From assembly GCA_026388115.1 (NCBI GenBank), contig JAPLKK010000242.1, positions 1 to 45,895 on the forward strand: a stretch of 45,895 bases of DNA, given 5' to 3'. Positions 1 to 45,895 of this stretch are shown one piece after another. The notes beneath the pieces are model-generated. The model saw nothing but the letters and a program-made list of their open reading frames with translations. It had not been told where the DNA came from and searched no databases. The DNA is from Elusimicrobiota bacterium. Lineage in GTDB: Bacteria; Elusimicrobiota; Elusimicrobia; UBA1565; JACRDR01. The position numbers and the translations under genes were made by a program. How positions within the stretch are numbered: the stretch's first letter is position 1; each line of letters opens with the position of its first letter.

Positions 1-2
1 AG

Positions 3-410
3 CTCCTCTTCCCGACCGCCTGCTTGGCGCTCGCGGCCGGCTTCTGCCGCGCCGCCGGGATCGCCGATCCCGCCTCCGTCAACTGCGAGGAGAAAGGGGG
101 CAAGGTGGAGGTCTACGACGGGAAGAACGGCCAGGTCGGCTTCTGCCGGCTCGGCGACCAAGCCGCGATCGCGGAGTGGACGCTGTTCCGGGGCGGCAAG
201 ACGAAGGCGATCCAGGCCTTCAAGAAGCATGCTTCCCCGAAGGGCGGCGCGAAGGAATATTGCGCCCAGGCCGGCGGCAGGATCGTCGAGTTCACGCGCG
301 GCAAGACCAGGCTCTCCGCCTGCAAGTTCCCCGACAAGTCGGCGATGGACATCGACACCCTCTTCGAGGGCCCCGCGCGCCGTCCGAAGCTCGCCGAGCT
401 GCTGAAGTAG
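3..410 (+). CDS. tandem DUF333 protein, 5' end cut by window edge
   Basis: The frame is open from base 3, and the residues before the TTG at 24 (LLFPTACLALAAG) look like the end of a signal peptide, so the true start lies outside the window. The protein carries two consecutive DUF333-type units (family of E. coli YoaF and other small lipoproteins). The first holds ADPASVNCEEKGG, then GQVGFCRL and EWTLFRG. The second is shorter and diverged, with AKEYCAQAGGRI and the ending DTLFEG. The conserved cysteine pairs suggest an oxidised exported protein. The C-terminus is complete (stop at 408-410). The function of the family is not established; 'hemolysin-like' in some annotations is not supported by anything visible here. 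The gene is convergent with the downstream RND gene, 21 bp away. Confidence 0.75.
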   Translation, partial: LLFPTACLALAAGFCRAAGIADPASVNCEEKGGKVEVYDGKNGQVGFCRLGDQAAIAEWTLFRGGKTKAIQAFKKHASPKGGAKEYCAQAGGRIVEFTRGKTRLSACKFPDKSAMDIDTLFEGPARRPKLAELLK

Positions 411-431
411 CGCCGGAACGTACGGCGCCGC

Positions 432-2897
432 CTACGTCTTGCCGCGGCCGAAGGGCTTCGTCATGAAGACGAGGGCGGGCAGCAGGATGAGCGAGGAGAG
501 GCAGGCCACGACCATGGCCAGGCCGATGAGGAGGCCGAAGAGGACCGTCGGAACGAACTTGGACAGAGACAGGATCAGGAAGCCCACCGTGATGGTCAGG
601 GAGGTGTAGAGGATCGGGTTGCCGATGGTGTGGTGGCTCGCGCGCATGGCGCGCAGGTAATCCCCGTCTTTGAGGATCTCCTTCTCGAAGCGGTAGAGGT
701 ACTGGATGGTGTTGTTGACCGCGATGCCCAGGGCCACGGAGACGATGGTGATGGTCATGACGTCCAGGGATATCCCGCCGAGGCCCATCACGCCGAGGAC
801 GGTCAGGGAGGCCAGCGCCTGCGGCAGCAGGGCGATGAGCGAGATCTTGACGGAGCGGAACAGCAGCAGGAGCGTCACGAACAGCACCAGCATCGAGAAG
901 CCGATGCTCTTGATCTGCGAGGTGTAGAGGCTCTGAAGCATGTTGTTGTAGAGGAGCATGAGGCCGCTGATCCTGAACTGGTCCTCCCGCAGGCCCACCT
1001 TGGCGACGAGATCCTTCCGGATGCGCTGGATGAGCTCCGAGCGGCGGAGGGTGGGGCTCGAGTCCTTGATGCGCGCCGTGATGCGCGCTTCGCCGTTCTC
1101 GATGGAGACGTAGGGCGTGATCAAGAAGTCCCGGAAACGGTCGGAGACCGATTGGTACAGCAAGGCCAGGCCCATGCTGTCGAGCTCCGCGCCCCCGTTG
1201 AGGATGACGGCCATCTTCTTCAGCGTGGCCAGGGAGAGGACCTTGCCCGCCTCCGGAAGGGTCTCGAGATAGTCATGGACCTTCTCGATGGTGGCGATGC
1301 GCTCGGCCGTGTACCAGTACTTCGCGGGATCCCCCTCGCTCTGCCCGAACTCCTGGAACTCCGCGAAATCCGCGTCCGCGGCCGGCTTCGCCGGCGCCTT
1401 GGGGGCCGCTTGGGGAGCCCCGAGGTTGAGGATGATGTCGATGGGGGTGGTACCCCCTAGCGACTGGTCGATGTACCTCATGCCCTTGTAGATGTCGGTG
1501 TCCTTGCGGAAGTAATCGACGAAGCTGTTCTCGACCTGGAGGCGGGCTATCCCCACGGCGGTCGCCAGCGCCACGAGGACGGTGACCGCGTAGATGGCGG
1601 GCTTGTACTCGACCGCGACGCGCGCGAAGAGGGACGTCACGGGGGCGCCCCACTCGCGGCCTTCCTTGGGCGAGGGCTTGGGGAACAGCACCATGGCGGC
1701 GGGCACGAGCCAGTAGATGAAGATCAGGGCCTCGAAGCCCACGATGGTGGTCAGCTTCATGTAGAGGGCGGGGACGAACGCCTCCCGGACCGCCTGGAAG
1801 ACGAGGTCGTGGTTGTCCGCGCCGGGCCTGGCCGCGAGCAGCTCGCGGTAGCGCGAGATGATGTAGATGGCCAGCTCCATGGTCAAGATGAGCTGGAGGG
1901 TGACGAAGTTGGCGGAGACCACGGTCACGTCCCAGTGGGTGAAGCCCATGCCGCCCATCATGATGGCTACCGACAAGACGCAGCCGCCCACGGAGAGCAG
2001 GACCCAGCGGACGTTGCCGTAGATCGCGTAAAGGGTGCCCATCATGAAGAGAATGATGGCGAGGCCGAACACGATGACGTCGTGGCTGATGTACGCCATG
2101 ATGTCGTCGATGATCATGGGGATCCCGCCGAGATGGAACCGGGCCTCGGCCCCGCGGGCCCGGATGATGCCCCGGATCGCGGCGAGCTGGAGATGGTGTT
2201 CGATGAGGAGCCGGTCCATGTAGGCGCGGTAGCGCGCCTCCAGGCCCTTGAGCTCCGCCCGCTCGGCCTTGGGGATGGTCTTGCGGTACTCCTTCTCCCG
2301 GAGCTCCGCGCGGCGGGACGTCAGCTCGCGGTCCGCGGCATCCACGCGGAAGTTGACCTGGATCGCCGTGGACTTGAAGTCCGCGCTGACCAGCTGGTCC
2401 CGGTAGATCGGGCTGGTCCGGAACTCGTCGATGGCGTAGCGGAGCTTGGCTCCGGGGGACTCCAACGTCTTCATCCGCTGCTTGAGCTCCTTCAGCGGCC
2501 CGGGAGGGTTGCGCAGGAGAGGCACGTCGAGGATGGTGACGACGGAAGCGACCCCGGGGACCTTCCTCAAGTCCTCCCGGATGCCCTTGAGCCGGTCGAG
2601 GGCCGGCTCGGCGAAGATCCCCTCCGGCGGCTCGTAGGCGATGACGACGAAGTCGCTGTTCTCGTAGCGCGCGCCGACCGCGCGGGCGAACTTCACGTCA
2701 TCGTCGTGCTCCAGGACCAGCGAGTCGCCGGAGGCGTCCGCGCGGAAATCCTTCAGCCCGAGGCAGCAGGCGGCGCTGACCAGGGCGAGGACGCAGAGGG
2801 AAGCGCGCGGGCGGCGCAGGACGGCGCGGTCGTAGAGCTCCCAAGACCGGTCCCAGACGCGGTCTCCGAGCGCCCGGGCCCTCTCCAGTAGGCTCAC
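432..2897 (-). CDS. RND superfamily (MMPL/HpnN-like) exporter
   Basis: 821 residues with the duplicated RND layout. TM1 lies near 35-52, a periplasmic domain of about 200 residues follows, a cluster of membrane segments sits around 270-455, a second periplasmic domain contains a low-complexity Ala/Pro stretch (QAAPKAPAKPAA), and a final membrane cluster spans about 670-810. The shape and length fit the MMPL/HpnN group of predicted lipid exporters rather than the longer AcrB-type drug pumps. Translation probably starts at GTG 2897, one base after the mlaC stop, with AGGAAGGG upstream, so it is translationally coupled. Standing third in an mlaA-mlaC operon, it is inferred to move lipids between the membranes, as HpnN does beside the MlaC-like HpnM. 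The substrate is unknown. Confidence 0.85.
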   Translation of the reverse strand: MSLLERARALGDRVWDRSWELYDRAVLRRPRASLCVLALVSAACCLGLKDFRADASGDSLVLEHDDDVKFARAVGARYENSDFVVIAYEPPEGIFAEPALDRLKGIREDLRKVPGVASVVTILDVPLLRNPPGPLKELKQRMKTLESPGAKLRYAIDEFRTSPIYRDQLVSADFKSTAIQVNFRVDAADRELTSRRAELREKEYRKTIPKAERAELKGLEARYRAYMDRLLIEHHLQLAAIRGIIRARGAEARFHLGGIPMIIDDIMAYISHDVIVFGLAIILFMMGTLYAIYGNVRWVLLSVGGCVLSVAIMMGGMGFTHWDVTVVSANFVTLQLILTMELAIYIISRYRELLAARPGADNHDLVFQAVREAFVPALYMKLTTIVGFEALIFIYWLVPAAMVLFPKPSPKEGREWGAPVTSLFARVAVEYKPAIYAVTVLVALATAVGIARLQVENSFVDYFRKDTDIYKGMRYIDQSLGGTTPIDIILNLGAPQAAPKAPAKPAADADFAEFQEFGQSEGDPAKYWYTAERIATIEKVHDYLETLPEAGKVLSLATLKKMAVILNGGAELDSMGLALLYQSVSDRFRDFLITPYVSIENGEARITARIKDSSPTLRRSELIQRIRKDLVAKVGLREDQFRISGLMLLYNNMLQSLYTSQIKSIGFSMLVLFVTLLLLFRSVKISLIALLPQALASLTVLGVMGLGGISLDVMTITIVSVALGIAVNNTIQYLYRFEKEILKDGDYLRAMRASHHTIGNPILYTSLTITVGFLILSLSKFVPTVLFGLLIGLAMVVACLSSLILLPALVFMTKPFGRGKT

Positions 2898-2898
2898 G

Positions 2899-3648
2899 TC
2901 AGCGCGGCCCTTCCTGGCCGGCTTTGGAGGGCTCCTTGATGTCCTTCAGCGCCTTCGGAGTCACCAGGGACTTGGCCCCCATCTTGTCGAGCAGCTCCCG
3001 GGGCGAGGCCTTCTGCAGCACCTGGTCGTATTGGGCCATGTAGGCCCGGATGAAGCTGACGCCCGAGATATCGATGTCGTACATCTTCCAGGTCGTCTTG
3101 GCGCGGTACAGCTTGAAGGTCAGCACGTAGCGCTCTCCCTTGGAGAGGATGTGCAGCGTCATCGCGTACTTCCCCTTGTCCCCCGGGACCGGCGCGACGA
3201 ACTCGACGGTCTCGTCGGTGTAGGTGTCGAGCTTGTCGAAGCAGGCGTCGTGGATCGTCTTCGTGAAGGTGGCGACGAACTCCTTCCGCTGGGCCTCGTC
3301 GAATTTCGGCCAATACACCGGTCCGAGCGTCAGCTTCGCCATCAGGGCGAAGTCGCCCACCGAATCCATGGTGGCGAGGAGCTTCTGCCGGCGCGCGTCG
3401 TGGCTGTTCGACTTGTCCTGGAGGACGGCGAGCATGGAGTTGATGGCGCCCTCGACGGCCTCCCGCACGCCCTTGGGGCCCGCATCCGTCGGCTGGGCTT
3501 CGGTCGTCGCCGTCGGCGTGGAGACCTGGGACGTTGCCGGGGCCGTGGAGACCGTTTGAGACGGCGCCGTCGGCGTGGAGACCGTCTGGCAGGACGCCGG
3601 CGGCGCCCAGGCGGCCGCGAACGAGAGGATCGCCAATAGCAGGCTCAT
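2899..3648 (-). CDS. mlaC: MlaC/Ttg2D family periplasmic phospholipid-binding protein
   Basis: About 249 residues from the ATG at 3648, which overlaps the mlaA stop (ATGA) and has GGAG 8-9 nt upstream. A longer open frame extends upstream but runs through mlaA in another frame and was not used. The N-terminus is a short signal peptide (LLLAILSFAAAWAPP) followed by an unusual Thr/Pro/Ser-rich stretch with repeats of QTVSTPTAPS type, perhaps a flexible tether. The mature part matches the MlaC fold: a helix resembling MLAVLQD, then TLGPVYWPKFDEAQ, the strand FKLYRAKTTWKMYDIDI, and GVSFIRAYMAQYDQVL. MlaC proteins ferry phospholipids across the periplasm. Here the partners are MlaA and an RND protein; no MlaFEDB ABC genes are visible. 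Confidence 0.9.
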   Translation of the reverse strand: MSLLLAILSFAAAWAPPASCQTVSTPTAPSQTVSTAPATSQVSTPTATTEAQPTDAGPKGVREAVEGAINSMLAVLQDKSNSHDARRQKLLATMDSVGDFALMAKLTLGPVYWPKFDEAQRKEFVATFTKTIHDACFDKLDTYTDETVEFVAPVPGDKGKYAMTLHILSKGERYVLTFKLYRAKTTWKMYDIDISGVSFIRAYMAQYDQVLQKASPRELLDKMGAKSLVTPKALKDIKEPSKAGQEGPR

Positions 3649-4499
3649 TTCGATATCTCCTTTTTTCGCATCTCGCTGTACCCGTCGCGGATGAAGACGT
3701 AGGGGTCCAGGGTGGTCTTCTTGATGATCTCGTAGTCGCCGCCGTGCAGGGAGACATAGTTCATCTGCTCGCCGGCCGCCACTTCGAAGCCGTCCTGAAA
3801 GTTCGCCAGGTAATTGACCGGGTTCACAAGGAAGTTCAGGCCCATCCCCACCCCATCGCGCAGGTTCGACTGTCCCAAGAAGGGGAGCACGATGGGGACC
3901 CCCTCGCCCACGCCGTAGAACCCGAAGGTCTGCCCGAAGTCCTTGTTGCTCGGCTCCCAATGCAGCCAACTCCTGGCGGGGTCGAAGAGCCCCCCGATGC
4001 CGACGGTGGAGTTCACGACGAAGCGCCCGGTCTCCTTCGCGCAGCCCTTGAATTTGAACTGGAGCAGGTTGTTGAAGAAGCGGAGGGGGAAGTAGAGGTT
4101 ATGGAAGGCGCGCCGGATCGCCTTGCGGCCCGGGTCGGGGACGATGAAGGAGTACCCCTTGCACATGGGCTTGGCGAGCCAGAAGTAGAACTTGTCGTTG
4201 ACAGCGAACATGAAGCGGTTGTAGCCGATGAGAGGGTCGAAGGCCTTCCTCTGGCCCGAAGCGGCGGTCGCGCTCGTGCTGTACTCGGCCGCGAAGTTGT
4301 CGAAGTCCGCGTCCCTCGCAGGCGTTGCCGGGCCCGTTTCGGTCTCCGAAGGCGTGGAGGGCGCCGGAACCACGGAAAACTCGACGCCCCAGGCTGCGCA
4401 AGCCGGGAAGACCCAGACAAGGAGAGCGGCGGCCCAAAGGGATGCCTTGAGCGGACCCGTCGCGGCCTCCTTGTCCGATCGAGCGACCTGCTGAATCAA
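3645..4499 (-). CDS. mlaA: MlaA (VacJ) outer-membrane lipid transport protein
   Basis: 284 residues. The N-terminal hydrophobic segment (LWAAALLVWVFPACA) has a cysteine in the right place but a weak lipobox (FPAC). Family hallmarks are all present: FDPLIGYNRFMFAVND, the NNLLQFKFKGC region, RFVVNSTVGIGGLFDPA, FGQTFGFYGVGEGVP and IVLPFLGQSNLRDGVG, and the C-terminal YVFIRDGYSEMR. MlaA sits in the outer membrane and removes mislocalised phospholipids from the outer leaflet. The start at 4499 is preceded by a strong Shine-Dalgarno (AGGAGGAG). It is the first gene of a tightly coupled operon with mlaC and the RND exporter. Length and motif order are normal for the family. Confidence 0.95.
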   Translation of the reverse strand: MIQQVARSDKEAATGPLKASLWAAALLVWVFPACAAWGVEFSVVPAPSTPSETETGPATPARDADFDNFAAEYSTSATAASGQRKAFDPLIGYNRFMFAVNDKFYFWLAKPMCKGYSFIVPDPGRKAIRRAFHNLYFPLRFFNNLLQFKFKGCAKETGRFVVNSTVGIGGLFDPARSWLHWEPSNKDFGQTFGFYGVGEGVPIVLPFLGQSNLRDGVGMGLNFLVNPVNYLANFQDGFEVAAGEQMNYVSLHGGDYEIIKKTTLDPYVFIRDGYSEMRKKEISK

Positions 4500-4622
4500 G
4501 AACTCCTCCTAGATTGCGGCGATAGACTATCATGCTAACACAACGTCGAGGGGTCGCGCAGTAGGCAACCGCTTTCGCCTCGTAGCCTCAGGGATGAGAT
4601 CGATGCGAGCGTGCGTGGGTGC

Positions 4623-5789
4623 TCAGGAAAAGACGCCGGAGAGATATCCGCCGTCTTTCATGACGCCGATCCGCTGGCCCGAGCCCATGACGAGGTCGAC
4701 GGACGAGACCCTGACGTCCGGCTGGCACTCCGGGACGTAAACGCGGTCGATGTGAACGACGGCCTCGGGGCTTGAGAACTGCTTGGGGCCCACCTGCCCG
4801 CCGAAATGCTCGCTGCGCCCGAAGGCGATGTGCAGACCGAGCTTCTCGTCGAGCAGGACCTCTCCTACGGGCTTGACGCCGAAGGCCGCCAGGACGCCGA
4901 GGCCCAGCTCCGCGAGGTTGCCGTAGGCTGGCTCTTTGGCCAGTAGAGCAGCCTCGCGCGTGGACTCGGGGCCTTCAGACATCACGGAGACGGCCTTGTT
5001 CGCCTTGATGGCGTAGCGCACGACCTCGGCGCCGAACTGGACGGGCAGCTCTCCCGCGGACAGGCTCGGCTCTCCCTCTCCCTCGTAGGGGACGATATAG
5101 GCCTCGCCCGAGGGCAGATTGCCCGCCGTGCCGGGCTCGGGCAGAAGGCCGCCGGAGGCGTGGCCCTTCCGGAAGCGCAAGTCCAGCCGCAGGAAGCTCT
5201 CCCCGCCGGGACGGCGGAAGCTCAGCTCGGCGCCGTCGGCGCGGTCGAGGAGGTCCTTGAGGCGCTGGACCCTGCGGTTGACCTCCGCGTAGTCCAGGCG
5301 CAAGGCGGGGATCATCGCCGCGCTGAAACCCGGCATGGTCGCGGCGCGGATCGGATGGCGCTTGGCCGCCATCTTGAGGGGGGCGGTGGCCGAGAACTCG
5401 GTCGGGGCGAGCAGGATGGGGTGCTCGGCGAAGAGCTCGTCGAACGGCCTTGCGAGGGCGCAGTCGAGGTCTTCGGCGCGCGCGGGCAGGGGCCCGCCCC
5501 CGTGCAGCCAGCAGTCCCGCGGCAGCTCGCCGTTGTTCGTGTGCGCGCTTCGGTAAAGCGCGAGGCTGACGCGCAGCCCCAGCCCGGAGCTTTCGGCCGA
5601 GAGCTCCCGTGCCCAGTCGGCGGCCATCTCGCGGCGTTCCTTCCACGCGGGATTGTCGGGAGACCGGGCGTCGGGAAGGTCGACGAGGACCGCCATCGAC
5701 TCCTCCCCCGGACGCGGAAGAAAGACGCGGCGCACGAGGGCGGCAAGCTCGGGGCCTCTGAGGCGTTCGTTCACAAGCGCATCATACAA
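4623..5789 (-). CDS. M29-type metallo-aminopeptidase (AmpS/aminopeptidase T-like)
   Basis: 388 residues, cytoplasmic, no signal peptide. The C-terminal half carries M29-like motifs: NLPSGEAYIVPYEGE (first Glu ligand), the AELGLG segment, GLHIAFGRSEHFGG, and VHIDRVY with the H-x-D pair typical of the family's metal site. In M29 enzymes a Tyr follows the first His by seven residues; here that place appears to be Glu, so catalytic competence is open. The N-terminal half is diverged, as usual in this family. The start chosen is TTG 5789; a GTG 15 nt further in would remove only five residues. The gene is monocistronic, with about 120 bp before mlaA and a 138-bp divergent spacer to the receiver gene. 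Confidence 0.7.
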   Translation of the reverse strand: MYDALVNERLRGPELAALVRRVFLPRPGEESMAVLVDLPDARSPDNPAWKERREMAADWARELSAESSGLGLRVSLALYRSAHTNNGELPRDCWLHGGGPLPARAEDLDCALARPFDELFAEHPILLAPTEFSATAPLKMAAKRHPIRAATMPGFSAAMIPALRLDYAEVNRRVQRLKDLLDRADGAELSFRRPGGESFLRLDLRFRKGHASGGLLPEPGTAGNLPSGEAYIVPYEGEGEPSLSAGELPVQFGAEVVRYAIKANKAVSVMSEGPESTREAALLAKEPAYGNLAELGLGVLAAFGVKPVGEVLLDEKLGLHIAFGRSEHFGGQVGPKQFSSPEAVVHIDRVYVPECQPDVRVSSVDLVMGSGQRIGVMKDGGYLSGVFS

Positions 5790-5913
5790 TCGTGCGCGCC
5801 AGGAGAAAAGCCTCGGTCAGGGTCACGGTACCACGGTACCGGGCGTCAACTTTGCTATCTAAGATCAAGGCTGTAGGCAGGAAACTGATGCGCGGCCTGA
5901 CCCATTAAGTCGC

Positions 5914-5919
5914 TATAAT
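5914..5919 (+). promoter_or_regulatory. -10 box (TATAAT) of receiver gene, leaderless start
   Basis: A consensus TATAAT ends 8 nt before the GTG at 5928, so a normal initiation point falls on or next to the start codon. No convincing -35 is seen at 16-18 bp upstream. Same geometry as five other genes in the window. Confidence 0.6.
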
Positions 5920-5927
5920 AGGGCGAG

Positions 5928-6329
5928 GTGCCTGATAAGATCCTGATCGTCGATGACGAGGCCGACCTGAGGAGCACGCTGGCGGACATCCTCCGCTTCC
6001 GCTTCAGTGTGCTCCAGGCCCCCAATGGGGCTGCGGCTCTCGATGTCATCAAGCAGGAGCACCCACGGCTGATGTTTCTGGACATGTCCATGCCGGGGAT
6101 GGATGGCCTGCAAGTCCTCGCGGCGGCGAAGGCCCTGGACCCCGCGCTCATCGTAGTCATGCTCACGAGCGAACAGCACGTCGAAGTCGCCGCCAAGGCT
6201 TTGGAGCTGGGCGCGACCGAGTTCGTCACCAAGCCCTTCGACGTGGATTTTATCCGCGCCGAGACCGTTCGGCTGATGAGCTCGACCGGCAAGCCCTCGG
6301 ACGGCAAACCCTGGAGGGCGGTCCCCTAG
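5928..6329 (+). CDS. single-domain response regulator (CheY-like receiver)
   Basis: 133 residues consisting of one receiver domain. Visible signature residues are the acidic pocket D9-D10, the phosphoacceptor D52 in LFLDMSMPGMDG (the Asp before MSMPG), the switch Thr/Ser at 80-81 (MLTSE) and the invariant Lys at 102 (VTKPFD). No output domain follows; about 15 tail residues are polar. It probably relays phosphate or acts by protein contact. No kinase gene is adjacent: its neighbours are a divergent aminopeptidase and a convergent LURP-one gene. It starts at GTG 5928 with no Shine-Dalgarno, directly behind a TATAAT. The many kinases at 38-45 kb are possible but unproven partners. Confidence 0.93.
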   Translation: MPDKILIVDDEADLRSTLADILRFRFSVLQAPNGAAALDVIKQEHPRLMFLDMSMPGMDGLQVLAAAKALDPALIVVMLTSEQHVEVAAKALELGATEFVTKPFDVDFIRAETVRLMSSTGKPSDGKPWRAVP

Positions 6330-6339
6330 GGAGCGGCCC

Positions 6340-7113
6340 CTATTTGTCGTCGTCCGAGCTCTTGCGGGACTGTTCCTTTCTGCGGTCGTTGTCGACCGAG
6401 CTCTTGTAGGCGGCGATCATGACGACCAACCGCGAGTCGATCGCTTTCGGGGCGCGGATCGAGACGTCCCACCGGTCGGTCAAGCGGAGGAGGTTCTCCT
6501 TGAAGCCGCGGCGGACCTCGGCGACGACCCGGCCGGCTGGATCGCGCAGGACGATCTCGGTGGAGAGCCATTCCACCTTCTCCGAGGTGGCGATCGGCTT
6601 CCCGGCGGCGTCGAGGATCTGGTACTGGGTGTAGACTTTGAAGAGCGACTTCAGGATGTCCTCTTTGATCGTGCCGATCTTGCGGCCGGCCCCGTCCGTG
6701 ACATCCACCGTGGCGCCGAGGGCGAAGAACCGGGCGCGAGCCTCGGCCACCTTGTTCTTGCCGGCGTCGGTGTAGGTGAAGGACTTCGTGAAGCTGATCA
6801 GCCGCTCCCGGATCGTGCCGAGCGTGGCGCCGTCCGCCTTGATGTCGAAAGTGTCCGTGAAGGCGAAGAACCGTTCGCAGATGCTGAAGGTCGCCGGCAG
6901 CTCCGGAGCGGGGAGGGCCTGCGTCGGAACGGGGAAGCTGTCGGATATCCGGCGGATCTCGGGCGCCGCCGGGGCCTGCGCGAGCTGGGCGCGGAACTGT
7001 GCCATGTCCGGGAAGGGCGGCAGACCTTCCTGGCCGTAGCCGACGCTTGTTGGGCCCGGCGCCGCCAACGCGGCCAAGATGAGGCAGGCAAAGGCGATCG
7101 TTCTTCTGGACAT
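6340..7113 (-). CDS. exported LURP-one-related (Tubby/scramblase-fold) protein
   Basis: 257 residues with a cleavable-looking signal peptide (IAFACLILAALAAPGP), a Pro/Ala-rich linker to about residue 70, then a domain of about 165 residues that resembles the LURP-one-related family. It shows successive beta-hairpins: FDIKADGATLGTIRERL, VDVTDGAGRKIGTIKED, ILDAAGKPIATSEKV and IVLRDPAGRVVAEVRRGF, ending in the buried helix DSRLVVMIAAYKSSVD. Related Tubby-like domains bind membrane lipid or DNA, but bacterial LURP-one proteins have no settled role, and most lack a signal peptide, which makes this exported version slightly unusual. The highly charged tail (RRKEQSRKSSDDDK) may be disordered. The start ATG has GGAGG 8-12 nt upstream. 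Only 10 bp separate its end from the convergent receiver gene. Confidence 0.75.
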   Translation of the reverse strand: MSRRTIAFACLILAALAAPGPTSVGYGQEGLPPFPDMAQFRAQLAQAPAAPEIRRISDSFPVPTQALPAPELPATFSICERFFAFTDTFDIKADGATLGTIRERLISFTKSFTYTDAGKNKVAEARARFFALGATVDVTDGAGRKIGTIKEDILKSLFKVYTQYQILDAAGKPIATSEKVEWLSTEIVLRDPAGRVVAEVRRGFKENLLRLTDRWDVSIRAPKAIDSRLVVMIAAYKSSVDNDRRKEQSRKSSDDDK

Positions 7114-7232
7114 GAGGCGCCTCCGGATGGCTGAAATGATGGGAAATCCGCGCCCGCTTGATATGAGACTAAGGGGCCGGGGGGCGGCGGGCTTTTGGCC
7201 TAAAGCGGTAAGGGCCGCAGAGGACTCGCTGC

Positions 7233-7745
7233 CTAGTTCCAGGTCTTGCTTAGCTTGCGCAAGACAGCGCGGGCTTTCTGACGACGACGGAGGGGGAGGC
7301 GGTCGATGATCAGCTTCCCATCGAGGTGGTCGAGCTCGTGTTGGACAGCCCTGGCCAGAAGACCTTCTGCAGCCAGCTCGATGGGGACGCCGGTCTCGTC
7401 GAGCGCCTGGACCCTCACTTTAAGATGACGCCGGACTTTGGTGAAGAAGCCCGGGAGTGACAGGCATCCTTCCTCTCCCAGTCCACTCCCTGACCCTTCG
7501 ACGAGTTCGGGATTGATGAGCACGATCCTGCTGGACCGGCCGCTCGGCTTGACGTCGACGATCACCAGCCTCAGCGGAAGACCGACCTGCGGAGCGGCCA
7601 GCCCCACTCCGCTCGCGCTCGCCATGGTTTCCCACATATCGGAAAGGATCCTCGGAAGCTTTCTCTTGAGGTGCGTGTAATCGATCCAAGGGACCTTCTT
7701 CCTTAGGATCTTCTCTCCGTATTTGCAGATTCTCAGAATTGCCAT
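7233..7745 (-). CDS. def: peptide deformylase
   Basis: 170 residues from the ATG at 7745. Upstream in-frame codons are GC-rich spacer sequence and were not used. All three catalytic motifs are present: GVGLAAPQVG (residues 46-55), EEGCLSLPG (about 91-99, with the Cys metal ligand) and QHELDHLDG (about 134-142, HExxH with the catalytic Glu). The enzyme removes the formyl group from nascent proteins in the cytoplasm. Genomes usually place def beside fmt; here it lies downstream of the sugar ABC ATPase in the same direction, separated by a 72-bp spacer with a GC-rich hairpin, so co-transcription is uncertain. Length is normal for bacterial deformylases. Confidence 0.96.
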   Translation of the reverse strand: MAILRICKYGEKILRKKVPWIDYTHLKRKLPRILSDMWETMASASGVGLAAPQVGLPLRLVIVDVKPSGRSSRIVLINPELVEGSGSGLGEEGCLSLPGFFTKVRRHLKVRVQALDETGVPIELAAEGLLARAVQHELDHLDGKLIIDRLPLRRRQKARAVLRKLSKTWN

Positions 7746-7790
7746 GGGCGACTTCGCAACCTCGGTGCGGCGACGACCCCCCAACCCCTG

Positions 7791-7813
7791 CCCTCCCCCA
7801 CAAGGGGGGAGGG
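7791..7813. repeat. G/C-rich hairpin between ABC ATPase gene and def
   Basis: Perfect 9-bp inverted repeat CCCTCCCCC / GGGGGAGGG with a 5-nt loop (ACAAG). It lies just past the ATPase stop codon on the minus strand but has no T-run, so it is not a classical terminator. It could attenuate read-through into def or be a dispersed repeat. Confidence 0.5.
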
Positions 7814-7817
7814 AGAA

Positions 7818-8963
7818 CTAAGCCGTAGGCTGCGCGCCCTGTCGCGGCGCGGTCCTGGCTTCGAGCGCGATGCGCTCCTGCGTGGCCTCGTCGAAGAGGT
7901 GGAGGCGGCCGGGATTGAACGCGATGGACACCCGGTCGCCCGGCGCGCCCGCGAAGGAGGCGTCCACGGTGGCCAGGAGCTTCCCTTTCCCGGCCTTGAG
8001 GTGGAGGTTCTTGCGGTGTCCCAACAGCTCCACCACCTCGACGGTCGCGAGGGCGGCGTCCTTGGGTTCCGTCTGCATGACGTAGACGTCGTCCGGGCGC
8101 ACGCCTAGCACCGCCGGCCGCGGCTTGCCGTCCAGCAGAGCCTTGCGCAGTTCGCCGTCCACCAGAGGGGGGAGGTCCACGCTCATCACATCGTCCTTGA
8201 AGCGCGGGCCCTCGCCGATGTCGCTGAACGCCCCTCGCACGAAGTTCATGGTGGGGCTGCCGATGAAGCCCGCGACGAAGCGGTTGGCGGGGCGGCAGAA
8301 GACCTCCTCGGGAGGGCCCATCTGCTGGATGCGGCCGCCGTTGACGACGGCCATGCGCGAGCCGAGGGTCATCGCTTCGACTTGGTCGTGGGTGACGTAG
8401 ATGATGGTGGTCTGCAGGCGCTGGTGGAGCTTGGCGATCTCGATGCGCATCTCCTCGCGCAGCTTGGCGTCGAGGTTGCTGAGCGGCTCGTCGAACAGGA
8501 ACACCTTCGGCTTGCGCACGATGGCGCGGCCGATGGCGACGCGCTGGCGCTGGCCGCCGGAGAGCTGGCTGGGCTTGCGCTTGAGCAGGGGCTGTATCTG
8601 GAGGATGTTCGCCGCGTCTTTCACGCGCGCGTCGATCTGGCTCTTCGGGAGCTTCCTCAGCCGCAGGCCGAAGCTCATGTTCTGCTCGACCGTCATGTGC
8701 GGGTACAACGCGTAATCTTGGAACACCATCGCGATCTCGCGCTCGCGGGGCGGCAGGTGGTTGACGATCGCGCCGTCGATGACGATCTCGCCTTCGGTGC
8801 ATTCCTCGAGGCCCGCGATCATGCGCAAGAGCGTGCTCTTGCCGCAGCCCGACGGCCCGACCAGGATCATGAACTCGCGGTCGGCGATGTCGAGGCTCAC
8901 GTCGTGGAGCACCTCGGTGTCCTTGTACCGCTTGGTGATCTTGCGCAAAGAGACGGAAGCCAT
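7818..8963 (-). CDS. sugar ABC transporter ATPase (MalK/MsmX/UgpC type)
   Basis: 381 residues from ATG 8963; longer frames upstream run through the permease gene out of frame. Walker A GPSGCGKST (residues 36-44), Q-loop MVFQDYALYPHMT, signature LSGGQRQRVAIGRA, Walker B VFLFDEPLSNLDAKL and the H-loop YVTHDQVEAM are intact. After about residue 240 comes the regulatory TOBE/MalK-type domain (VLGVRPDDV, VEVVELLGHRKNL, SIAFNPGRLHLFD). It energises uptake of a carbohydrate through the two permeases encoded just upstream, with only 2 bp between the genes. The neighbouring secreted alpha-amylase makes maltodextrin the likely substrate, by inference. Confidence 0.93.
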   Translation of the reverse strand: MASVSLRKITKRYKDTEVLHDVSLDIADREFMILVGPSGCGKSTLLRMIAGLEECTEGEIVIDGAIVNHLPPREREIAMVFQDYALYPHMTVEQNMSFGLRLRKLPKSQIDARVKDAANILQIQPLLKRKPSQLSGGQRQRVAIGRAIVRKPKVFLFDEPLSNLDAKLREEMRIEIAKLHQRLQTTIIYVTHDQVEAMTLGSRMAVVNGGRIQQMGPPEEVFCRPANRFVAGFIGSPTMNFVRGAFSDIGEGPRFKDDVMSVDLPPLVDGELRKALLDGKPRPAVLGVRPDDVYVMQTEPKDAALATVEVVELLGHRKNLHLKAGKGKLLATVDASFAGAPGDRVSIAFNPGRLHLFDEATQERIALEARTAPRQGAQPTA

Positions 8964-8965
8964 AT

Positions 8966-9847
8966 CTACCCCTTGACCCCTCCGAGCGTGAGCCCGGAGA
9001 TCAGCCATTTCGACGAATAAAGGAAGACGCCCAGCACCGGGATCGTGACCAGGATGGAGGCCGCCGCGAACATGCCCCATTGGGTCAGGTACTGGCCTTG
9101 CAGCTCGAACAGTCCCAAGGTCCAGGTGTACATGCGCGCGTCGGTGAGCACGACCCGCGCCACCAGGTACTCGTTCCAGGCCTGGGTGAAATTGAACAGG
9201 AAGGCGATGGCCAAGGCCGGCGTGGATAAGGGCAGGATGATCCTGATGAAGGCGCCGAAGCGGGTCGTGCCGTCGACGAGGGCGGCCTCCTCCAGGGACT
9301 TCGGGATCGTGTCGTAGTAGCCCTTGAGGATCCAGATGCTGAAGGGGAGCGAGGTGACGGAGTAGGCGATGATCATGCCGAGGTAGGTGTTGATGAGCCC
9401 GAGCTTCATGATCATCAAGAAGAGGGGCAGGAGCAGCATCGCGGCCGGGATCATCTCGTTGCCCAAGAGCAGGGTGAGCCCGGTCTTGTGCCCCGGGAAC
9501 CGGAAGCGGGAGAAGGCGTAGGCCGCCGCGGCGGCGAGGCTCACGCCGATGGCCGAGGTCGCGCAGGTGATGATGAGGGAGTTCCACAGCCAGAAGAGGA
9601 AGTTCGTCTCATGCAGGACCTTCATATAGGAGAGGAAGCTCGCGCCGGCCGGGATGAGGGAGAGGTCGGTCGAGATGATGCGGTCCCCGGGCCGCAGAGA
9701 GACCGAGAAGATGCGCAGGAGAGGGTAGACGCTCAGCAGGACGTAGAAGACCAGGCCCACGTGCACGGCGGCGAGCGCCGCCCGTTCCCTGAACCGATGG
9801 GCCTTGAGCGCCTTCTGGTAGACGGCCCTCGCGTCAGTCTCGTTCAT
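8966..9847 (-). CDS. malG: MalG-type sugar ABC permease
   Basis: 293 residues with six membrane segments: one near 25-45, followed by five between about 90 and 290. The ATPase-coupling EAA loop is clear (EEAALVDGTTRFGAF followed by IILPLSTPA). The C-terminus WLISGLTLGGVKG closely follows the MalG pattern. It forms the inner-membrane channel with the MalF-like partner. Its start at 9847 overlaps the malF-like stop by 14 bp, so translation is coupled. Substrate is inferred as maltodextrin from the adjacent amylase; other oligosaccharides are possible. Confidence 0.92.
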   Translation of the reverse strand: MNETDARAVYQKALKAHRFRERAALAAVHVGLVFYVLLSVYPLLRIFSVSLRPGDRIISTDLSLIPAGASFLSYMKVLHETNFLFWLWNSLIITCATSAIGVSLAAAAAYAFSRFRFPGHKTGLTLLLGNEMIPAAMLLLPLFLMIMKLGLINTYLGMIIAYSVTSLPFSIWILKGYYDTIPKSLEEAALVDGTTRFGAFIRIILPLSTPALAIAFLFNFTQAWNEYLVARVVLTDARMYTWTLGLFELQGQYLTQWGMFAAASILVTIPVLGVFLYSSKWLISGLTLGGVKG

Positions 9848-10994
9848 AGACCGATTCCGTTCCGCGCGTCCACTTGAGCCACGCCATGGCGAAAGCGAAG
9901 AGGATGAAGAAGATGACGATGGCGAAGGCGGCGCTGTAGCTGTAGCGGTAGAAGCTGAAGGAGGCCTTGTAGAGGGCGGACACCATGATGTCCGCGTCCT
10001 CGGTCCCGCCCGCTTGGCCGGTCACGAGGTAGATCACGTTGATGTTGTTGAACGTCCAGACGGTCCCCAGCGTCACCGCCGGGGCGAGCACCGGCTTGAT
10101 CAGGGGCAGGGTGATCATCCGGAACTGCTGGAAGGCGGAGGCTCCGTACTGCAGGCCGCCGAGGATCACCACCATCATGAACGGGATGCCGAGCCAGATG
10201 TTGATGACGGAGCAGGTCAGGAACGGGTGCTGGGTCAGCCACTGTATCGGATGAAGGCCGGCCTTGCCCAGGAGGGGCAGCCAATCGATCGCCCGCTGGA
10301 TCGTGATGTTGATGAAGCCGTACTGCGAGTGGAACTCGCCCCGCATCGCGAGGACCGCGACGACCTGCGGCATCGCCCAGGGGATGATGAGGAAGGTGCG
10401 GTAGATGCCCTTGAGCTTGATCTTGTGGTTGAGCAGGAGCGCCAGCGCGAAGCCGCCGGTCACGTGGAAGAAGACGTTGATGAACGTCCACCAGATCGTG
10501 CGCAAGAACAGCTGCCAGAAGCTCACCTCGGAGAGAGGCGAGGAGGTGAAGACCTTGACGAAATGCTTGATGCCCACGAACGGCAGCGCCCCGGTCCGGC
10601 TCCACTGCATGATCGTCGTGAGCTTCAGGTCGTGGAAGGACAGGTATACCTCGAAGCAGAGGGGGTAGATGATGAGGAGGGTGAGGCCCAGGATCGCCGG
10701 GGCGAGCATCATGTAGGCCAGGGCGTAGCGCCCGCGCAGGCGGATGAATCCGAAGGCGAGCGCGGTCTCGACCATGGCGGCGGCCAGGCCGAGCTCGAAG
10801 AACCGGTCCGGCGCCCATAGGCGCGCGGCTCCGAGGCCGGCCGCCGCGGCGGCCAGGACGCAGGCCGGCAGGAACCAGCGGCGGTCGTAGAGGTGGAAAT
10901 GAACGTAGAGATAGGCTTCCAGGAGCGCGATGGCGAAGAAGATGACGGCGACGAAGCGCGCGACCTCGATGATGGAGCCGAGCAGGGCCGTCAT
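9834..10994 (-). CDS. malF: MalF-type sugar ABC permease
   Basis: 386 residues from ATG 10994, which overlaps the binding-protein stop (ATGA). The first 100 residues hold three extra hydrophobic segments (AVIFFAIALLEAYLYVHF and two Ala/Leu-rich stretches), as MalF proteins often have N-terminal membrane additions. The core begins at YALAYMMLAPAILGLTLL. The coupling loop is FQQFRMITLPLIKPVLAP, with GASA before it in place of the usual EAA, so the motif is relaxed. The large periplasmic P2 loop of enterobacterial MalF is absent. It partners with the downstream MalG-like permease and the ATPase. Confidence 0.9.
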   Translation of the reverse strand: MTALLGSIIEVARFVAVIFFAIALLEAYLYVHFHLYDRRWFLPACVLAAAAAGLGAARLWAPDRFFELGLAAAMVETALAFGFIRLRGRYALAYMMLAPAILGLTLLIIYPLCFEVYLSFHDLKLTTIMQWSRTGALPFVGIKHFVKVFTSSPLSEVSFWQLFLRTIWWTFINVFFHVTGGFALALLLNHKIKLKGIYRTFLIIPWAMPQVVAVLAMRGEFHSQYGFINITIQRAIDWLPLLGKAGLHPIQWLTQHPFLTCSVINIWLGIPFMMVVILGGLQYGASAFQQFRMITLPLIKPVLAPAVTLGTVWTFNNINVIYLVTGQAGGTEDADIMVSALYKASFSFYRYSYSAAFAIVIFFILFAFAMAWLKWTRGTESVYERD

Positions 10995-12222
10995 TCGTTC
11001 ATCTCCGCGATCTTCGCGACGGCCTCTTTCTGCATCTTCGCGGCGGCCTGGTCGGACGTGAGCTGTCCGGCCAGCACCCTGCCGTAGAGCGGCCGCATCG
11101 CGTCCCAGACGGCGCGCATCTCGGTGGCCACATGGGCTTGCCGACGAGTATCTGCTCCATCGAGGCTCTGAGGAGGGGGTCGCCCATGACCTCTTTGGAC
11201 CTCGCGGCGCGGGTAAGCGACGGCAGGCGGCCAAGGGTCTTCACCTGGGCGAGCTGGGGGCCGTCGCTGACGGCGTACTCGACGAAGCGGCGCACCAGCT
11301 CGAGCTTGTCGCCCTTGAGGGCGGAGCTGAGGAGGAAGTACTTGCCGCTCACCATGGGCGCGGGCCAGCGGCCGGTCGCCGAGAGCTTGGGCATCTTCGC
11401 GATGCCGAGGTCCTTGCCCAGCTGCTTCTCGTAGGTCGAGATCGCCCAATCGCCGTCGATGATGAAGGCGACCTTCTGCTCCTTGAAGAGGGCGTTGATG
11501 CAGTTGACGTCGCACTCGTTGGGGATGTGCTTCTTGCGCCTCAAGTCGAGGACGAAGTCGAGCGCGTTGCGCATCGCCGGGGTGTCCAGCGTGGGCGTCC
11601 TGCCGTCGATCGGCCAGCCGCCGAAGGCTCCGAGCCACGGCGTGAGCCAGTAGGGCTCGCCCAGGAAGAAGGCCCAGCAGCTCGACAGCTTGTACTCCGC
11701 CGCGCGGGCGTCGCACCAGCGGGACAGCTCGTCGGTGGTCTCCGGAGCGGTCTTCGCGTACCGCTTGTTGTAGAAGAACAGGAGGTGGTTGCCGTTGGAG
11801 AGGGGGACGCCCCAGGAGTGCCCGTCCAGCGTGATCGCCTCCACGACGGGCTTGTTGAAGCGCGTCATGTCGAAGATGCCCTCGACCGGAAGGATGAAGC
11901 CGGAGATCGAGTAGATGCCCGCGGGGTCCGGCGGGCTGAGCAGCAGGTCGGGCGGGTTGCCCGCGATGGAGGCGGTCTGGAACTGCTGGCGCTGGTCCTC
12001 GGTGTGGTAATGCGTGCGGACGAACTTCACGTCGGCGTTGCCGGGCAGCTTCTTGAAGCCGTCGAAGAGGGAGTCGAGGAACGGGGCGACGAAGTTGTCT
12101 TCCTGCTCCCAGAAGACGATGGTGCGGGCGGCCTCCGCCTTCTGCCCGCCTCTTGAGCAGCCGGCGGCGGCGAGCGCGCATAGCACCGCAAGGAGTGCCG
12201 GGAAGACGCGCCGCTCGGACAT
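10991..12222 (-). CDS. maltodextrin-type ABC substrate-binding lipoprotein, interrupted by a frameshift
   Basis: Start ATG 12222 gives a lipoprotein signal (LLAVLCALAAAGCSRGG, lipobox AAGC). The body fits family 1 solute-binding proteins: IVFWEQED, PDLLLSPPDPAG, SWGVPLSNGNHLLFFYNK, VAFIIDGDWAIS and LVRRFVEYAVSD. After ILVGKPM, near 11131-11134, the frame changes. The rest of the family's C-terminus (ATEMRAVWDAMRPLYGR, then AAAKMQKEAVAKI) continues in the next frame to the stop at 10991. Adding one base restores a 410-residue protein of normal length, and the restored end overlaps malF by ATGA, as expected of an intact operon. An assembly error is the simplest reading; a true pseudogene is less likely because everything around is intact. 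A leaderless promoter lies just upstream. Confidence 0.85.
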
Positions 12223-12230
12223 GTGCCGGG

Positions 12231-12258
12231 ATTCTACCAATTACGCCCTTAAACCCAA
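12231..12258 (-). promoter_or_regulatory. promoter of the sugar ABC operon, leaderless
   Basis: On the minus strand TTGGGT (12258-12253), a 16-bp spacer and TAGAAT (12236-12231). The -10 ends 8 nt before the ATG at 12222, so the transcript probably begins at or within a few bases of the start codon; no Shine-Dalgarno is present. Confidence 0.5.
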
Positions 12259-12275
12259 GCGTTTCGTCTAGGTCC

Positions 12276-12285
12276 TTGGGCCCAA
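12276..12285. promoter_or_regulatory. 10-bp palindrome in the divergent ABC/amylase spacer (candidate operator)
   Basis: TTGGGCCCAA is a perfect palindrome near the middle of the 123-bp spacer between the divergent sugar-uptake and amylase genes, about 20 bp upstream of the ABC operon's -35. A sugar-responsive repressor site would fit, but no regulator gene is nearby and the site is short. Confidence 0.25.
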
Positions 12286-12330
12286 ACGACATAGGCCCTC
12301 TGGGCCCTCGCCAACCCCGCCTGAATAGCC

Positions 12331-12336
12331 TATATT
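12331..12336 (+). promoter_or_regulatory. -10 box (TATATT) of amylase gene, leaderless start
   Basis: TATATT ends 9 nt before the ATG at 12346. No -35 match or Shine-Dalgarno is seen, which would fit an activator-dependent leaderless promoter. Confidence 0.4.
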
Positions 12337-12345
12337 CTTCGCTGA

Positions 12346-13704
12346 ATGGTCCAGGCGTTCCTGTCATTGGCGCTGGCCCTGTCGGTTTGGGCCGGCAGCG
12401 CGCGTCTTGATTCCGGCGATACCAAGGCATGGCCGCAGCTGCAGGACCAGGCCTCCCAGCTCGGCGCCCAGCCGGCTGAAGTTCCCTCGATCTCGGCCCT
12501 CTCGACTCACCACCGCCGCGTCGGCGGGTCCGGCAACGCTTCCTCCGGCGACGGTGCGGTCATGCTGCAGGGATTCCACTGGACCTCGTGGCAGGCGGCG
12601 CCTTGGTGGGATGTCATCGCGGGCAAGGCGGGCGACATCGCGAGCTCGGGCATCAACCTCGTCTGGCTGCCGCCGTCCTCCGACGCCGCCAGCAACGAGG
12701 GCTACATCCCGCGGCGGTGGTACGTGCAGGATTCCAAGTACGGGACCAAGGCTCAGCTCCAGAAGGCCATCGGGGCCCTGCACGGCGGCGGCGTGAAGGT
12801 GCTGGCGGACATCGTCATCAACCACCGCGTCGGCTCGGGCGGCTGGGCCAATTTCACGGAGCCGGCCTGGGGCCCCGAGGCGGTCTGCTCCGACGACGAG
12901 TGGGCGGGAGCGAAGGGGCACCCGGACACGGGCAAGAGCGTGCCGTACTCCCGCGACATAGACCATACGCAGCCCTTCGTTCAGAAGGACACCAAGGACT
13001 GGATGAACTGGCTCAAGACCGAGATCGGCTACGACGGCTGGCGCTACGATTTCGTGCGCGGCTTCGGCACGCAATACTTGGCGATGTACAACGACGCGAC
13101 CTCGCCCGCCTTCGCCGTGGCCGAGATCTGGGACGATTTCGACATCAACAACGTGAACGCGCACCGCCAGCGGTTGGCCGACTACATCGACTCGGTGGGC
13201 GGGCGGATCGCCGCCTTCGACTTCACGACCAAGGCGGTCCTCCAGCAGGCGGTCAGCTCCAACGAGTACTGGCGCCTGAAGGACGCCCAGGGCAAGCCCG
13301 CGGGCCTCATCGGCTGGTGGCCGGCCAAGGCCGTCACCTTCCTGGACAACCACGACACGGGAGCCTCGACCGGCGGCAGCGCCCAGAACATGTGGCCGTT
13401 CCCCGGCGACCGCATCATGGAAGGCTACGCCTATATCCTCACCCACCCGGGCGTGCCGTGCGTGTACTGGCCGCATTTCTACGATTGGGGCCTGCACGAC
13501 CAGATCAAGGCCCTCATCGGCGTTCGCAAATCCGCGGGAATCACCTCGACCAGCACGGTCGCCGTGCAGGTCGCCGACGGCCTCCGCTACGCCGCGATCG
13601 TCGACGGCAAGCTCGCCGTCAAGATCGGCCCCGGCGATTGGGCTCCGGGACAAGACTGGGACCTCGCCGCCTCCGGCAAGAACTACGCGGTCTGGACGCG
13701 GTAA
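12346..13704 (+). CDS. secreted plant-type alpha-amylase (GH13)
   Basis: 452 residues with a signal peptide (FLSLALALSVWAGSA) and a pro-like stretch to about residue 65. The barrel is typical of the plant/barley-like GH13_6 group: MLQGFHWTSWQ, GINLVWLPPSSDAASNEGY, ADIVINHRVG, then the catalytic regions GWRYDFVRGF (nucleophile Asp), FAVAEIWDDF (acid/base Glu) and TFLDNHDTGAST (third Asp). The end has the family features ILTHPGVPCVYWPHF, DWGLHDQIKALIG, and a small C-terminal beta domain finishing NYAVWTR. It should hydrolyse alpha-1,4-glucans outside the cell or in the periplasm, feeding the divergent ABC importer. All three catalytic acids are present. Plant-type amylases are uncommon in bacteria but known; the catalytic assignment is firm. 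Confidence 0.93.
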   Translation: MVQAFLSLALALSVWAGSARLDSGDTKAWPQLQDQASQLGAQPAEVPSISALSTHHRRVGGSGNASSGDGAVMLQGFHWTSWQAAPWWDVIAGKAGDIASSGINLVWLPPSSDAASNEGYIPRRWYVQDSKYGTKAQLQKAIGALHGGGVKVLADIVINHRVGSGGWANFTEPAWGPEAVCSDDEWAGAKGHPDTGKSVPYSRDIDHTQPFVQKDTKDWMNWLKTEIGYDGWRYDFVRGFGTQYLAMYNDATSPAFAVAEIWDDFDINNVNAHRQRLADYIDSVGGRIAAFDFTTKAVLQQAVSSNEYWRLKDAQGKPAGLIGWWPAKAVTFLDNHDTGASTGGSAQNMWPFPGDRIMEGYAYILTHPGVPCVYWPHFYDWGLHDQIKALIGVRKSAGITSTSTVAVQVADGLRYAAIVDGKLAVKIGPGDWAPGQDWDLAASGKNYAVWTR

Positions 13705-13715
13705 TCCTCCTGCCA

Positions 13716-13745
13716 TTGACAGCGCAACGTTTTCCCGGCTATTTT
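13716..13745 (+). promoter_or_regulatory. promoter of ftsX: TTGACA-18-TATTTT
   Basis: Consensus -35 TTGACA (13716-13721), 18-bp spacer, TATTTT (13740-13745). Initiation 7-8 nt later would fall on the GTG at 13753, giving a leaderless mRNA. This is the clearest case in the window because both boxes are good and no Shine-Dalgarno precedes the start. Confidence 0.7.
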
Positions 13746-13752
13746 GTCTGAA

Positions 13753-14544
13753 GTGAGAAGCGTTTCCGCGAAAAACCTCTTCGTGGCCGCGCTCGCCGGT
13801 CTTCTATGCGGGACGGCGGGAGAGACTCTGCTTTTCCTGGAGGCTCAAGTGCGGCGGCTGGAGCGGTCCCTGGCCGATGAGTTCCGCATCGTGCTCTTCT
13901 CGGCCGGCGAGATGAAAGACGCCGAGCGCGCCGGCGTCGAGGCGTTGTTGCGCAAGCTCCCGGGCACCGATCAGGCCCGCTTCATCTCCCGCGACGAGTC
14001 GCTGGAGCGCCTGCGCCGCCAAGACCCGGAGCTGGTCCGGGCCGTGGCCCTGCTGGGCGAGAACCCCTTGCAGTCCGCGTGGGAGGTGTCGTTGACGCCC
14101 GAGGCGATGGGCGGCGCCGGGGAATGGGCCGAGAAGGCGGCGCGCATCCCGAAGGTGGGCGATATCCGCTTCAAGCCGATGCAGGTGCACGCCGCCGTGC
14201 GCTGCCAGTTCTACGCGCGCTTCTTGCACTTGGCACTCAGCCTCCTGGCCTTCTTCTGGCTCGCCGGCGCCGCCGCCGCCTTGTGGGCGGCCTTGAGCTG
14301 GCCCGAGGCCCGGGGGGTCCTCGAAAATCTTCTGCCCCGCCTCGCCATGGCCGGCGTCGGCGCGGCGGGGGGGATGGGCATCGTGTTCCTCGCCACCCTC
14401 CCGCTGAAGTCGTCGCCGCTGGCCTGGGCCGCTCCGACGGAGGCCGCGCAGGGCCTTTTGTTCGTTGCGGGGCTCTTCGGTTCTCTCTTCGCTTGGGACT
14501 GGGTTCACGCGTCGCATCCGCACCACGCGGCCCACCCGCACTAA
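13753..14544 (+). CDS. ftsX: FtsX-like cell-division membrane protein
   Basis: 263 residues from GTG 13753 (a TTG nine bases upstream is possible, but the promoter geometry favours GTG). TM1 is near residues 9-27. An extracytoplasmic domain of about 130 residues follows, with the FtsX-type alternation EFRIVLFSAGEM, RFISRDESLERLR and PLQSAWEVSL. Three further membrane segments lie around 155-175, 195-215 and 230-250. The tail is His-rich (HPHHAAHPH). FtsX with the FtsE ATPase transmits a signal across the membrane to activate a peptidoglycan hydrolase, normally through the EnvC-like protein encoded immediately after it, as here. No ftsE is visible; the upstream neighbour is the unrelated amylase. 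The stop TAA shares its last base with the next gene's ATG. Confidence 0.85.
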   Translation: MRSVSAKNLFVAALAGLLCGTAGETLLFLEAQVRRLERSLADEFRIVLFSAGEMKDAERAGVEALLRKLPGTDQARFISRDESLERLRRQDPELVRAVALLGENPLQSAWEVSLTPEAMGGAGEWAEKAARIPKVGDIRFKPMQVHAAVRCQFYARFLHLALSLLAFFWLAGAAAALWAALSWPEARGVLENLLPRLAMAGVGAAGGMGIVFLATLPLKSSPLAWAAPTEAAQGLLFVAGLFGSLFAWDWVHASHPHHAAHPH

Positions 14545-15737
14545 TGGTGGTGACAGCCATCAACTTATTCAACTTTCTCGACTCGAGAAAGTTGAATAAG
14601 TTGATGGCTGTCACCTTGCTGTTTTTCGCGCCGCGGGCCGGCGCGGAGGACCTCGCGGCCAAGCGCCAAGAGCTCATCGACGTGCAGAAGCAGCTCGAGA
14701 CGAAGAAGCGCGAGATCGACGAGGCTCGCAAGGAGGAGAACGCGCTCGAGCACGACGTTTCGCGCCTGAAGGACGCGTCCAGCGAGGCGCGCCGCCGGCT
14801 CGATGCGATACAGGAGCGTATCCGCGACGCCGAGTCGAAAAAATCGGGACTCCGCTCGCGCCTCGGCGCCCTTCATCTGGCCGAAGGCTCCTGGCGCGGG
14901 GTGCTGGCCGACGAGCTGCGCGGCTACGTGGCGTCCTCCGACGACGACGTCTCGTTCTATGGCGCGCGCGGTGTCTGGGAGGAGGAGTTCCGCCGGCAGG
15001 CGATCTTGGAGAAGCTGCACTATCTGGAGGGCGTGCGCGGCTCGCGCAAGACGACCGAGGCGGCCGAGGCGGAGGCGCGACGGGCCGCGGAGGCGCTGAA
15101 GGCCAAGGGGAAGGGGGCCAAGGCCGACAGCGACACGCGGCATAACGAGGTGCTGCGCGCCCAGCAGTCCTTGCGCGAGACGCATGGGAAGGTCGAGCAC
15201 GCCCAGAAGTCGATGCACGAGCTGCAGGATTCGGCCCTCGCGCTGGCCAGGCTCTTGCGCACCCTTGAGAAGAAATCGCCCTACCGCATCGCCGGCGAGC
15301 GCATGCCGCTGGCCGAGCCGAAGCACTCGCTGCCCTGGCCGGCCGAGGGGAAGGTCGTCTCGACGTTCGGCCGGCATCCGGTCAAGGAGTTCGGCACGGT
15401 GATGATCAGCCAGGGCATTCGCATCGCCACCGGCGCCGGCGCGCCGGTGACGCCCGTGAAGGCGGGCAAGGTGATCTTCGCCGGCCTGTTCCGCTCCTAC
15501 GGCCAGGTGCTCATCGTCGACCACGGACAGGCGTTCTATACGATCTATGGGCAGTTGGGCGAGCTCAAGAGCCGAAAGGGCGAGGACGTCACGCCGGAGG
15601 AGCCGATGGCGGCGGCGGGGGCTCCCTCGCCGCGTCCGGGAGAGCCGGCCGTCGAGAGCGGCGGCGTCGTGTATTTCGAGCTGCGCCAAAGCGGCGAGGC
15701 TCTCGACCCCATGGAATGGCTGCAGCCTGCGCCGTGA
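14544..15737 (+). CDS. EnvC-like murein hydrolase activator (coiled coil + degenerate LytM)
   Basis: 397 residues from ATG 14544, which overlaps the ftsX stop by one base. Residues 2-24 are encoded by a perfect 67-bp palindrome; the hydrophobic core TLLFFAPRAGA then completes a signal peptide. An ATG inside the palindrome (14604) would give a compact alternative starting MAVTLLFF. Residues about 40-270 are a long coiled coil rich in Glu, Lys and Arg. The C-terminal M23/LytM domain (from WPAEGKVVSTFGRHP) lacks the zinc ligands: QGIRIATG replaces the His/Asp motif and YTIYGQL the HxH, while YFELRQ is kept. That pattern fits an activator such as EnvC, not an active endopeptidase. The neighbours ftsX and ctpA agree. 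Confidence 0.85.
   Translation: MVVTAINLFNFLDSRKLNKLMAVTLLFFAPRAGAEDLAAKRQELIDVQKQLETKKREIDEARKEENALEHDVSRLKDASSEARRRLDAIQERIRDAESKKSGLRSRLGALHLAEGSWRGVLADELRGYVASSDDDVSFYGARGVWEEEFRRQAILEKLHYLEGVRGSRKTTEAAEAEARRAAEALKAKGKGAKADSDTRHNEVLRAQQSLRETHGKVEHAQKSMHELQDSALALARLLRTLEKKSPYRIAGERMPLAEPKHSLPWPAEGKVVSTFGRHPVKEFGTVMISQGIRIATGAGAPVTPVKAGKVIFAGLFRSYGQVLIVDHGQAFYTIYGQLGELKSRKGEDVTPEEPMAAAGAPSPRPGEPAVESGGVVYFELRQSGEALDPMEWLQPAP
14549..14615. repeat. perfect 67-bp palindrome inside the envC-like start
   Basis: Two 33-bp arms, exact reverse complements, around a single central C. The ends are GGTGACAGCC and GGCTGTCACC; the middle is AT-rich, unlike the flanking GC-rich DNA. It is fully translated, giving V-T-A at its start and A-V-T at its end. 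Same length, ends and reading frame as the element at 34255. The middle resembles the element at 15757. The perfect symmetry suggests a recent origin or active maintenance. Confidence 0.9.
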
Positions 15738-15756
15738 ACCGCTTCACGGTGTCAGA

Positions 15757-15802
15757 CGTCAACTTATAGAACTTCTGTAAGCGGAAGTTCTATAAGTTGA
15801 CG
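15757..15802. repeat. 46-bp inverted repeat related to the 14549 palindrome
   Basis: Perfect 19-bp arms around an 8-nt loop (TGTAAGCG). The arm sequence CGTCAACTTATAGAACTTC lines up with ATCAACTTATTCAACTTTC of the 14549 element, and weaker similarity (GTGTCAGA) continues outward on the left. This looks like a diverged or shortened member of the same family, here in the envC-ctpA spacer. Its right arm ends in the -35 box of ctpA. Confidence 0.8.
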
Positions 15803-15824
15803 GCTGGGCGCGTCGCCCTATACT
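15797..15824 (+). promoter_or_regulatory. promoter of ctpA: TTGACG-16-TATACT
   Basis: -35 TTGACG (15797-15802) lies within the right arm of the inverted repeat; the -10 TATACT (15819-15824) lies outside it. Spacer 16 bp. A leader of about 18 nt with AAAGGGA precedes the ctpA ATG. Confidence 0.65.
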
Positions 15825-15848
15825 ACGTAGCTAAAGGGAACCGTATCC

Positions 15849-17144
15849 ATGAAACGAGATACCGTTAGGAAGCTCATCTTTGCCGGGGCGATCGGCTTCG
15901 CGGCCGTCCAGGTCCTGCCCGCGGTCACCGCCGCGGCCGACCGGACCTATGAGCAGCTCAAGATCCTGGTCGACATCCTCGACTACATCAAGGAGAACTA
16001 CGTCGACGAGGTGGAGACCCAGAAGCTGATCTACGGCGCGGCCACGGGCATGGTGAAGACGCTCGACCCCTTCTCCCAGTTCATGGAGCCGGAGGTCCAC
16101 AAGGACATCAAGACGGAGACCGAGGGCCAGTTCGGCGGCCTCGGCATCCGCATCGCGATGGACAAGGACGGCTGGCTTTCGGTCATCACTCCGCTGCCCG
16201 GCACCCCGGCCTTCCGCCTGGGCGTCCTGCCTAACGACCGCATCATCAAGATCGAGGGCGAGACCACGAAGGACATGACGCTCGTCGACGCCGTCAAGAA
16301 GCTGCGCGGCGCGCCCGGGACGAAGGTCACGCTCACCGTGGCGCGCGAGCCCGAGGGGGAGAAGAACGCCGCGTGGACGACGCACGACTTCACCCTCGTG
16401 CGCGAGATCATCAAGATCGACAGCGTGCGCTCGAGGATGCTGCCCGAGGCCGTCGGCTACGTGCGCATCACGGAGTTCAGCGCGCATACGCCCGAGGACC
16501 TGCTGAAGGCCCTCAACGACCTGAAGAAGCAGGGCGCCACCTCGCTGGTGCTGGATCTGCGCAACAACCCCGGGGGCCTGCTCTCGGCCGCCGTCGAGGT
16601 GGGCGCGGACTTCTTGAGCGACGGCAAGCTCATCGTTTACACGCAGGGCCGCCGCGCGGAGAACCGCCAGGACTTCAAGGCCAACGCCAAGGCGCCCTAC
16701 GGCTCGACGCCGATGGTGGTGCTCATCAACCGCGGCTCGGCCTCGGGCAGCGAGATCGTGGCCGGGGCGCTTCAGGACCACCACCGCGCCGTCGTCATCG
16801 GCGACCGCAGCTTCGGCAAGGCGAGCGTCCAATCGGTCATCCCGCTCTCCGACGGCTCGGGGCTGCGCCTCACCGTCGCGCGCTACTACACGCCCAGCGG
16901 CCGCTCGATCGCCCGCGACGAGAAGAAGGACACCGGCGGCATCGCGCCCGACATCATGGTGACCGTGTCGCGGGAGACCGAGCTGAAGCTGATGGCCCAG
17001 TCCGACGAGATCTACGCGCCGGGCCAGAAGCCGAAGTCCGCCGCCAAGCCCGAAGAGCAGGTGAAAGACGAGGTTCTCGAGCGGGCGATGGAGATCTTGA
17101 AGGCCCGTGAGGTGCTGGGCAACCTGAAGGTGCGGGAGGGGTAG
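15849..17144 (+). CDS. ctpA: carboxy-terminal processing protease (S41)
   Basis: 431 residues. An N-terminal signal or anchor (LIFAGAIGFAAVQVLPAV) is followed by the S41 N-terminal helical part (ILDYIKENYVDEVETQKLI), a PDZ domain around residues 95-180 (GGLGIRI, PAFRLGVLPNDRIIKI), and the protease core. The catalytic Ser lies in NRGSASGSEIVAG (about residue 297) and the catalytic Lys in SFGKASVQS (about 323). It acts in the periplasm, trimming proteins from the C-terminus. CtpA-type proteases beside ftsX and envC genes usually control peptidoglycan hydrolase turnover. It has its own promoter and a Shine-Dalgarno (AAAGGGA). The Lys/Glu-rich tail after residue 385 is unusual only in length. Confidence 0.95.
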   Translation: MKRDTVRKLIFAGAIGFAAVQVLPAVTAAADRTYEQLKILVDILDYIKENYVDEVETQKLIYGAATGMVKTLDPFSQFMEPEVHKDIKTETEGQFGGLGIRIAMDKDGWLSVITPLPGTPAFRLGVLPNDRIIKIEGETTKDMTLVDAVKKLRGAPGTKVTLTVAREPEGEKNAAWTTHDFTLVREIIKIDSVRSRMLPEAVGYVRITEFSAHTPEDLLKALNDLKKQGATSLVLDLRNNPGGLLSAAVEVGADFLSDGKLIVYTQGRRAENRQDFKANAKAPYGSTPMVVLINRGSASGSEIVAGALQDHHRAVVIGDRSFGKASVQSVIPLSDGSGLRLTVARYYTPSGRSIARDEKKDTGGIAPDIMVTVSRETELKLMAQSDEIYAPGQKPKSAAKPEEQVKDEVLERAMEILKAREVLGNLKVREG

Positions 17145-17173
17145 GGCTGGATCCACGCGTCCGGGAGGGGTAG
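17133..17173 (+). repeat. 12-bp direct repeat spanning ctpA end and tsaD leader
   Basis: CGGGAGGGGTAG occurs at 17133-17144 (ending in the ctpA stop) and again at 17162-17173, where it provides the apparent Shine-Dalgarno of tsaD. ACGCGT also occurs twice, at 17155 and 17178. This suggests a short local duplication. Confidence 0.6.
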
Positions 17174-17177
17174 CACA

Positions 17178-18182
17178 ACGCGTATCCTAGGCATCGAGAC
17201 GTCTTGCGACGAGACCGCGGCCGCCGTCATCGACGACGGCCGCTTGCTGTCGAACGTCGTGTCGTCGCAGGTGGAGCTGCACGGCCGCTATTTCGGCGTC
17301 GTGCCCGAGCTGGCGAGCCGCGCGCACCAGCAGAAGATCGCGTCCGTCGTCGACGAGGCGCTGGCGCAGGCCGTGCCCGGCGCGGACCTCTCGCGGATCG
17401 GCGAGGTCGTGGACGCGGTGGCTTACACGCGCGGGCCGGGCCTGGCCGGGGCGCTGCTCATCGGCAAGGTCGCGGCGCAGGCGGCCGCGTGGGCCGCGCG
17501 CCTGCCGCTGGTGCCCGTCCATCACCTGGAGGGCCACGCCTTCGCCATCGAGTTCGTCCAGGAGCCGCCCTTCCCGTTCCTCACCCTGATCGTGTCCGGG
17601 GGGCACACCGACCTTGTCTTCGTGCGCGCGCCCGGTTCCTATCGCGTGCTCGGCCGCACCCGCGACGACGCGGCCGGCGAGGTGTTCGACAAGGTGGCGA
17701 AGCTGCTGGGCCTGGGCTACCCCGGCGGGCCGGCGGTCGACCGCCTCGCGAAGTCGGGCGACCCGCGCGCCGTCGCCTTTCCGCGGCCGATGCTCCCCGG
17801 CACATGGGATTTCTCGTTCTCCGGCCTCAAGACCTCGGTGCTCTACCACGTCCAGCGCGAGGGCAAGGGCAAGGTCGAGGACCTGTGCGCCTCCTTCCAG
17901 GAGGCCGTCGTGGACACTCTCGTCGAGAAGGCCCTCGCGGCCGCGCGCCATTGCAAGGCGCGCGCCGTGGTGGTCGCCGGCGGCGTCGCGGCCAACAGCC
18001 GCCTGCGCGCCGCCTTCGCCCAGCGGGCGGGGCTGCCGGCGCTGTTCCCGCCCCCGGGTTTGTGCACCGACAACGGCGCGATGATCGCCCGGGTGGGCTG
18101 GCACCGCTTGAGGCGCAAACGAAACGGGCGCCGGCGCGCCATCGACCCCGCCCTCCCGTTCGAGAATTGGAGCGCCGCATGA
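17178..18182 (+). CDS. tsaD: tRNA N6-threonylcarbamoyladenosine transferase TsaD, apparent ACG start
   Basis: About 334 residues. The universal N-terminus RILGIETSCDETAAAV is encoded from 17181, but between the preceding in-frame stop (17142) and that point there is no ATG, GTG or TTG. The codon immediately before RILGIE is ACG (17178), 7 nt after GGGAGGGG, exactly where a start belongs. The first ordinary start would be TTG 17244, which deletes the conserved nucleotide-binding strand. Other motifs are intact: HHLEGHAFA (metal His pair), VSGGHTDLV, DDAAGEVFDKVAK, GYPGGPAVDRLA, FSFSGLKTSV, GGVAANSRLR and CTDNGAMIA. It installs t6A on ANN-decoding tRNAs with TsaB, TsaC and TsaE, none of which are visible. 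ACG may be genuine or a base-call error. Confidence 0.92.
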   Translation, partial: TRILGIETSCDETAAAVIDDGRLLSNVVSSQVELHGRYFGVVPELASRAHQQKIASVVDEALAQAVPGADLSRIGEVVDAVAYTRGPGLAGALLIGKVAAQAAAWAARLPLVPVHHLEGHAFAIEFVQEPPFPFLTLIVSGGHTDLVFVRAPGSYRVLGRTRDDAAGEVFDKVAKLLGLGYPGGPAVDRLAKSGDPRAVAFPRPMLPGTWDFSFSGLKTSVLYHVQREGKGKVEDLCASFQEAVVDTLVEKALAAARHCKARAVVVAGGVAANSRLRAAFAQRAGLPALFPPPGLCTDNGAMIARVGWHRLRRKRNGRRRAIDPALPFENWSAA

Positions 18183-18199
18183 TGGTCATCCGTATTCCC

Positions 18200-18243
18200 A
18201 ACCGGCGCCAGGCACCGCATCCAAGCGGTGCCTGGCTCCGGTT
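18200..18243. repeat. 44-bp hairpin repeat (CCAGGCACCGC...GCGGTGCCTGG)
   Basis: 19-bp arms with a single mismatch around the 6-nt loop ATCCAA: AACCGGCGCCAGGCACCGC against GCGGTGCCTGGCTCCGGTT. It fills most of the tsaD to binding-protein spacer and ends 6 bp before the next start codon. The sequence is unrelated to the GGTGACAG family. REP-like elements of this kind are common in GC-rich genomes; it could also stabilise the tsaD 3' end. Confidence 0.8.
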
Positions 18244-18249
18244 CATGGT

Positions 18250-19500
18250 ATGAAGACGCTCCAGCTGTGGGTCCTGCCGGGCCACGGCTTGAACACGCTC
18301 GCCGCGGTGCGCGAGGAGACGCGGGCCTATCTGCGGGAGCACCCGGACACGCGCGTGGAGATCGTCGTGCGCACCCCCTCCAGCCTCTGGAGCCAGCTCT
18401 TCGCGCTGCTCAAGCGTCCGCGCGAGGCGCCGCGCCCGCATCTCATCGAGATCCCGGGGCATTGGACCTCGACGCTGGCGCGGCTCGGCCTGCTGGAGGA
18501 CCTGACGGAGATCGAGGGGCCGATCGACCTGGCGCCCTGGCTCGAGCCGGTGCGCGAGCACTGCTGGGCCGCGCCCTCGGGCGCCGCGCGCGGCGGGGAG
18601 GCTTCCGCGCCCCCGCCCCGGGCTGTCCACTCGCTGCCCTGGTGGATGGAGGCCACGGTGCTCTACTGGCGCGTGGACCTCTTGCGCAAGGCCGGAGTCG
18701 ATTTCGGGTCCTTGGGGAGCTGGACGGGCGTGCGCGAGGCCTGCGCCCGGCTCGCGCGCCGCCTGCCGGGCGCGACGGTGCCGATCGCCAACGCGAACCC
18801 GCGCGAATCGGTGTCGTTGTCCGACGTGGCGCCCAGCGTCTGGTCGCGCGGCGGCGACTTCTTCTCGCCCGACGGGTCGCGCTCGGTGTTCCACCGCGAG
18901 GAGGCTTATCACGGCATCCGCGCCTACCTCGAGATGCTCGCCAAGGGGTGGATGCCGCTGTTGGGAAAGAGCGGCATGGTGCCGGCGACCCTGTTCGAGG
19001 GGGGGGCGGCGCTGCAGTTCTCGGGCCGGCTGCCCTCGGTCCTCAGGGGGGGCCGGGACCTGCCGATCGGCATCCTGCCGTGCCCCCGCGGAGAGCGGGC
19101 GCAGGCGGGTATCTTGCGGGTCCATCACCTGGTCTTGCTGCGCGGAGCCGGCGAGCCGCGCGAGGCGTACGCGCTCCTGAGGCACCTGACGCGCCCCGAC
19201 CAGGCGGCGCGCTACGCCGCGGCCCTCGGGGCGCTCCCGTGCGGCGCCGCGGAGCTGGGCGCGGTCCTCTCGCAGGCGGGTTCGTTCGGCCAAGCCTTCG
19301 CGGCGGCGATCGGGCAGGCCCGGCTGTTGCCCAACCTCTGCGCGCTTGGGACGCTCGAGCGCATCTTCGACCGCCGCATGGAGAACCTTATCCGCGCGAT
19401 CCTGCGCAAGGCGTACGACGAGGAGATGCTGCGCCAGGAGCTGATCTACGCGGCCTCCGAGATGGACTACATCCTCTCGATGGCCGGGGGCCCCGCGTGA
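18250..19500 (+). CDS. solute-binding-fold protein without signal peptide
   Basis: 416 residues with the overall plan of family 1 extracellular sugar-binding proteins: LQLWVLPGHGLNTLAAV at the start (the position of the usual FWxxG strand), PHLIEIPGHWTSTLARLG, LPWWMEATVLYWRVDLL, LFEGGAALQFSGR, and a helical C-terminus. No signal peptide, lipobox or membrane segment precedes the domain, so it appears to stay in the cytoplasm. No permease genes are adjacent. Instead its TGA overlaps the GTG of a GAF-GGDEF gene (GTGA), indicating coupled expression. It may act as a ligand sensor for that cyclase; this is inference. The start ATG 18250 lacks a Shine-Dalgarno and sits directly behind a hairpin repeat. 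Confidence 0.75.
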   Translation: MKTLQLWVLPGHGLNTLAAVREETRAYLREHPDTRVEIVVRTPSSLWSQLFALLKRPREAPRPHLIEIPGHWTSTLARLGLLEDLTEIEGPIDLAPWLEPVREHCWAAPSGAARGGEASAPPPRAVHSLPWWMEATVLYWRVDLLRKAGVDFGSLGSWTGVREACARLARRLPGATVPIANANPRESVSLSDVAPSVWSRGGDFFSPDGSRSVFHREEAYHGIRAYLEMLAKGWMPLLGKSGMVPATLFEGGAALQFSGRLPSVLRGGRDLPIGILPCPRGERAQAGILRVHHLVLLRGAGEPREAYALLRHLTRPDQAARYAAALGALPCGAAELGAVLSQAGSFGQAFAAAIGQARLLPNLCALGTLERIFDRRMENLIRAILRKAYDEEMLRQELIYAASEMDYILSMAGGPA

Positions 19501-21018
19501 GACTCCGCCGCGACGGCCTGTACAAGTTCCATCGCGCCGTGAACCGGCCTTTCCCCTCCGAGGAGGCGCTGATCGCCGCGGCGCTGGAGCAGATCGCGTC
19601 GTTGACCGCCTCCGATCGCCTTTCGTGCTTCTTGCGCCATCCGCGCGAGCTGCTGCTCGAGATGCGTCTGTCGGTCTGCCGCGGCGTGCGCCAGGAGGTC
19701 GAAGAGGAGATCCACCTGCTGGAGTCCTCGCCGATCGCCCGGCTCCTGGACGGCGGGCGCCGGCACGTGGCGTACCGCTCGCCCCATCCCATCCTCTACG
19801 TCCCGTTGGCCGTCGAGAGCGATCCCGCCGAGCCGGCTCGGGGGCTCTTGCGCCTGGAGCGCCTCAAGGGAGCGCGGCGCTCCTCCCGCCCCTTCGCCGC
19901 GGCCGAGCGCGGGCAGGCGTGGGCGCTGGCCGGGGAGCTGGCGCAGAGCCTGCGCCAGACCGCCATGGCTTACCGCAGCCGCGAGCAGCTCAAGCGCCTG
20001 GAGGCGCTCACGGAGCTGACGAAGGTGTTCGCCTCGTCTTTGCGCGTGGAGGACGGTCTGCGGCTCATCCTGCAGGGCATCCAGCAGCACTTCTCGCTCG
20101 ACCGGGTGCGCCTCTACCTGGTGGAGCGTTCCTCCGAGGAATCGGGGGCGGGGCAGCCGAGCCAGGCGAAGCAGCTGCGCGGGGAGCTTTCCGTGGACAT
20201 GCACGGCCAGGTCCGCAGCCTGCGCGCCGAGGTGATGTCGCTGACGCCCGGCTCCCACCGGTTCGTCGACCTCGTCTTGGGCGGCGCCAACGACCCGATC
20301 CTGGAGCGGTATCTGGAGACCGTGCTGCACATCCCGCTCATCGTGCAGGGCACGAGCATCGGCCTGCTGGTCGTCGACAACCTGACCTCGCAGGAGGCGA
20401 TACCGGGAGAGGACGTGGGCCTCTTGCGGTCCTTCGCCGGGCAGATCGCGCTCGCGGTGGACAACGCCCGCCTCTTCGACGAGGTGCAGGCCCTCTCGCT
20501 CTACGACAGCCTCACCGGCCTCCCCGTCCGCCGCTATTTCCAGCAGCGCATGCAAGAGGAGATCTACCGTGCCCAGAGGTTCGGGCAGCCGCTGTCCATC
20601 GCGTTGATGGATGTGGACTACTATAAGCAGGTCAACGACACCTACGGCCATCAGGTGGGCGACCAGGTCCTGCGCGAGGTCGGCAAGGTGATCCTATCCG
20701 GCCTGCGCAAGATCGATTTCCCGTGCCGCTACGGCGGCGACGAGGTCGTGATCCTGCTGCCGCAGTCGCGGGAGGAGGACGCGCGCACGATCATGGTGCG
20801 CCTGGCCCAGCAGATCCGCGACATCCGCGTGCCGGTGACCTTCTCGAAGGCGCGGGAGGTGTCCGTCACCGCCTCCATCGGCCTGGCCAGCTACCCCGAG
20901 GACGGCCGGACCGCGGAGGAACGAGGCCCTCTATTGGGTGAAATCGCACGGCAGGGACAACGTCGCCTCCTACGCCGAGACGCAGAGCCGCGAGCGCGCG
21001 GGGGAGGTAGAGGGATGA
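19497..21018 (+). CDS. GAF-GGDEF diguanylate cyclase, frame broken near its C-terminus
   Basis: Start GTG 19497 overlaps the upstream stop. The first 150 residues are unassigned. A GAF domain lies about 165-325 (LEALTELTKVFASSL to DNARLFDEV) and the GGDEF domain from about 335 (YDSLTGLPVRRYFQQ). The active-site loop reads YGGDEV, with Val instead of the usual Phe. The product-inhibition motif RKID is five residues before it, so binding of c-di-GMP at the I-site is plausible. After SYPEDGRTAEE the frame changes at about 20922. The expected family ending resumes one frame over as EALYWVKSHGRDN and runs to TGA 21016-21018, which overlaps the next gene's ATG. Against the family pattern about six residues (the LIxRAD part) are missing, matching a 17-nt loss. 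The damage removes the last helix and strand if real. Confidence 0.85.
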
Positions 21019-22421
21019 GCGGCAGCATGCCGGGCACCATCCTCGTCACCGTTTTGTTCGCCGCCCCCGCCTTCGCCTCTCACGAGGACTTCGGCTTCGG
21101 GGCGCGGGCCGCCGGCATGGGCGAGGCGGCCACCGCTTCCGCCGACGAGCCGGGCTCGGCGCTGTACAACCCCGCCCTCATCGGCGGCGCCGCGCAGCCC
21201 CAGTTCGAGGCCGGCCTGCGGCGCGCCTTCCAGTTCCCCGGCGGCGCGGCCGACCACGACCAGCTCGAGGCCGCCGCCGTGGCCCCGGTCCGGGGCTTTC
21301 CGTGGCCGTGGAGCGGGTCGTTCGGCGTCCACCTGCGCGACACGGGCCTCAAAGACCTCTCGCGCGACCGGGATCTGGGCGTGACCTACGCCACGCATGG
21401 CTGGCGGGAGACCGATCAAGGGGTGATCGATTGGGGCGTCAGCCTCAACTCCCTTTCCCGCTCCGGCCGCAGCCTGCCGGGCTCGGTCTCGAAAGCCGGC
21501 GTGGACCTGGGCGTTCTTTACCGCATCCGCGAGCAGTTCAACCTCGCCGCCTCGCTGATGAACCTCAACGCGCCCCGCACCGACATCGGCGGCGTCGCGG
21601 ACCGCGCTCCGGTGATGCTCCGGCTCGGCTTCGCGCAGGCCGTGCGCGGCTTCACCTTGGAGGTCGACGGCGTCAAGCGCGAGCCGTCGGGGGGGCGGGG
21701 CGCGACCCAGTCGCTCGAGGCCGGCATGGAGCGGTGGGTGTACACGGGGCGGCTCGGCACGCTCGGCGCGCGCACGGGGGTCAGCCTCGGCGACCAGGCC
21801 CGGAGCTGGACGCTCGGCGCCGGCTGGAAGAGCTTGGGCGCCGAGCTCGACTACGGCATTCAAGTCCCCGTGGCTTCGGGCTCGCGCTGGGGCCACGCCG
21901 TCAGCCTCGTCGTTCGCTTCGGCGTTTGGGACCCCGACAAGGAGTACGAGAAGGTCCTGGCCGCCGAGATGCGCGACCGGCGCGACTTGGCGCATTCCTT
22001 GCAGGCCGCGGACGCGAGGCAATGGAAGCTCGGCGAGGACCTGCGCCGGCTCAAGCGCGAACTGGAGGACCTGCAAGGCGACCTCAATAAGCGCACCGCT
22101 TCCGAGGCCGAGACGCAGCAGAAGTACCGCGCCTCCCGCGAGCAGATCCGCGACCTCGAAGAACGCGCGCGTGAGGCCCAGAAGGAGCTGGACGAAGCCG
22201 AGAAGCTCCGCAATGAAGCCGCCGCGAAGGCCGCTTCCAAGGAGTATCTCTTCCGGCAGGACTGGCAGGCCTTCCAGAAACTGAAGCTTGAAGGCGCTCC
22301 GGAGACGGTGCTCCTGGACCGCATCAAGCGCATCCTAGCCCAATATAAGGAAAGCGGCGTAGACCTAGGCGAAGCCCAGCAAGAGTTCCGCCGCCTCCTG
22401 CAGTCCGTCGAACGCCCCTAA
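21015..22421 (+). CDS. PorV/PorQ-like outer-membrane barrel with C-terminal coiled coil
   Basis: 468 residues from ATG 21015 (ATGA overlap with the cyclase gene). Signal peptide TILVTVLFAAPAFA. The mature start FGFGARAAGMGEAATASADE, followed by SALYNPALIGG, is the hallmark of the PorV/PorQ (UPF0164-like) barrel family. Alternating beta strands continue to about residue 310 (AVSLVVRFGVWDP). The remaining 150 residues are different: a charged coiled coil (DLRRLKRELEDLQGDL, IRDLEERAREAQKELDEAEKL) that would project into the periplasm. PorV proteins shuttle type IX secretion cargo in Bacteroidota; outside that phylum their role is unclear. The coiled-coil extension is not part of the ordinary family and may bridge to the inner membrane or cell wall. 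Confidence 0.75.
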   Translation: MSGSMPGTILVTVLFAAPAFASHEDFGFGARAAGMGEAATASADEPGSALYNPALIGGAAQPQFEAGLRRAFQFPGGAADHDQLEAAAVAPVRGFPWPWSGSFGVHLRDTGLKDLSRDRDLGVTYATHGWRETDQGVIDWGVSLNSLSRSGRSLPGSVSKAGVDLGVLYRIREQFNLAASLMNLNAPRTDIGGVADRAPVMLRLGFAQAVRGFTLEVDGVKREPSGGRGATQSLEAGMERWVYTGRLGTLGARTGVSLGDQARSWTLGAGWKSLGAELDYGIQVPVASGSRWGHAVSLVVRFGVWDPDKEYEKVLAAEMRDRRDLAHSLQAADARQWKLGEDLRRLKRELEDLQGDLNKRTASEAETQQKYRASREQIRDLEERAREAQKELDEAEKLRNEAAAKAASKEYLFRQDWQAFQKLKLEGAPETVLLDRIKRILAQYKESGVDLGEAQQEFRRLLQSVERP

Positions 22422-22436
22422 CTTTAGAGGAGGAGA

Positions 22437-22573
22437 GGGCCGCGGCAGATGCAAGTCCGCCGGGGCGTGTGGAGGCCGCCGCGAGCGCACAGCCAACCGC
22501 GGCGGCCGTAACCGAGTGAGCCGCGCCCAAAGCGCGGCGAACGTCCCCGCCGGACTTGCATCCGCCACGGCCC
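22437..22573. other. 137-bp imperfect inverted repeat, foldable to a three-way junction
   Basis: The outer arms (22437-22465 and 22545-22573) pair at 26 of 29 positions. Inside lie two further hairpins: GGCCGCCGCG / CGCGGCGGCC (22474-22483 with 22498-22507, perfect 10 bp) and GCCGCGC / GCGCGGC (22520-22526 with 22532-22538, loop CCAAA). On paper this makes a closed outer stem with two inner helices. It fills the spacer after the PorV-like gene; a T7 run follows about 30 nt later. It could be a structured RNA, a miniature mobile element or an extended terminator. No open reading frame of note crosses it. Confidence 0.7.
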
Positions 22574-22619
22574 GGTCGGATTTGTAACACGCCCGAAATC
22601 CTTTTTTTAGCGTCCCTGT

Positions 22620-22625
22620 TATAAT
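22620..22625 (+). promoter_or_regulatory. -10 box (TATAAT) of coiled-coil membrane protein gene, near-leaderless
   Basis: Consensus TATAAT ends 9 nt before the GTG at 22635. No good -35 at normal spacing and no Shine-Dalgarno. Confidence 0.55.
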
Positions 22626-22634
22626 CCGCCATAA

Positions 22635-24386
22635 GTGAAAGCTGACGACCTGCAGGCGGAGCTCGACCGCCTGTGGTCTAAGGTCAATTCCGAGCCGGAC
22701 CGCGACCCGCCTCCGCTGCCGTCGTCGGGGGAGGTGGACGCGCCTATCCGCGAGGCCTCGCTCGAGGCGCTGCATCTCGTGCGCCGCCAGCGCGAGACCG
22801 AGAGCGCCGAGCTCAAGCATCTGTTGGCCCTCAAGGAGCAGGCCGCCTCCGAGGCCTCCGAGCGGCTGAAGATCGTCCAGGCGGAGAACATCCGCCTGCG
22901 CCAGCAGCTCAACCGCCGCGAGCGCGCCTCCCTCGACGAGGCGGTCGCCCTCTCGGCGAAGCTCGAGGAGTCCAAGGCCGGTCTGCGGGCGCAGGAGGAT
23001 CGCTTTTCCCAGGAGGAGCGGGTCCTGCGCGACATCGCGGAGAAGACGCGCCAGCAGCTCGCCGCCGAGACCGCGCGCTGGCGCGAGCTCGAGCACCAAT
23101 GGGGCCAGCGCGAGCAGCAGTATCTGCTGGAGATCAAGGAGGCCCAGGCCCTGCTGTCGCGCGCCGAGCAGGCGGCCGGCCAGGCGGACGGGCGTTCGCG
23201 CAAGAGCTTCGATGACTTGCGCACGGCCAAGGGGGCCGTGGAGGCGACGCTCGGCGAGCTGCTGAAAGAGCGGCAGCTGCGCGACGCCGCCGACAAGGAG
23301 CGCGCCAGGGCGCTGGAGAAGGTGGCCGAGGTCGAAGCCCATTTCGACGAGCTGCAGAAGCTCTGGCGCGAGGAGCGCCAGCAGTGGCAGGAGCTGTGGG
23401 ACCGCGAGCACGCCAGCTGGGACGCGCGCAAGCAGGAGCTGTCGGGCTGGGAGGAGCGCCTGCGCAAGGAGCGCGAGTCGGGGCTGGCCGGCCTCCGTTC
23501 CAGGGAGGAGAGCGCGGCGCGCCTCACCGAGCAGATGGCGAAGAACCTGCGCGAGTCCACCGAGGCGAGCGGCAGGCTCGCGCGCCTGCTGCGCGGGCTG
23601 CGCAGCGGCCGCGACGCCGCCTCGGTGCGCGGCCGGCGCCTGGCGACCGTCGGGCTGGCGGTGGCGCTCGTCGCGGCCGCGGCCGTGCCCGCGTGGCTTT
23701 GGATGACGCGCCTGCGGCTGGAGCCCGTCTGGGCGCGCGCCGTCCCCGTCGAGAACGCGACCGCGCTCGCGTTCGACGGCGACCACCTATGGGTCGCCGC
23801 CTGGCCGGGCGAGCTGGTCTGCCTCGACGGCGCCAAGCCCGACCAGGTCGTGAGCCGCGTGCGGGTCGACGGCGTCGGGGCCTATCATCCGGGAGCGCTG
23901 ACCACGGGCGCCTCGACCTTGTGGTCGGTGGACACGGCGCAGGCGCGCCTCTTGCGCCACGCCGCCAACGACCCCGCGCTTCCGCGGGACATCTGGCCGT
24001 CGCCGGGCCCGGCTCCGCTCGCCGTCGCCTACGACGGCAAGCAGCTGTGGAGCTACGACGCGGTGACCCGGCAGCTGTACCGCCATCTCGGCGAGGGGCC
24101 GCAGGCCCAGCTTCAAACCTTCCCGGTCGCCCTCGACGTGGTGCCCACGTCGATGCAGTGGGCCGGCAAGGATCTGTGGATGCACGACTCGAAGGGCAGG
24201 CGGCTGCTGCGCCTGAGGATCGTCGGCGGCGCGGTCGAGGCCGCCGACTCGCTGGCCTTGCCCGCGGACGTGACGAGCGCCGCGGTGGCCTGGACCGGCG
24301 AGAAGCGTTCGCTGTGGACGCTGTCACCCGCGCCGGCCGCGCAAGGGGGGGCCCTCGTGCGGCGTTACGAGCTGGGCGGGCGTTAA
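22635..24386 (+). CDS. coiled-coil inner-membrane protein with propeller-like periplasmic domain
   Basis: 583 residues, no recognised family. Residues 1-330 are a long cytoplasmic coiled coil, very rich in Glu, Arg, Gln and Ala (for example RETESAELKHLLALKEQ and LREERQ-type heptads). One membrane segment follows (LATVGLAVALVAAAAVPAWLW, about 338-358). The periplasmic part of about 225 residues contains repeated blocks with a W-x-h-D pattern: ALAFDGDHLWVAAW, ASTLWSVDTAQARLL, AVAYDGKQLWSYDAVTRQL, QWAGKDLWMHDSKGRRLL and AWTGEKRSLWTLS. This spacing of about 45 residues suggests a beta-propeller. The topology (cytoplasmic rod, single TM, sensor-like propeller) hints at a scaffold or signalling role. 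It starts at GTG 22635 behind a TATAAT. Function unknown. Confidence 0.8.
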   Translation: MKADDLQAELDRLWSKVNSEPDRDPPPLPSSGEVDAPIREASLEALHLVRRQRETESAELKHLLALKEQAASEASERLKIVQAENIRLRQQLNRRERASLDEAVALSAKLEESKAGLRAQEDRFSQEERVLRDIAEKTRQQLAAETARWRELEHQWGQREQQYLLEIKEAQALLSRAEQAAGQADGRSRKSFDDLRTAKGAVEATLGELLKERQLRDAADKERARALEKVAEVEAHFDELQKLWREERQQWQELWDREHASWDARKQELSGWEERLRKERESGLAGLRSREESAARLTEQMAKNLRESTEASGRLARLLRGLRSGRDAASVRGRRLATVGLAVALVAAAAVPAWLWMTRLRLEPVWARAVPVENATALAFDGDHLWVAAWPGELVCLDGAKPDQVVSRVRVDGVGAYHPGALTTGASTLWSVDTAQARLLRHAANDPALPRDIWPSPGPAPLAVAYDGKQLWSYDAVTRQLYRHLGEGPQAQLQTFPVALDVVPTSMQWAGKDLWMHDSKGRRLLRLRIVGGAVEAADSLALPADVTSAAVAWTGEKRSLWTLSPAPAAQGGALVRRYELGGR

Positions 24387-24485
24387 TAACTCTGAAATCA
24401 ATTTTGCTAATTTGGGGCTAGACTAAACGAAGCACCCGGAGCCGCCGAGGCGACCGTTATTTCGGCGCTCCGATGGACAACTGGA

Positions 24486-27400
24486 ATGGAGCGACGAAGG
24501 TGCGACGAGGTCAGGCGCCCGGCCCGCCTTGCGGCGGGCTGGGTGCTCCTCATCCTGTTCGCGGCGCGGGCCTCGGCCCAGCAGGTCTACATCAACAGCC
24601 TCTGGGTGTCGCACTCCGACGAGTGCGTCCGCTATAACCAGGACGGCAAGTTCTACTGCCCCAGCCCCGCCGGCAAGGGCATCTGCCCGCTGTCGACGTT
24701 CGGGGGGAACATCTCGAACAATCCGCACATCGAGTTCGACCAGCTGCTCCAGAGCCCCGCCAAGACGGAGTGCATGCAAGGCCCGAACGGCACCAACGGG
24801 CGCAACCCCTATTTCGCCCCCGGCTCGACGTGGCTCAACTACTGCAACAGCCAGGTCTTCCTCTGCCTCAACATCGGCTTCGGCAACACGCAGACGGGCT
24901 CCGGCGACATCCCGATCGACAAGGTGGGCTTCGAGCTGTTCAAGTTCACCGGCGGCGCGAACGCGCTCAATCCCGAGACGACGCCGCCGGTGCGGACCTT
25001 CTCGGTGGACGCCCCCGGGACGATCCCGGCCAACATCACCGGCATCGTGCCGGACCCCGGCTTCTGCGGGAACCTGACGTCGGACGGCGTCAACTATCCG
25101 TTGGTGAACGGCTGCGGCTACTGCGTGCTCTGGGACGGCACGATCAACATCGCGGGCGAGCTGGGCAAGTCCAACGGCGATTACGGCTTCCGCGGCACGG
25201 TCGAGACGAACCAGACCGGCGCCAACGGCAACATCACGATCTCGCAGACGCGGCCCTACCCCGCCGGCGCCACGCTGGACTGCTCGTGCGTCGGCGACGG
25301 CCACTACACGACGAAGGCCCAAGGCGCTTATACCGGCAACGACTCCTACGACTCGAACTGCGCGACCCCGAACACGGCGACGGACGGGACGACCAACGTC
25401 CCGAAGGTTCCGGGCGCGGTGCTGCAGCAGCCGATCGTCGTGGACCTCGTGGACGTCCACAACGTCCGCTCGACGGCGACGATCGTCGGCACGTTCTCCG
25501 GCGTGCTGGCCGAGCCGTATTCCATCACCTATCGGCTCGGCAAGGACGCGACGACCTTCATCACCATCGAGGATACCGGCGGCTCGCTCACCGGGACGAA
25601 CCCCTTGCCCATCGTGCGCAGCCTCGTCAACGGCCTGCCGCGCGTCGGCGAGGGCATCCCGGACGGCACGCTGCAGAACGGCGACGCGTGGAACGGCCGC
25701 TTCGACAACGGAGACCTCGGGCCGCCGGGCGTCTATCTCGTGACGATCCAGGCCGAGGCGCGCGACCAGTTCGGCATGGATCTCTCGGCGCCCGTCACCC
25801 GCCAGATCTCGCTCGACCCCGTGCAGGTGACCGATATCCTGGTCCAGCCGCTGACCAGCCAGGCCACCGCGCTGGCCGTGCTCACCTACACGCTCACCGA
25901 GCCGGCCACGGCTTACGTGGACATCTACCCGCCGGGCACGCAGTTCTGCAACGGCCTCAACTCGCTCAACAATACCGCGCAGGTGCCCGACAACCCCTTG
26001 GCCTCGAGCGACCCGATGGTGCCCCCGAAGAACTTCCGGCCCACGATGACCGGCAACTGCACCGCCCCCGGCTACCAGTTCAACGACTATCCCGGCACGG
26101 CCAACAATGCCAGCGGCGTGCTCGTGCCCATCCGCCGCTTGGTCGAGCAGAAGAACCTGCGCACCCCGGTGGTGAGCTTCTGGGACGGCCGCGACGCCAA
26201 CGGCAATATCATGCCGGACGGGGATTACGTCTTCGTCCTTTACGGGGCGCTTCCCTCTCAGAACGGCTTCGGGTTCCCGACCACGTGCAACTATGGCGTG
26301 ATCCCGCCGACCAACTGCACCAGCTCCGGCAACGACCGGCGCATCTGGACCTCGACGGCCAAGAGCGGATTCCTGTCGATCGCCCGCGGCAACGTCACGA
26401 TCAGCCAGATCACGCCCGCGACGACGGTGATCGGCTCGAGCCCCTCGGTCGCCGGCCTCAACCCGTTCATCTTCTCGTACTCGCTGTCGCGCGACGCCAT
26501 CGTGAACCTGCGCATCCTGCCGATCTCGGGCGTCGGCACCCCGGTCAGGACCCTGGTCAACAACCAGGTCCGCCCCGCCAACTTCCTCAACCGCGAGATC
26601 TGGCAGGACGGCCTCAGCGACAACGGCTTCGTGGTCACCTCGGGAACCTATCTCGCGGAGCTGACGGCCGCCGACCCGTTCTTCCCGGCCAAGGTCGCGA
26701 CGACGACCGCGCTGTTCCAGGTGAACCTCTTCCGCATCACCGACGTGTCGGTCACGCCGCTGCAGTCCGGAGCGACCGAGAACGTCTCGCTGTCGTACCA
26801 ACTGTCGCAAAGCATGTTCGTCGGCTGGAACATCTACGCGCCCGGCACCATCATCACCGGCTCGACCGCGCCCAACACCGCGACGAGCGGCTGGCCTCCC
26901 TGCGGCCAGGTCATCGCGCAGCAATGCCCCCAGGTCACCGACCTTGCGGGGAACCAGACCAAGCCGATCTTGACGATCAACGGCATGCGGCCCGGCAGGC
27001 TCAGGATCACCGAGACGTGGGACGGGCGCGACTCGAACGGCCTGTTCGTGCCCGACGGCGCGTACGTGTACACGCTCGTGGCGCAGTCCACCTTCCCCTT
27101 CCAATCGCCGATCTTCGCCGCCGACGCGATCATCGGATTCCTGACCATCTCCCGGGGGGCGATCCTCTTCCCGGTCTTCACCGTGACGCCGACCGTCCCT
27201 CCGCTGTTCAACAGCAGCGCCACGATCACGCTGCCGCCCTACGAGCTGGACTATTCCGTCACGCGGCAATCCTCGATGACGATCAAGATCCTGACGACGG
27301 ACTCGGTGCCTCGCACCATCCGGACGCTGATCTCGGGACAGGTGCGCGACGCCGTCTTGCTCCACAAGGAATTCTGGGACGGCCGCGACGACGGGTCGAG

Positions 27401-28220
27401 CTTCGTCACGCCGGGCTTCTACACGGTGCAGGCCATCGCCAACGACCTGGCTTCCCAGCTCGCCTCCGGCTCCACCGTCCAGCAGACGATCGCCGTCGAC
27501 CCCTTGCGCATCTACGACGTCGCCGTCAGCCCGTTGACCGCCAACGAGGCGACGGCGGCGATCTCGTTCCAGGTCTCGGAGACCATGAAGGTGTCGGTCA
27601 AGATCTACAAGCCGGGGACGGTGTTCGACATCGCCGCCAACCCGTCGCCGCCCGAGTCGATCTCGCTGGTCAAGCGCATCGTCGGGGTGCGTCCGGCGCG
27701 CACCGAGGTGACCGAGCAATGGGACGGCACCGACCTGAAGCTCGCGCACGTCACCGACGGCAACTACGTCTTCAAGATCATCGCGTCCACCGATATCGCC
27801 GCCATCGACAGCACGACGGGCAACGCGAGGCCCGGGGCGACGCTGGCCGAGGACATCCCCATCAGCGAGGTCCCGGTCGTCCGCGGCGTCTCGCCCTCGC
27901 CGGAGGCCGACTTCGAGAAGAACTCCTTCGTTTATCCCAACCCGGTCACGACGCCGCAGGCCACCTTCAACATCTACGTGCCGATGCAGTCGAACGTGTC
28001 GATGAAGATATACAACCTCGCCGGGGAGCTGGTCTATAACAAGGATTTCGGCGCCCAGGCGGCCGACACTTACGTGGACAACGGCGCGTTCCTATGGGCG
28101 AAGGTCAACAACTTCGGGCGGCCGTTGGCTCGCGGGCCCTACTTCGTGCTGATCCGCGAGGACGAGACGCTGGGCGCGCGCAACGTTTTGCAGACGATCA
28201 AGAAGATCCTGATCCCGTGA
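24486..28220 (+). CDS. giant secreted protein with FlgD-type Ig-like repeats and Por-like C-terminal domain
   Basis: 1244 residues. Signal peptide LAAGWVLLILFAARASAQ. The first 290 residues are Cys-rich (for example GFCGNLTSD and GCGYCVLWDG) and unassigned. After that, units of about 170-230 residues repeat, each with the FlgD-Ig signature: VVSFWDGRDANGNIMPDGDYVF, ETWDGRDSNGLFVPDGAYVY, EFWDGRDDGSSFVTPGFYTV and EQWDGTDLKLAHVTDGNYVF, preceded by strands of the LSYQLSQSM type. The last 95 residues follow the type IX/FlgD C-terminal plan: FVYPNPVTTPQATF, MKIYNLAGELVYN, GRPLARGPYFVLI. It is presumably a surface or extracellular structural protein. Only one base separates it from a PorV-like gene, the expected partner of such sorting domains. 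No adhesive or enzymatic domain is recognised. Confidence 0.85.
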   Translation: MERRRCDEVRRPARLAAGWVLLILFAARASAQQVYINSLWVSHSDECVRYNQDGKFYCPSPAGKGICPLSTFGGNISNNPHIEFDQLLQSPAKTECMQGPNGTNGRNPYFAPGSTWLNYCNSQVFLCLNIGFGNTQTGSGDIPIDKVGFELFKFTGGANALNPETTPPVRTFSVDAPGTIPANITGIVPDPGFCGNLTSDGVNYPLVNGCGYCVLWDGTINIAGELGKSNGDYGFRGTVETNQTGANGNITISQTRPYPAGATLDCSCVGDGHYTTKAQGAYTGNDSYDSNCATPNTATDGTTNVPKVPGAVLQQPIVVDLVDVHNVRSTATIVGTFSGVLAEPYSITYRLGKDATTFITIEDTGGSLTGTNPLPIVRSLVNGLPRVGEGIPDGTLQNGDAWNGRFDNGDLGPPGVYLVTIQAEARDQFGMDLSAPVTRQISLDPVQVTDILVQPLTSQATALAVLTYTLTEPATAYVDIYPPGTQFCNGLNSLNNTAQVPDNPLASSDPMVPPKNFRPTMTGNCTAPGYQFNDYPGTANNASGVLVPIRRLVEQKNLRTPVVSFWDGRDANGNIMPDGDYVFVLYGALPSQNGFGFPTTCNYGVIPPTNCTSSGNDRRIWTSTAKSGFLSIARGNVTISQITPATTVIGSSPSVAGLNPFIFSYSLSRDAIVNLRILPISGVGTPVRTLVNNQVRPANFLNREIWQDGLSDNGFVVTSGTYLAELTAADPFFPAKVATTTALFQVNLFRITDVSVTPLQSGATENVSLSYQLSQSMFVGWNIYAPGTIITGSTAPNTATSGWPPCGQVIAQQCPQVTDLAGNQTKPILTINGMRPGRLRITETWDGRDSNGLFVPDGAYVYTLVAQSTFPFQSPIFAADAIIGFLTISRGAILFPVFTVTPTVPPLFNSSATITLPPYELDYSVTRQSSMTIKILTTDSVPRTIRTLISGQVRDAVLLHKEFWDGRDDGSSFVTPGFYTVQAIANDLASQLASGSTVQQTIAVDPLRIYDVAVSPLTANEATAAISFQVSETMKVSVKIYKPGTVFDIAANPSPPESISLVKRIVGVRPARTEVTEQWDGTDLKLAHVTDGNYVFKIIASTDIAAIDSTTGNARPGATLAEDIPISEVPVVRGVSPSPEADFEKNSFVYPNPVTTPQATFNIYVPMQSNVSMKIYNLAGELVYNKDFGAQAADTYVDNGAFLWAKVNNFGRPLARGPYFVLIREDETLGARNVLQTIKKILIP

Positions 28221-28221
28221 C

Positions 28222-29196
28222 ATGAGAACCCGACTGGTGACGGCGACGCTCGCGGCGGCCCTGGGGCTCGGGACGCGCGCGTGGGCGATGGACCCGGCGG
28301 CGGGCACGGGCGGCGCTTCCTTCATGAAGATGGGCTGGGGCAGCGCGCGGGCCATGTCGCTGGGCCGCGCCTACTCGGCGGTGGCCGAGGGCGCGGAGTC
28401 GCTCGCTTGGAACCCGGCGGGATTGGCGCTCACCCAGCAGCGCGAAGTGTCCTATTCCTACCTGCGCTACATCCAAGGGGTGAACGCGCCGCTCTACCTC
28501 GCGTACGCCCATCCGCTGGGCCGCACCGTGTTCGGGGCGAACGTCGGCTACATGAGCCTCGAGGGCTTCGACGTCCGCGACGCCAACGGCATCCCGCTCG
28601 ACAACACGAACGTGCAGGTGCGCGACGGCTTCGGGACGCTCTCGATGGCGCGGTCGTTCTGGTACGAGAAGCTCTTCTTGGGCGCGAGCCTCAAGGCGGT
28701 GACGGAAGACAACGGGGGCCCCTCCCACACGAGCGTCGTCGGCGACTTCGGCGTGATCCTCAAGCCCAACCAGACGATCTCCTTCGGCTTCGCGACGCAG
28801 AACTTCGGCTCGAACGGGCGGCAGGTGGCGCGCGTCACCCGCGGCGGCGTGGCGGTGAAGGTCCTCGAGCTGCTGCAGCTGTCGATGGACCTGGACAAGT
28901 ATTCCGACAGCGCGGCGCGGGCGGGCTTCGGCGCGGAGTTCACGCTGCCGGAGGACCTGCTGGAGGTGGGCCAGATCTCTCTGCGCGTCGGCTACTACAA
29001 CACCGACAACCAGGGCAAGATCCTGGAGAAGGACCGCGAGGCGCTCTACCCCCTGGTGGGCACTCAGGGGCTCGCCTTCGGCATCGGCATCTTGTCGACC
29101 CAGGCGTTCGGCTACGGCATCTCTTTCGATTATTGCCTGGTGCCGATGGGGGCCCTGGGGAACTCGGATCAGATCACGATGAAGTTGAAATTTTAG
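28222..29196 (+). CDS. PorV/PorQ-like outer-membrane protein
   Basis: 324 residues. Signal peptide ATLAAALGLGTRAWA. The mature N-terminus has the family signature: GASFMKMGWGSARAMSLGRAYSAVAEGAESLAWNPAG split over two strands. About fourteen beta strands follow and the chain ends in an aromatic residue (MKLKF), typical of barrels inserted by BamA. One base separates it from the FlgD-Ig gene, so the two are surely co-transcribed. In Bacteroidota PorV receives type IX substrates carrying C-terminal domains like that of its neighbour. Whether a full type IX machine exists here cannot be told from this window. Unlike the barrel at 21015 it has no coiled-coil tail. Confidence 0.82.
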   Translation: MRTRLVTATLAAALGLGTRAWAMDPAAGTGGASFMKMGWGSARAMSLGRAYSAVAEGAESLAWNPAGLALTQQREVSYSYLRYIQGVNAPLYLAYAHPLGRTVFGANVGYMSLEGFDVRDANGIPLDNTNVQVRDGFGTLSMARSFWYEKLFLGASLKAVTEDNGGPSHTSVVGDFGVILKPNQTISFGFATQNFGSNGRQVARVTRGGVAVKVLELLQLSMDLDKYSDSAARAGFGAEFTLPEDLLEVGQISLRVGYYNTDNQGKILEKDREALYPLVGTQGLAFGIGILSTQAFGYGISFDYCLVPMGALGNSDQITMKLKF

Positions 29197-29232
29197 CAAT
29201 GATTTACCGTCTTTTTACCGTGGTACGTTATC

Positions 29233-29261
29233 TTGACAGTGAAGGGGGGCCCTGGTACACT
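29233..29261 (+). promoter_or_regulatory. promoter of the Tad/Flp pilus locus: TTGACA-17-TACACT
   Basis: Consensus -35 TTGACA (29233-29238), ideal 17-bp spacer and TACACT (29256-29261) with an extended TGG just before it. The ATG of the first pilin is 25 nt beyond the -10, so this gene has a short normal leader, unlike the leaderless genes. Confidence 0.8.
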
Positions 29262-29285
29262 CAGGGCGGATCGTGACTTCTGATC

Positions 29286-29462
29286 ATGGAAGAGCGCGAG
29301 CGGGCGGCATCGGGCCGGGGCGGACAGGCCCTGGTCGAGTACCTGCTGATGATGGTGATGCTGCTGTTCGTCTTCACAGGCCTTTACCGCGTGCTGACCA
29401 ATACGGTCAGGAACAAGATGTTCCTGCCCGCCGGCAAGGCCATCCTGAGGGACTACTGGTGA
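29286..29462 (+). CDS. small Flp-type pilin-like protein
   Basis: 58 residues. The prepilin motif is RGG followed by QALVEYLLMM: Gly at the cleavage position, Glu at +5 and Tyr at +6 (GxxxxEY), as in Flp pilins and class III signal peptides. One hydrophobic helix follows (LLMMVMLLFVFTGLY), then a short basic tail ending ILRDYW. It differs from the two pilins after it outside the motif, so it is more likely a minor pilin or initiator. It is the first gene behind a strong promoter, and its TGA overlaps the GTG of the next gene. Confidence 0.8.
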   Translation: MEERERAASGRGGQALVEYLLMMVMLLFVFTGLYRVLTNTVRNKMFLPAGKAILRDYW

Positions 29463-29638
29463 AGGGTTCACGGGGGCAGAATACGGTGGAGTATCTGATG
29501 ATGCTGGCGGTCATCGTCGGCGTCATCCTGGTGGTGGGCAAGATGTTCAAGCCGCAGATCTCGAATATCTTCAACCAGATCATGGGCATGGTGTCGTCCG
29601 CCGCCTCCACCGTCGCTCAGACCGATGGGGTCCGATAA
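29459..29638 (+). CDS. Flp-type major pilin, copy 1
   Basis: 59 residues from GTG 29459 (GTGA overlap with the previous stop). KGSRG is the leader, cleaved before QNTVEY (GxxxxEY motif); the mature peptide begins with a hydrophobic helix (LMMLAVIVGVILVVG) and continues KMFKPQISNIFNQIMGMVS. The leader is only about six residues, among the shortest possible. The mature part up to MGMVS is identical to copy 2; only the last dozen residues differ (SAASTVAQTDGVR). It is a structural subunit of the Tad pilus, to be processed by a TadV/CpaA peptidase that is not in this window. Confidence 0.85.
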   Translation: MKGSRGQNTVEYLMMLAVIVGVILVVGKMFKPQISNIFNQIMGMVSSAASTVAQTDGVR

Positions 29639-29656
29639 CAAAGGGGGATTAACGTG

Positions 29657-29848
29657 ATGGAGCGAATGAAGAAGCTGATCCGGTCGAAGCGGGGCCAGAA
29701 CACCGTCGAGTACCTGATGATGCTCGCAGTCATCGTCGGCGTCATCCTGGTCGTCGGTAAGATGTTCAAGCCTCAGATCTCGAACATCTTCAACCAGATC
29801 ATGGGCATGGTGTCGGGCGCGGCGCAAGGCGTCGCCTCGCCGAACTAA
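29657..29848 (+). CDS. Flp-type major pilin, copy 2
   Basis: 63 residues from ATG 29657 (a GTG just upstream at 29654 is also possible), with AAGGGGG about 9 nt before the ATG. The leader MERMKKLIRSKRG is longer and more basic than that of copy 1. The 42 residues from RGQNTVEY to GMVS match copy 1 exactly, although 12 codons differ, all silently. The tail is GAAQGVASPN. The independent Shine-Dalgarno and conventional leader suggest this is the principal pilin. Confidence 0.88.
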   Translation: MERMKKLIRSKRGQNTVEYLMMLAVIVGVILVVGKMFKPQISNIFNQIMGMVSGAAQGVASPN

Positions 29849-29872
29849 AGAGGAGCGGGCGGAGAGTGAAAG

Positions 29873-30361
29873 ATGCGGCGCTCGTGGGCGGCGTGCCGGG
29901 CCGGAGGCCGGAAGGGGCAGGTCATCATCGAGGTCCTGCTCGTCCTGCCGGTGTTCCTCTGGCTCGTGTTCATGATCATGGAGATCGGGCATCTGGCGTT
30001 CCGGACGATCCTGCTCCATCACGCCGCCTACGAGGTCGCCCGCTACGGGTCGCTGACGGACTCGAACCAGAAGGAGCCGCTGACCGGCGGCGGGTGCAAC
30101 TCGCCCAATCCGAACCGGATCGGCATGGAGTCGATCGCGCGCCGCATCCTGCCGACGAGCCACGTCGAGGTCTCGCTGCGGCCGACGCAGCCGACCGACA
30201 CTCAGTCCCAGTGCACGAATTACGACCTGCTGGTGACGATACGGCAGGACGTCCCGATGGTCTTCCCGATGACGGGGATCTGGCTGGCCGACAAGGGGCG
30301 GCGTACGCGCAAGATGGTCGCGACGGTGCCGATGCCCGTCGAGATGCCGCTGTTCAGATGA
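29873..30361 (+). CDS. tadE: TadE-like pseudopilin
   Basis: 162 residues. After a basic N-terminus, the TadE motif KGQVIIEVLLVLPVFLWL appears with Gly at the cleavage site and Glu at +5, then the long hydrophobic helix and MEIGHLAFRTILLHHAAYEVARYG, where the conserved Ala-Arg-x-Gly signature ends the helix. The periplasmic domain of about 110 residues has two cysteines (GGGCNSP, SQCTNYD) that could form a disulphide. TadE pseudopilins are processed by the prepilin peptidase and are needed for pilus assembly. The gene lies between pilins and cpaB, as in other tad loci. Start ATG 29873 with GGAGAG upstream. Confidence 0.85.
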   Translation: MRRSWAACRAGGRKGQVIIEVLLVLPVFLWLVFMIMEIGHLAFRTILLHHAAYEVARYGSLTDSNQKEPLTGGGCNSPNPNRIGMESIARRILPTSHVEVSLRPTQPTDTQSQCTNYDLLVTIRQDVPMVFPMTGIWLADKGRRTRKMVATVPMPVEMPLFR

Positions 30362-30377
30362 GGCGGGGGTAGAGGTT

Positions 30378-31029
30378 ATGGAAAAGAAAGGAGTGATGAT
30401 CCCGCTGCTCCTGGCGATCGGGGCGGCCGTTTTCTACCTCATGGTCCTCACCAGCCACGAGAGCGCCTATATCCGCAACTACGAGACGGCCACCGTGGTC
30501 GTGGCGAAGGTGGACATCCCGGAGCGGACGGCGCTCAAAGAGGAGCTGGTCGAGACGATGCCGGTGCCGCGCAAGTTCATGGCGCAGGACGCCTTCGAGG
30601 TGAAGACGCCCTCGGACATCAAGCTGATCGCCAACCTGGTGACGCGGGTGGCCGATCGACACGGACCTGCAGAAGCTGCTCAAGCCGGGAGACCGCGTGG
30701 ACATCCTGGTGACCTTCGACGCGAAGATGGCCGACCAGAGCAAGGAGAAGGTGACCGCGACCATCCTGCAGAACGTGCTGGTCCTGGGCGTGGGAGCGAA
30801 CCTCGGCCAAGGCCTGACGGCCAAGCAGTTCGGCGACAAGCAGGGGGCCGAGCAGCAGCAGGCGGCCTTCTCCGAGAAGGGATTCTTGAGCCTGGCGCTC
30901 AACCCGAACGAGGCGCAGTATCTGGCGCTCGCGCTCAAACAGGGCGAGACGACGGTCGTTTTGCGGGGCCTGGGAGACGTCGAGATGCACCCGATGGAGA
31001 TGGCGTCTTTCCGGAAGCTTTTCCGTTAG
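30378..31029 (+). CDS. cpaB: CpaB/RcpC-like pilus assembly protein, internal deletion and frameshift
   Basis: N-terminal membrane segment (MIPLLLAIGAAVFYLMVL), then the start of the SAF domain: VVVAKVDIPERTALKEELVE and IKLIANLVTRV. At about 30645-30655 the frame changes from the first to the next, where IDTDLQKLLKPGDRVDIL and VTATILQNVLVLGVG continue to the stop at 31029. These are CpaB hallmarks. Between VTRV and IDTD the family normally has some 30-45 residues (the second half of SAF, with IPxG motifs), which are missing. So this is not a one-base slip but a loss of roughly 100 bp, with frame change. CpaB helps the secretin assemble; if the deletion is real the product is truncated. It lies between tadE and the secretin, its usual place. 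Confidence 0.8.
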
Positions 31030-31111
31030 CCGCATAGAATTCAGCAAGAGGAGGGTCGATCGCCGGGAGAAGCTGAACTGAAGCGCTGCATCGAGTACGA
31101 GTGCGACATCT

Positions 31112-31919
31112 ATGATCCGACAACGAAGCTCGGTCGCGCGAATAAGGCCGTTCCGGCGTCTTGTCACGGCATGGGCATTGACGATTCTGTCGTTGAGCCT
31201 TGCGGCGCGCGTGCGGGCGCAGGCGCCACCGGTGGATCAGTCCAACGACATGATCGCGGTGAGCGCCGACATCGTGGAGATCTCGGGCTCCAACCAGCTC
31301 GACACGGGCTTCGCCTGGCCGCAGTTCAACGCGGGCATCAACTACTCGGAGAAGATGCCGATACCCGTCCCGGGCATCATCCGGATCAACGACTTCCAGA
31401 GGACCAGCCAGCTGTCGACCATCCTCAAGCTCATGGAGACCGAGGGCCACGCCCAGCTGTTGTCGAACCCGAAGGTCATCACGAAGACCGGCACGCAGGC
31501 GAACTTCGTGGTGGGCGGCGACCAGCCTTATCCGGTGACGAACGCGCAGGGCGTGGGCGTGGAGTTCAAGAAGTTCGGCGTCATCTTGAACATCCTGCCG
31601 GCCATCAACCCGAACAAGAAGGACTCGATCGTCCCAGCTCCAGCTCGAGGTGTCGAACCCGGACTTCTCCAAGCCGGTGACGGTCGGCAACACCTCGGTC
31701 CCCTCGATCGTCACCCGGCAGGTCCAGACGGAGGTCGAGATCAAGAGCGGGGAGACGCTGGTCATCGGCGGGCTCAAGTCGAGCTCGAAGAACGTCTCCA
31801 AGACCCGCATCCCGTGGATCGGCAGGCTCCCGGTCATCGGGGGGCTGTTCACCACCTCCAGCGTCATCGACCAGCAGACCTCGCTCTTCCTGTTCGTCAC
31901 CTTCGAGATCGTGAAGTAG
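31112..31919 (+). CDS. cpaC: short secretin (CpaC/RcpA-like), frame interrupted
   Basis: A signal peptide (LVTAWALTILSLSLAARVRA) is followed almost directly by the secretin domain: GYxx-type NQLDTGFAWPQFN, LKLMETEGHAQLLSNPKVIT, GTQANFVVGGDQPYPV, VEFKKFGVILNILPAI. Near 31637 the frame shifts; it resumes as LQLEVSNPDFSKPV, RQVQTEVEIKSGETLVIGGL and PVIGGLFTTSS to the stop at 31919. The break lies beside a CAGCTC tandem and corresponds to two bases lost or one gained. The whole is only about 269 residues: the N-terminal BON/N1 domains of CpaC (usually some 150 extra residues) are absent. The protein would form the outer-membrane gate of the pilus. The 80 bp before the start show no clear Shine-Dalgarno. 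Confidence 0.82.
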
Positions 31920-31928
31920 GCGGCAGCG

Positions 31929-34244
31929 ATGGAACCTAACCTCCCGGCGCCGTCGACGGGCCCGAAGACGGCGACGACGCAGACGCGGACGCCGGGAAGG
32001 GTCATCGCTTTCTCGGGGCCGAAGGAAGGCGTGGGCAAGACCAGCGTCTGCCTGAACCTCGCCCTCGCGTGGGCCGGCACGCAGAGCCGCAACGTCATCA
32101 TCGTGCACATGGACCCGCTGTGCCGCCAGGACGTGGCGTATCTGCTGGGGGTGCAGCCGCCGTCGTTGGCCAGCCTCGCCCAGACCGTGGGCCACGACGC
32201 GGCGGTCCTCGGCAAGCTGCTGAAGGGCCGCATCCCGATGTCGCAATGGGGCGTCGGCGTGCTGCCCTTGGGCGCCAAGCGCGCCGACGCGCTGACCGTC
32301 AGCCCCGAGATCATCATGCCGATCCTCGGGGCGCTGTCGGAGTCGTACGACCTGTTCATCGACGTGGACCCGTGCTTCCCGATGCAGATCTTCGCCTTCG
32401 ACATCGCGGACCTCGTCTTCTGGATGACCTTGCCCCAGCGCTCGCATTTCGAGGCGACCTACAACCTCTTCAACGACATCAAGGAGCTGCATTTCGCCCT
32501 CGACCGCTTCGAGATCATCGTCAACCAGGCGAACCTGCCCGGGGCTCTCGCGCCGAAGGAGGTCGAGCGGTTCTTCGCGGCGCTGAACAAGCGCGTGCTC
32601 TCGACGATGCCGTGGGAGGACCTGCTTCCCGAGTACTCGAACCTCGGGCGCATCGTGGTCGTGGAGCAGCCGCACTCCGATTGGGTGAAGGCGCTCAGGC
32701 CCCTGCTCGGCCGGCTCATGGAGGTCAAGCCCGCGCAGAAATCGTGGACGTTCACGGCGACCGCCGACTCCGATTTCAACTCCTCGGCCGACAATGTATG
32801 GCGCGCGAAAGGCAACGGCGCCGCGCCGGCCGCCGGGCAGCAGGGCTCCTCGTCCTCCTCCTCGGCGATCAAGGTCGTCAAGCAGGGGGACGTCGCCAGC
32901 GGCAACCCTCCCTTCTGGGACGAGCTCAAGGGGAAGGTCCACAAGAACGTCGTGAGCGCCTTGGAGACCGAGCGCATCCGCATCACCGACTCGGCGGAGG
33001 TGAACAAGGAGCTGCGCGCCAAGGTCGGCCAGATCATCGAGAACCTCCTGCAGAAGGAGGTCAACCTGCCGCTCTCGCGCGACCAGCGCGGCCGCTTCGT
33101 CGGCGAGCTGGTCGACGAGATCCTGGGCTTGGGCCCGCTCGAAGAGCTGATGCGGGACCCGAGCATCAACGAGATCATGGTCAACGCCCCGGACAAGGTC
33201 TATATCGAGCGCGCCGGCAAGCTGGTGCTGACGCCGCTGCGCTTCCGCGACGACGACCAGATCATCCAAGTCATGAAGCGCATCGTCGCCCCCATCGGCC
33301 GCCGCATCGACGAGTCGGTGCCGCTGGTGGACGCCCGCTTGAAGGACGGCTCGCGCGTCAACGGCATCATCGCGCCGCTGGCCGTGTCGGGGCCGACGCT
33401 CACCATCCGGCGGTTCTCGGCCAAGCCCTTCACGGCCAAGGACCTCATCACCAAGGGCTCGATCGCGGCGGACTTCGTCGATTTCTTGAAGGCCTGCGTG
33501 CTGTGCAAGAAGAACATCATCATCTCGGGCGGAACCGGCACCGGTAAGACCACCTTCCTCAACATGCTCTCGAACTACATCCCGGAAGACGAGCGCATCA
33601 TCACCGTCGAGGACACCGCCGAGCTCAAGCTCCAGCAGGACCACTGGGTGCGCCTGGAGAGCCGCCCGCCCAACGTCGAGGGCAAGGGCGAGATCACGAT
33701 CCGCGACCTCGTCAAGAACTGCCTGCGCATGCGCCCCGACCGCATCGTCGTCGGCGAGTGCCGCGGCGCCGAGGCCTTGGACATGCTGCAGGCGATGAAC
33801 ACCGGCCACGAAGGCTCGCTCGCCACCATCCACGCGAACACGCCCCGCGACGCCCTTTCCCGCATGGCGGCCATGTGCCTGATGTCCGGCACCGACCTGC
33901 CGATGTTCGTGCTGCGCGAGATGATCTCCTCGGCCGTGCATCTCATCGTGCAGATCTCGCGCTTCGCCGACGGTACCCGCAAGGTCACCTACATCTCCGA
34001 GGTCACCGGCAGGGATGAGAACCAGATCCTCATGCAGGAGCTGTTCCGCTACCACCAGACGGGGACCGACGAGTCGGGACGGACCCTCGGGGACTTCTCC
34101 GGCTGCGGCGTGCCGCCGAAGTTCTTCGAGGAGTTCAAGCAGAAGGGCATGACCATCCCCCTGGAGCTTTTCTACACGAAGGACCAGAAGGCGCGGATCG
34201 CGGGCGGGATGACGGCGCAGCAGGCGCTTCAGAGGGGAAGATGA
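31929..34244 (+). CDS. tadA: TadZ-TadA fusion: MinD-like ATPase joined to pilus assembly ATPase
   Basis: 771 residues in one uninterrupted frame. Residues about 22-270 are a TadZ/CpaE-type MinD fold with the deviant Walker [10 protein letters not shown] (30-38), [18 protein letters not shown], and [14 protein letters not shown] Ser-rich linker ([12 protein letters not shown]) follows. From about 330 comes a complete TadA/CpaF secretion ATPase: [19 protein letters not shown], Walker [12 protein letters not shown] (about 533-541), the Asp box [12 protein letters not shown], Walker [13 protein letters not shown] and the His box [12 protein letters not shown]. TadZ normally is a separate protein that positions the machine at the pole; here it is tethered to the motor. 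The ATG of the next gene overlaps the stop (ATGA). Both nucleotide sites look intact. Confidence 0.92.
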
Positions 34245-34726
34245 CGATACAGGCGGTGACTGCCAGAGAGATTCGCGAGATTCTCCCGCGGAGAATGTCG
34301 CGAATGTCTCTGGCTGTCACCCTCCTTGTCATTCTTGTCGCGGGAGCACTCTCGCCGGCCGGCGCCCAGTGGACCAACGAGCAGATCAAGTTCCTCGCCG
34401 ACCAGCAGACGGGGGCGGAGGCGCATTCCCAGTATTTCTACCACTACTTCAAGAAGGACCGCGATCCGAACCTCAAGCCGCCCCAGTGGGTGGATGAGAC
34501 GCTCGACGCGATGATCCGCCGGCCGGTCTGGCAGGACCCCGAGGAGGGCATCCTCAACGAGGCCCAGCTGTGGCAGGCGCCGGCCGCGGTGCTCTACGAG
34601 TTCTTCCAACACACGCGCAAGACCTTCTCGCCCGAGCACGGCGGGGCGTTCGCCCCGCCCGGGAGCCTCATCAAGGACTACGAGGACGCCCGCACGCGCT
34701 TCCAGATGGCGCTCGACCGGCTGTAA
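34241..34726 (+). CDS. exported N-terminal segment preceding TadB, probably one gene with it
   Basis: 161 residues from ATG 34241 (ATGA overlap with tadA). Residues about 6-27 are encoded by a 67-bp imperfect palindrome and lead into a hydrophobic core LLVILVAGALSPAGAQ, a signal peptide. The remainder is an unassigned helical domain (WTNEQIKFLADQQTG, LWQAPAAVLYEFFQH, YEDARTRFQMALDRL) ending at TAA 34724-34726. Immediately past the stop, the next frame reads SQDTKRYESCVIAIATL, which continues the helix naturally. This suggests a one-base loss (or two-base gain) has cut a longer TadB-type protein in two. As a separate protein it would be periplasmic. No known family is recognised. Confidence 0.65.
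   Translation: MTIQAVTAREIREILPRRMSRMSLAVTLLVILVAGALSPAGAQWTNEQIKFLADQQTGAEAHSQYFYHYFKKDRDPNLKPPQWVDETLDAMIRRPVWQDPEEGILNEAQLWQAPAAVLYEFFQHTRKTFSPEHGGAFAPPGSLIKDYEDARTRFQMALDRL
34255..34321. repeat. 67-bp imperfect palindrome inside a coding start
   Basis: 32-bp arms pairing at 29 positions around CGC. The ends are GGTGACTGCC and GGCTGTCACC. Same total length and ends as the perfect palindrome at 14549, but the interior is different (GATTCGCGAGATTC). It is translated in the same frame: V-T-A near its start, L-A-V-T-L-L across its end. Two ATGs in the right arm (34295, 34304) could serve as alternative starts. Confidence 0.88.
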
Positions 34727-35709
34727 GCCAGGACACCAAGCGCTACGAGTCCTGCGTGATCGCCATCGCGACCTTGAGCAACAACGCCTTCGACGTCCTG
34801 CACCACCAGCCGCGCGGCTACGCGCCGCCGCAGAAAGATACCTCCAGCGCCGCGACGCCGCTGCTCCTCAAGATGATCGGCATGCTGCTCGCCTTCGGCG
34901 CGCTCTGGACGCTCGGCTCGATGAACTCCGAGCGGATCGCGGGGTACGTCGAGGGTCACCTCAAGCGCAGCCGCGAATGGGCGCTCGAGTTCAACCGGCA
35001 GTTCGTGCAGGTGAAGGTGCAGTACCTGGTCTTCGCCCCGATGGGCGTGGCGATGCTGTTGGGCATCCTCACCTTCAATATCTTCGGTTTCCTCCTCCTG
35101 ACGGGCGGCGGCGTCTACGTCGGCATGAACTTCCCGAACTGGCTGCTGAACTTCGTGCGCACCCGCCGCGGCAAGCGCGTCGAGGCGCAGCTGATGGACG
35201 CGATGGTCCTGCTGTCGAACTCGCTGAAGTCGGGCCTCGACATCGTCCAGGGCTTCGAGCTGGTGGCGCGCGACCTCGTGCCGCCGATCTCCGAGGAGTT
35301 CGGGCTCATCATCAAGAACTACCAGCTCGGCCAGACCTTCGAGCGGGCCCTGGAGGGCATGGAGGACCGCGTCGCCAGCCGCCTGCTGTCCTACGTCATC
35401 AAGGCCATCGTCATCCAGCGGACGGTGGGAGGAAACCTCACCAAGATCTTCGACCGCATCGTCGAGAACATCCGCGAGGAGGGCCGGCTCGAGGAGAAGA
35501 TGCAGGCGTTGACCGCCCAGCAGCGCATCCAGTCCATCGTCGTCGGCATCATGCCCTGGGGCATGGTGATCCTGATGTCCATCTTCCAGCCGGAGGTCAT
35601 GGCGAAATACTACTTCTCGCCCCTCGGCGTGCTGACGGTGCTGTTCTGCGCGTTCTGGATGTCGATCGGCATGAGCATCGTGCGTAAACTGGGACAGATA
35701 ACGGTATAG
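34727..35709 (+). CDS. tadB: TadB-like pilus assembly membrane protein (frame broken at its 5' side)
   Basis: About 327 codons open from the frame break; GTG 34756 is the first usable start inside it if it is separate. Hydrophobic segments: MLLAFGALWTLGSM (about 40-60), then MGVAMLLGILTFNIFGFLLLTGGGVYVGM, and two at the C-terminus (IMPWGMVILMSIF, GVLTVLFCAFWMSIG). Between them is the type II secretion F domain: LMDAMVLLSNSLKSGLDIVQGF, ARDLVPPISEEFG, LGQTFERALEGMEDRV, VQRTVGGNLTKIFD. TadB and TadC form the inner-membrane platform on which TadA acts. The gene lies directly between tadA and tadC. The region before the first membrane segment probably belongs with the exported segment upstream. 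Confidence 0.88.
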
Positions 35710-35711
35710 CG

Positions 35712-36605
35712 ATGGAAGGCCAAGCGTTCCACTGGCTGTTGATGATCGTCGGGATCCTCGGATCCATGGCGGCCTTCACGACGGTCCAGCGCTTCTTCGC
35801 TCCCCCGCCGCCCGACGACGCGGGCTTGGCGGGGCTCGCCCCGAAGCAGCCGGGCCAGATGTCCGCCTTCGATTCCATCAATCCCAACGGCGGCTTCGTG
35901 GACCGCCTCGACTGGTTCTTCGTCCACAACATCGGCCTCGGCCCCAAGCTCGAAGGCCTGCATATGCTCCTGGGCGCTCCCGAGAAGCCGACGGCCCTGA
36001 CGATCCTGCACTGGAAAGAAGCCTGCATGCTCACCATCCCCGCCTTCCTCTGCTATATGGCCGAGGGCTTCATCCCGCTCATCCTCATGCCGGTCTGCTT
36101 CATGATCCCCGACTGGTACCTCGGGGGCCGCATCAAAGAGCGCCAGGACAACATCATCCGCAACTTCCCGTCGCTGGTGGACCTCGCGGCCCTGACGATC
36201 GAGTCGGGCCTCGACTACATGACCGCCTTCGACCGCATCATCAAGCAGGCCAAGAAGAAGACGGAGCTCGAGGTGGAGTTCGAGAAGACCATCTCGGAGG
36301 TCCAGCTCGGCTACTCGCGGCGCGAGGCCCTGCGGCGCATGGCGATGCGCACCGGCCTGCAGGACATCCGCTCCTTCGTCGGCCTCATCATCCAGTCCGA
36401 CGAACTGGGCACGAGCCTCGTCGACCTCTTGCGCTCCTACGCGGCGGACATGCGGTTCAGGCGGCTCAACAAGGCCGAGAAGGTCGCCGCCCAGGCCGCG
36501 ACGAAGATGCTCATCCCCATCTTCCTGTTCATCTTCCCGACCGTGTTCATCCTGATGCTGGCGCCCATGATGATGAACCTGTTCCAGGGAGGGCTGGGGT
36601 TCTAG
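35712..36605 (+). CDS. tadC: TadC-like pilus assembly membrane protein
   Basis: 297 residues. TM1 is at about 8-25 (LLMIVGILGSMAAFTTV), followed by a Pro-rich loop. Two close segments lie at about 105-140 (ACMLTIPAFLCYMAEGFIPLILMPVCFMI in two parts). The F domain follows: RNFPSLVDLAALTIESGLDYMTAFDRI, ISEVQLGYSRREALRRMA, FVGLIIQSDELGTSLVDLL. It ends with a membrane segment (LIPIFLFIFPTVFILMLAPMM). It is the partner of TadB in the pilus inner-membrane platform. Two bases separate it from tadB, and its TAG is followed at once by the ATG of the next gene. No break or missing part is seen. Confidence 0.9.
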   Translation: MEGQAFHWLLMIVGILGSMAAFTTVQRFFAPPPPDDAGLAGLAPKQPGQMSAFDSINPNGGFVDRLDWFFVHNIGLGPKLEGLHMLLGAPEKPTALTILHWKEACMLTIPAFLCYMAEGFIPLILMPVCFMIPDWYLGGRIKERQDNIIRNFPSLVDLAALTIESGLDYMTAFDRIIKQAKKKTELEVEFEKTISEVQLGYSRREALRRMAMRTGLQDIRSFVGLIIQSDELGTSLVDLLRSYAADMRFRRLNKAEKVAAQAATKMLIPIFLFIFPTVFILMLAPMMMNLFQGGLGF

Positions 36606-37970
36606 ATGACCGCCCTCGCCCTCGTCGTAGCCGCCCTCGGAGCCGCCGGGGCTCTAGCGCAGGACGCCGGCAAGCCGGCCGATCGCCGCGCCGACCCCGA
36701 GAGCCTGTTCTTCAACATGTCGAAGATCAACCTGGGCACGATCACCAGCGACGAGGACCGCAAGCGCTACCTGTACTCGATCCAGCTCGAGAAGGCGCGC
36801 ATCACCCGCAAGACGCTGCGCGCCGTCTACGAGAACGCCTACGACCTGTACAAGGCGGGCGATTACGAGGGCAGCCGCGAGCTGACGAACAAGATCCTGA
36901 CCGTGGACCCGGGCTTCGAGGATGCGGCGATCCTGCAGCGCGCTTCCATCGAGCTCAACGGCTCGCGCAAGCCGTTCGTGTCCGAGAAGAAGCTCGTCGA
37001 CGACCGCTTCGAGGAGGGCATGGCCTTCTACCGGCAGGGGCGCGTCGTCGAAGCCTCCGAGAAGTGGGAAGAGGCGGTGAAGCTCGCGCCCGGCAATCTC
37101 AAGGCGCGCTACTGGCTCAAGAAGTCCCGCGGCGAGATCGCCGACGAGCATTTCCGGCGCGGCCAGAAGGCGTACCGCCAGCACCGCCTGCGGGAAGCCC
37201 TCGACCAGTGGTACGCCGCCCTCGTGCTCAATCCCAGGTATCCCCGGCTGGTGGGCGCGATCAGCAAGGTCGAGTCCGAGGTCCGCGAGCAGGACTCCAA
37301 CGACAAGCTGCAGGCCGCGCTGAACCTCTATGCCCAGGGCAAGACCGACGAGGCCTTGAGGCAGCTCGACGGCGTGCTCCAGATCGAGCCGGGCGACGCC
37401 CGCGCGACGAAGCTCATCGGGGAGATCCGCCTCGAGGTGGCCAACCAGCATGTCGCCGAGGGGCGGCGCCTCTACGAGAGCCGCAACTACGACGGGGCCA
37501 TCGGCGAGTGGAAGAAGGCCGTGACCTACGGCTACGACACGCGCTCATCCGACCAGCTCGTCGCCCGCGCCCGCGACCAGAAGCGCCGGGAGGCGGACGC
37601 GAAGACCAAGACCGAGCAGGACCGCCAGCGGCGCGCCGAGGAGGCGCGCCAGCGCGAGGAGGAGGCGGCCCGCAAGGCGGAGGAGGAGCATAAGAAGCAG
37701 GAGGAGGAGAACAAGAAGCAGCTCGAGGTGAGCAAGGCCGACACGCCCAAGGTGAACCCGACGAACATGGCGGGGGTGCCTGCCGCTACCTCGGAGAACG
37801 ACAAGCGCGAGGCGGTCAAGCACTGGAACGCCGGCATCATCTTCTACCAGAAGGGCGACTACGAGAAGGCGCGCGACGAGTGGCAGATCTGCAAGCAGAT
37901 GGATCCCTCGAACTCCGATTGCGTGACGGGCCTGCAGCGCATCGACCAATCCTACGGGTCGGGGCCGTAA
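36606..37970 (+). CDS. exported TPR protein of the Tad locus
   Basis: 454 residues. Signal peptide ALALVVAALGAAGALA. At least six TPR-like units can be counted, for example ENAYDLYKAGDYEGSRELTNKI, FEEGMAFYRQGRVVEASEKWEEAVKLAP, RRGQKAYRQHRLREALDQWYAALVL, AALNLYAQGKTDEALRQL and EGRRLYESRNYDGAIGEWKKAV (each described here in part). Next come a highly charged Glu/Lys/Arg coiled segment (about 320-375) and a final TPR unit near the C-terminus (IIFYQKGDYEKARDEWQ). It probably acts in the periplasm as the TadD-like assembly/pilotin factor, which in other tad loci is also a TPR protein after tadC. Its ATG directly follows the tadC stop. Confidence 0.8.
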   Translation: MTALALVVAALGAAGALAQDAGKPADRRADPESLFFNMSKINLGTITSDEDRKRYLYSIQLEKARITRKTLRAVYENAYDLYKAGDYEGSRELTNKILTVDPGFEDAAILQRASIELNGSRKPFVSEKKLVDDRFEEGMAFYRQGRVVEASEKWEEAVKLAPGNLKARYWLKKSRGEIADEHFRRGQKAYRQHRLREALDQWYAALVLNPRYPRLVGAISKVESEVREQDSNDKLQAALNLYAQGKTDEALRQLDGVLQIEPGDARATKLIGEIRLEVANQHVAEGRRLYESRNYDGAIGEWKKAVTYGYDTRSSDQLVARARDQKRREADAKTKTEQDRQRRAEEARQREEEAARKAEEEHKKQEEENKKQLEVSKADTPKVNPTNMAGVPAATSENDKREAVKHWNAGIIFYQKGDYEKARDEWQICKQMDPSNSDCVTGLQRIDQSYGSGP

Positions 37971-37971
37971 G

Positions 37972-38382
37972 ATGAGGGCCCTGATGATCGCCGCCGTCTT
38001 GTCCCTTGTCGTCAGCCCGGCCGGGGCCAAGCCGCGCGCCAAGAAAAAATCCATGTTCCCCGACCTCCCGGTGCAGTCGAAGGCGGAGCGCGCGGCCGGG
38101 CTGTGGCAGGCCGGGACCTTCGCGACCAGCAAGGGCGACTACGATCTCGCCGTGCGCCAGTTCGAGGGCTGCCTGAAGGCCGACCCGAAGAGCGCCGACT
38201 GCAAGAGCGCGCTCAAGGAAGCCAAATATAATCTTAAAATGAACCCGGTAGCGCATAAGAAGCGAAAGCCCAAGAAGGCCGCGGCGACGGCCGCGCCGGG
38301 GCAGGCGGACAGCGCCAAGGCGGCGGAAGCGGGGGCGGCGGCTCCGGCGCCGGCCGGGGCTCCTCAAGGAGGCACGCAGTGA
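37972..38382 (+). CDS. small exported protein with one TPR-like unit
   Basis: 136 residues. Signal peptide ALMIAAVLSLVVSPAGA, then a basic stretch (KPRAKKKS), a TPR-like helix pair (AAGLWQAGTFATSKGDYDLA and VRQFEGCLKADPKSADC, overlapping), and a low-complexity Ala/Pro/Gly tail after KKRKPKKAA. The unit closely resembles the last TPR of the preceding protein (KGDYEKARDEW, then CKQMDPSNSDC), so the two genes may share origin. One base separates it from that gene, and its stop overlaps the next gene's GTG. Function unknown, presumably linked to the pilus machine or the downstream sensor. Confidence 0.7.
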   Translation: MRALMIAAVLSLVVSPAGAKPRAKKKSMFPDLPVQSKAERAAGLWQAGTFATSKGDYDLAVRQFEGCLKADPKSADCKSALKEAKYNLKMNPVAHKKRKPKKAAATAAPGQADSAKAAEAGAAAPAPAGAPQGGTQ

Positions 38383-39512
38383 GACTTGCCGCGAAATGGT
38401 TTTTGTGGTTTTTGGGCATCGGCGCCTATGTGATGTTCTTGGGCGGCATCTTCTATTACAACCTCTTCAAGTGGACCTTCGACGAGAAGCTGAAGCAGGA
38501 AGCCATCGACATGGTCCGCGTCTACGCCCCGACCCTGATCAAGGGGCTCTCGAAGAGCCAGTACGCGATCAGCTTCGACGAGTTCGACATCATTACCAAG
38601 GGCATCTCCAAAGACGAGCGCGTCGCCTGGCTCGTCTATCTGAACCGGTTCGGCGAGGTGCGCTGGTTCAAGGACCCGAGCGCCATCGGCAAGCCGTTCG
38701 ACGAGTTCTCGAAGATCCAGCCGCCGCCCACCGACGCCATCGAGCAGGCCTACCTCTCGAAGACCCCCAAGGTGCGCGCCGTGCCCAAGCAGGCCTTCTA
38801 CGAGATCGCGATCCCGCTGGCGGTGCGCGGCGACGTCATGGGCATCGTGGACATGCAGGTCTCGCGCCAGGGGGTCGAGAACATCATCTCGAAGGCGATG
38901 CAGAAGTACGTCATCGGCGCCATCGGCGTGCTGTTCCTCATCGGCATCCCGCTCTACTTCTTCATGCACCACTTCGTGATCAACCCGCTCTTGACGCTGC
39001 GCGACGCCATCGAGGCGATCGGCTTCAAGAACCTCGAGCTGAAGTTCCAGGCGCGCAAGGACGAGGTCGGCGACATCGCCAACGTGCTCGACATCTTCCT
39101 GCGCAAGGTGAAGGCCGAGCTGGCCAACGTCCAGGTGCGCGAGAAGCAGCGCGGCGTGGCGGAGCAGCGGTGGTGGCAGTCGATCCTGCAGGCCATCGTG
39201 TCGAAGAGCCACCACGCCATCGTCGTCGACGAGGACAATACGGTCCTGTACACGAACTTCGCGGTGACGGCGACGGTGGATCCCGCGACGAAGCTGCACC
39301 TCTTGGACGTGGTGGACAACCAGCAGCAGGACGTGCTGCGGCTGGTCGGCGTGGCGCTGGACAGGCCGAACCAGGTCGTGGAGACGGACACCGTCTTCCG
39401 CCAGGAGGCCTGCCACGTCCGCGCGGTCCACTTGGAGGAGGAAGGCGAGCTGCGCCGCACCCTCATCCTCTTCGAGCCCAAGCGCGCGCAGACCGGAACC
39501 TATCCAGCCTAG
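38379..39512 (+). CDS. membrane sensor with periplasmic, HAMP and PAS-like parts, no kinase
   Basis: 377 residues from GTG 38379 (GTGA overlap). TM1 is at about 6-29 (FLWFLGIGAYVMFLGGIFYY). A periplasmic domain of about 150 residues with Cache-like character follows (VAWLVYLNRFGEVRWF, YEIAIPLAVRGDVMGIVDM). TM2 is at about 185-205 (YVIGAIGVLFLIGIPLYFF). Next is a HAMP linker (VINPLLTLRDAIEAIG through DEVGDIANVLDIF), then a PAS-like domain (ILQAIVSKSHHAIVVDEDNTVLYTN in two parts) to the end. No HisKA, ATPase, GGDEF or methyl-accepting domain follows, so the output must come from a partner protein. The operon position links it to the Tad genes upstream. The nearby kinase at 41460 has a similar sensor plan and could be that partner, by inference. 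Confidence 0.8.
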   Translation: MRLAAKWFLWFLGIGAYVMFLGGIFYYNLFKWTFDEKLKQEAIDMVRVYAPTLIKGLSKSQYAISFDEFDIITKGISKDERVAWLVYLNRFGEVRWFKDPSAIGKPFDEFSKIQPPPTDAIEQAYLSKTPKVRAVPKQAFYEIAIPLAVRGDVMGIVDMQVSRQGVENIISKAMQKYVIGAIGVLFLIGIPLYFFMHHFVINPLLTLRDAIEAIGFKNLELKFQARKDEVGDIANVLDIFLRKVKAELANVQVREKQRGVAEQRWWQSILQAIVSKSHHAIVVDEDNTVLYTNFAVTATVDPATKLHLLDVVDNQQQDVLRLVGVALDRPNQVVETDTVFRQEACHVRAVHLEEEGELRRTLILFEPKRAQTGTYPA

Positions 39513-39578
39513 CGGCGCGGGGCGTGCCCGGTATCGCTAGGTATTCCTTTCCTTAAATCTTATACTCCTTGGGCCTCC

Positions 39579-39607
39579 TTGCGTGGGGGGGCCATTATTG
39601 CTATATA
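39579..39607 (+). promoter_or_regulatory. promoter TTGCGT-17-TATATA before the four-TM protein gene
   Basis: -35 TTGCGT (39579-39584), 17-bp spacer, TATATA (39602-39607). A leader of about 45 nt follows, with AAGGAG (39646-39651) 8 nt before the ATG at 39660. A conventional promoter and Shine-Dalgarno. Confidence 0.55.
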
Positions 39608-39659
39608 GCGACGGGGACGTGACGACGATAAAAGCCAAGAAAGACAAGGAGATACCGGG

Positions 39660-40097
39660 ATGAGCTACCAGATCAAGAGAATCGACCCCTATTGGATGAC
39701 TCATCCTTTGGTCCCGATCCTTGTCGCGGCGGGAGCGGTGATCGCTCTCATCGGCCATCAGACGGACCGCAACTTCATCGGCATCGTGGGGGTCGTGGTG
39801 ATGGGCGTGGCCGTGCTGGTCGCCACCAAGCCCGTCCTGTCCGCCGTGCTGGGGACGCTCGGGGTGTTCGGCGGGCTCGTCACCTTTGTCGTGCTTCCGA
39901 ATCCCCAGATGGTGGGCATGTCCCTCATCCTAAAGCTCTTGTCGACGCTGCTTTTCGCGGCGCTCTACATGGTGCTGATGGACGCCTTGGTCCTGGCCAT
40001 CGCTTTCCTTTATAACCTCTTCGGCGCCGGCCTGCGGGGCATCAGCCTCGACCTCGAGGAAGCGGCGGGAGAGGAAGCGCCGGGAGAGGGGGTCTAA
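39660..40097 (+). CDS. small integral membrane protein, four predicted membrane segments
   Basis: 145 residues. Membrane segments are at about 17-32 (PLVPILVAAGAVIALIG), 37-56 (NFIGIVGVVVMGVAVLVAT), 60-80 (SAVLGTLGVFGGLVTFVVL) and 88-122 (long, possibly two: LILKLLSTLLFAALYMVLM, LVLAIAFLYNLFGAG). The acidic tail (DLEEAAGEEAPGEG) should be cytoplasmic. No family is recognised. It has its own promoter and a good Shine-Dalgarno, and is followed after 22 bp by an OmpR-like regulator gene, with which it may be co-transcribed. A role as a membrane partner of that regulator is possible but unsupported by motif. Confidence 0.8.
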   Translation: MSYQIKRIDPYWMTHPLVPILVAAGAVIALIGHQTDRNFIGIVGVVVMGVAVLVATKPVLSAVLGTLGVFGGLVTFVVLPNPQMVGMSLILKLLSTLLFAALYMVLMDALVLAIAFLYNLFGAGLRGISLDLEEAAGEEAPGEGV

Positions 40098-40119
40098 ACT
40101 GGTCGCTCCCCGGCCCGCC

Positions 40120-40917
40120 ATGCGCATCAACGTCGTCTACGCCGCGCGCGACCCCAACCGCGCGGGCTCGCTGATGGAGGCGGTGGCACGCAGCGGCTTC
40201 ACCGTGACGACCGCTCAGCGTTCGAAGGAGGTCTTGGGGCTGCTGGGCCAGCGCAGCTGCGATGTCCTGATCGTCGGGGCGCAGCTCGCCGACGAGGAAG
40301 GCTTGAGGCTCGTCAACGTCCTGCGCGGCAAGGGCCCGACGCGCCAGCTGCCGATCATCGCGCTGTTGGAGCACGACGCCAATGCCGCGCCGCCGCCCAT
40401 CGCGGGTTTCGCCACCGCCACCGGCCATATCCGGCGCGACCACAACGCTCCGCCGGTTCCGCCGCCTCCGGGCGGCCGCGTGTCCTTGCGCCTGGCCTTC
40501 TTCCAGGCGGGGGCCGACGAGTGCCTCATGCTCAACCAGGACATGGCCGAGTCCATCGCGCGCATCAAGGCGGTCCTGCGCCGGACGATGACGAACCCGG
40601 CCGAAGAGATCATCAAGACGGGCCCGGTCGAGCTGAACCTCACGAGCTACACGCTTCACGTCAGCGGCAAGGCGGTGCCGCTGACTTCGAAGGAGCTCGA
40701 CCTGCTCTACGTGCTCTTGAGCTCGCCCAACCGCGTTCTCAGCCGCCCGTACCTCATCGAGCGCGTCTGGGGCTATAACTATTTCGGCTCGCCGCGCACC
40801 GTCGATGTCCATGTGCGCCGTCTGCGCGAGAAGCTGGGCAAGGCCGCCAAGCTCATCCACACCATCCCCTGCGTGGGTTACAAAATGATCCCGCCGGGTT
40901 CGGAAATGACGCGGTAA
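40120..40917 (+). CDS. OmpR-type winged-helix regulator with degenerate receiver
   Basis: 265 residues. The C-terminal winged helix (about 165-258) is canonical: LTSKELDLLYVLLSSPNRVLSRPYLIERVWGYNYFG as one region with the expected helix turns, then RTVDVHVRRLREKLG and IHTIPCVGYKM. The receiver is not functional by sequence. The phosphoacceptor Asp is replaced by Gly53 (DVLIVGAQLADEEG), the N-terminal acidic pair is missing (VVYAARDPN), and about 35 residues rich in Pro and Ala (NAAPPPIAGFATATG to PPVPPPPGG) interrupt the fold before FFQAGADECLMLN. It should bind DNA without phosphorylation, controlled perhaps by level or by ligand. The neighbours are a small membrane protein and a receiver gene. 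The winged-helix assignment is certain, the regulation inferred. Confidence 0.9.
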   Translation: MRINVVYAARDPNRAGSLMEAVARSGFTVTTAQRSKEVLGLLGQRSCDVLIVGAQLADEEGLRLVNVLRGKGPTRQLPIIALLEHDANAAPPPIAGFATATGHIRRDHNAPPVPPPPGGRVSLRLAFFQAGADECLMLNQDMAESIARIKAVLRRTMTNPAEEIIKTGPVELNLTSYTLHVSGKAVPLTSKELDLLYVLLSSPNRVLSRPYLIERVWGYNYFGSPRTVDVHVRRLREKLGKAAKLIHTIPCVGYKMIPPGSEMTR

Positions 40918-40928
40918 CAGCGAGAGGC

Positions 40929-40934
40929 TATAGT
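40929..40934 (+). promoter_or_regulatory. possible -10 (TATAGT) before receiver gene
   Basis: TATAGT lies 15 nt before the ATG at 40950, with GGGAGAG as Shine-Dalgarno between. The -35 region (AATGAC at 18 bp) is weak. Confidence 0.3.
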
Positions 40935-40949
40935 ACCGGGAGAGATTTC

Positions 40950-41339
40950 ATGGCCGACAAGAACCTCATCAAGCTGCTGATCATCGACGACGACACCCAC
41001 CTGCGCGAGAGCCTCGCCGAGGTGCTCGAGCTCGACGGCTTCGAGTGCCAGCAGGCCGGCAACGCCAAAGACGGCATCGAGACCGCCAAGAAGCTGAATC
41101 CGCGCGTCGTGATCATGGACATCCAGCTTCCCGACTCCAGCGGCTTCCAGATCTGCCAGACGCTGCGCAAGGCGTCCAAAGAGACGATTTTGATCATGAT
41201 GACCGGACGTTTCCTCTCGGCCGAGGAGAAGACGCAGGGCTTCGAGCTGGGGGCCGACGAGTACATCACCAAGCCGTTCGATCTGGCGGAGTTGTCGATT
41301 CGCATCAGGCAGTTGCTCACCCGGGGAGCGAAGGCGTAG
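40950..41339 (+). CDS. single-domain response regulator (receiver)
   Basis: 129 residues, one receiver domain with intact chemistry: acidic residues D13-D15 (LLIIDDDTHLRE), phosphoacceptor D57 (VVIMDIQLPDSSG), T85 (IMMTGR) and K108 (YITKPFD). No output domain. The sequence is close to the receiver half of the hybrid protein at 43365 (IVDDDAHLRDSL there, LELDGY against LELDGF here), so the two probably share a phosphorelay. The histidine kinase gene begins 120 bp downstream. It likely serves as a phosphate shuttle or allosteric switch. Start ATG 40950 with GGGAGAG at the right distance. Confidence 0.92.
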   Translation: MADKNLIKLLIIDDDTHLRESLAEVLELDGFECQQAGNAKDGIETAKKLNPRVVIMDIQLPDSSGFQICQTLRKASKETILIMMTGRFLSAEEKTQGFELGADEYITKPFDLAELSIRIRQLLTRGAKA

Positions 41340-41459
41340 CTTTTCGCCCCACGGGTCCCCTTTTCCCGCGAGGCGAGAACGCCGTCGGCTTGATAAGCCT
41401 CCGGCACGGCGACAGAGGAGAACGACCTCGTCGCCAGGGGCAGAAGTGAGGGCAGACAC

Positions 41460-43368
41460 GTGAGACCGCAGCGCCGGGGCAAGCTCGCCTACAAGTTCCT
41501 CTTCTGGTTCCTGCTCATCTCGCTGGCGCCCATGGGCGTCGTCGGCTACCACCTCGTCAACATCTCGGGTGCAGGAGCAGCACGCCTCCGGCTTCGCGGC
41601 GACCGTCTGGAACTACATCACCACCTACAACAACATCCTCAACGACGCCGCCCGCCACGCCGACTTCGTCGCCGAAGCCAGCGGCGTCATGAACGCGGCC
41701 AGGCAGCAGCAGTATCTCAACCGCATCATGCAGCTCCACGCCGCCTTCCTGGAGCTGTCGGTCTTCGACCTGAGCGGGCAGGAGACGCTGCGCATGGGGC
41801 GCTTCCTGGGGCCCTCGCCGCCCATGCGCAACTTCTTCCAGGAGACGCCGTTCCAGGTCGCGCTCCAGCAAGGCCAGTTCCTGGGGTCGCTCGAGCGCTT
41901 CCAGGGGCTGTATCCGACGCTGACCATCGCGGTGCCCATCGTCGATCCCCGCATCCCCCAGGCCAAGCCGACGGGCGTGCTGCTCGGCAAGATCAGCTTG
42001 AACGGCCTCTCGCAGATGCTCGTCCAGCAGTTCCCGGAAGGGGGGAAATCCGAGGCGGCGGTCGTCGGCCCCGACGGATTCCTGATCGCGCACTCGAACC
42101 CGAAGATGGTGTTCAAGGTCGACGCGAAGCTGCCGAAGGAGATCACCGACGTCATCTTGACCCAGACGCAGGAGAAGGGCGGCGGCGAGGTCGTGCTGCA
42201 GACGGGCAAGACCTTCCTCGGCGCCTATGCCGTCGTCAGCCAGCTCGGCTGGGTCGTCTACGTCCAGCAGCCGATCGAGTCGGCCTACGGCGCGGCGATC
42301 GAGATGAAAGGCGAGATCCTGCGCGTGCTCGTCTGGGTGGTGGCGGTGACGATCCTGCTGTCGTTGGCCGTCGCCGGCCACATCACCCAGCCCATCCGCG
42401 CGCTCAACCAGGCCGCCGAGAGGCTCGGCAAGGGGCATTTCGAGGAGGTCCCCGAGCTCAGCATGACCAACGACGAGATCGGCGACCTGGCCCAGGCCTT
42501 CATCCACATGGCCGAGCAGATCAAGGAGCGCACCGGCGAGCTCTCGCACGCCAAGGAGGAGCTGGAGAAGTTCGCGCACTTCTTGGAGAAGCGCGTCGAG
42601 GCCCGCACGCGCGAGCTGCGCGCGGCGCAGGACGAGCTGATCAAGAAGGAGCGGCTGGCCGCCATCGGGCAGATGGCGTCGGTCGTCGGCCACGAGATCC
42701 GCAACCCGCTTGCCGTCATCAACAACTCGACGTACTTCATCAAGACGAAGCTGGGCGTCGGCGCCGCGGCCGGCACGGGCCCGCCGGTGGATCCCAAGAT
42801 CGCCAAGCACCTTTCGATCATCGAGTCCGAGATCAAGCAGGCCAACAGCATCATCAGCGAGATCCTGACCTTCTCGCGCTCGCGCGAGCTCAAGCCCGAG
42901 ATCATCGCCATCAACAACTTCCTCGAGGAGCTGCTGGGCGTGCATCCCTTCCCCTCGCACATCAACGTGGTGCGGGAGCTCGACGCCAGCAACCCGGTGG
43001 TCAACATCGATCTGGACGAGATGCGTCAGGCGGTGCGCAACCTCATCGGCAACGGCGTCGAGGTGATGCCCAACGGCGGGACGCTCACCGTCGCGAGCGA
43101 GGTGGTCGAGGCGGGCTGGGTGCGCGTGAGCATCAAGGACACCGGCAGCGGCATCCCGCCGGACGTGGTCGAGAAGATCTTCGCGCCCTTCTTCACCACC
43201 AAGGCGCGCGGCACGGGTCTCGGGCTGGCCGTCGTGCGCAAGGTCATCGACCGCCACAACGGCAAGGTGGACGTCGAGAGCGTCGTCGGCAAGGGCACGA
43301 CCTTCCGGCTCTATCTGCCGATCTCGGCGCAGGTGGCGGGCTTCCCCGAGCCGGCCCAAAAGGCATGA
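41460..43368 (+). CDS. transmembrane sensor histidine kinase, one-base frameshift near its start
   Basis: Start GTG 41460 (GTGAGGG upstream). TM1 is at about 11-30 ([20 protein letters not shown]). After VNIS the frame breaks at about 41565: TCGGGTGCAG would read on correctly as [15 protein letters not shown] if one G were removed. The rest is then continuous to 43368. It has a double-Cache-like sensor ([31 protein letters not shown]-type strand), TM2 near 290 ([18 protein letters not shown]), HAMP ([14 protein letters not shown]), a coiled stretch, HisKA with [15 protein letters not shown] (phospho-His near residue 405), and HATPase boxes ([31 protein letters not shown]). It should be about 635 residues. 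The extra G sits in a G run, as expected of a base-call error. Its TGA overlaps the next ATG. Confidence 0.88.
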
Positions 43369-44522
43369 CAGAGCCGAAGGGCCGGATCCTCATCGTCGAC
43401 GACGACGCCCATCTGCGGGACAGCCTGCGCGACAACCTCGAACTCGACGGCTACGAGGTGGACGAGGCGGGGACGGGGGCCGAGGCGCTCGCGGCCGCGG
43501 CCAAAGGCTTCGACGTCATCTTGATGGACTTCAACCTGCCGGACGCCACCGGCATCGACGTCATCCACTCGATCCGCAAGACGGACACCGACAGCCAGAT
43601 CCTGATGCTGACGGCGCACGCCTCGCTCGACGCGGCGCTTAGAGCCATCCAGGAAGCGGTCTACGACTTCTTGACCAAGCCGGTGGACTTCGACCACCTG
43701 AAGCGCGCCATCGCCAAGGCGCTCGACAAACAGCGCGTCGAGCGCGAGAACCGGCGCCTCATCAAGGAGCTGAAGGCCGCCAACGACGAGGCCAAGCGCG
43801 CCAACGACAAGCTGCTGAACCTCTCGAACATGAAGTCGAAGTTCATGTCGATGTCTTCGCACGACCTGTCGAACGCGCTGATGACGCTGCAGGTCTCCTA
43901 CGAGATGCTCGAGCAGTCGATCACGCCGACGCCCGAGCAGGCCAAGCGCATGCAGTACATCGGCGGCTCCATCACGCAGATCGCGCGGCTCGTCGAGGAC
44001 CTCGTGGACTGGGCCGCCATCGAGCAAGGCAAGCTCCGGCTCGAGAGAGCCGAGTTCGCGCCGGGCAAGCTCGTCGAGGACGCGGTCGTCGGGCCCCAGA
44101 GCAAGGCGGCCCAGCGGGGCCTGGAGCTCAAGGTGGAGCTCGAGCCGTCCTTGCCCGCCGTGGTCGGCGACAAGAAGCGCATCTCGCAGGTCCTGCACAA
44201 CCTCTTGGAGAACGCCCTGCGGCACACGCAGCGCGGCGGCACGGTCACGGTGTTCGTCAGCAAGTCCGGCGGCGAGGTGCGCTTCGCGGTGAAGGATACG
44301 GGCGAGGGCATCGCCCCGACCGAGTTGAGCAAGATCTTCGAGAGCTTCTACCAGACCGCCGCCAACGGCGGCGCCGAGCGCGGCAGGCTGGGGCTGGGGC
44401 TGTCGATCTCGCGCGAGATCGTGGCGATGCACGGCGGGCGCATCTGGGTGGAATCGGAAGGGAAGGGCAAGGGGGCGACCTTCATTTTCACGGTCCCGCT
44501 TCCCGCTCCAGCCAAAGCTTGA
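43365..44522 (+). CDS. receiver-histidine kinase hybrid, cytoplasmic
   Basis: 385 residues from ATG 43365 (ATGA overlap with the kinase). N-terminal receiver with D12-D14, phosphoacceptor D55 (VILMDFNLPDATG), T83 and K105. A coiled linker (about 115-155) leads to a HisKA-like helix with S-S-H166-D-L (FMSMSSHDLSNALMTL), then HATPase boxes QVLHNLLENALRHT, DTGEGIAP and LGLGLSISREIV. No membrane segment. The His box has Asp-Leu-Ser-Asn after the His in place of Glu-Leu-Arg-Thr, a recognised variant. It probably receives phosphate from the kinase encoded just before and sends it onward to the NarL-type regulator or the receiver at 40950. The exact phosphate route is inference from order. Confidence 0.9.
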   Translation: MTEPKGRILIVDDDAHLRDSLRDNLELDGYEVDEAGTGAEALAAAAKGFDVILMDFNLPDATGIDVIHSIRKTDTDSQILMLTAHASLDAALRAIQEAVYDFLTKPVDFDHLKRAIAKALDKQRVERENRRLIKELKAANDEAKRANDKLLNLSNMKSKFMSMSSHDLSNALMTLQVSYEMLEQSITPTPEQAKRMQYIGGSITQIARLVEDLVDWAAIEQGKLRLERAEFAPGKLVEDAVVGPQSKAAQRGLELKVELEPSLPAVVGDKKRISQVLHNLLENALRHTQRGGTVTVFVSKSGGEVRFAVKDTGEGIAPTELSKIFESFYQTAANGGAERGRLGLGLSISREIVAMHGGRIWVESEGKGKGATFIFTVPLPAPAKA

Positions 44523-44524
44523 TA

Positions 44525-44551
44525 TTGGCAGATACTGCTATTATTTAGTAT
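44525..44551 (+). promoter_or_regulatory. candidate promoter of NarL-type regulator: TTGGCA-15-TAGTAT
   Basis: TTGGCA (44525-44530) and TAGTAT (44546-44551) with a short 15-bp spacer, in the AT-rich gap after the hybrid kinase. The ATG at 44602 follows about 45 nt later with CAGGGGG as Shine-Dalgarno. Confidence 0.4.
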
Positions 44552-44601
44552 TGTCGTCACAACGCTGTCGCTGGAAAGACGAAGTTCAGGGGGTGGTTCG
44601 T

Positions 44602-45327
44602 ATGGCCGTATCCGCCAAAGCTAAGGCTAAGAAGGCTCAAACGCCGAAAAAGAGAGTCACCGTTTTGATCGCGGACGACCAGACGTTGTTCCGCGAGGGC
44701 ATCAAGGACCTGCTCGAGAACGAGAAGTCCATCGAGGTCATCGGCGAGGCCGCCGACGGCTCCGAGGTGCTCCGGATGGCGAAGAAGCTCCGCCCGAACG
44801 TCATCCTCATGGACATCAAGCTCCCGCATCTCGACGGCGTCAGCGCGACCCGCCAGATCCGCAAGGACTGCCCGGAGACCAACGTGCTCATCCTCTCCTC
44901 CTTCGAGGACGAGGCGCACGTGATGGAGGCGATCCAGGCCGGGGCCAACGGCTATCTCTCGAAGATGCTGCCGGCCTCCGAGCTGGTCAACGCGCTCAAG
45001 ACCTTCGCCAACGAAGGCGTGATGATCCCCCAGCCGGTCATGGGCAAGCTGATCCAGGGCCTGCGCCAGATGTCGAACGCCTCGGCCGAGGCCTCGCTGG
45101 TGGCGCTGACCAAGACCGAGATCCGCGTGCTCGCCCTCTTGGGCCGCGGGCAGTCGAACAAGGAGATCGCGCGGCAGCTCGAGTGCAGCGTGAAGACGGT
45201 CAAGAACCATCTCAACAGCATCTTCCAGAAGCTCGAGGTCTCCAACCGCACCGAGGCGGTGGTGAAGGGCATCGAGATCGGCCTGATCAGCGCGGAGGAC
45301 TCCAGCTCCCCGCCGGCGATCTCGTAA
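44602..45327 (+). CDS. NarL/FixJ-type response regulator
   Basis: 241 residues from ATG 44602; the AGGGGG before it decides this start over an in-frame ATG 51 nt earlier. A Lys/Ala-rich N-terminal extension (SAKAKAKKAQTPKK) precedes the receiver: D25-D26 (LIADDQTLFREG), phosphoacceptor D71 (VILMDIKLPHLDG), the Ser switch (ILSSFED) and Lys (YLSKMLPASEL). A LuxR-type helix-turn-helix occupies about 172-230 (LTKTEIRVLALLGRGQSN, KEIARQLECSVKTVKNH). It is a DNA-binding output of the kinase cluster and closes it, since a strong terminator follows. Its targets are unknown; the TadG-like gene downstream or the pilus locus are candidates by position only. Confidence 0.93.
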   Translation: MAVSAKAKAKKAQTPKKRVTVLIADDQTLFREGIKDLLENEKSIEVIGEAADGSEVLRMAKKLRPNVILMDIKLPHLDGVSATRQIRKDCPETNVLILSSFEDEAHVMEAIQAGANGYLSKMLPASELVNALKTFANEGVMIPQPVMGKLIQGLRQMSNASAEASLVALTKTEIRVLALLGRGQSNKEIARQLECSVKTVKNHLNSIFQKLEVSNRTEAVVKGIEIGLISAEDSSSPPAIS

Positions 45328-45347
45328 GTTCCGCGCCGCAGCGAAGA

Positions 45348-45390
45348 CGGCCCCTCTCCTGACATTCCGAAGGAGGGGGGCCGCTCTTTT
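45348..45390 (+). terminator. Rho-independent terminator after NarL-type gene
   Basis: A 13-bp stem (45348-45360 with 45371-45383, one G-T wobble), loop GACATTCCGA, followed by CTCTTTTACTCTTT. The best terminator in the window; it ends the signalling cluster. Confidence 0.85.
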
Positions 45391-45427
45391 ACTCTTTAAA
45401 AATTCGGTAAAAAACATCGTCGGAGTA

Positions 45428-45456
45428 TTGCGGATTTAAAGGCGCGGGGGTATCCT
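45428..45456 (+). promoter_or_regulatory. promoter of TadG-like gene: TTGCGG-17-TATCCT, leaderless
   Basis: -35 TTGCGG (45428-45433), 17-bp spacer, TATCCT (45451-45456). The -10 ends 7 nt before the ATG at 45464, so transcription likely begins at or within a base of the start codon. No Shine-Dalgarno. Confidence 0.55.
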
Positions 45457-45463
45457 CTTGACG

Positions 45464-45895
45464 ATGGAAGCGCGCCGGCGGCGCTGGTCCCGCGGCCAGA
45501 TCGTCCTCCCCTCTTTGCTGGTCATTCCCTCGTTGATGCTGTTCGTCTACCTCATCTACGAGACGGCCAAGCTCTCGCGCGAGAAGATCCGCCATCAGTT
45601 CGCCGTCGACTCGGCCTCCTTCGTCGAGATGACGAACTACGCGGACTTCATGAACCGCACGGCGTACGTCAACGGCGCGTTCCCGATGCGCATCTTCGCC
45701 GAGGGCTTCTTCAACGGGCCGAACATCCCGCTGAAGAAGAACGACGCGATGCACACCTCGCTTTACGACATCCTGTACTGCAACGGCGCGTTCCCGTCGT
45801 TGGGCGATAAGACGCACGTCGGCACCGACCCGTCCAAGCAGGATCTCGCGAGCAAGGAAAAGTGGAAGATCGAATTCCAAAACGACACGCCGTGC
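45464..45895 (+). CDS. TadE/TadG-like pseudopilin-type membrane protein, 3' end outside window
   Basis: 144 codons, open to the window edge. A basic start (MEARRRRWSRGQ) runs into a hydrophobic helix (IVLPSLLVIPSLMLFVYLIYETAKL), as in TadE/TadG proteins, where RGQ stands at the prepilin-like site; Pro replaces the Glu at +5. The segment after the helix, HQFAVDSASFVEMTNYADFMNR, matches the TadG pattern of an Asp/Ala helix just past the membrane. Then come TAYVNGAFP and a periplasmic region without recognised motifs. It is probably a tad-related gene separated from the main locus by the signalling cluster. It starts directly behind a -10 box. Confidence 0.7.
   Translation, partial: MEARRRRWSRGQIVLPSLLVIPSLMLFVYLIYETAKLSREKIRHQFAVDSASFVEMTNYADFMNRTAYVNGAFPMRIFAEGFFNGPNIPLKKNDAMHTSLYDILYCNGAFPSLGDKTHVGTDPSKQDLASKEKWKIEFQNDTPC

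Follow-up and report, generated by a model that had tools for sequence, protein, structure and literature searches.

We propose, with a probability of about 0.8, that the 67-nt palindrome at 34255..34321 (+ strand) is a REPIN- or MITE-like non-autonomous copy of a RAYT/Y1 single-strand transposon family of the 'TIRtron' type, which would have landed just behind the start codon of a Tad-operon gene and survived there in the export signal. By the window we mean the whole 45,895-nt stretch of DNA that was analysed, a contig of an Elusimicrobiota genome (G000). The features that concern us are these:

14544..15737, + strand: M23 peptidase (EnvC-like) gene, whose reading frame passes through the sister element
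14549..14615, + strand: sister element, a perfect 67-nt palindrome (33/33 arm pairs) within the signal-peptide region of that EnvC-like M23 peptidase gene, which immediately follows an FtsX gene
15748..15811, + strand: third family member, intergenic, with a degenerate right end, GGTGTCAGACGTCAACTTATAGAACTTC...GAAGTTCTATAAGTTGACGGCTG
31929..34244, + strand: upstream gene, a MinD-like and T2SSE (CpaE-CpaF-type) fusion of a Tad pilus operon
34241..34726, + strand: gene carrying the insertion; its ATG and the TGA of the preceding gene overlap as ATGA, an arrangement common to most relatives
34255..34286, + strand: left arm, which begins GGTGAC; its positions 7, 16 and 25 are mismatched to the right arm
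34290..34321, + strand: right arm, which encodes RMSRMSLAVT, a basic n-region that passes into the hydrophobic core; the ATGs at 34295 and 34304 are possible internal starts

The palindrome reads GGTGACTGCCAGAGAGATTCGCGAGATTCTCC-cgc-GGAGAATGTCGCGAATGTCTCTGGCTGTCACC: two 32-bp arms, paired at 29 of 32 positions, around a 3-nt loop. Its RNA fold has an energy of -52.8 kcal/mol (z = -11.4), and the end pattern that it has in common with the sister at 14549 (GGTGAC.GCC...GGC.GTCACC, 10-nt ends) was matched 0 times in 100 shuffles of the window. Bearing in mind that no non-family palindrome of comparable score occurs in ~1.2 Mb of G000, we conclude that the palindrome is real and that chance is excluded. 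An earlier sequence-only reading had described a 67-bp palindrome with the ends and length of the sister, read in the same frame, and this description is accurate: the translations are ...A-V-T-A-R-E-I-R-E-I-L-P-R-R-M-S-R-M-S-L-A-V-T-L-L-V at 34255 and V-V-T-A-I-N-L-F-N-F-L-D-S-R-K-L-N-K-L-M-A-V-T-L-L-F in the sister. Some of the arguments built on it are not upheld. The shared length is no constant of the family, since elements in G000 measure 59 to 94 nt. Nor does the shared frame speak for targeting: one frame of every element is stopped by GGTGA, others by GTTGA and TCTGAC in the right arm, and 34255 has two open plus-strand frames, so that the common frame is largely imposed by the sequence itself.

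What the earlier reading missed is that the genome holds ~36 related palindromes, the window containing not two of them but three. We searched G000 with the sister element and short arm patterns, and scanned mechanically ~1.2 Mb that was partly chosen for holding matches; many palindromes emerged whose arms are conserved and whose loops, 1 to ~37 nt long, are unrelated. Nearly all of the strong palindromes in that ~1.2 Mb belong to this family, hereafter named GGTG after its GGTG...CACC ends, and 34255 is the sole comparable one with a different interior. A covariance model built from 15 elements, 34255 included, returned 71 matches in G000 (which come to the ~36 elements, both strands being counted) and found matches in 25 of 57 genomes, its own among them, nearly all from the same order. 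Family members are patchily distributed among relatives, one of which (G035) carries ~41. Elements of relatives pair at 26-28 of 28 arm positions and have GGTG ends, differing interiors and usually an 8- or 9-nt internal repeat. Most G000 copies are intergenic. No consistent target-site duplication was found in the element flanks inspected, and no clear duplication was seen in those of 34255.

The singular interior raises the question of whether 34255 is an independent inverted repeat whose ends match the family by coincidence, which we consider highly improbable. Its interior is indeed unique, with no copies or relatives in G000 or in the 57 genomes searched, and its match to the interior of the sister is marginal (permutation p = 0.05). 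Against such an independent origin stand the identical 10-nt end pattern, never met in shuffles, the same 67-nt length as the sister, the absence of comparable palindromes outside the family in ~1.2 Mb and the architecture of the arms: the period-9 repeat of the family is present in 34255, at 0.73 in both arms, which places even this odd interior within the family range, though no close copy of it was found. The family covariance model assigns 34255 66 bits (E 8e-13 with model R1, 34255 itself being in the training set). Also of interest is that the three arm mismatches of 34255 are spaced exactly 9 nt apart, an 8- or 9-nt internal repeat being found in the arms of nearly every family element. 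Two other inverted repeats in the window, at 18200-18243 (19-nt arms, 6-nt loop) and 22437-22573 (29-nt arms 79 nt apart), are without family arms.

Evidence that ties the palindromes to a transposon comes from the genes that the same arms enclose. It had been suggested that a REP-associated tyrosine transposase (Y1_Tnp) be sought in the genome, and one was found, bounded by these arms: of two Y1_Tnp genes in G000, that on contig C39 (PF01797) lies inside inverted GGTGTCAGRCCTCAACTTAT arms, in a unit spanning C39:4691-9471. This gene is 66 nt inside the arm GGTGTCAGACCTCAACTTATGGAACTTATTT. The RAYT element is interrupted on its right side, where the opposite arm is split by a second transposon (approximately L085:5626-9440, on C39) that has TATGTGGCGAG...CTCACCACATA-like ends and carries two phage-integrase-type recombinases. 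In the relative G040, a Y1_Tnp gene (PF01797) occupies a 986-bp unit (C16:7685-8670) bounded by GGTGTCAGGCCTCAACTTAT arms. No family arms adjoin the second Y1_Tnp gene of G000 (C170), and a RAYT copy with GGTGAC.GCC ends was not found. Two further contigs, C117 and C127, end within the same arms, as is expected of repeated copies. Given that the same arms bound Y1_Tnp genes in both G000 and G040, the palindromes look like gene-less versions of the Y1 transposon, and on these sequence comparisons the best reading of the GGTG palindromes makes them non-autonomous copies of a RAYT/'TIRtron' transposon.

The arms have changed in step. The alignment of 15 elements has 27 pairs, of which 14 have changed on both sides, and there are 46 double-change cells against 3 one-side G-U cells, counts that are not independent events, the aligned elements being related; the covariation score is 0.332, compared with 0.081 for shuffled and at most 0.063 for slid alignments. 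So few G-U steps would favour symmetry kept at the level of DNA, whether by single-stranded recognition or by arm-to-arm copying, over selection on RNA. This bears on another explanation, namely that the element is a domesticated regulator (an attenuator or mRNA stabiliser) that is kept in operons for exported proteins and is not a tolerated insertion. Covarying arms and a location between operon genes would suit such a role; on the other hand, the excess of double changes over G-U intermediates is unlike typical RNA evolution, the loops are unrelated, the family is patchy among relatives, and the neighbouring genes, read by eye, are functionally mixed (LepA-, TrmL-, CysS- and RecQ-like). We therefore regard a domesticated regulator as unlikely.

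That 34255 is an inserted repeat, as the sequence-only reading had it, is upheld by comparison with orthologs, which keep the ATGA start and are without the element. The gene here has 66 residues before its YHYFK motif, whereas relatives with a coupled start have 42-55, a count that sets aside G016 and G049, which are without a clear coupled start. In G001, from the same family, the protein begins MKINRVAALAAVACAFALADARAQW, in place of MTIQ-[element]-LLVILVAGALSPAGAQW here. The palindrome has thus been added in frame directly behind the start codon, for a net gain of ~20-22 residues; since 67 nt is one base more than a whole number of codons, either two more bases must have come in or one dropped out. 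A similar residue excess is seen in the EnvC-like gene at 14544, if this is read from its first start.

All three arm mismatches fall on third codon positions. The right arm retains the family bases A7, C16 and C25, and the left arm is the deviating side: one change is silent (Thr, ACA to ACT) and the other two (GAC to GAG) replace Asp by Glu. The earlier proposal that the mismatches record drift or selection on the protein can be kept in a qualified form, in that the pattern fits drift under protein-level constraint, three sites being few.

The gene start could be read otherwise: the palindrome would be for the most part an untranslated 5' hairpin, translation would begin at an ATG in or after the right arm (34295 or 34304 here, 14603 in the sister gene), and the extra N-terminal residues would exist in the annotation only. 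We give this possibility somewhat less than an even chance. Right-arm ATGs are present in both start-overlapping copies of the window and in the copies on C61 and C11, and in the latter two the upstream stop, which leaves one codon (C61) or seven codons (C11) ahead of the element, forces the start codon to lie inside it. A start at 34295 would yield an ortholog-like signal peptide of 24 residues, the hairpin is very stable (its folding energy is given above), and the REP literature itself cautions that N-terminal REPs may be extragenic (PMC3733652). Weighing against it, the ATGA-coupled start just 5' of 34255 matches that of most orthologs and the frame is open from there through the hairpin; furthermore, left-arm changes confined to third codon positions suggest that this arm is coding.

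The copies that overlap gene starts are found at genes of one kind. We classed 30 G000 elements by the position of the plausible start of the next gene, start codons being inferred: inside or ahead of the element, or shortly behind it. Six elements overlap a start, every one of them at a gene for an apparently exported protein: EnvC, the Tad gene, TolC/OEP (C61), an LAAC lipoprotein (C11), and the genes on C245 and C71b, which have clear hydrophobic cores. Among genes that start just after an element, 2 of 14 look exported (C87, C218), giving a Fisher p of 7e-4 that is post hoc and rests on small numbers; with membrane protein C112 counted as exported p becomes ~0.002, and C3 was left out as ambiguous. 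Export was called from hydrophobicity and homology, and gene names without Pfam support were read by eye. The enrichment at signal-peptide genes anticipated earlier thus appears in this genome for start-overlapping copies (6/6 versus 2/14) and is not seen in G035, where none of 25 elements clearly overlaps a start.

The right arm may offer a reason for this concentration. In its open frame it reads NKLNKLMAVT, NKFHRLMSGT, NRFNKLMSDT, NKFHKLTSDT, NKLQKLTSDT or RMSRMSLAVT, peptides that place basic residues directly ahead of a hydrophobic core, as in the n-region of a signal peptide. At 34255, as at five other exported-protein genes, the export signal probably takes its first residues from the element. 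Our preferred reading, transposition of a non-autonomous RAYT-linked palindrome, would then run as follows. The Y1 transposase would recognise the folded arm in single-stranded DNA and move the element, for the most part into the DNA between genes; where operons are tightly packed and genes overlap, some copies would come down on or just after a start codon. Such copies would survive if the gene product is secreted, since the single right-arm frame that is generally open reads as a basic, often Met-containing n-region before an existing hydrophobic core. At 34255, the ancestral coupled ATGA start would have been kept and ~22 residues added. A stronger proposition, that the mobile palindrome recurrently creates functional signal-peptide starts, its right arm giving both start codon and basic n-region in the generally open frame, so that a copy inserted ahead of a hydrophobic core makes a working export signal, and secretion genes being its safe landing site, we advance tentatively, as a little less probable than its opposite. 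Insertion into coding sequence also occurs elsewhere: a 64-nt element (L478:1987-2050, on C90 of G000) lies in frame in a PBP1C-like gene, where it separates the transglycosylase domain from the transpeptidase domain, and the G003 ortholog is without most of the 21 element-encoded residues.

Among known systems, a TIRtron (TIRYT) consists of a RAYT gene between long terminal inverted repeats, and some TIRs form repeated families (PMC3733652). The family resembles them in having Y1/RAYT-type genes bounded by long inverted arms (C39 in G000, C16 in G040), and in that the arms alone are dispersed without the gene, some of them self-complementary (the ~36 in G000, and matches across 25/57 genomes). 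It departs from them in that the arms, which contain an internal repeat of 8-9 nt, make near-perfect hairpins, and in that interiors differ between subfamilies. The published TIR motif GGGGWSAS, which is common to some TIRs only and not strictly defining (PMC3733652), differs from the G000 ends, GGTG[TCA]C, by one base for the commonest GGTGTCAG type. A different palindrome in G040 (L234:5679-5732), which begins GGGGTCAG, fits that motif.

With REPINs and GTAG REPs (PMC3116915, PMC3733652) the family has in common inverted halves that pair into one hairpin with compensatory changes, a RAYT association, an intergenic bias and some copies in genes. In contrast to REPINs, every aligned element begins with GGTG and a GTAG or CGTC tag is absent, copies are far fewer, and a separate REP hairpin in each half is not seen. 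Rickettsia palindromic elements (RPE) are palindromic repeats that are inserted in frame and translated (summarised in PMC3733652), and are akin in mode of insertion, given 34255 against its orthologs and the C90 gene; unlike RPE, in-start copies here are confined to signal peptides. PARCELs are likewise palindromic coding DNA tied to membrane-targeted proteins (PMC2996958); we set them aside as tandem 25-residue protein repeats and not dispersed single hairpins with a Y1 transposase.

In kind, then, the element is ordinary, a RAYT-linked palindromic repeat with some copies in genes; in detail it is unusual, with its GGTG ends, period-9 arms and repeated use at signal-peptide starts. REP-like repeats inside genes were already known (PMC3733652); a recurrent role for them as signal-peptide n-regions did not turn up in the literature searched. 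The element offers a concrete case of how a selfish hairpin can become part of a protein and leave it intact, points to signal-peptide n-regions as places where such landings are tolerated, and adds to the RAYT-linked palindromes a family with GGTG ends that is spread over a bacterial order. Moreover, in-step arm changes with almost no G-U intermediates pose a testable choice between single-stranded DNA recognition and arm-to-arm copying as the means by which the palindrome is kept. Among the matches listed from end-pattern scans of public genomes and viral contigs, almost all are chance ones without paired interiors; partly paired palindromes with GGTGACAGCC ends are present in public genomes at L278:4900-4962 (a Planctomycetaceae MAG) and L345:568-632.
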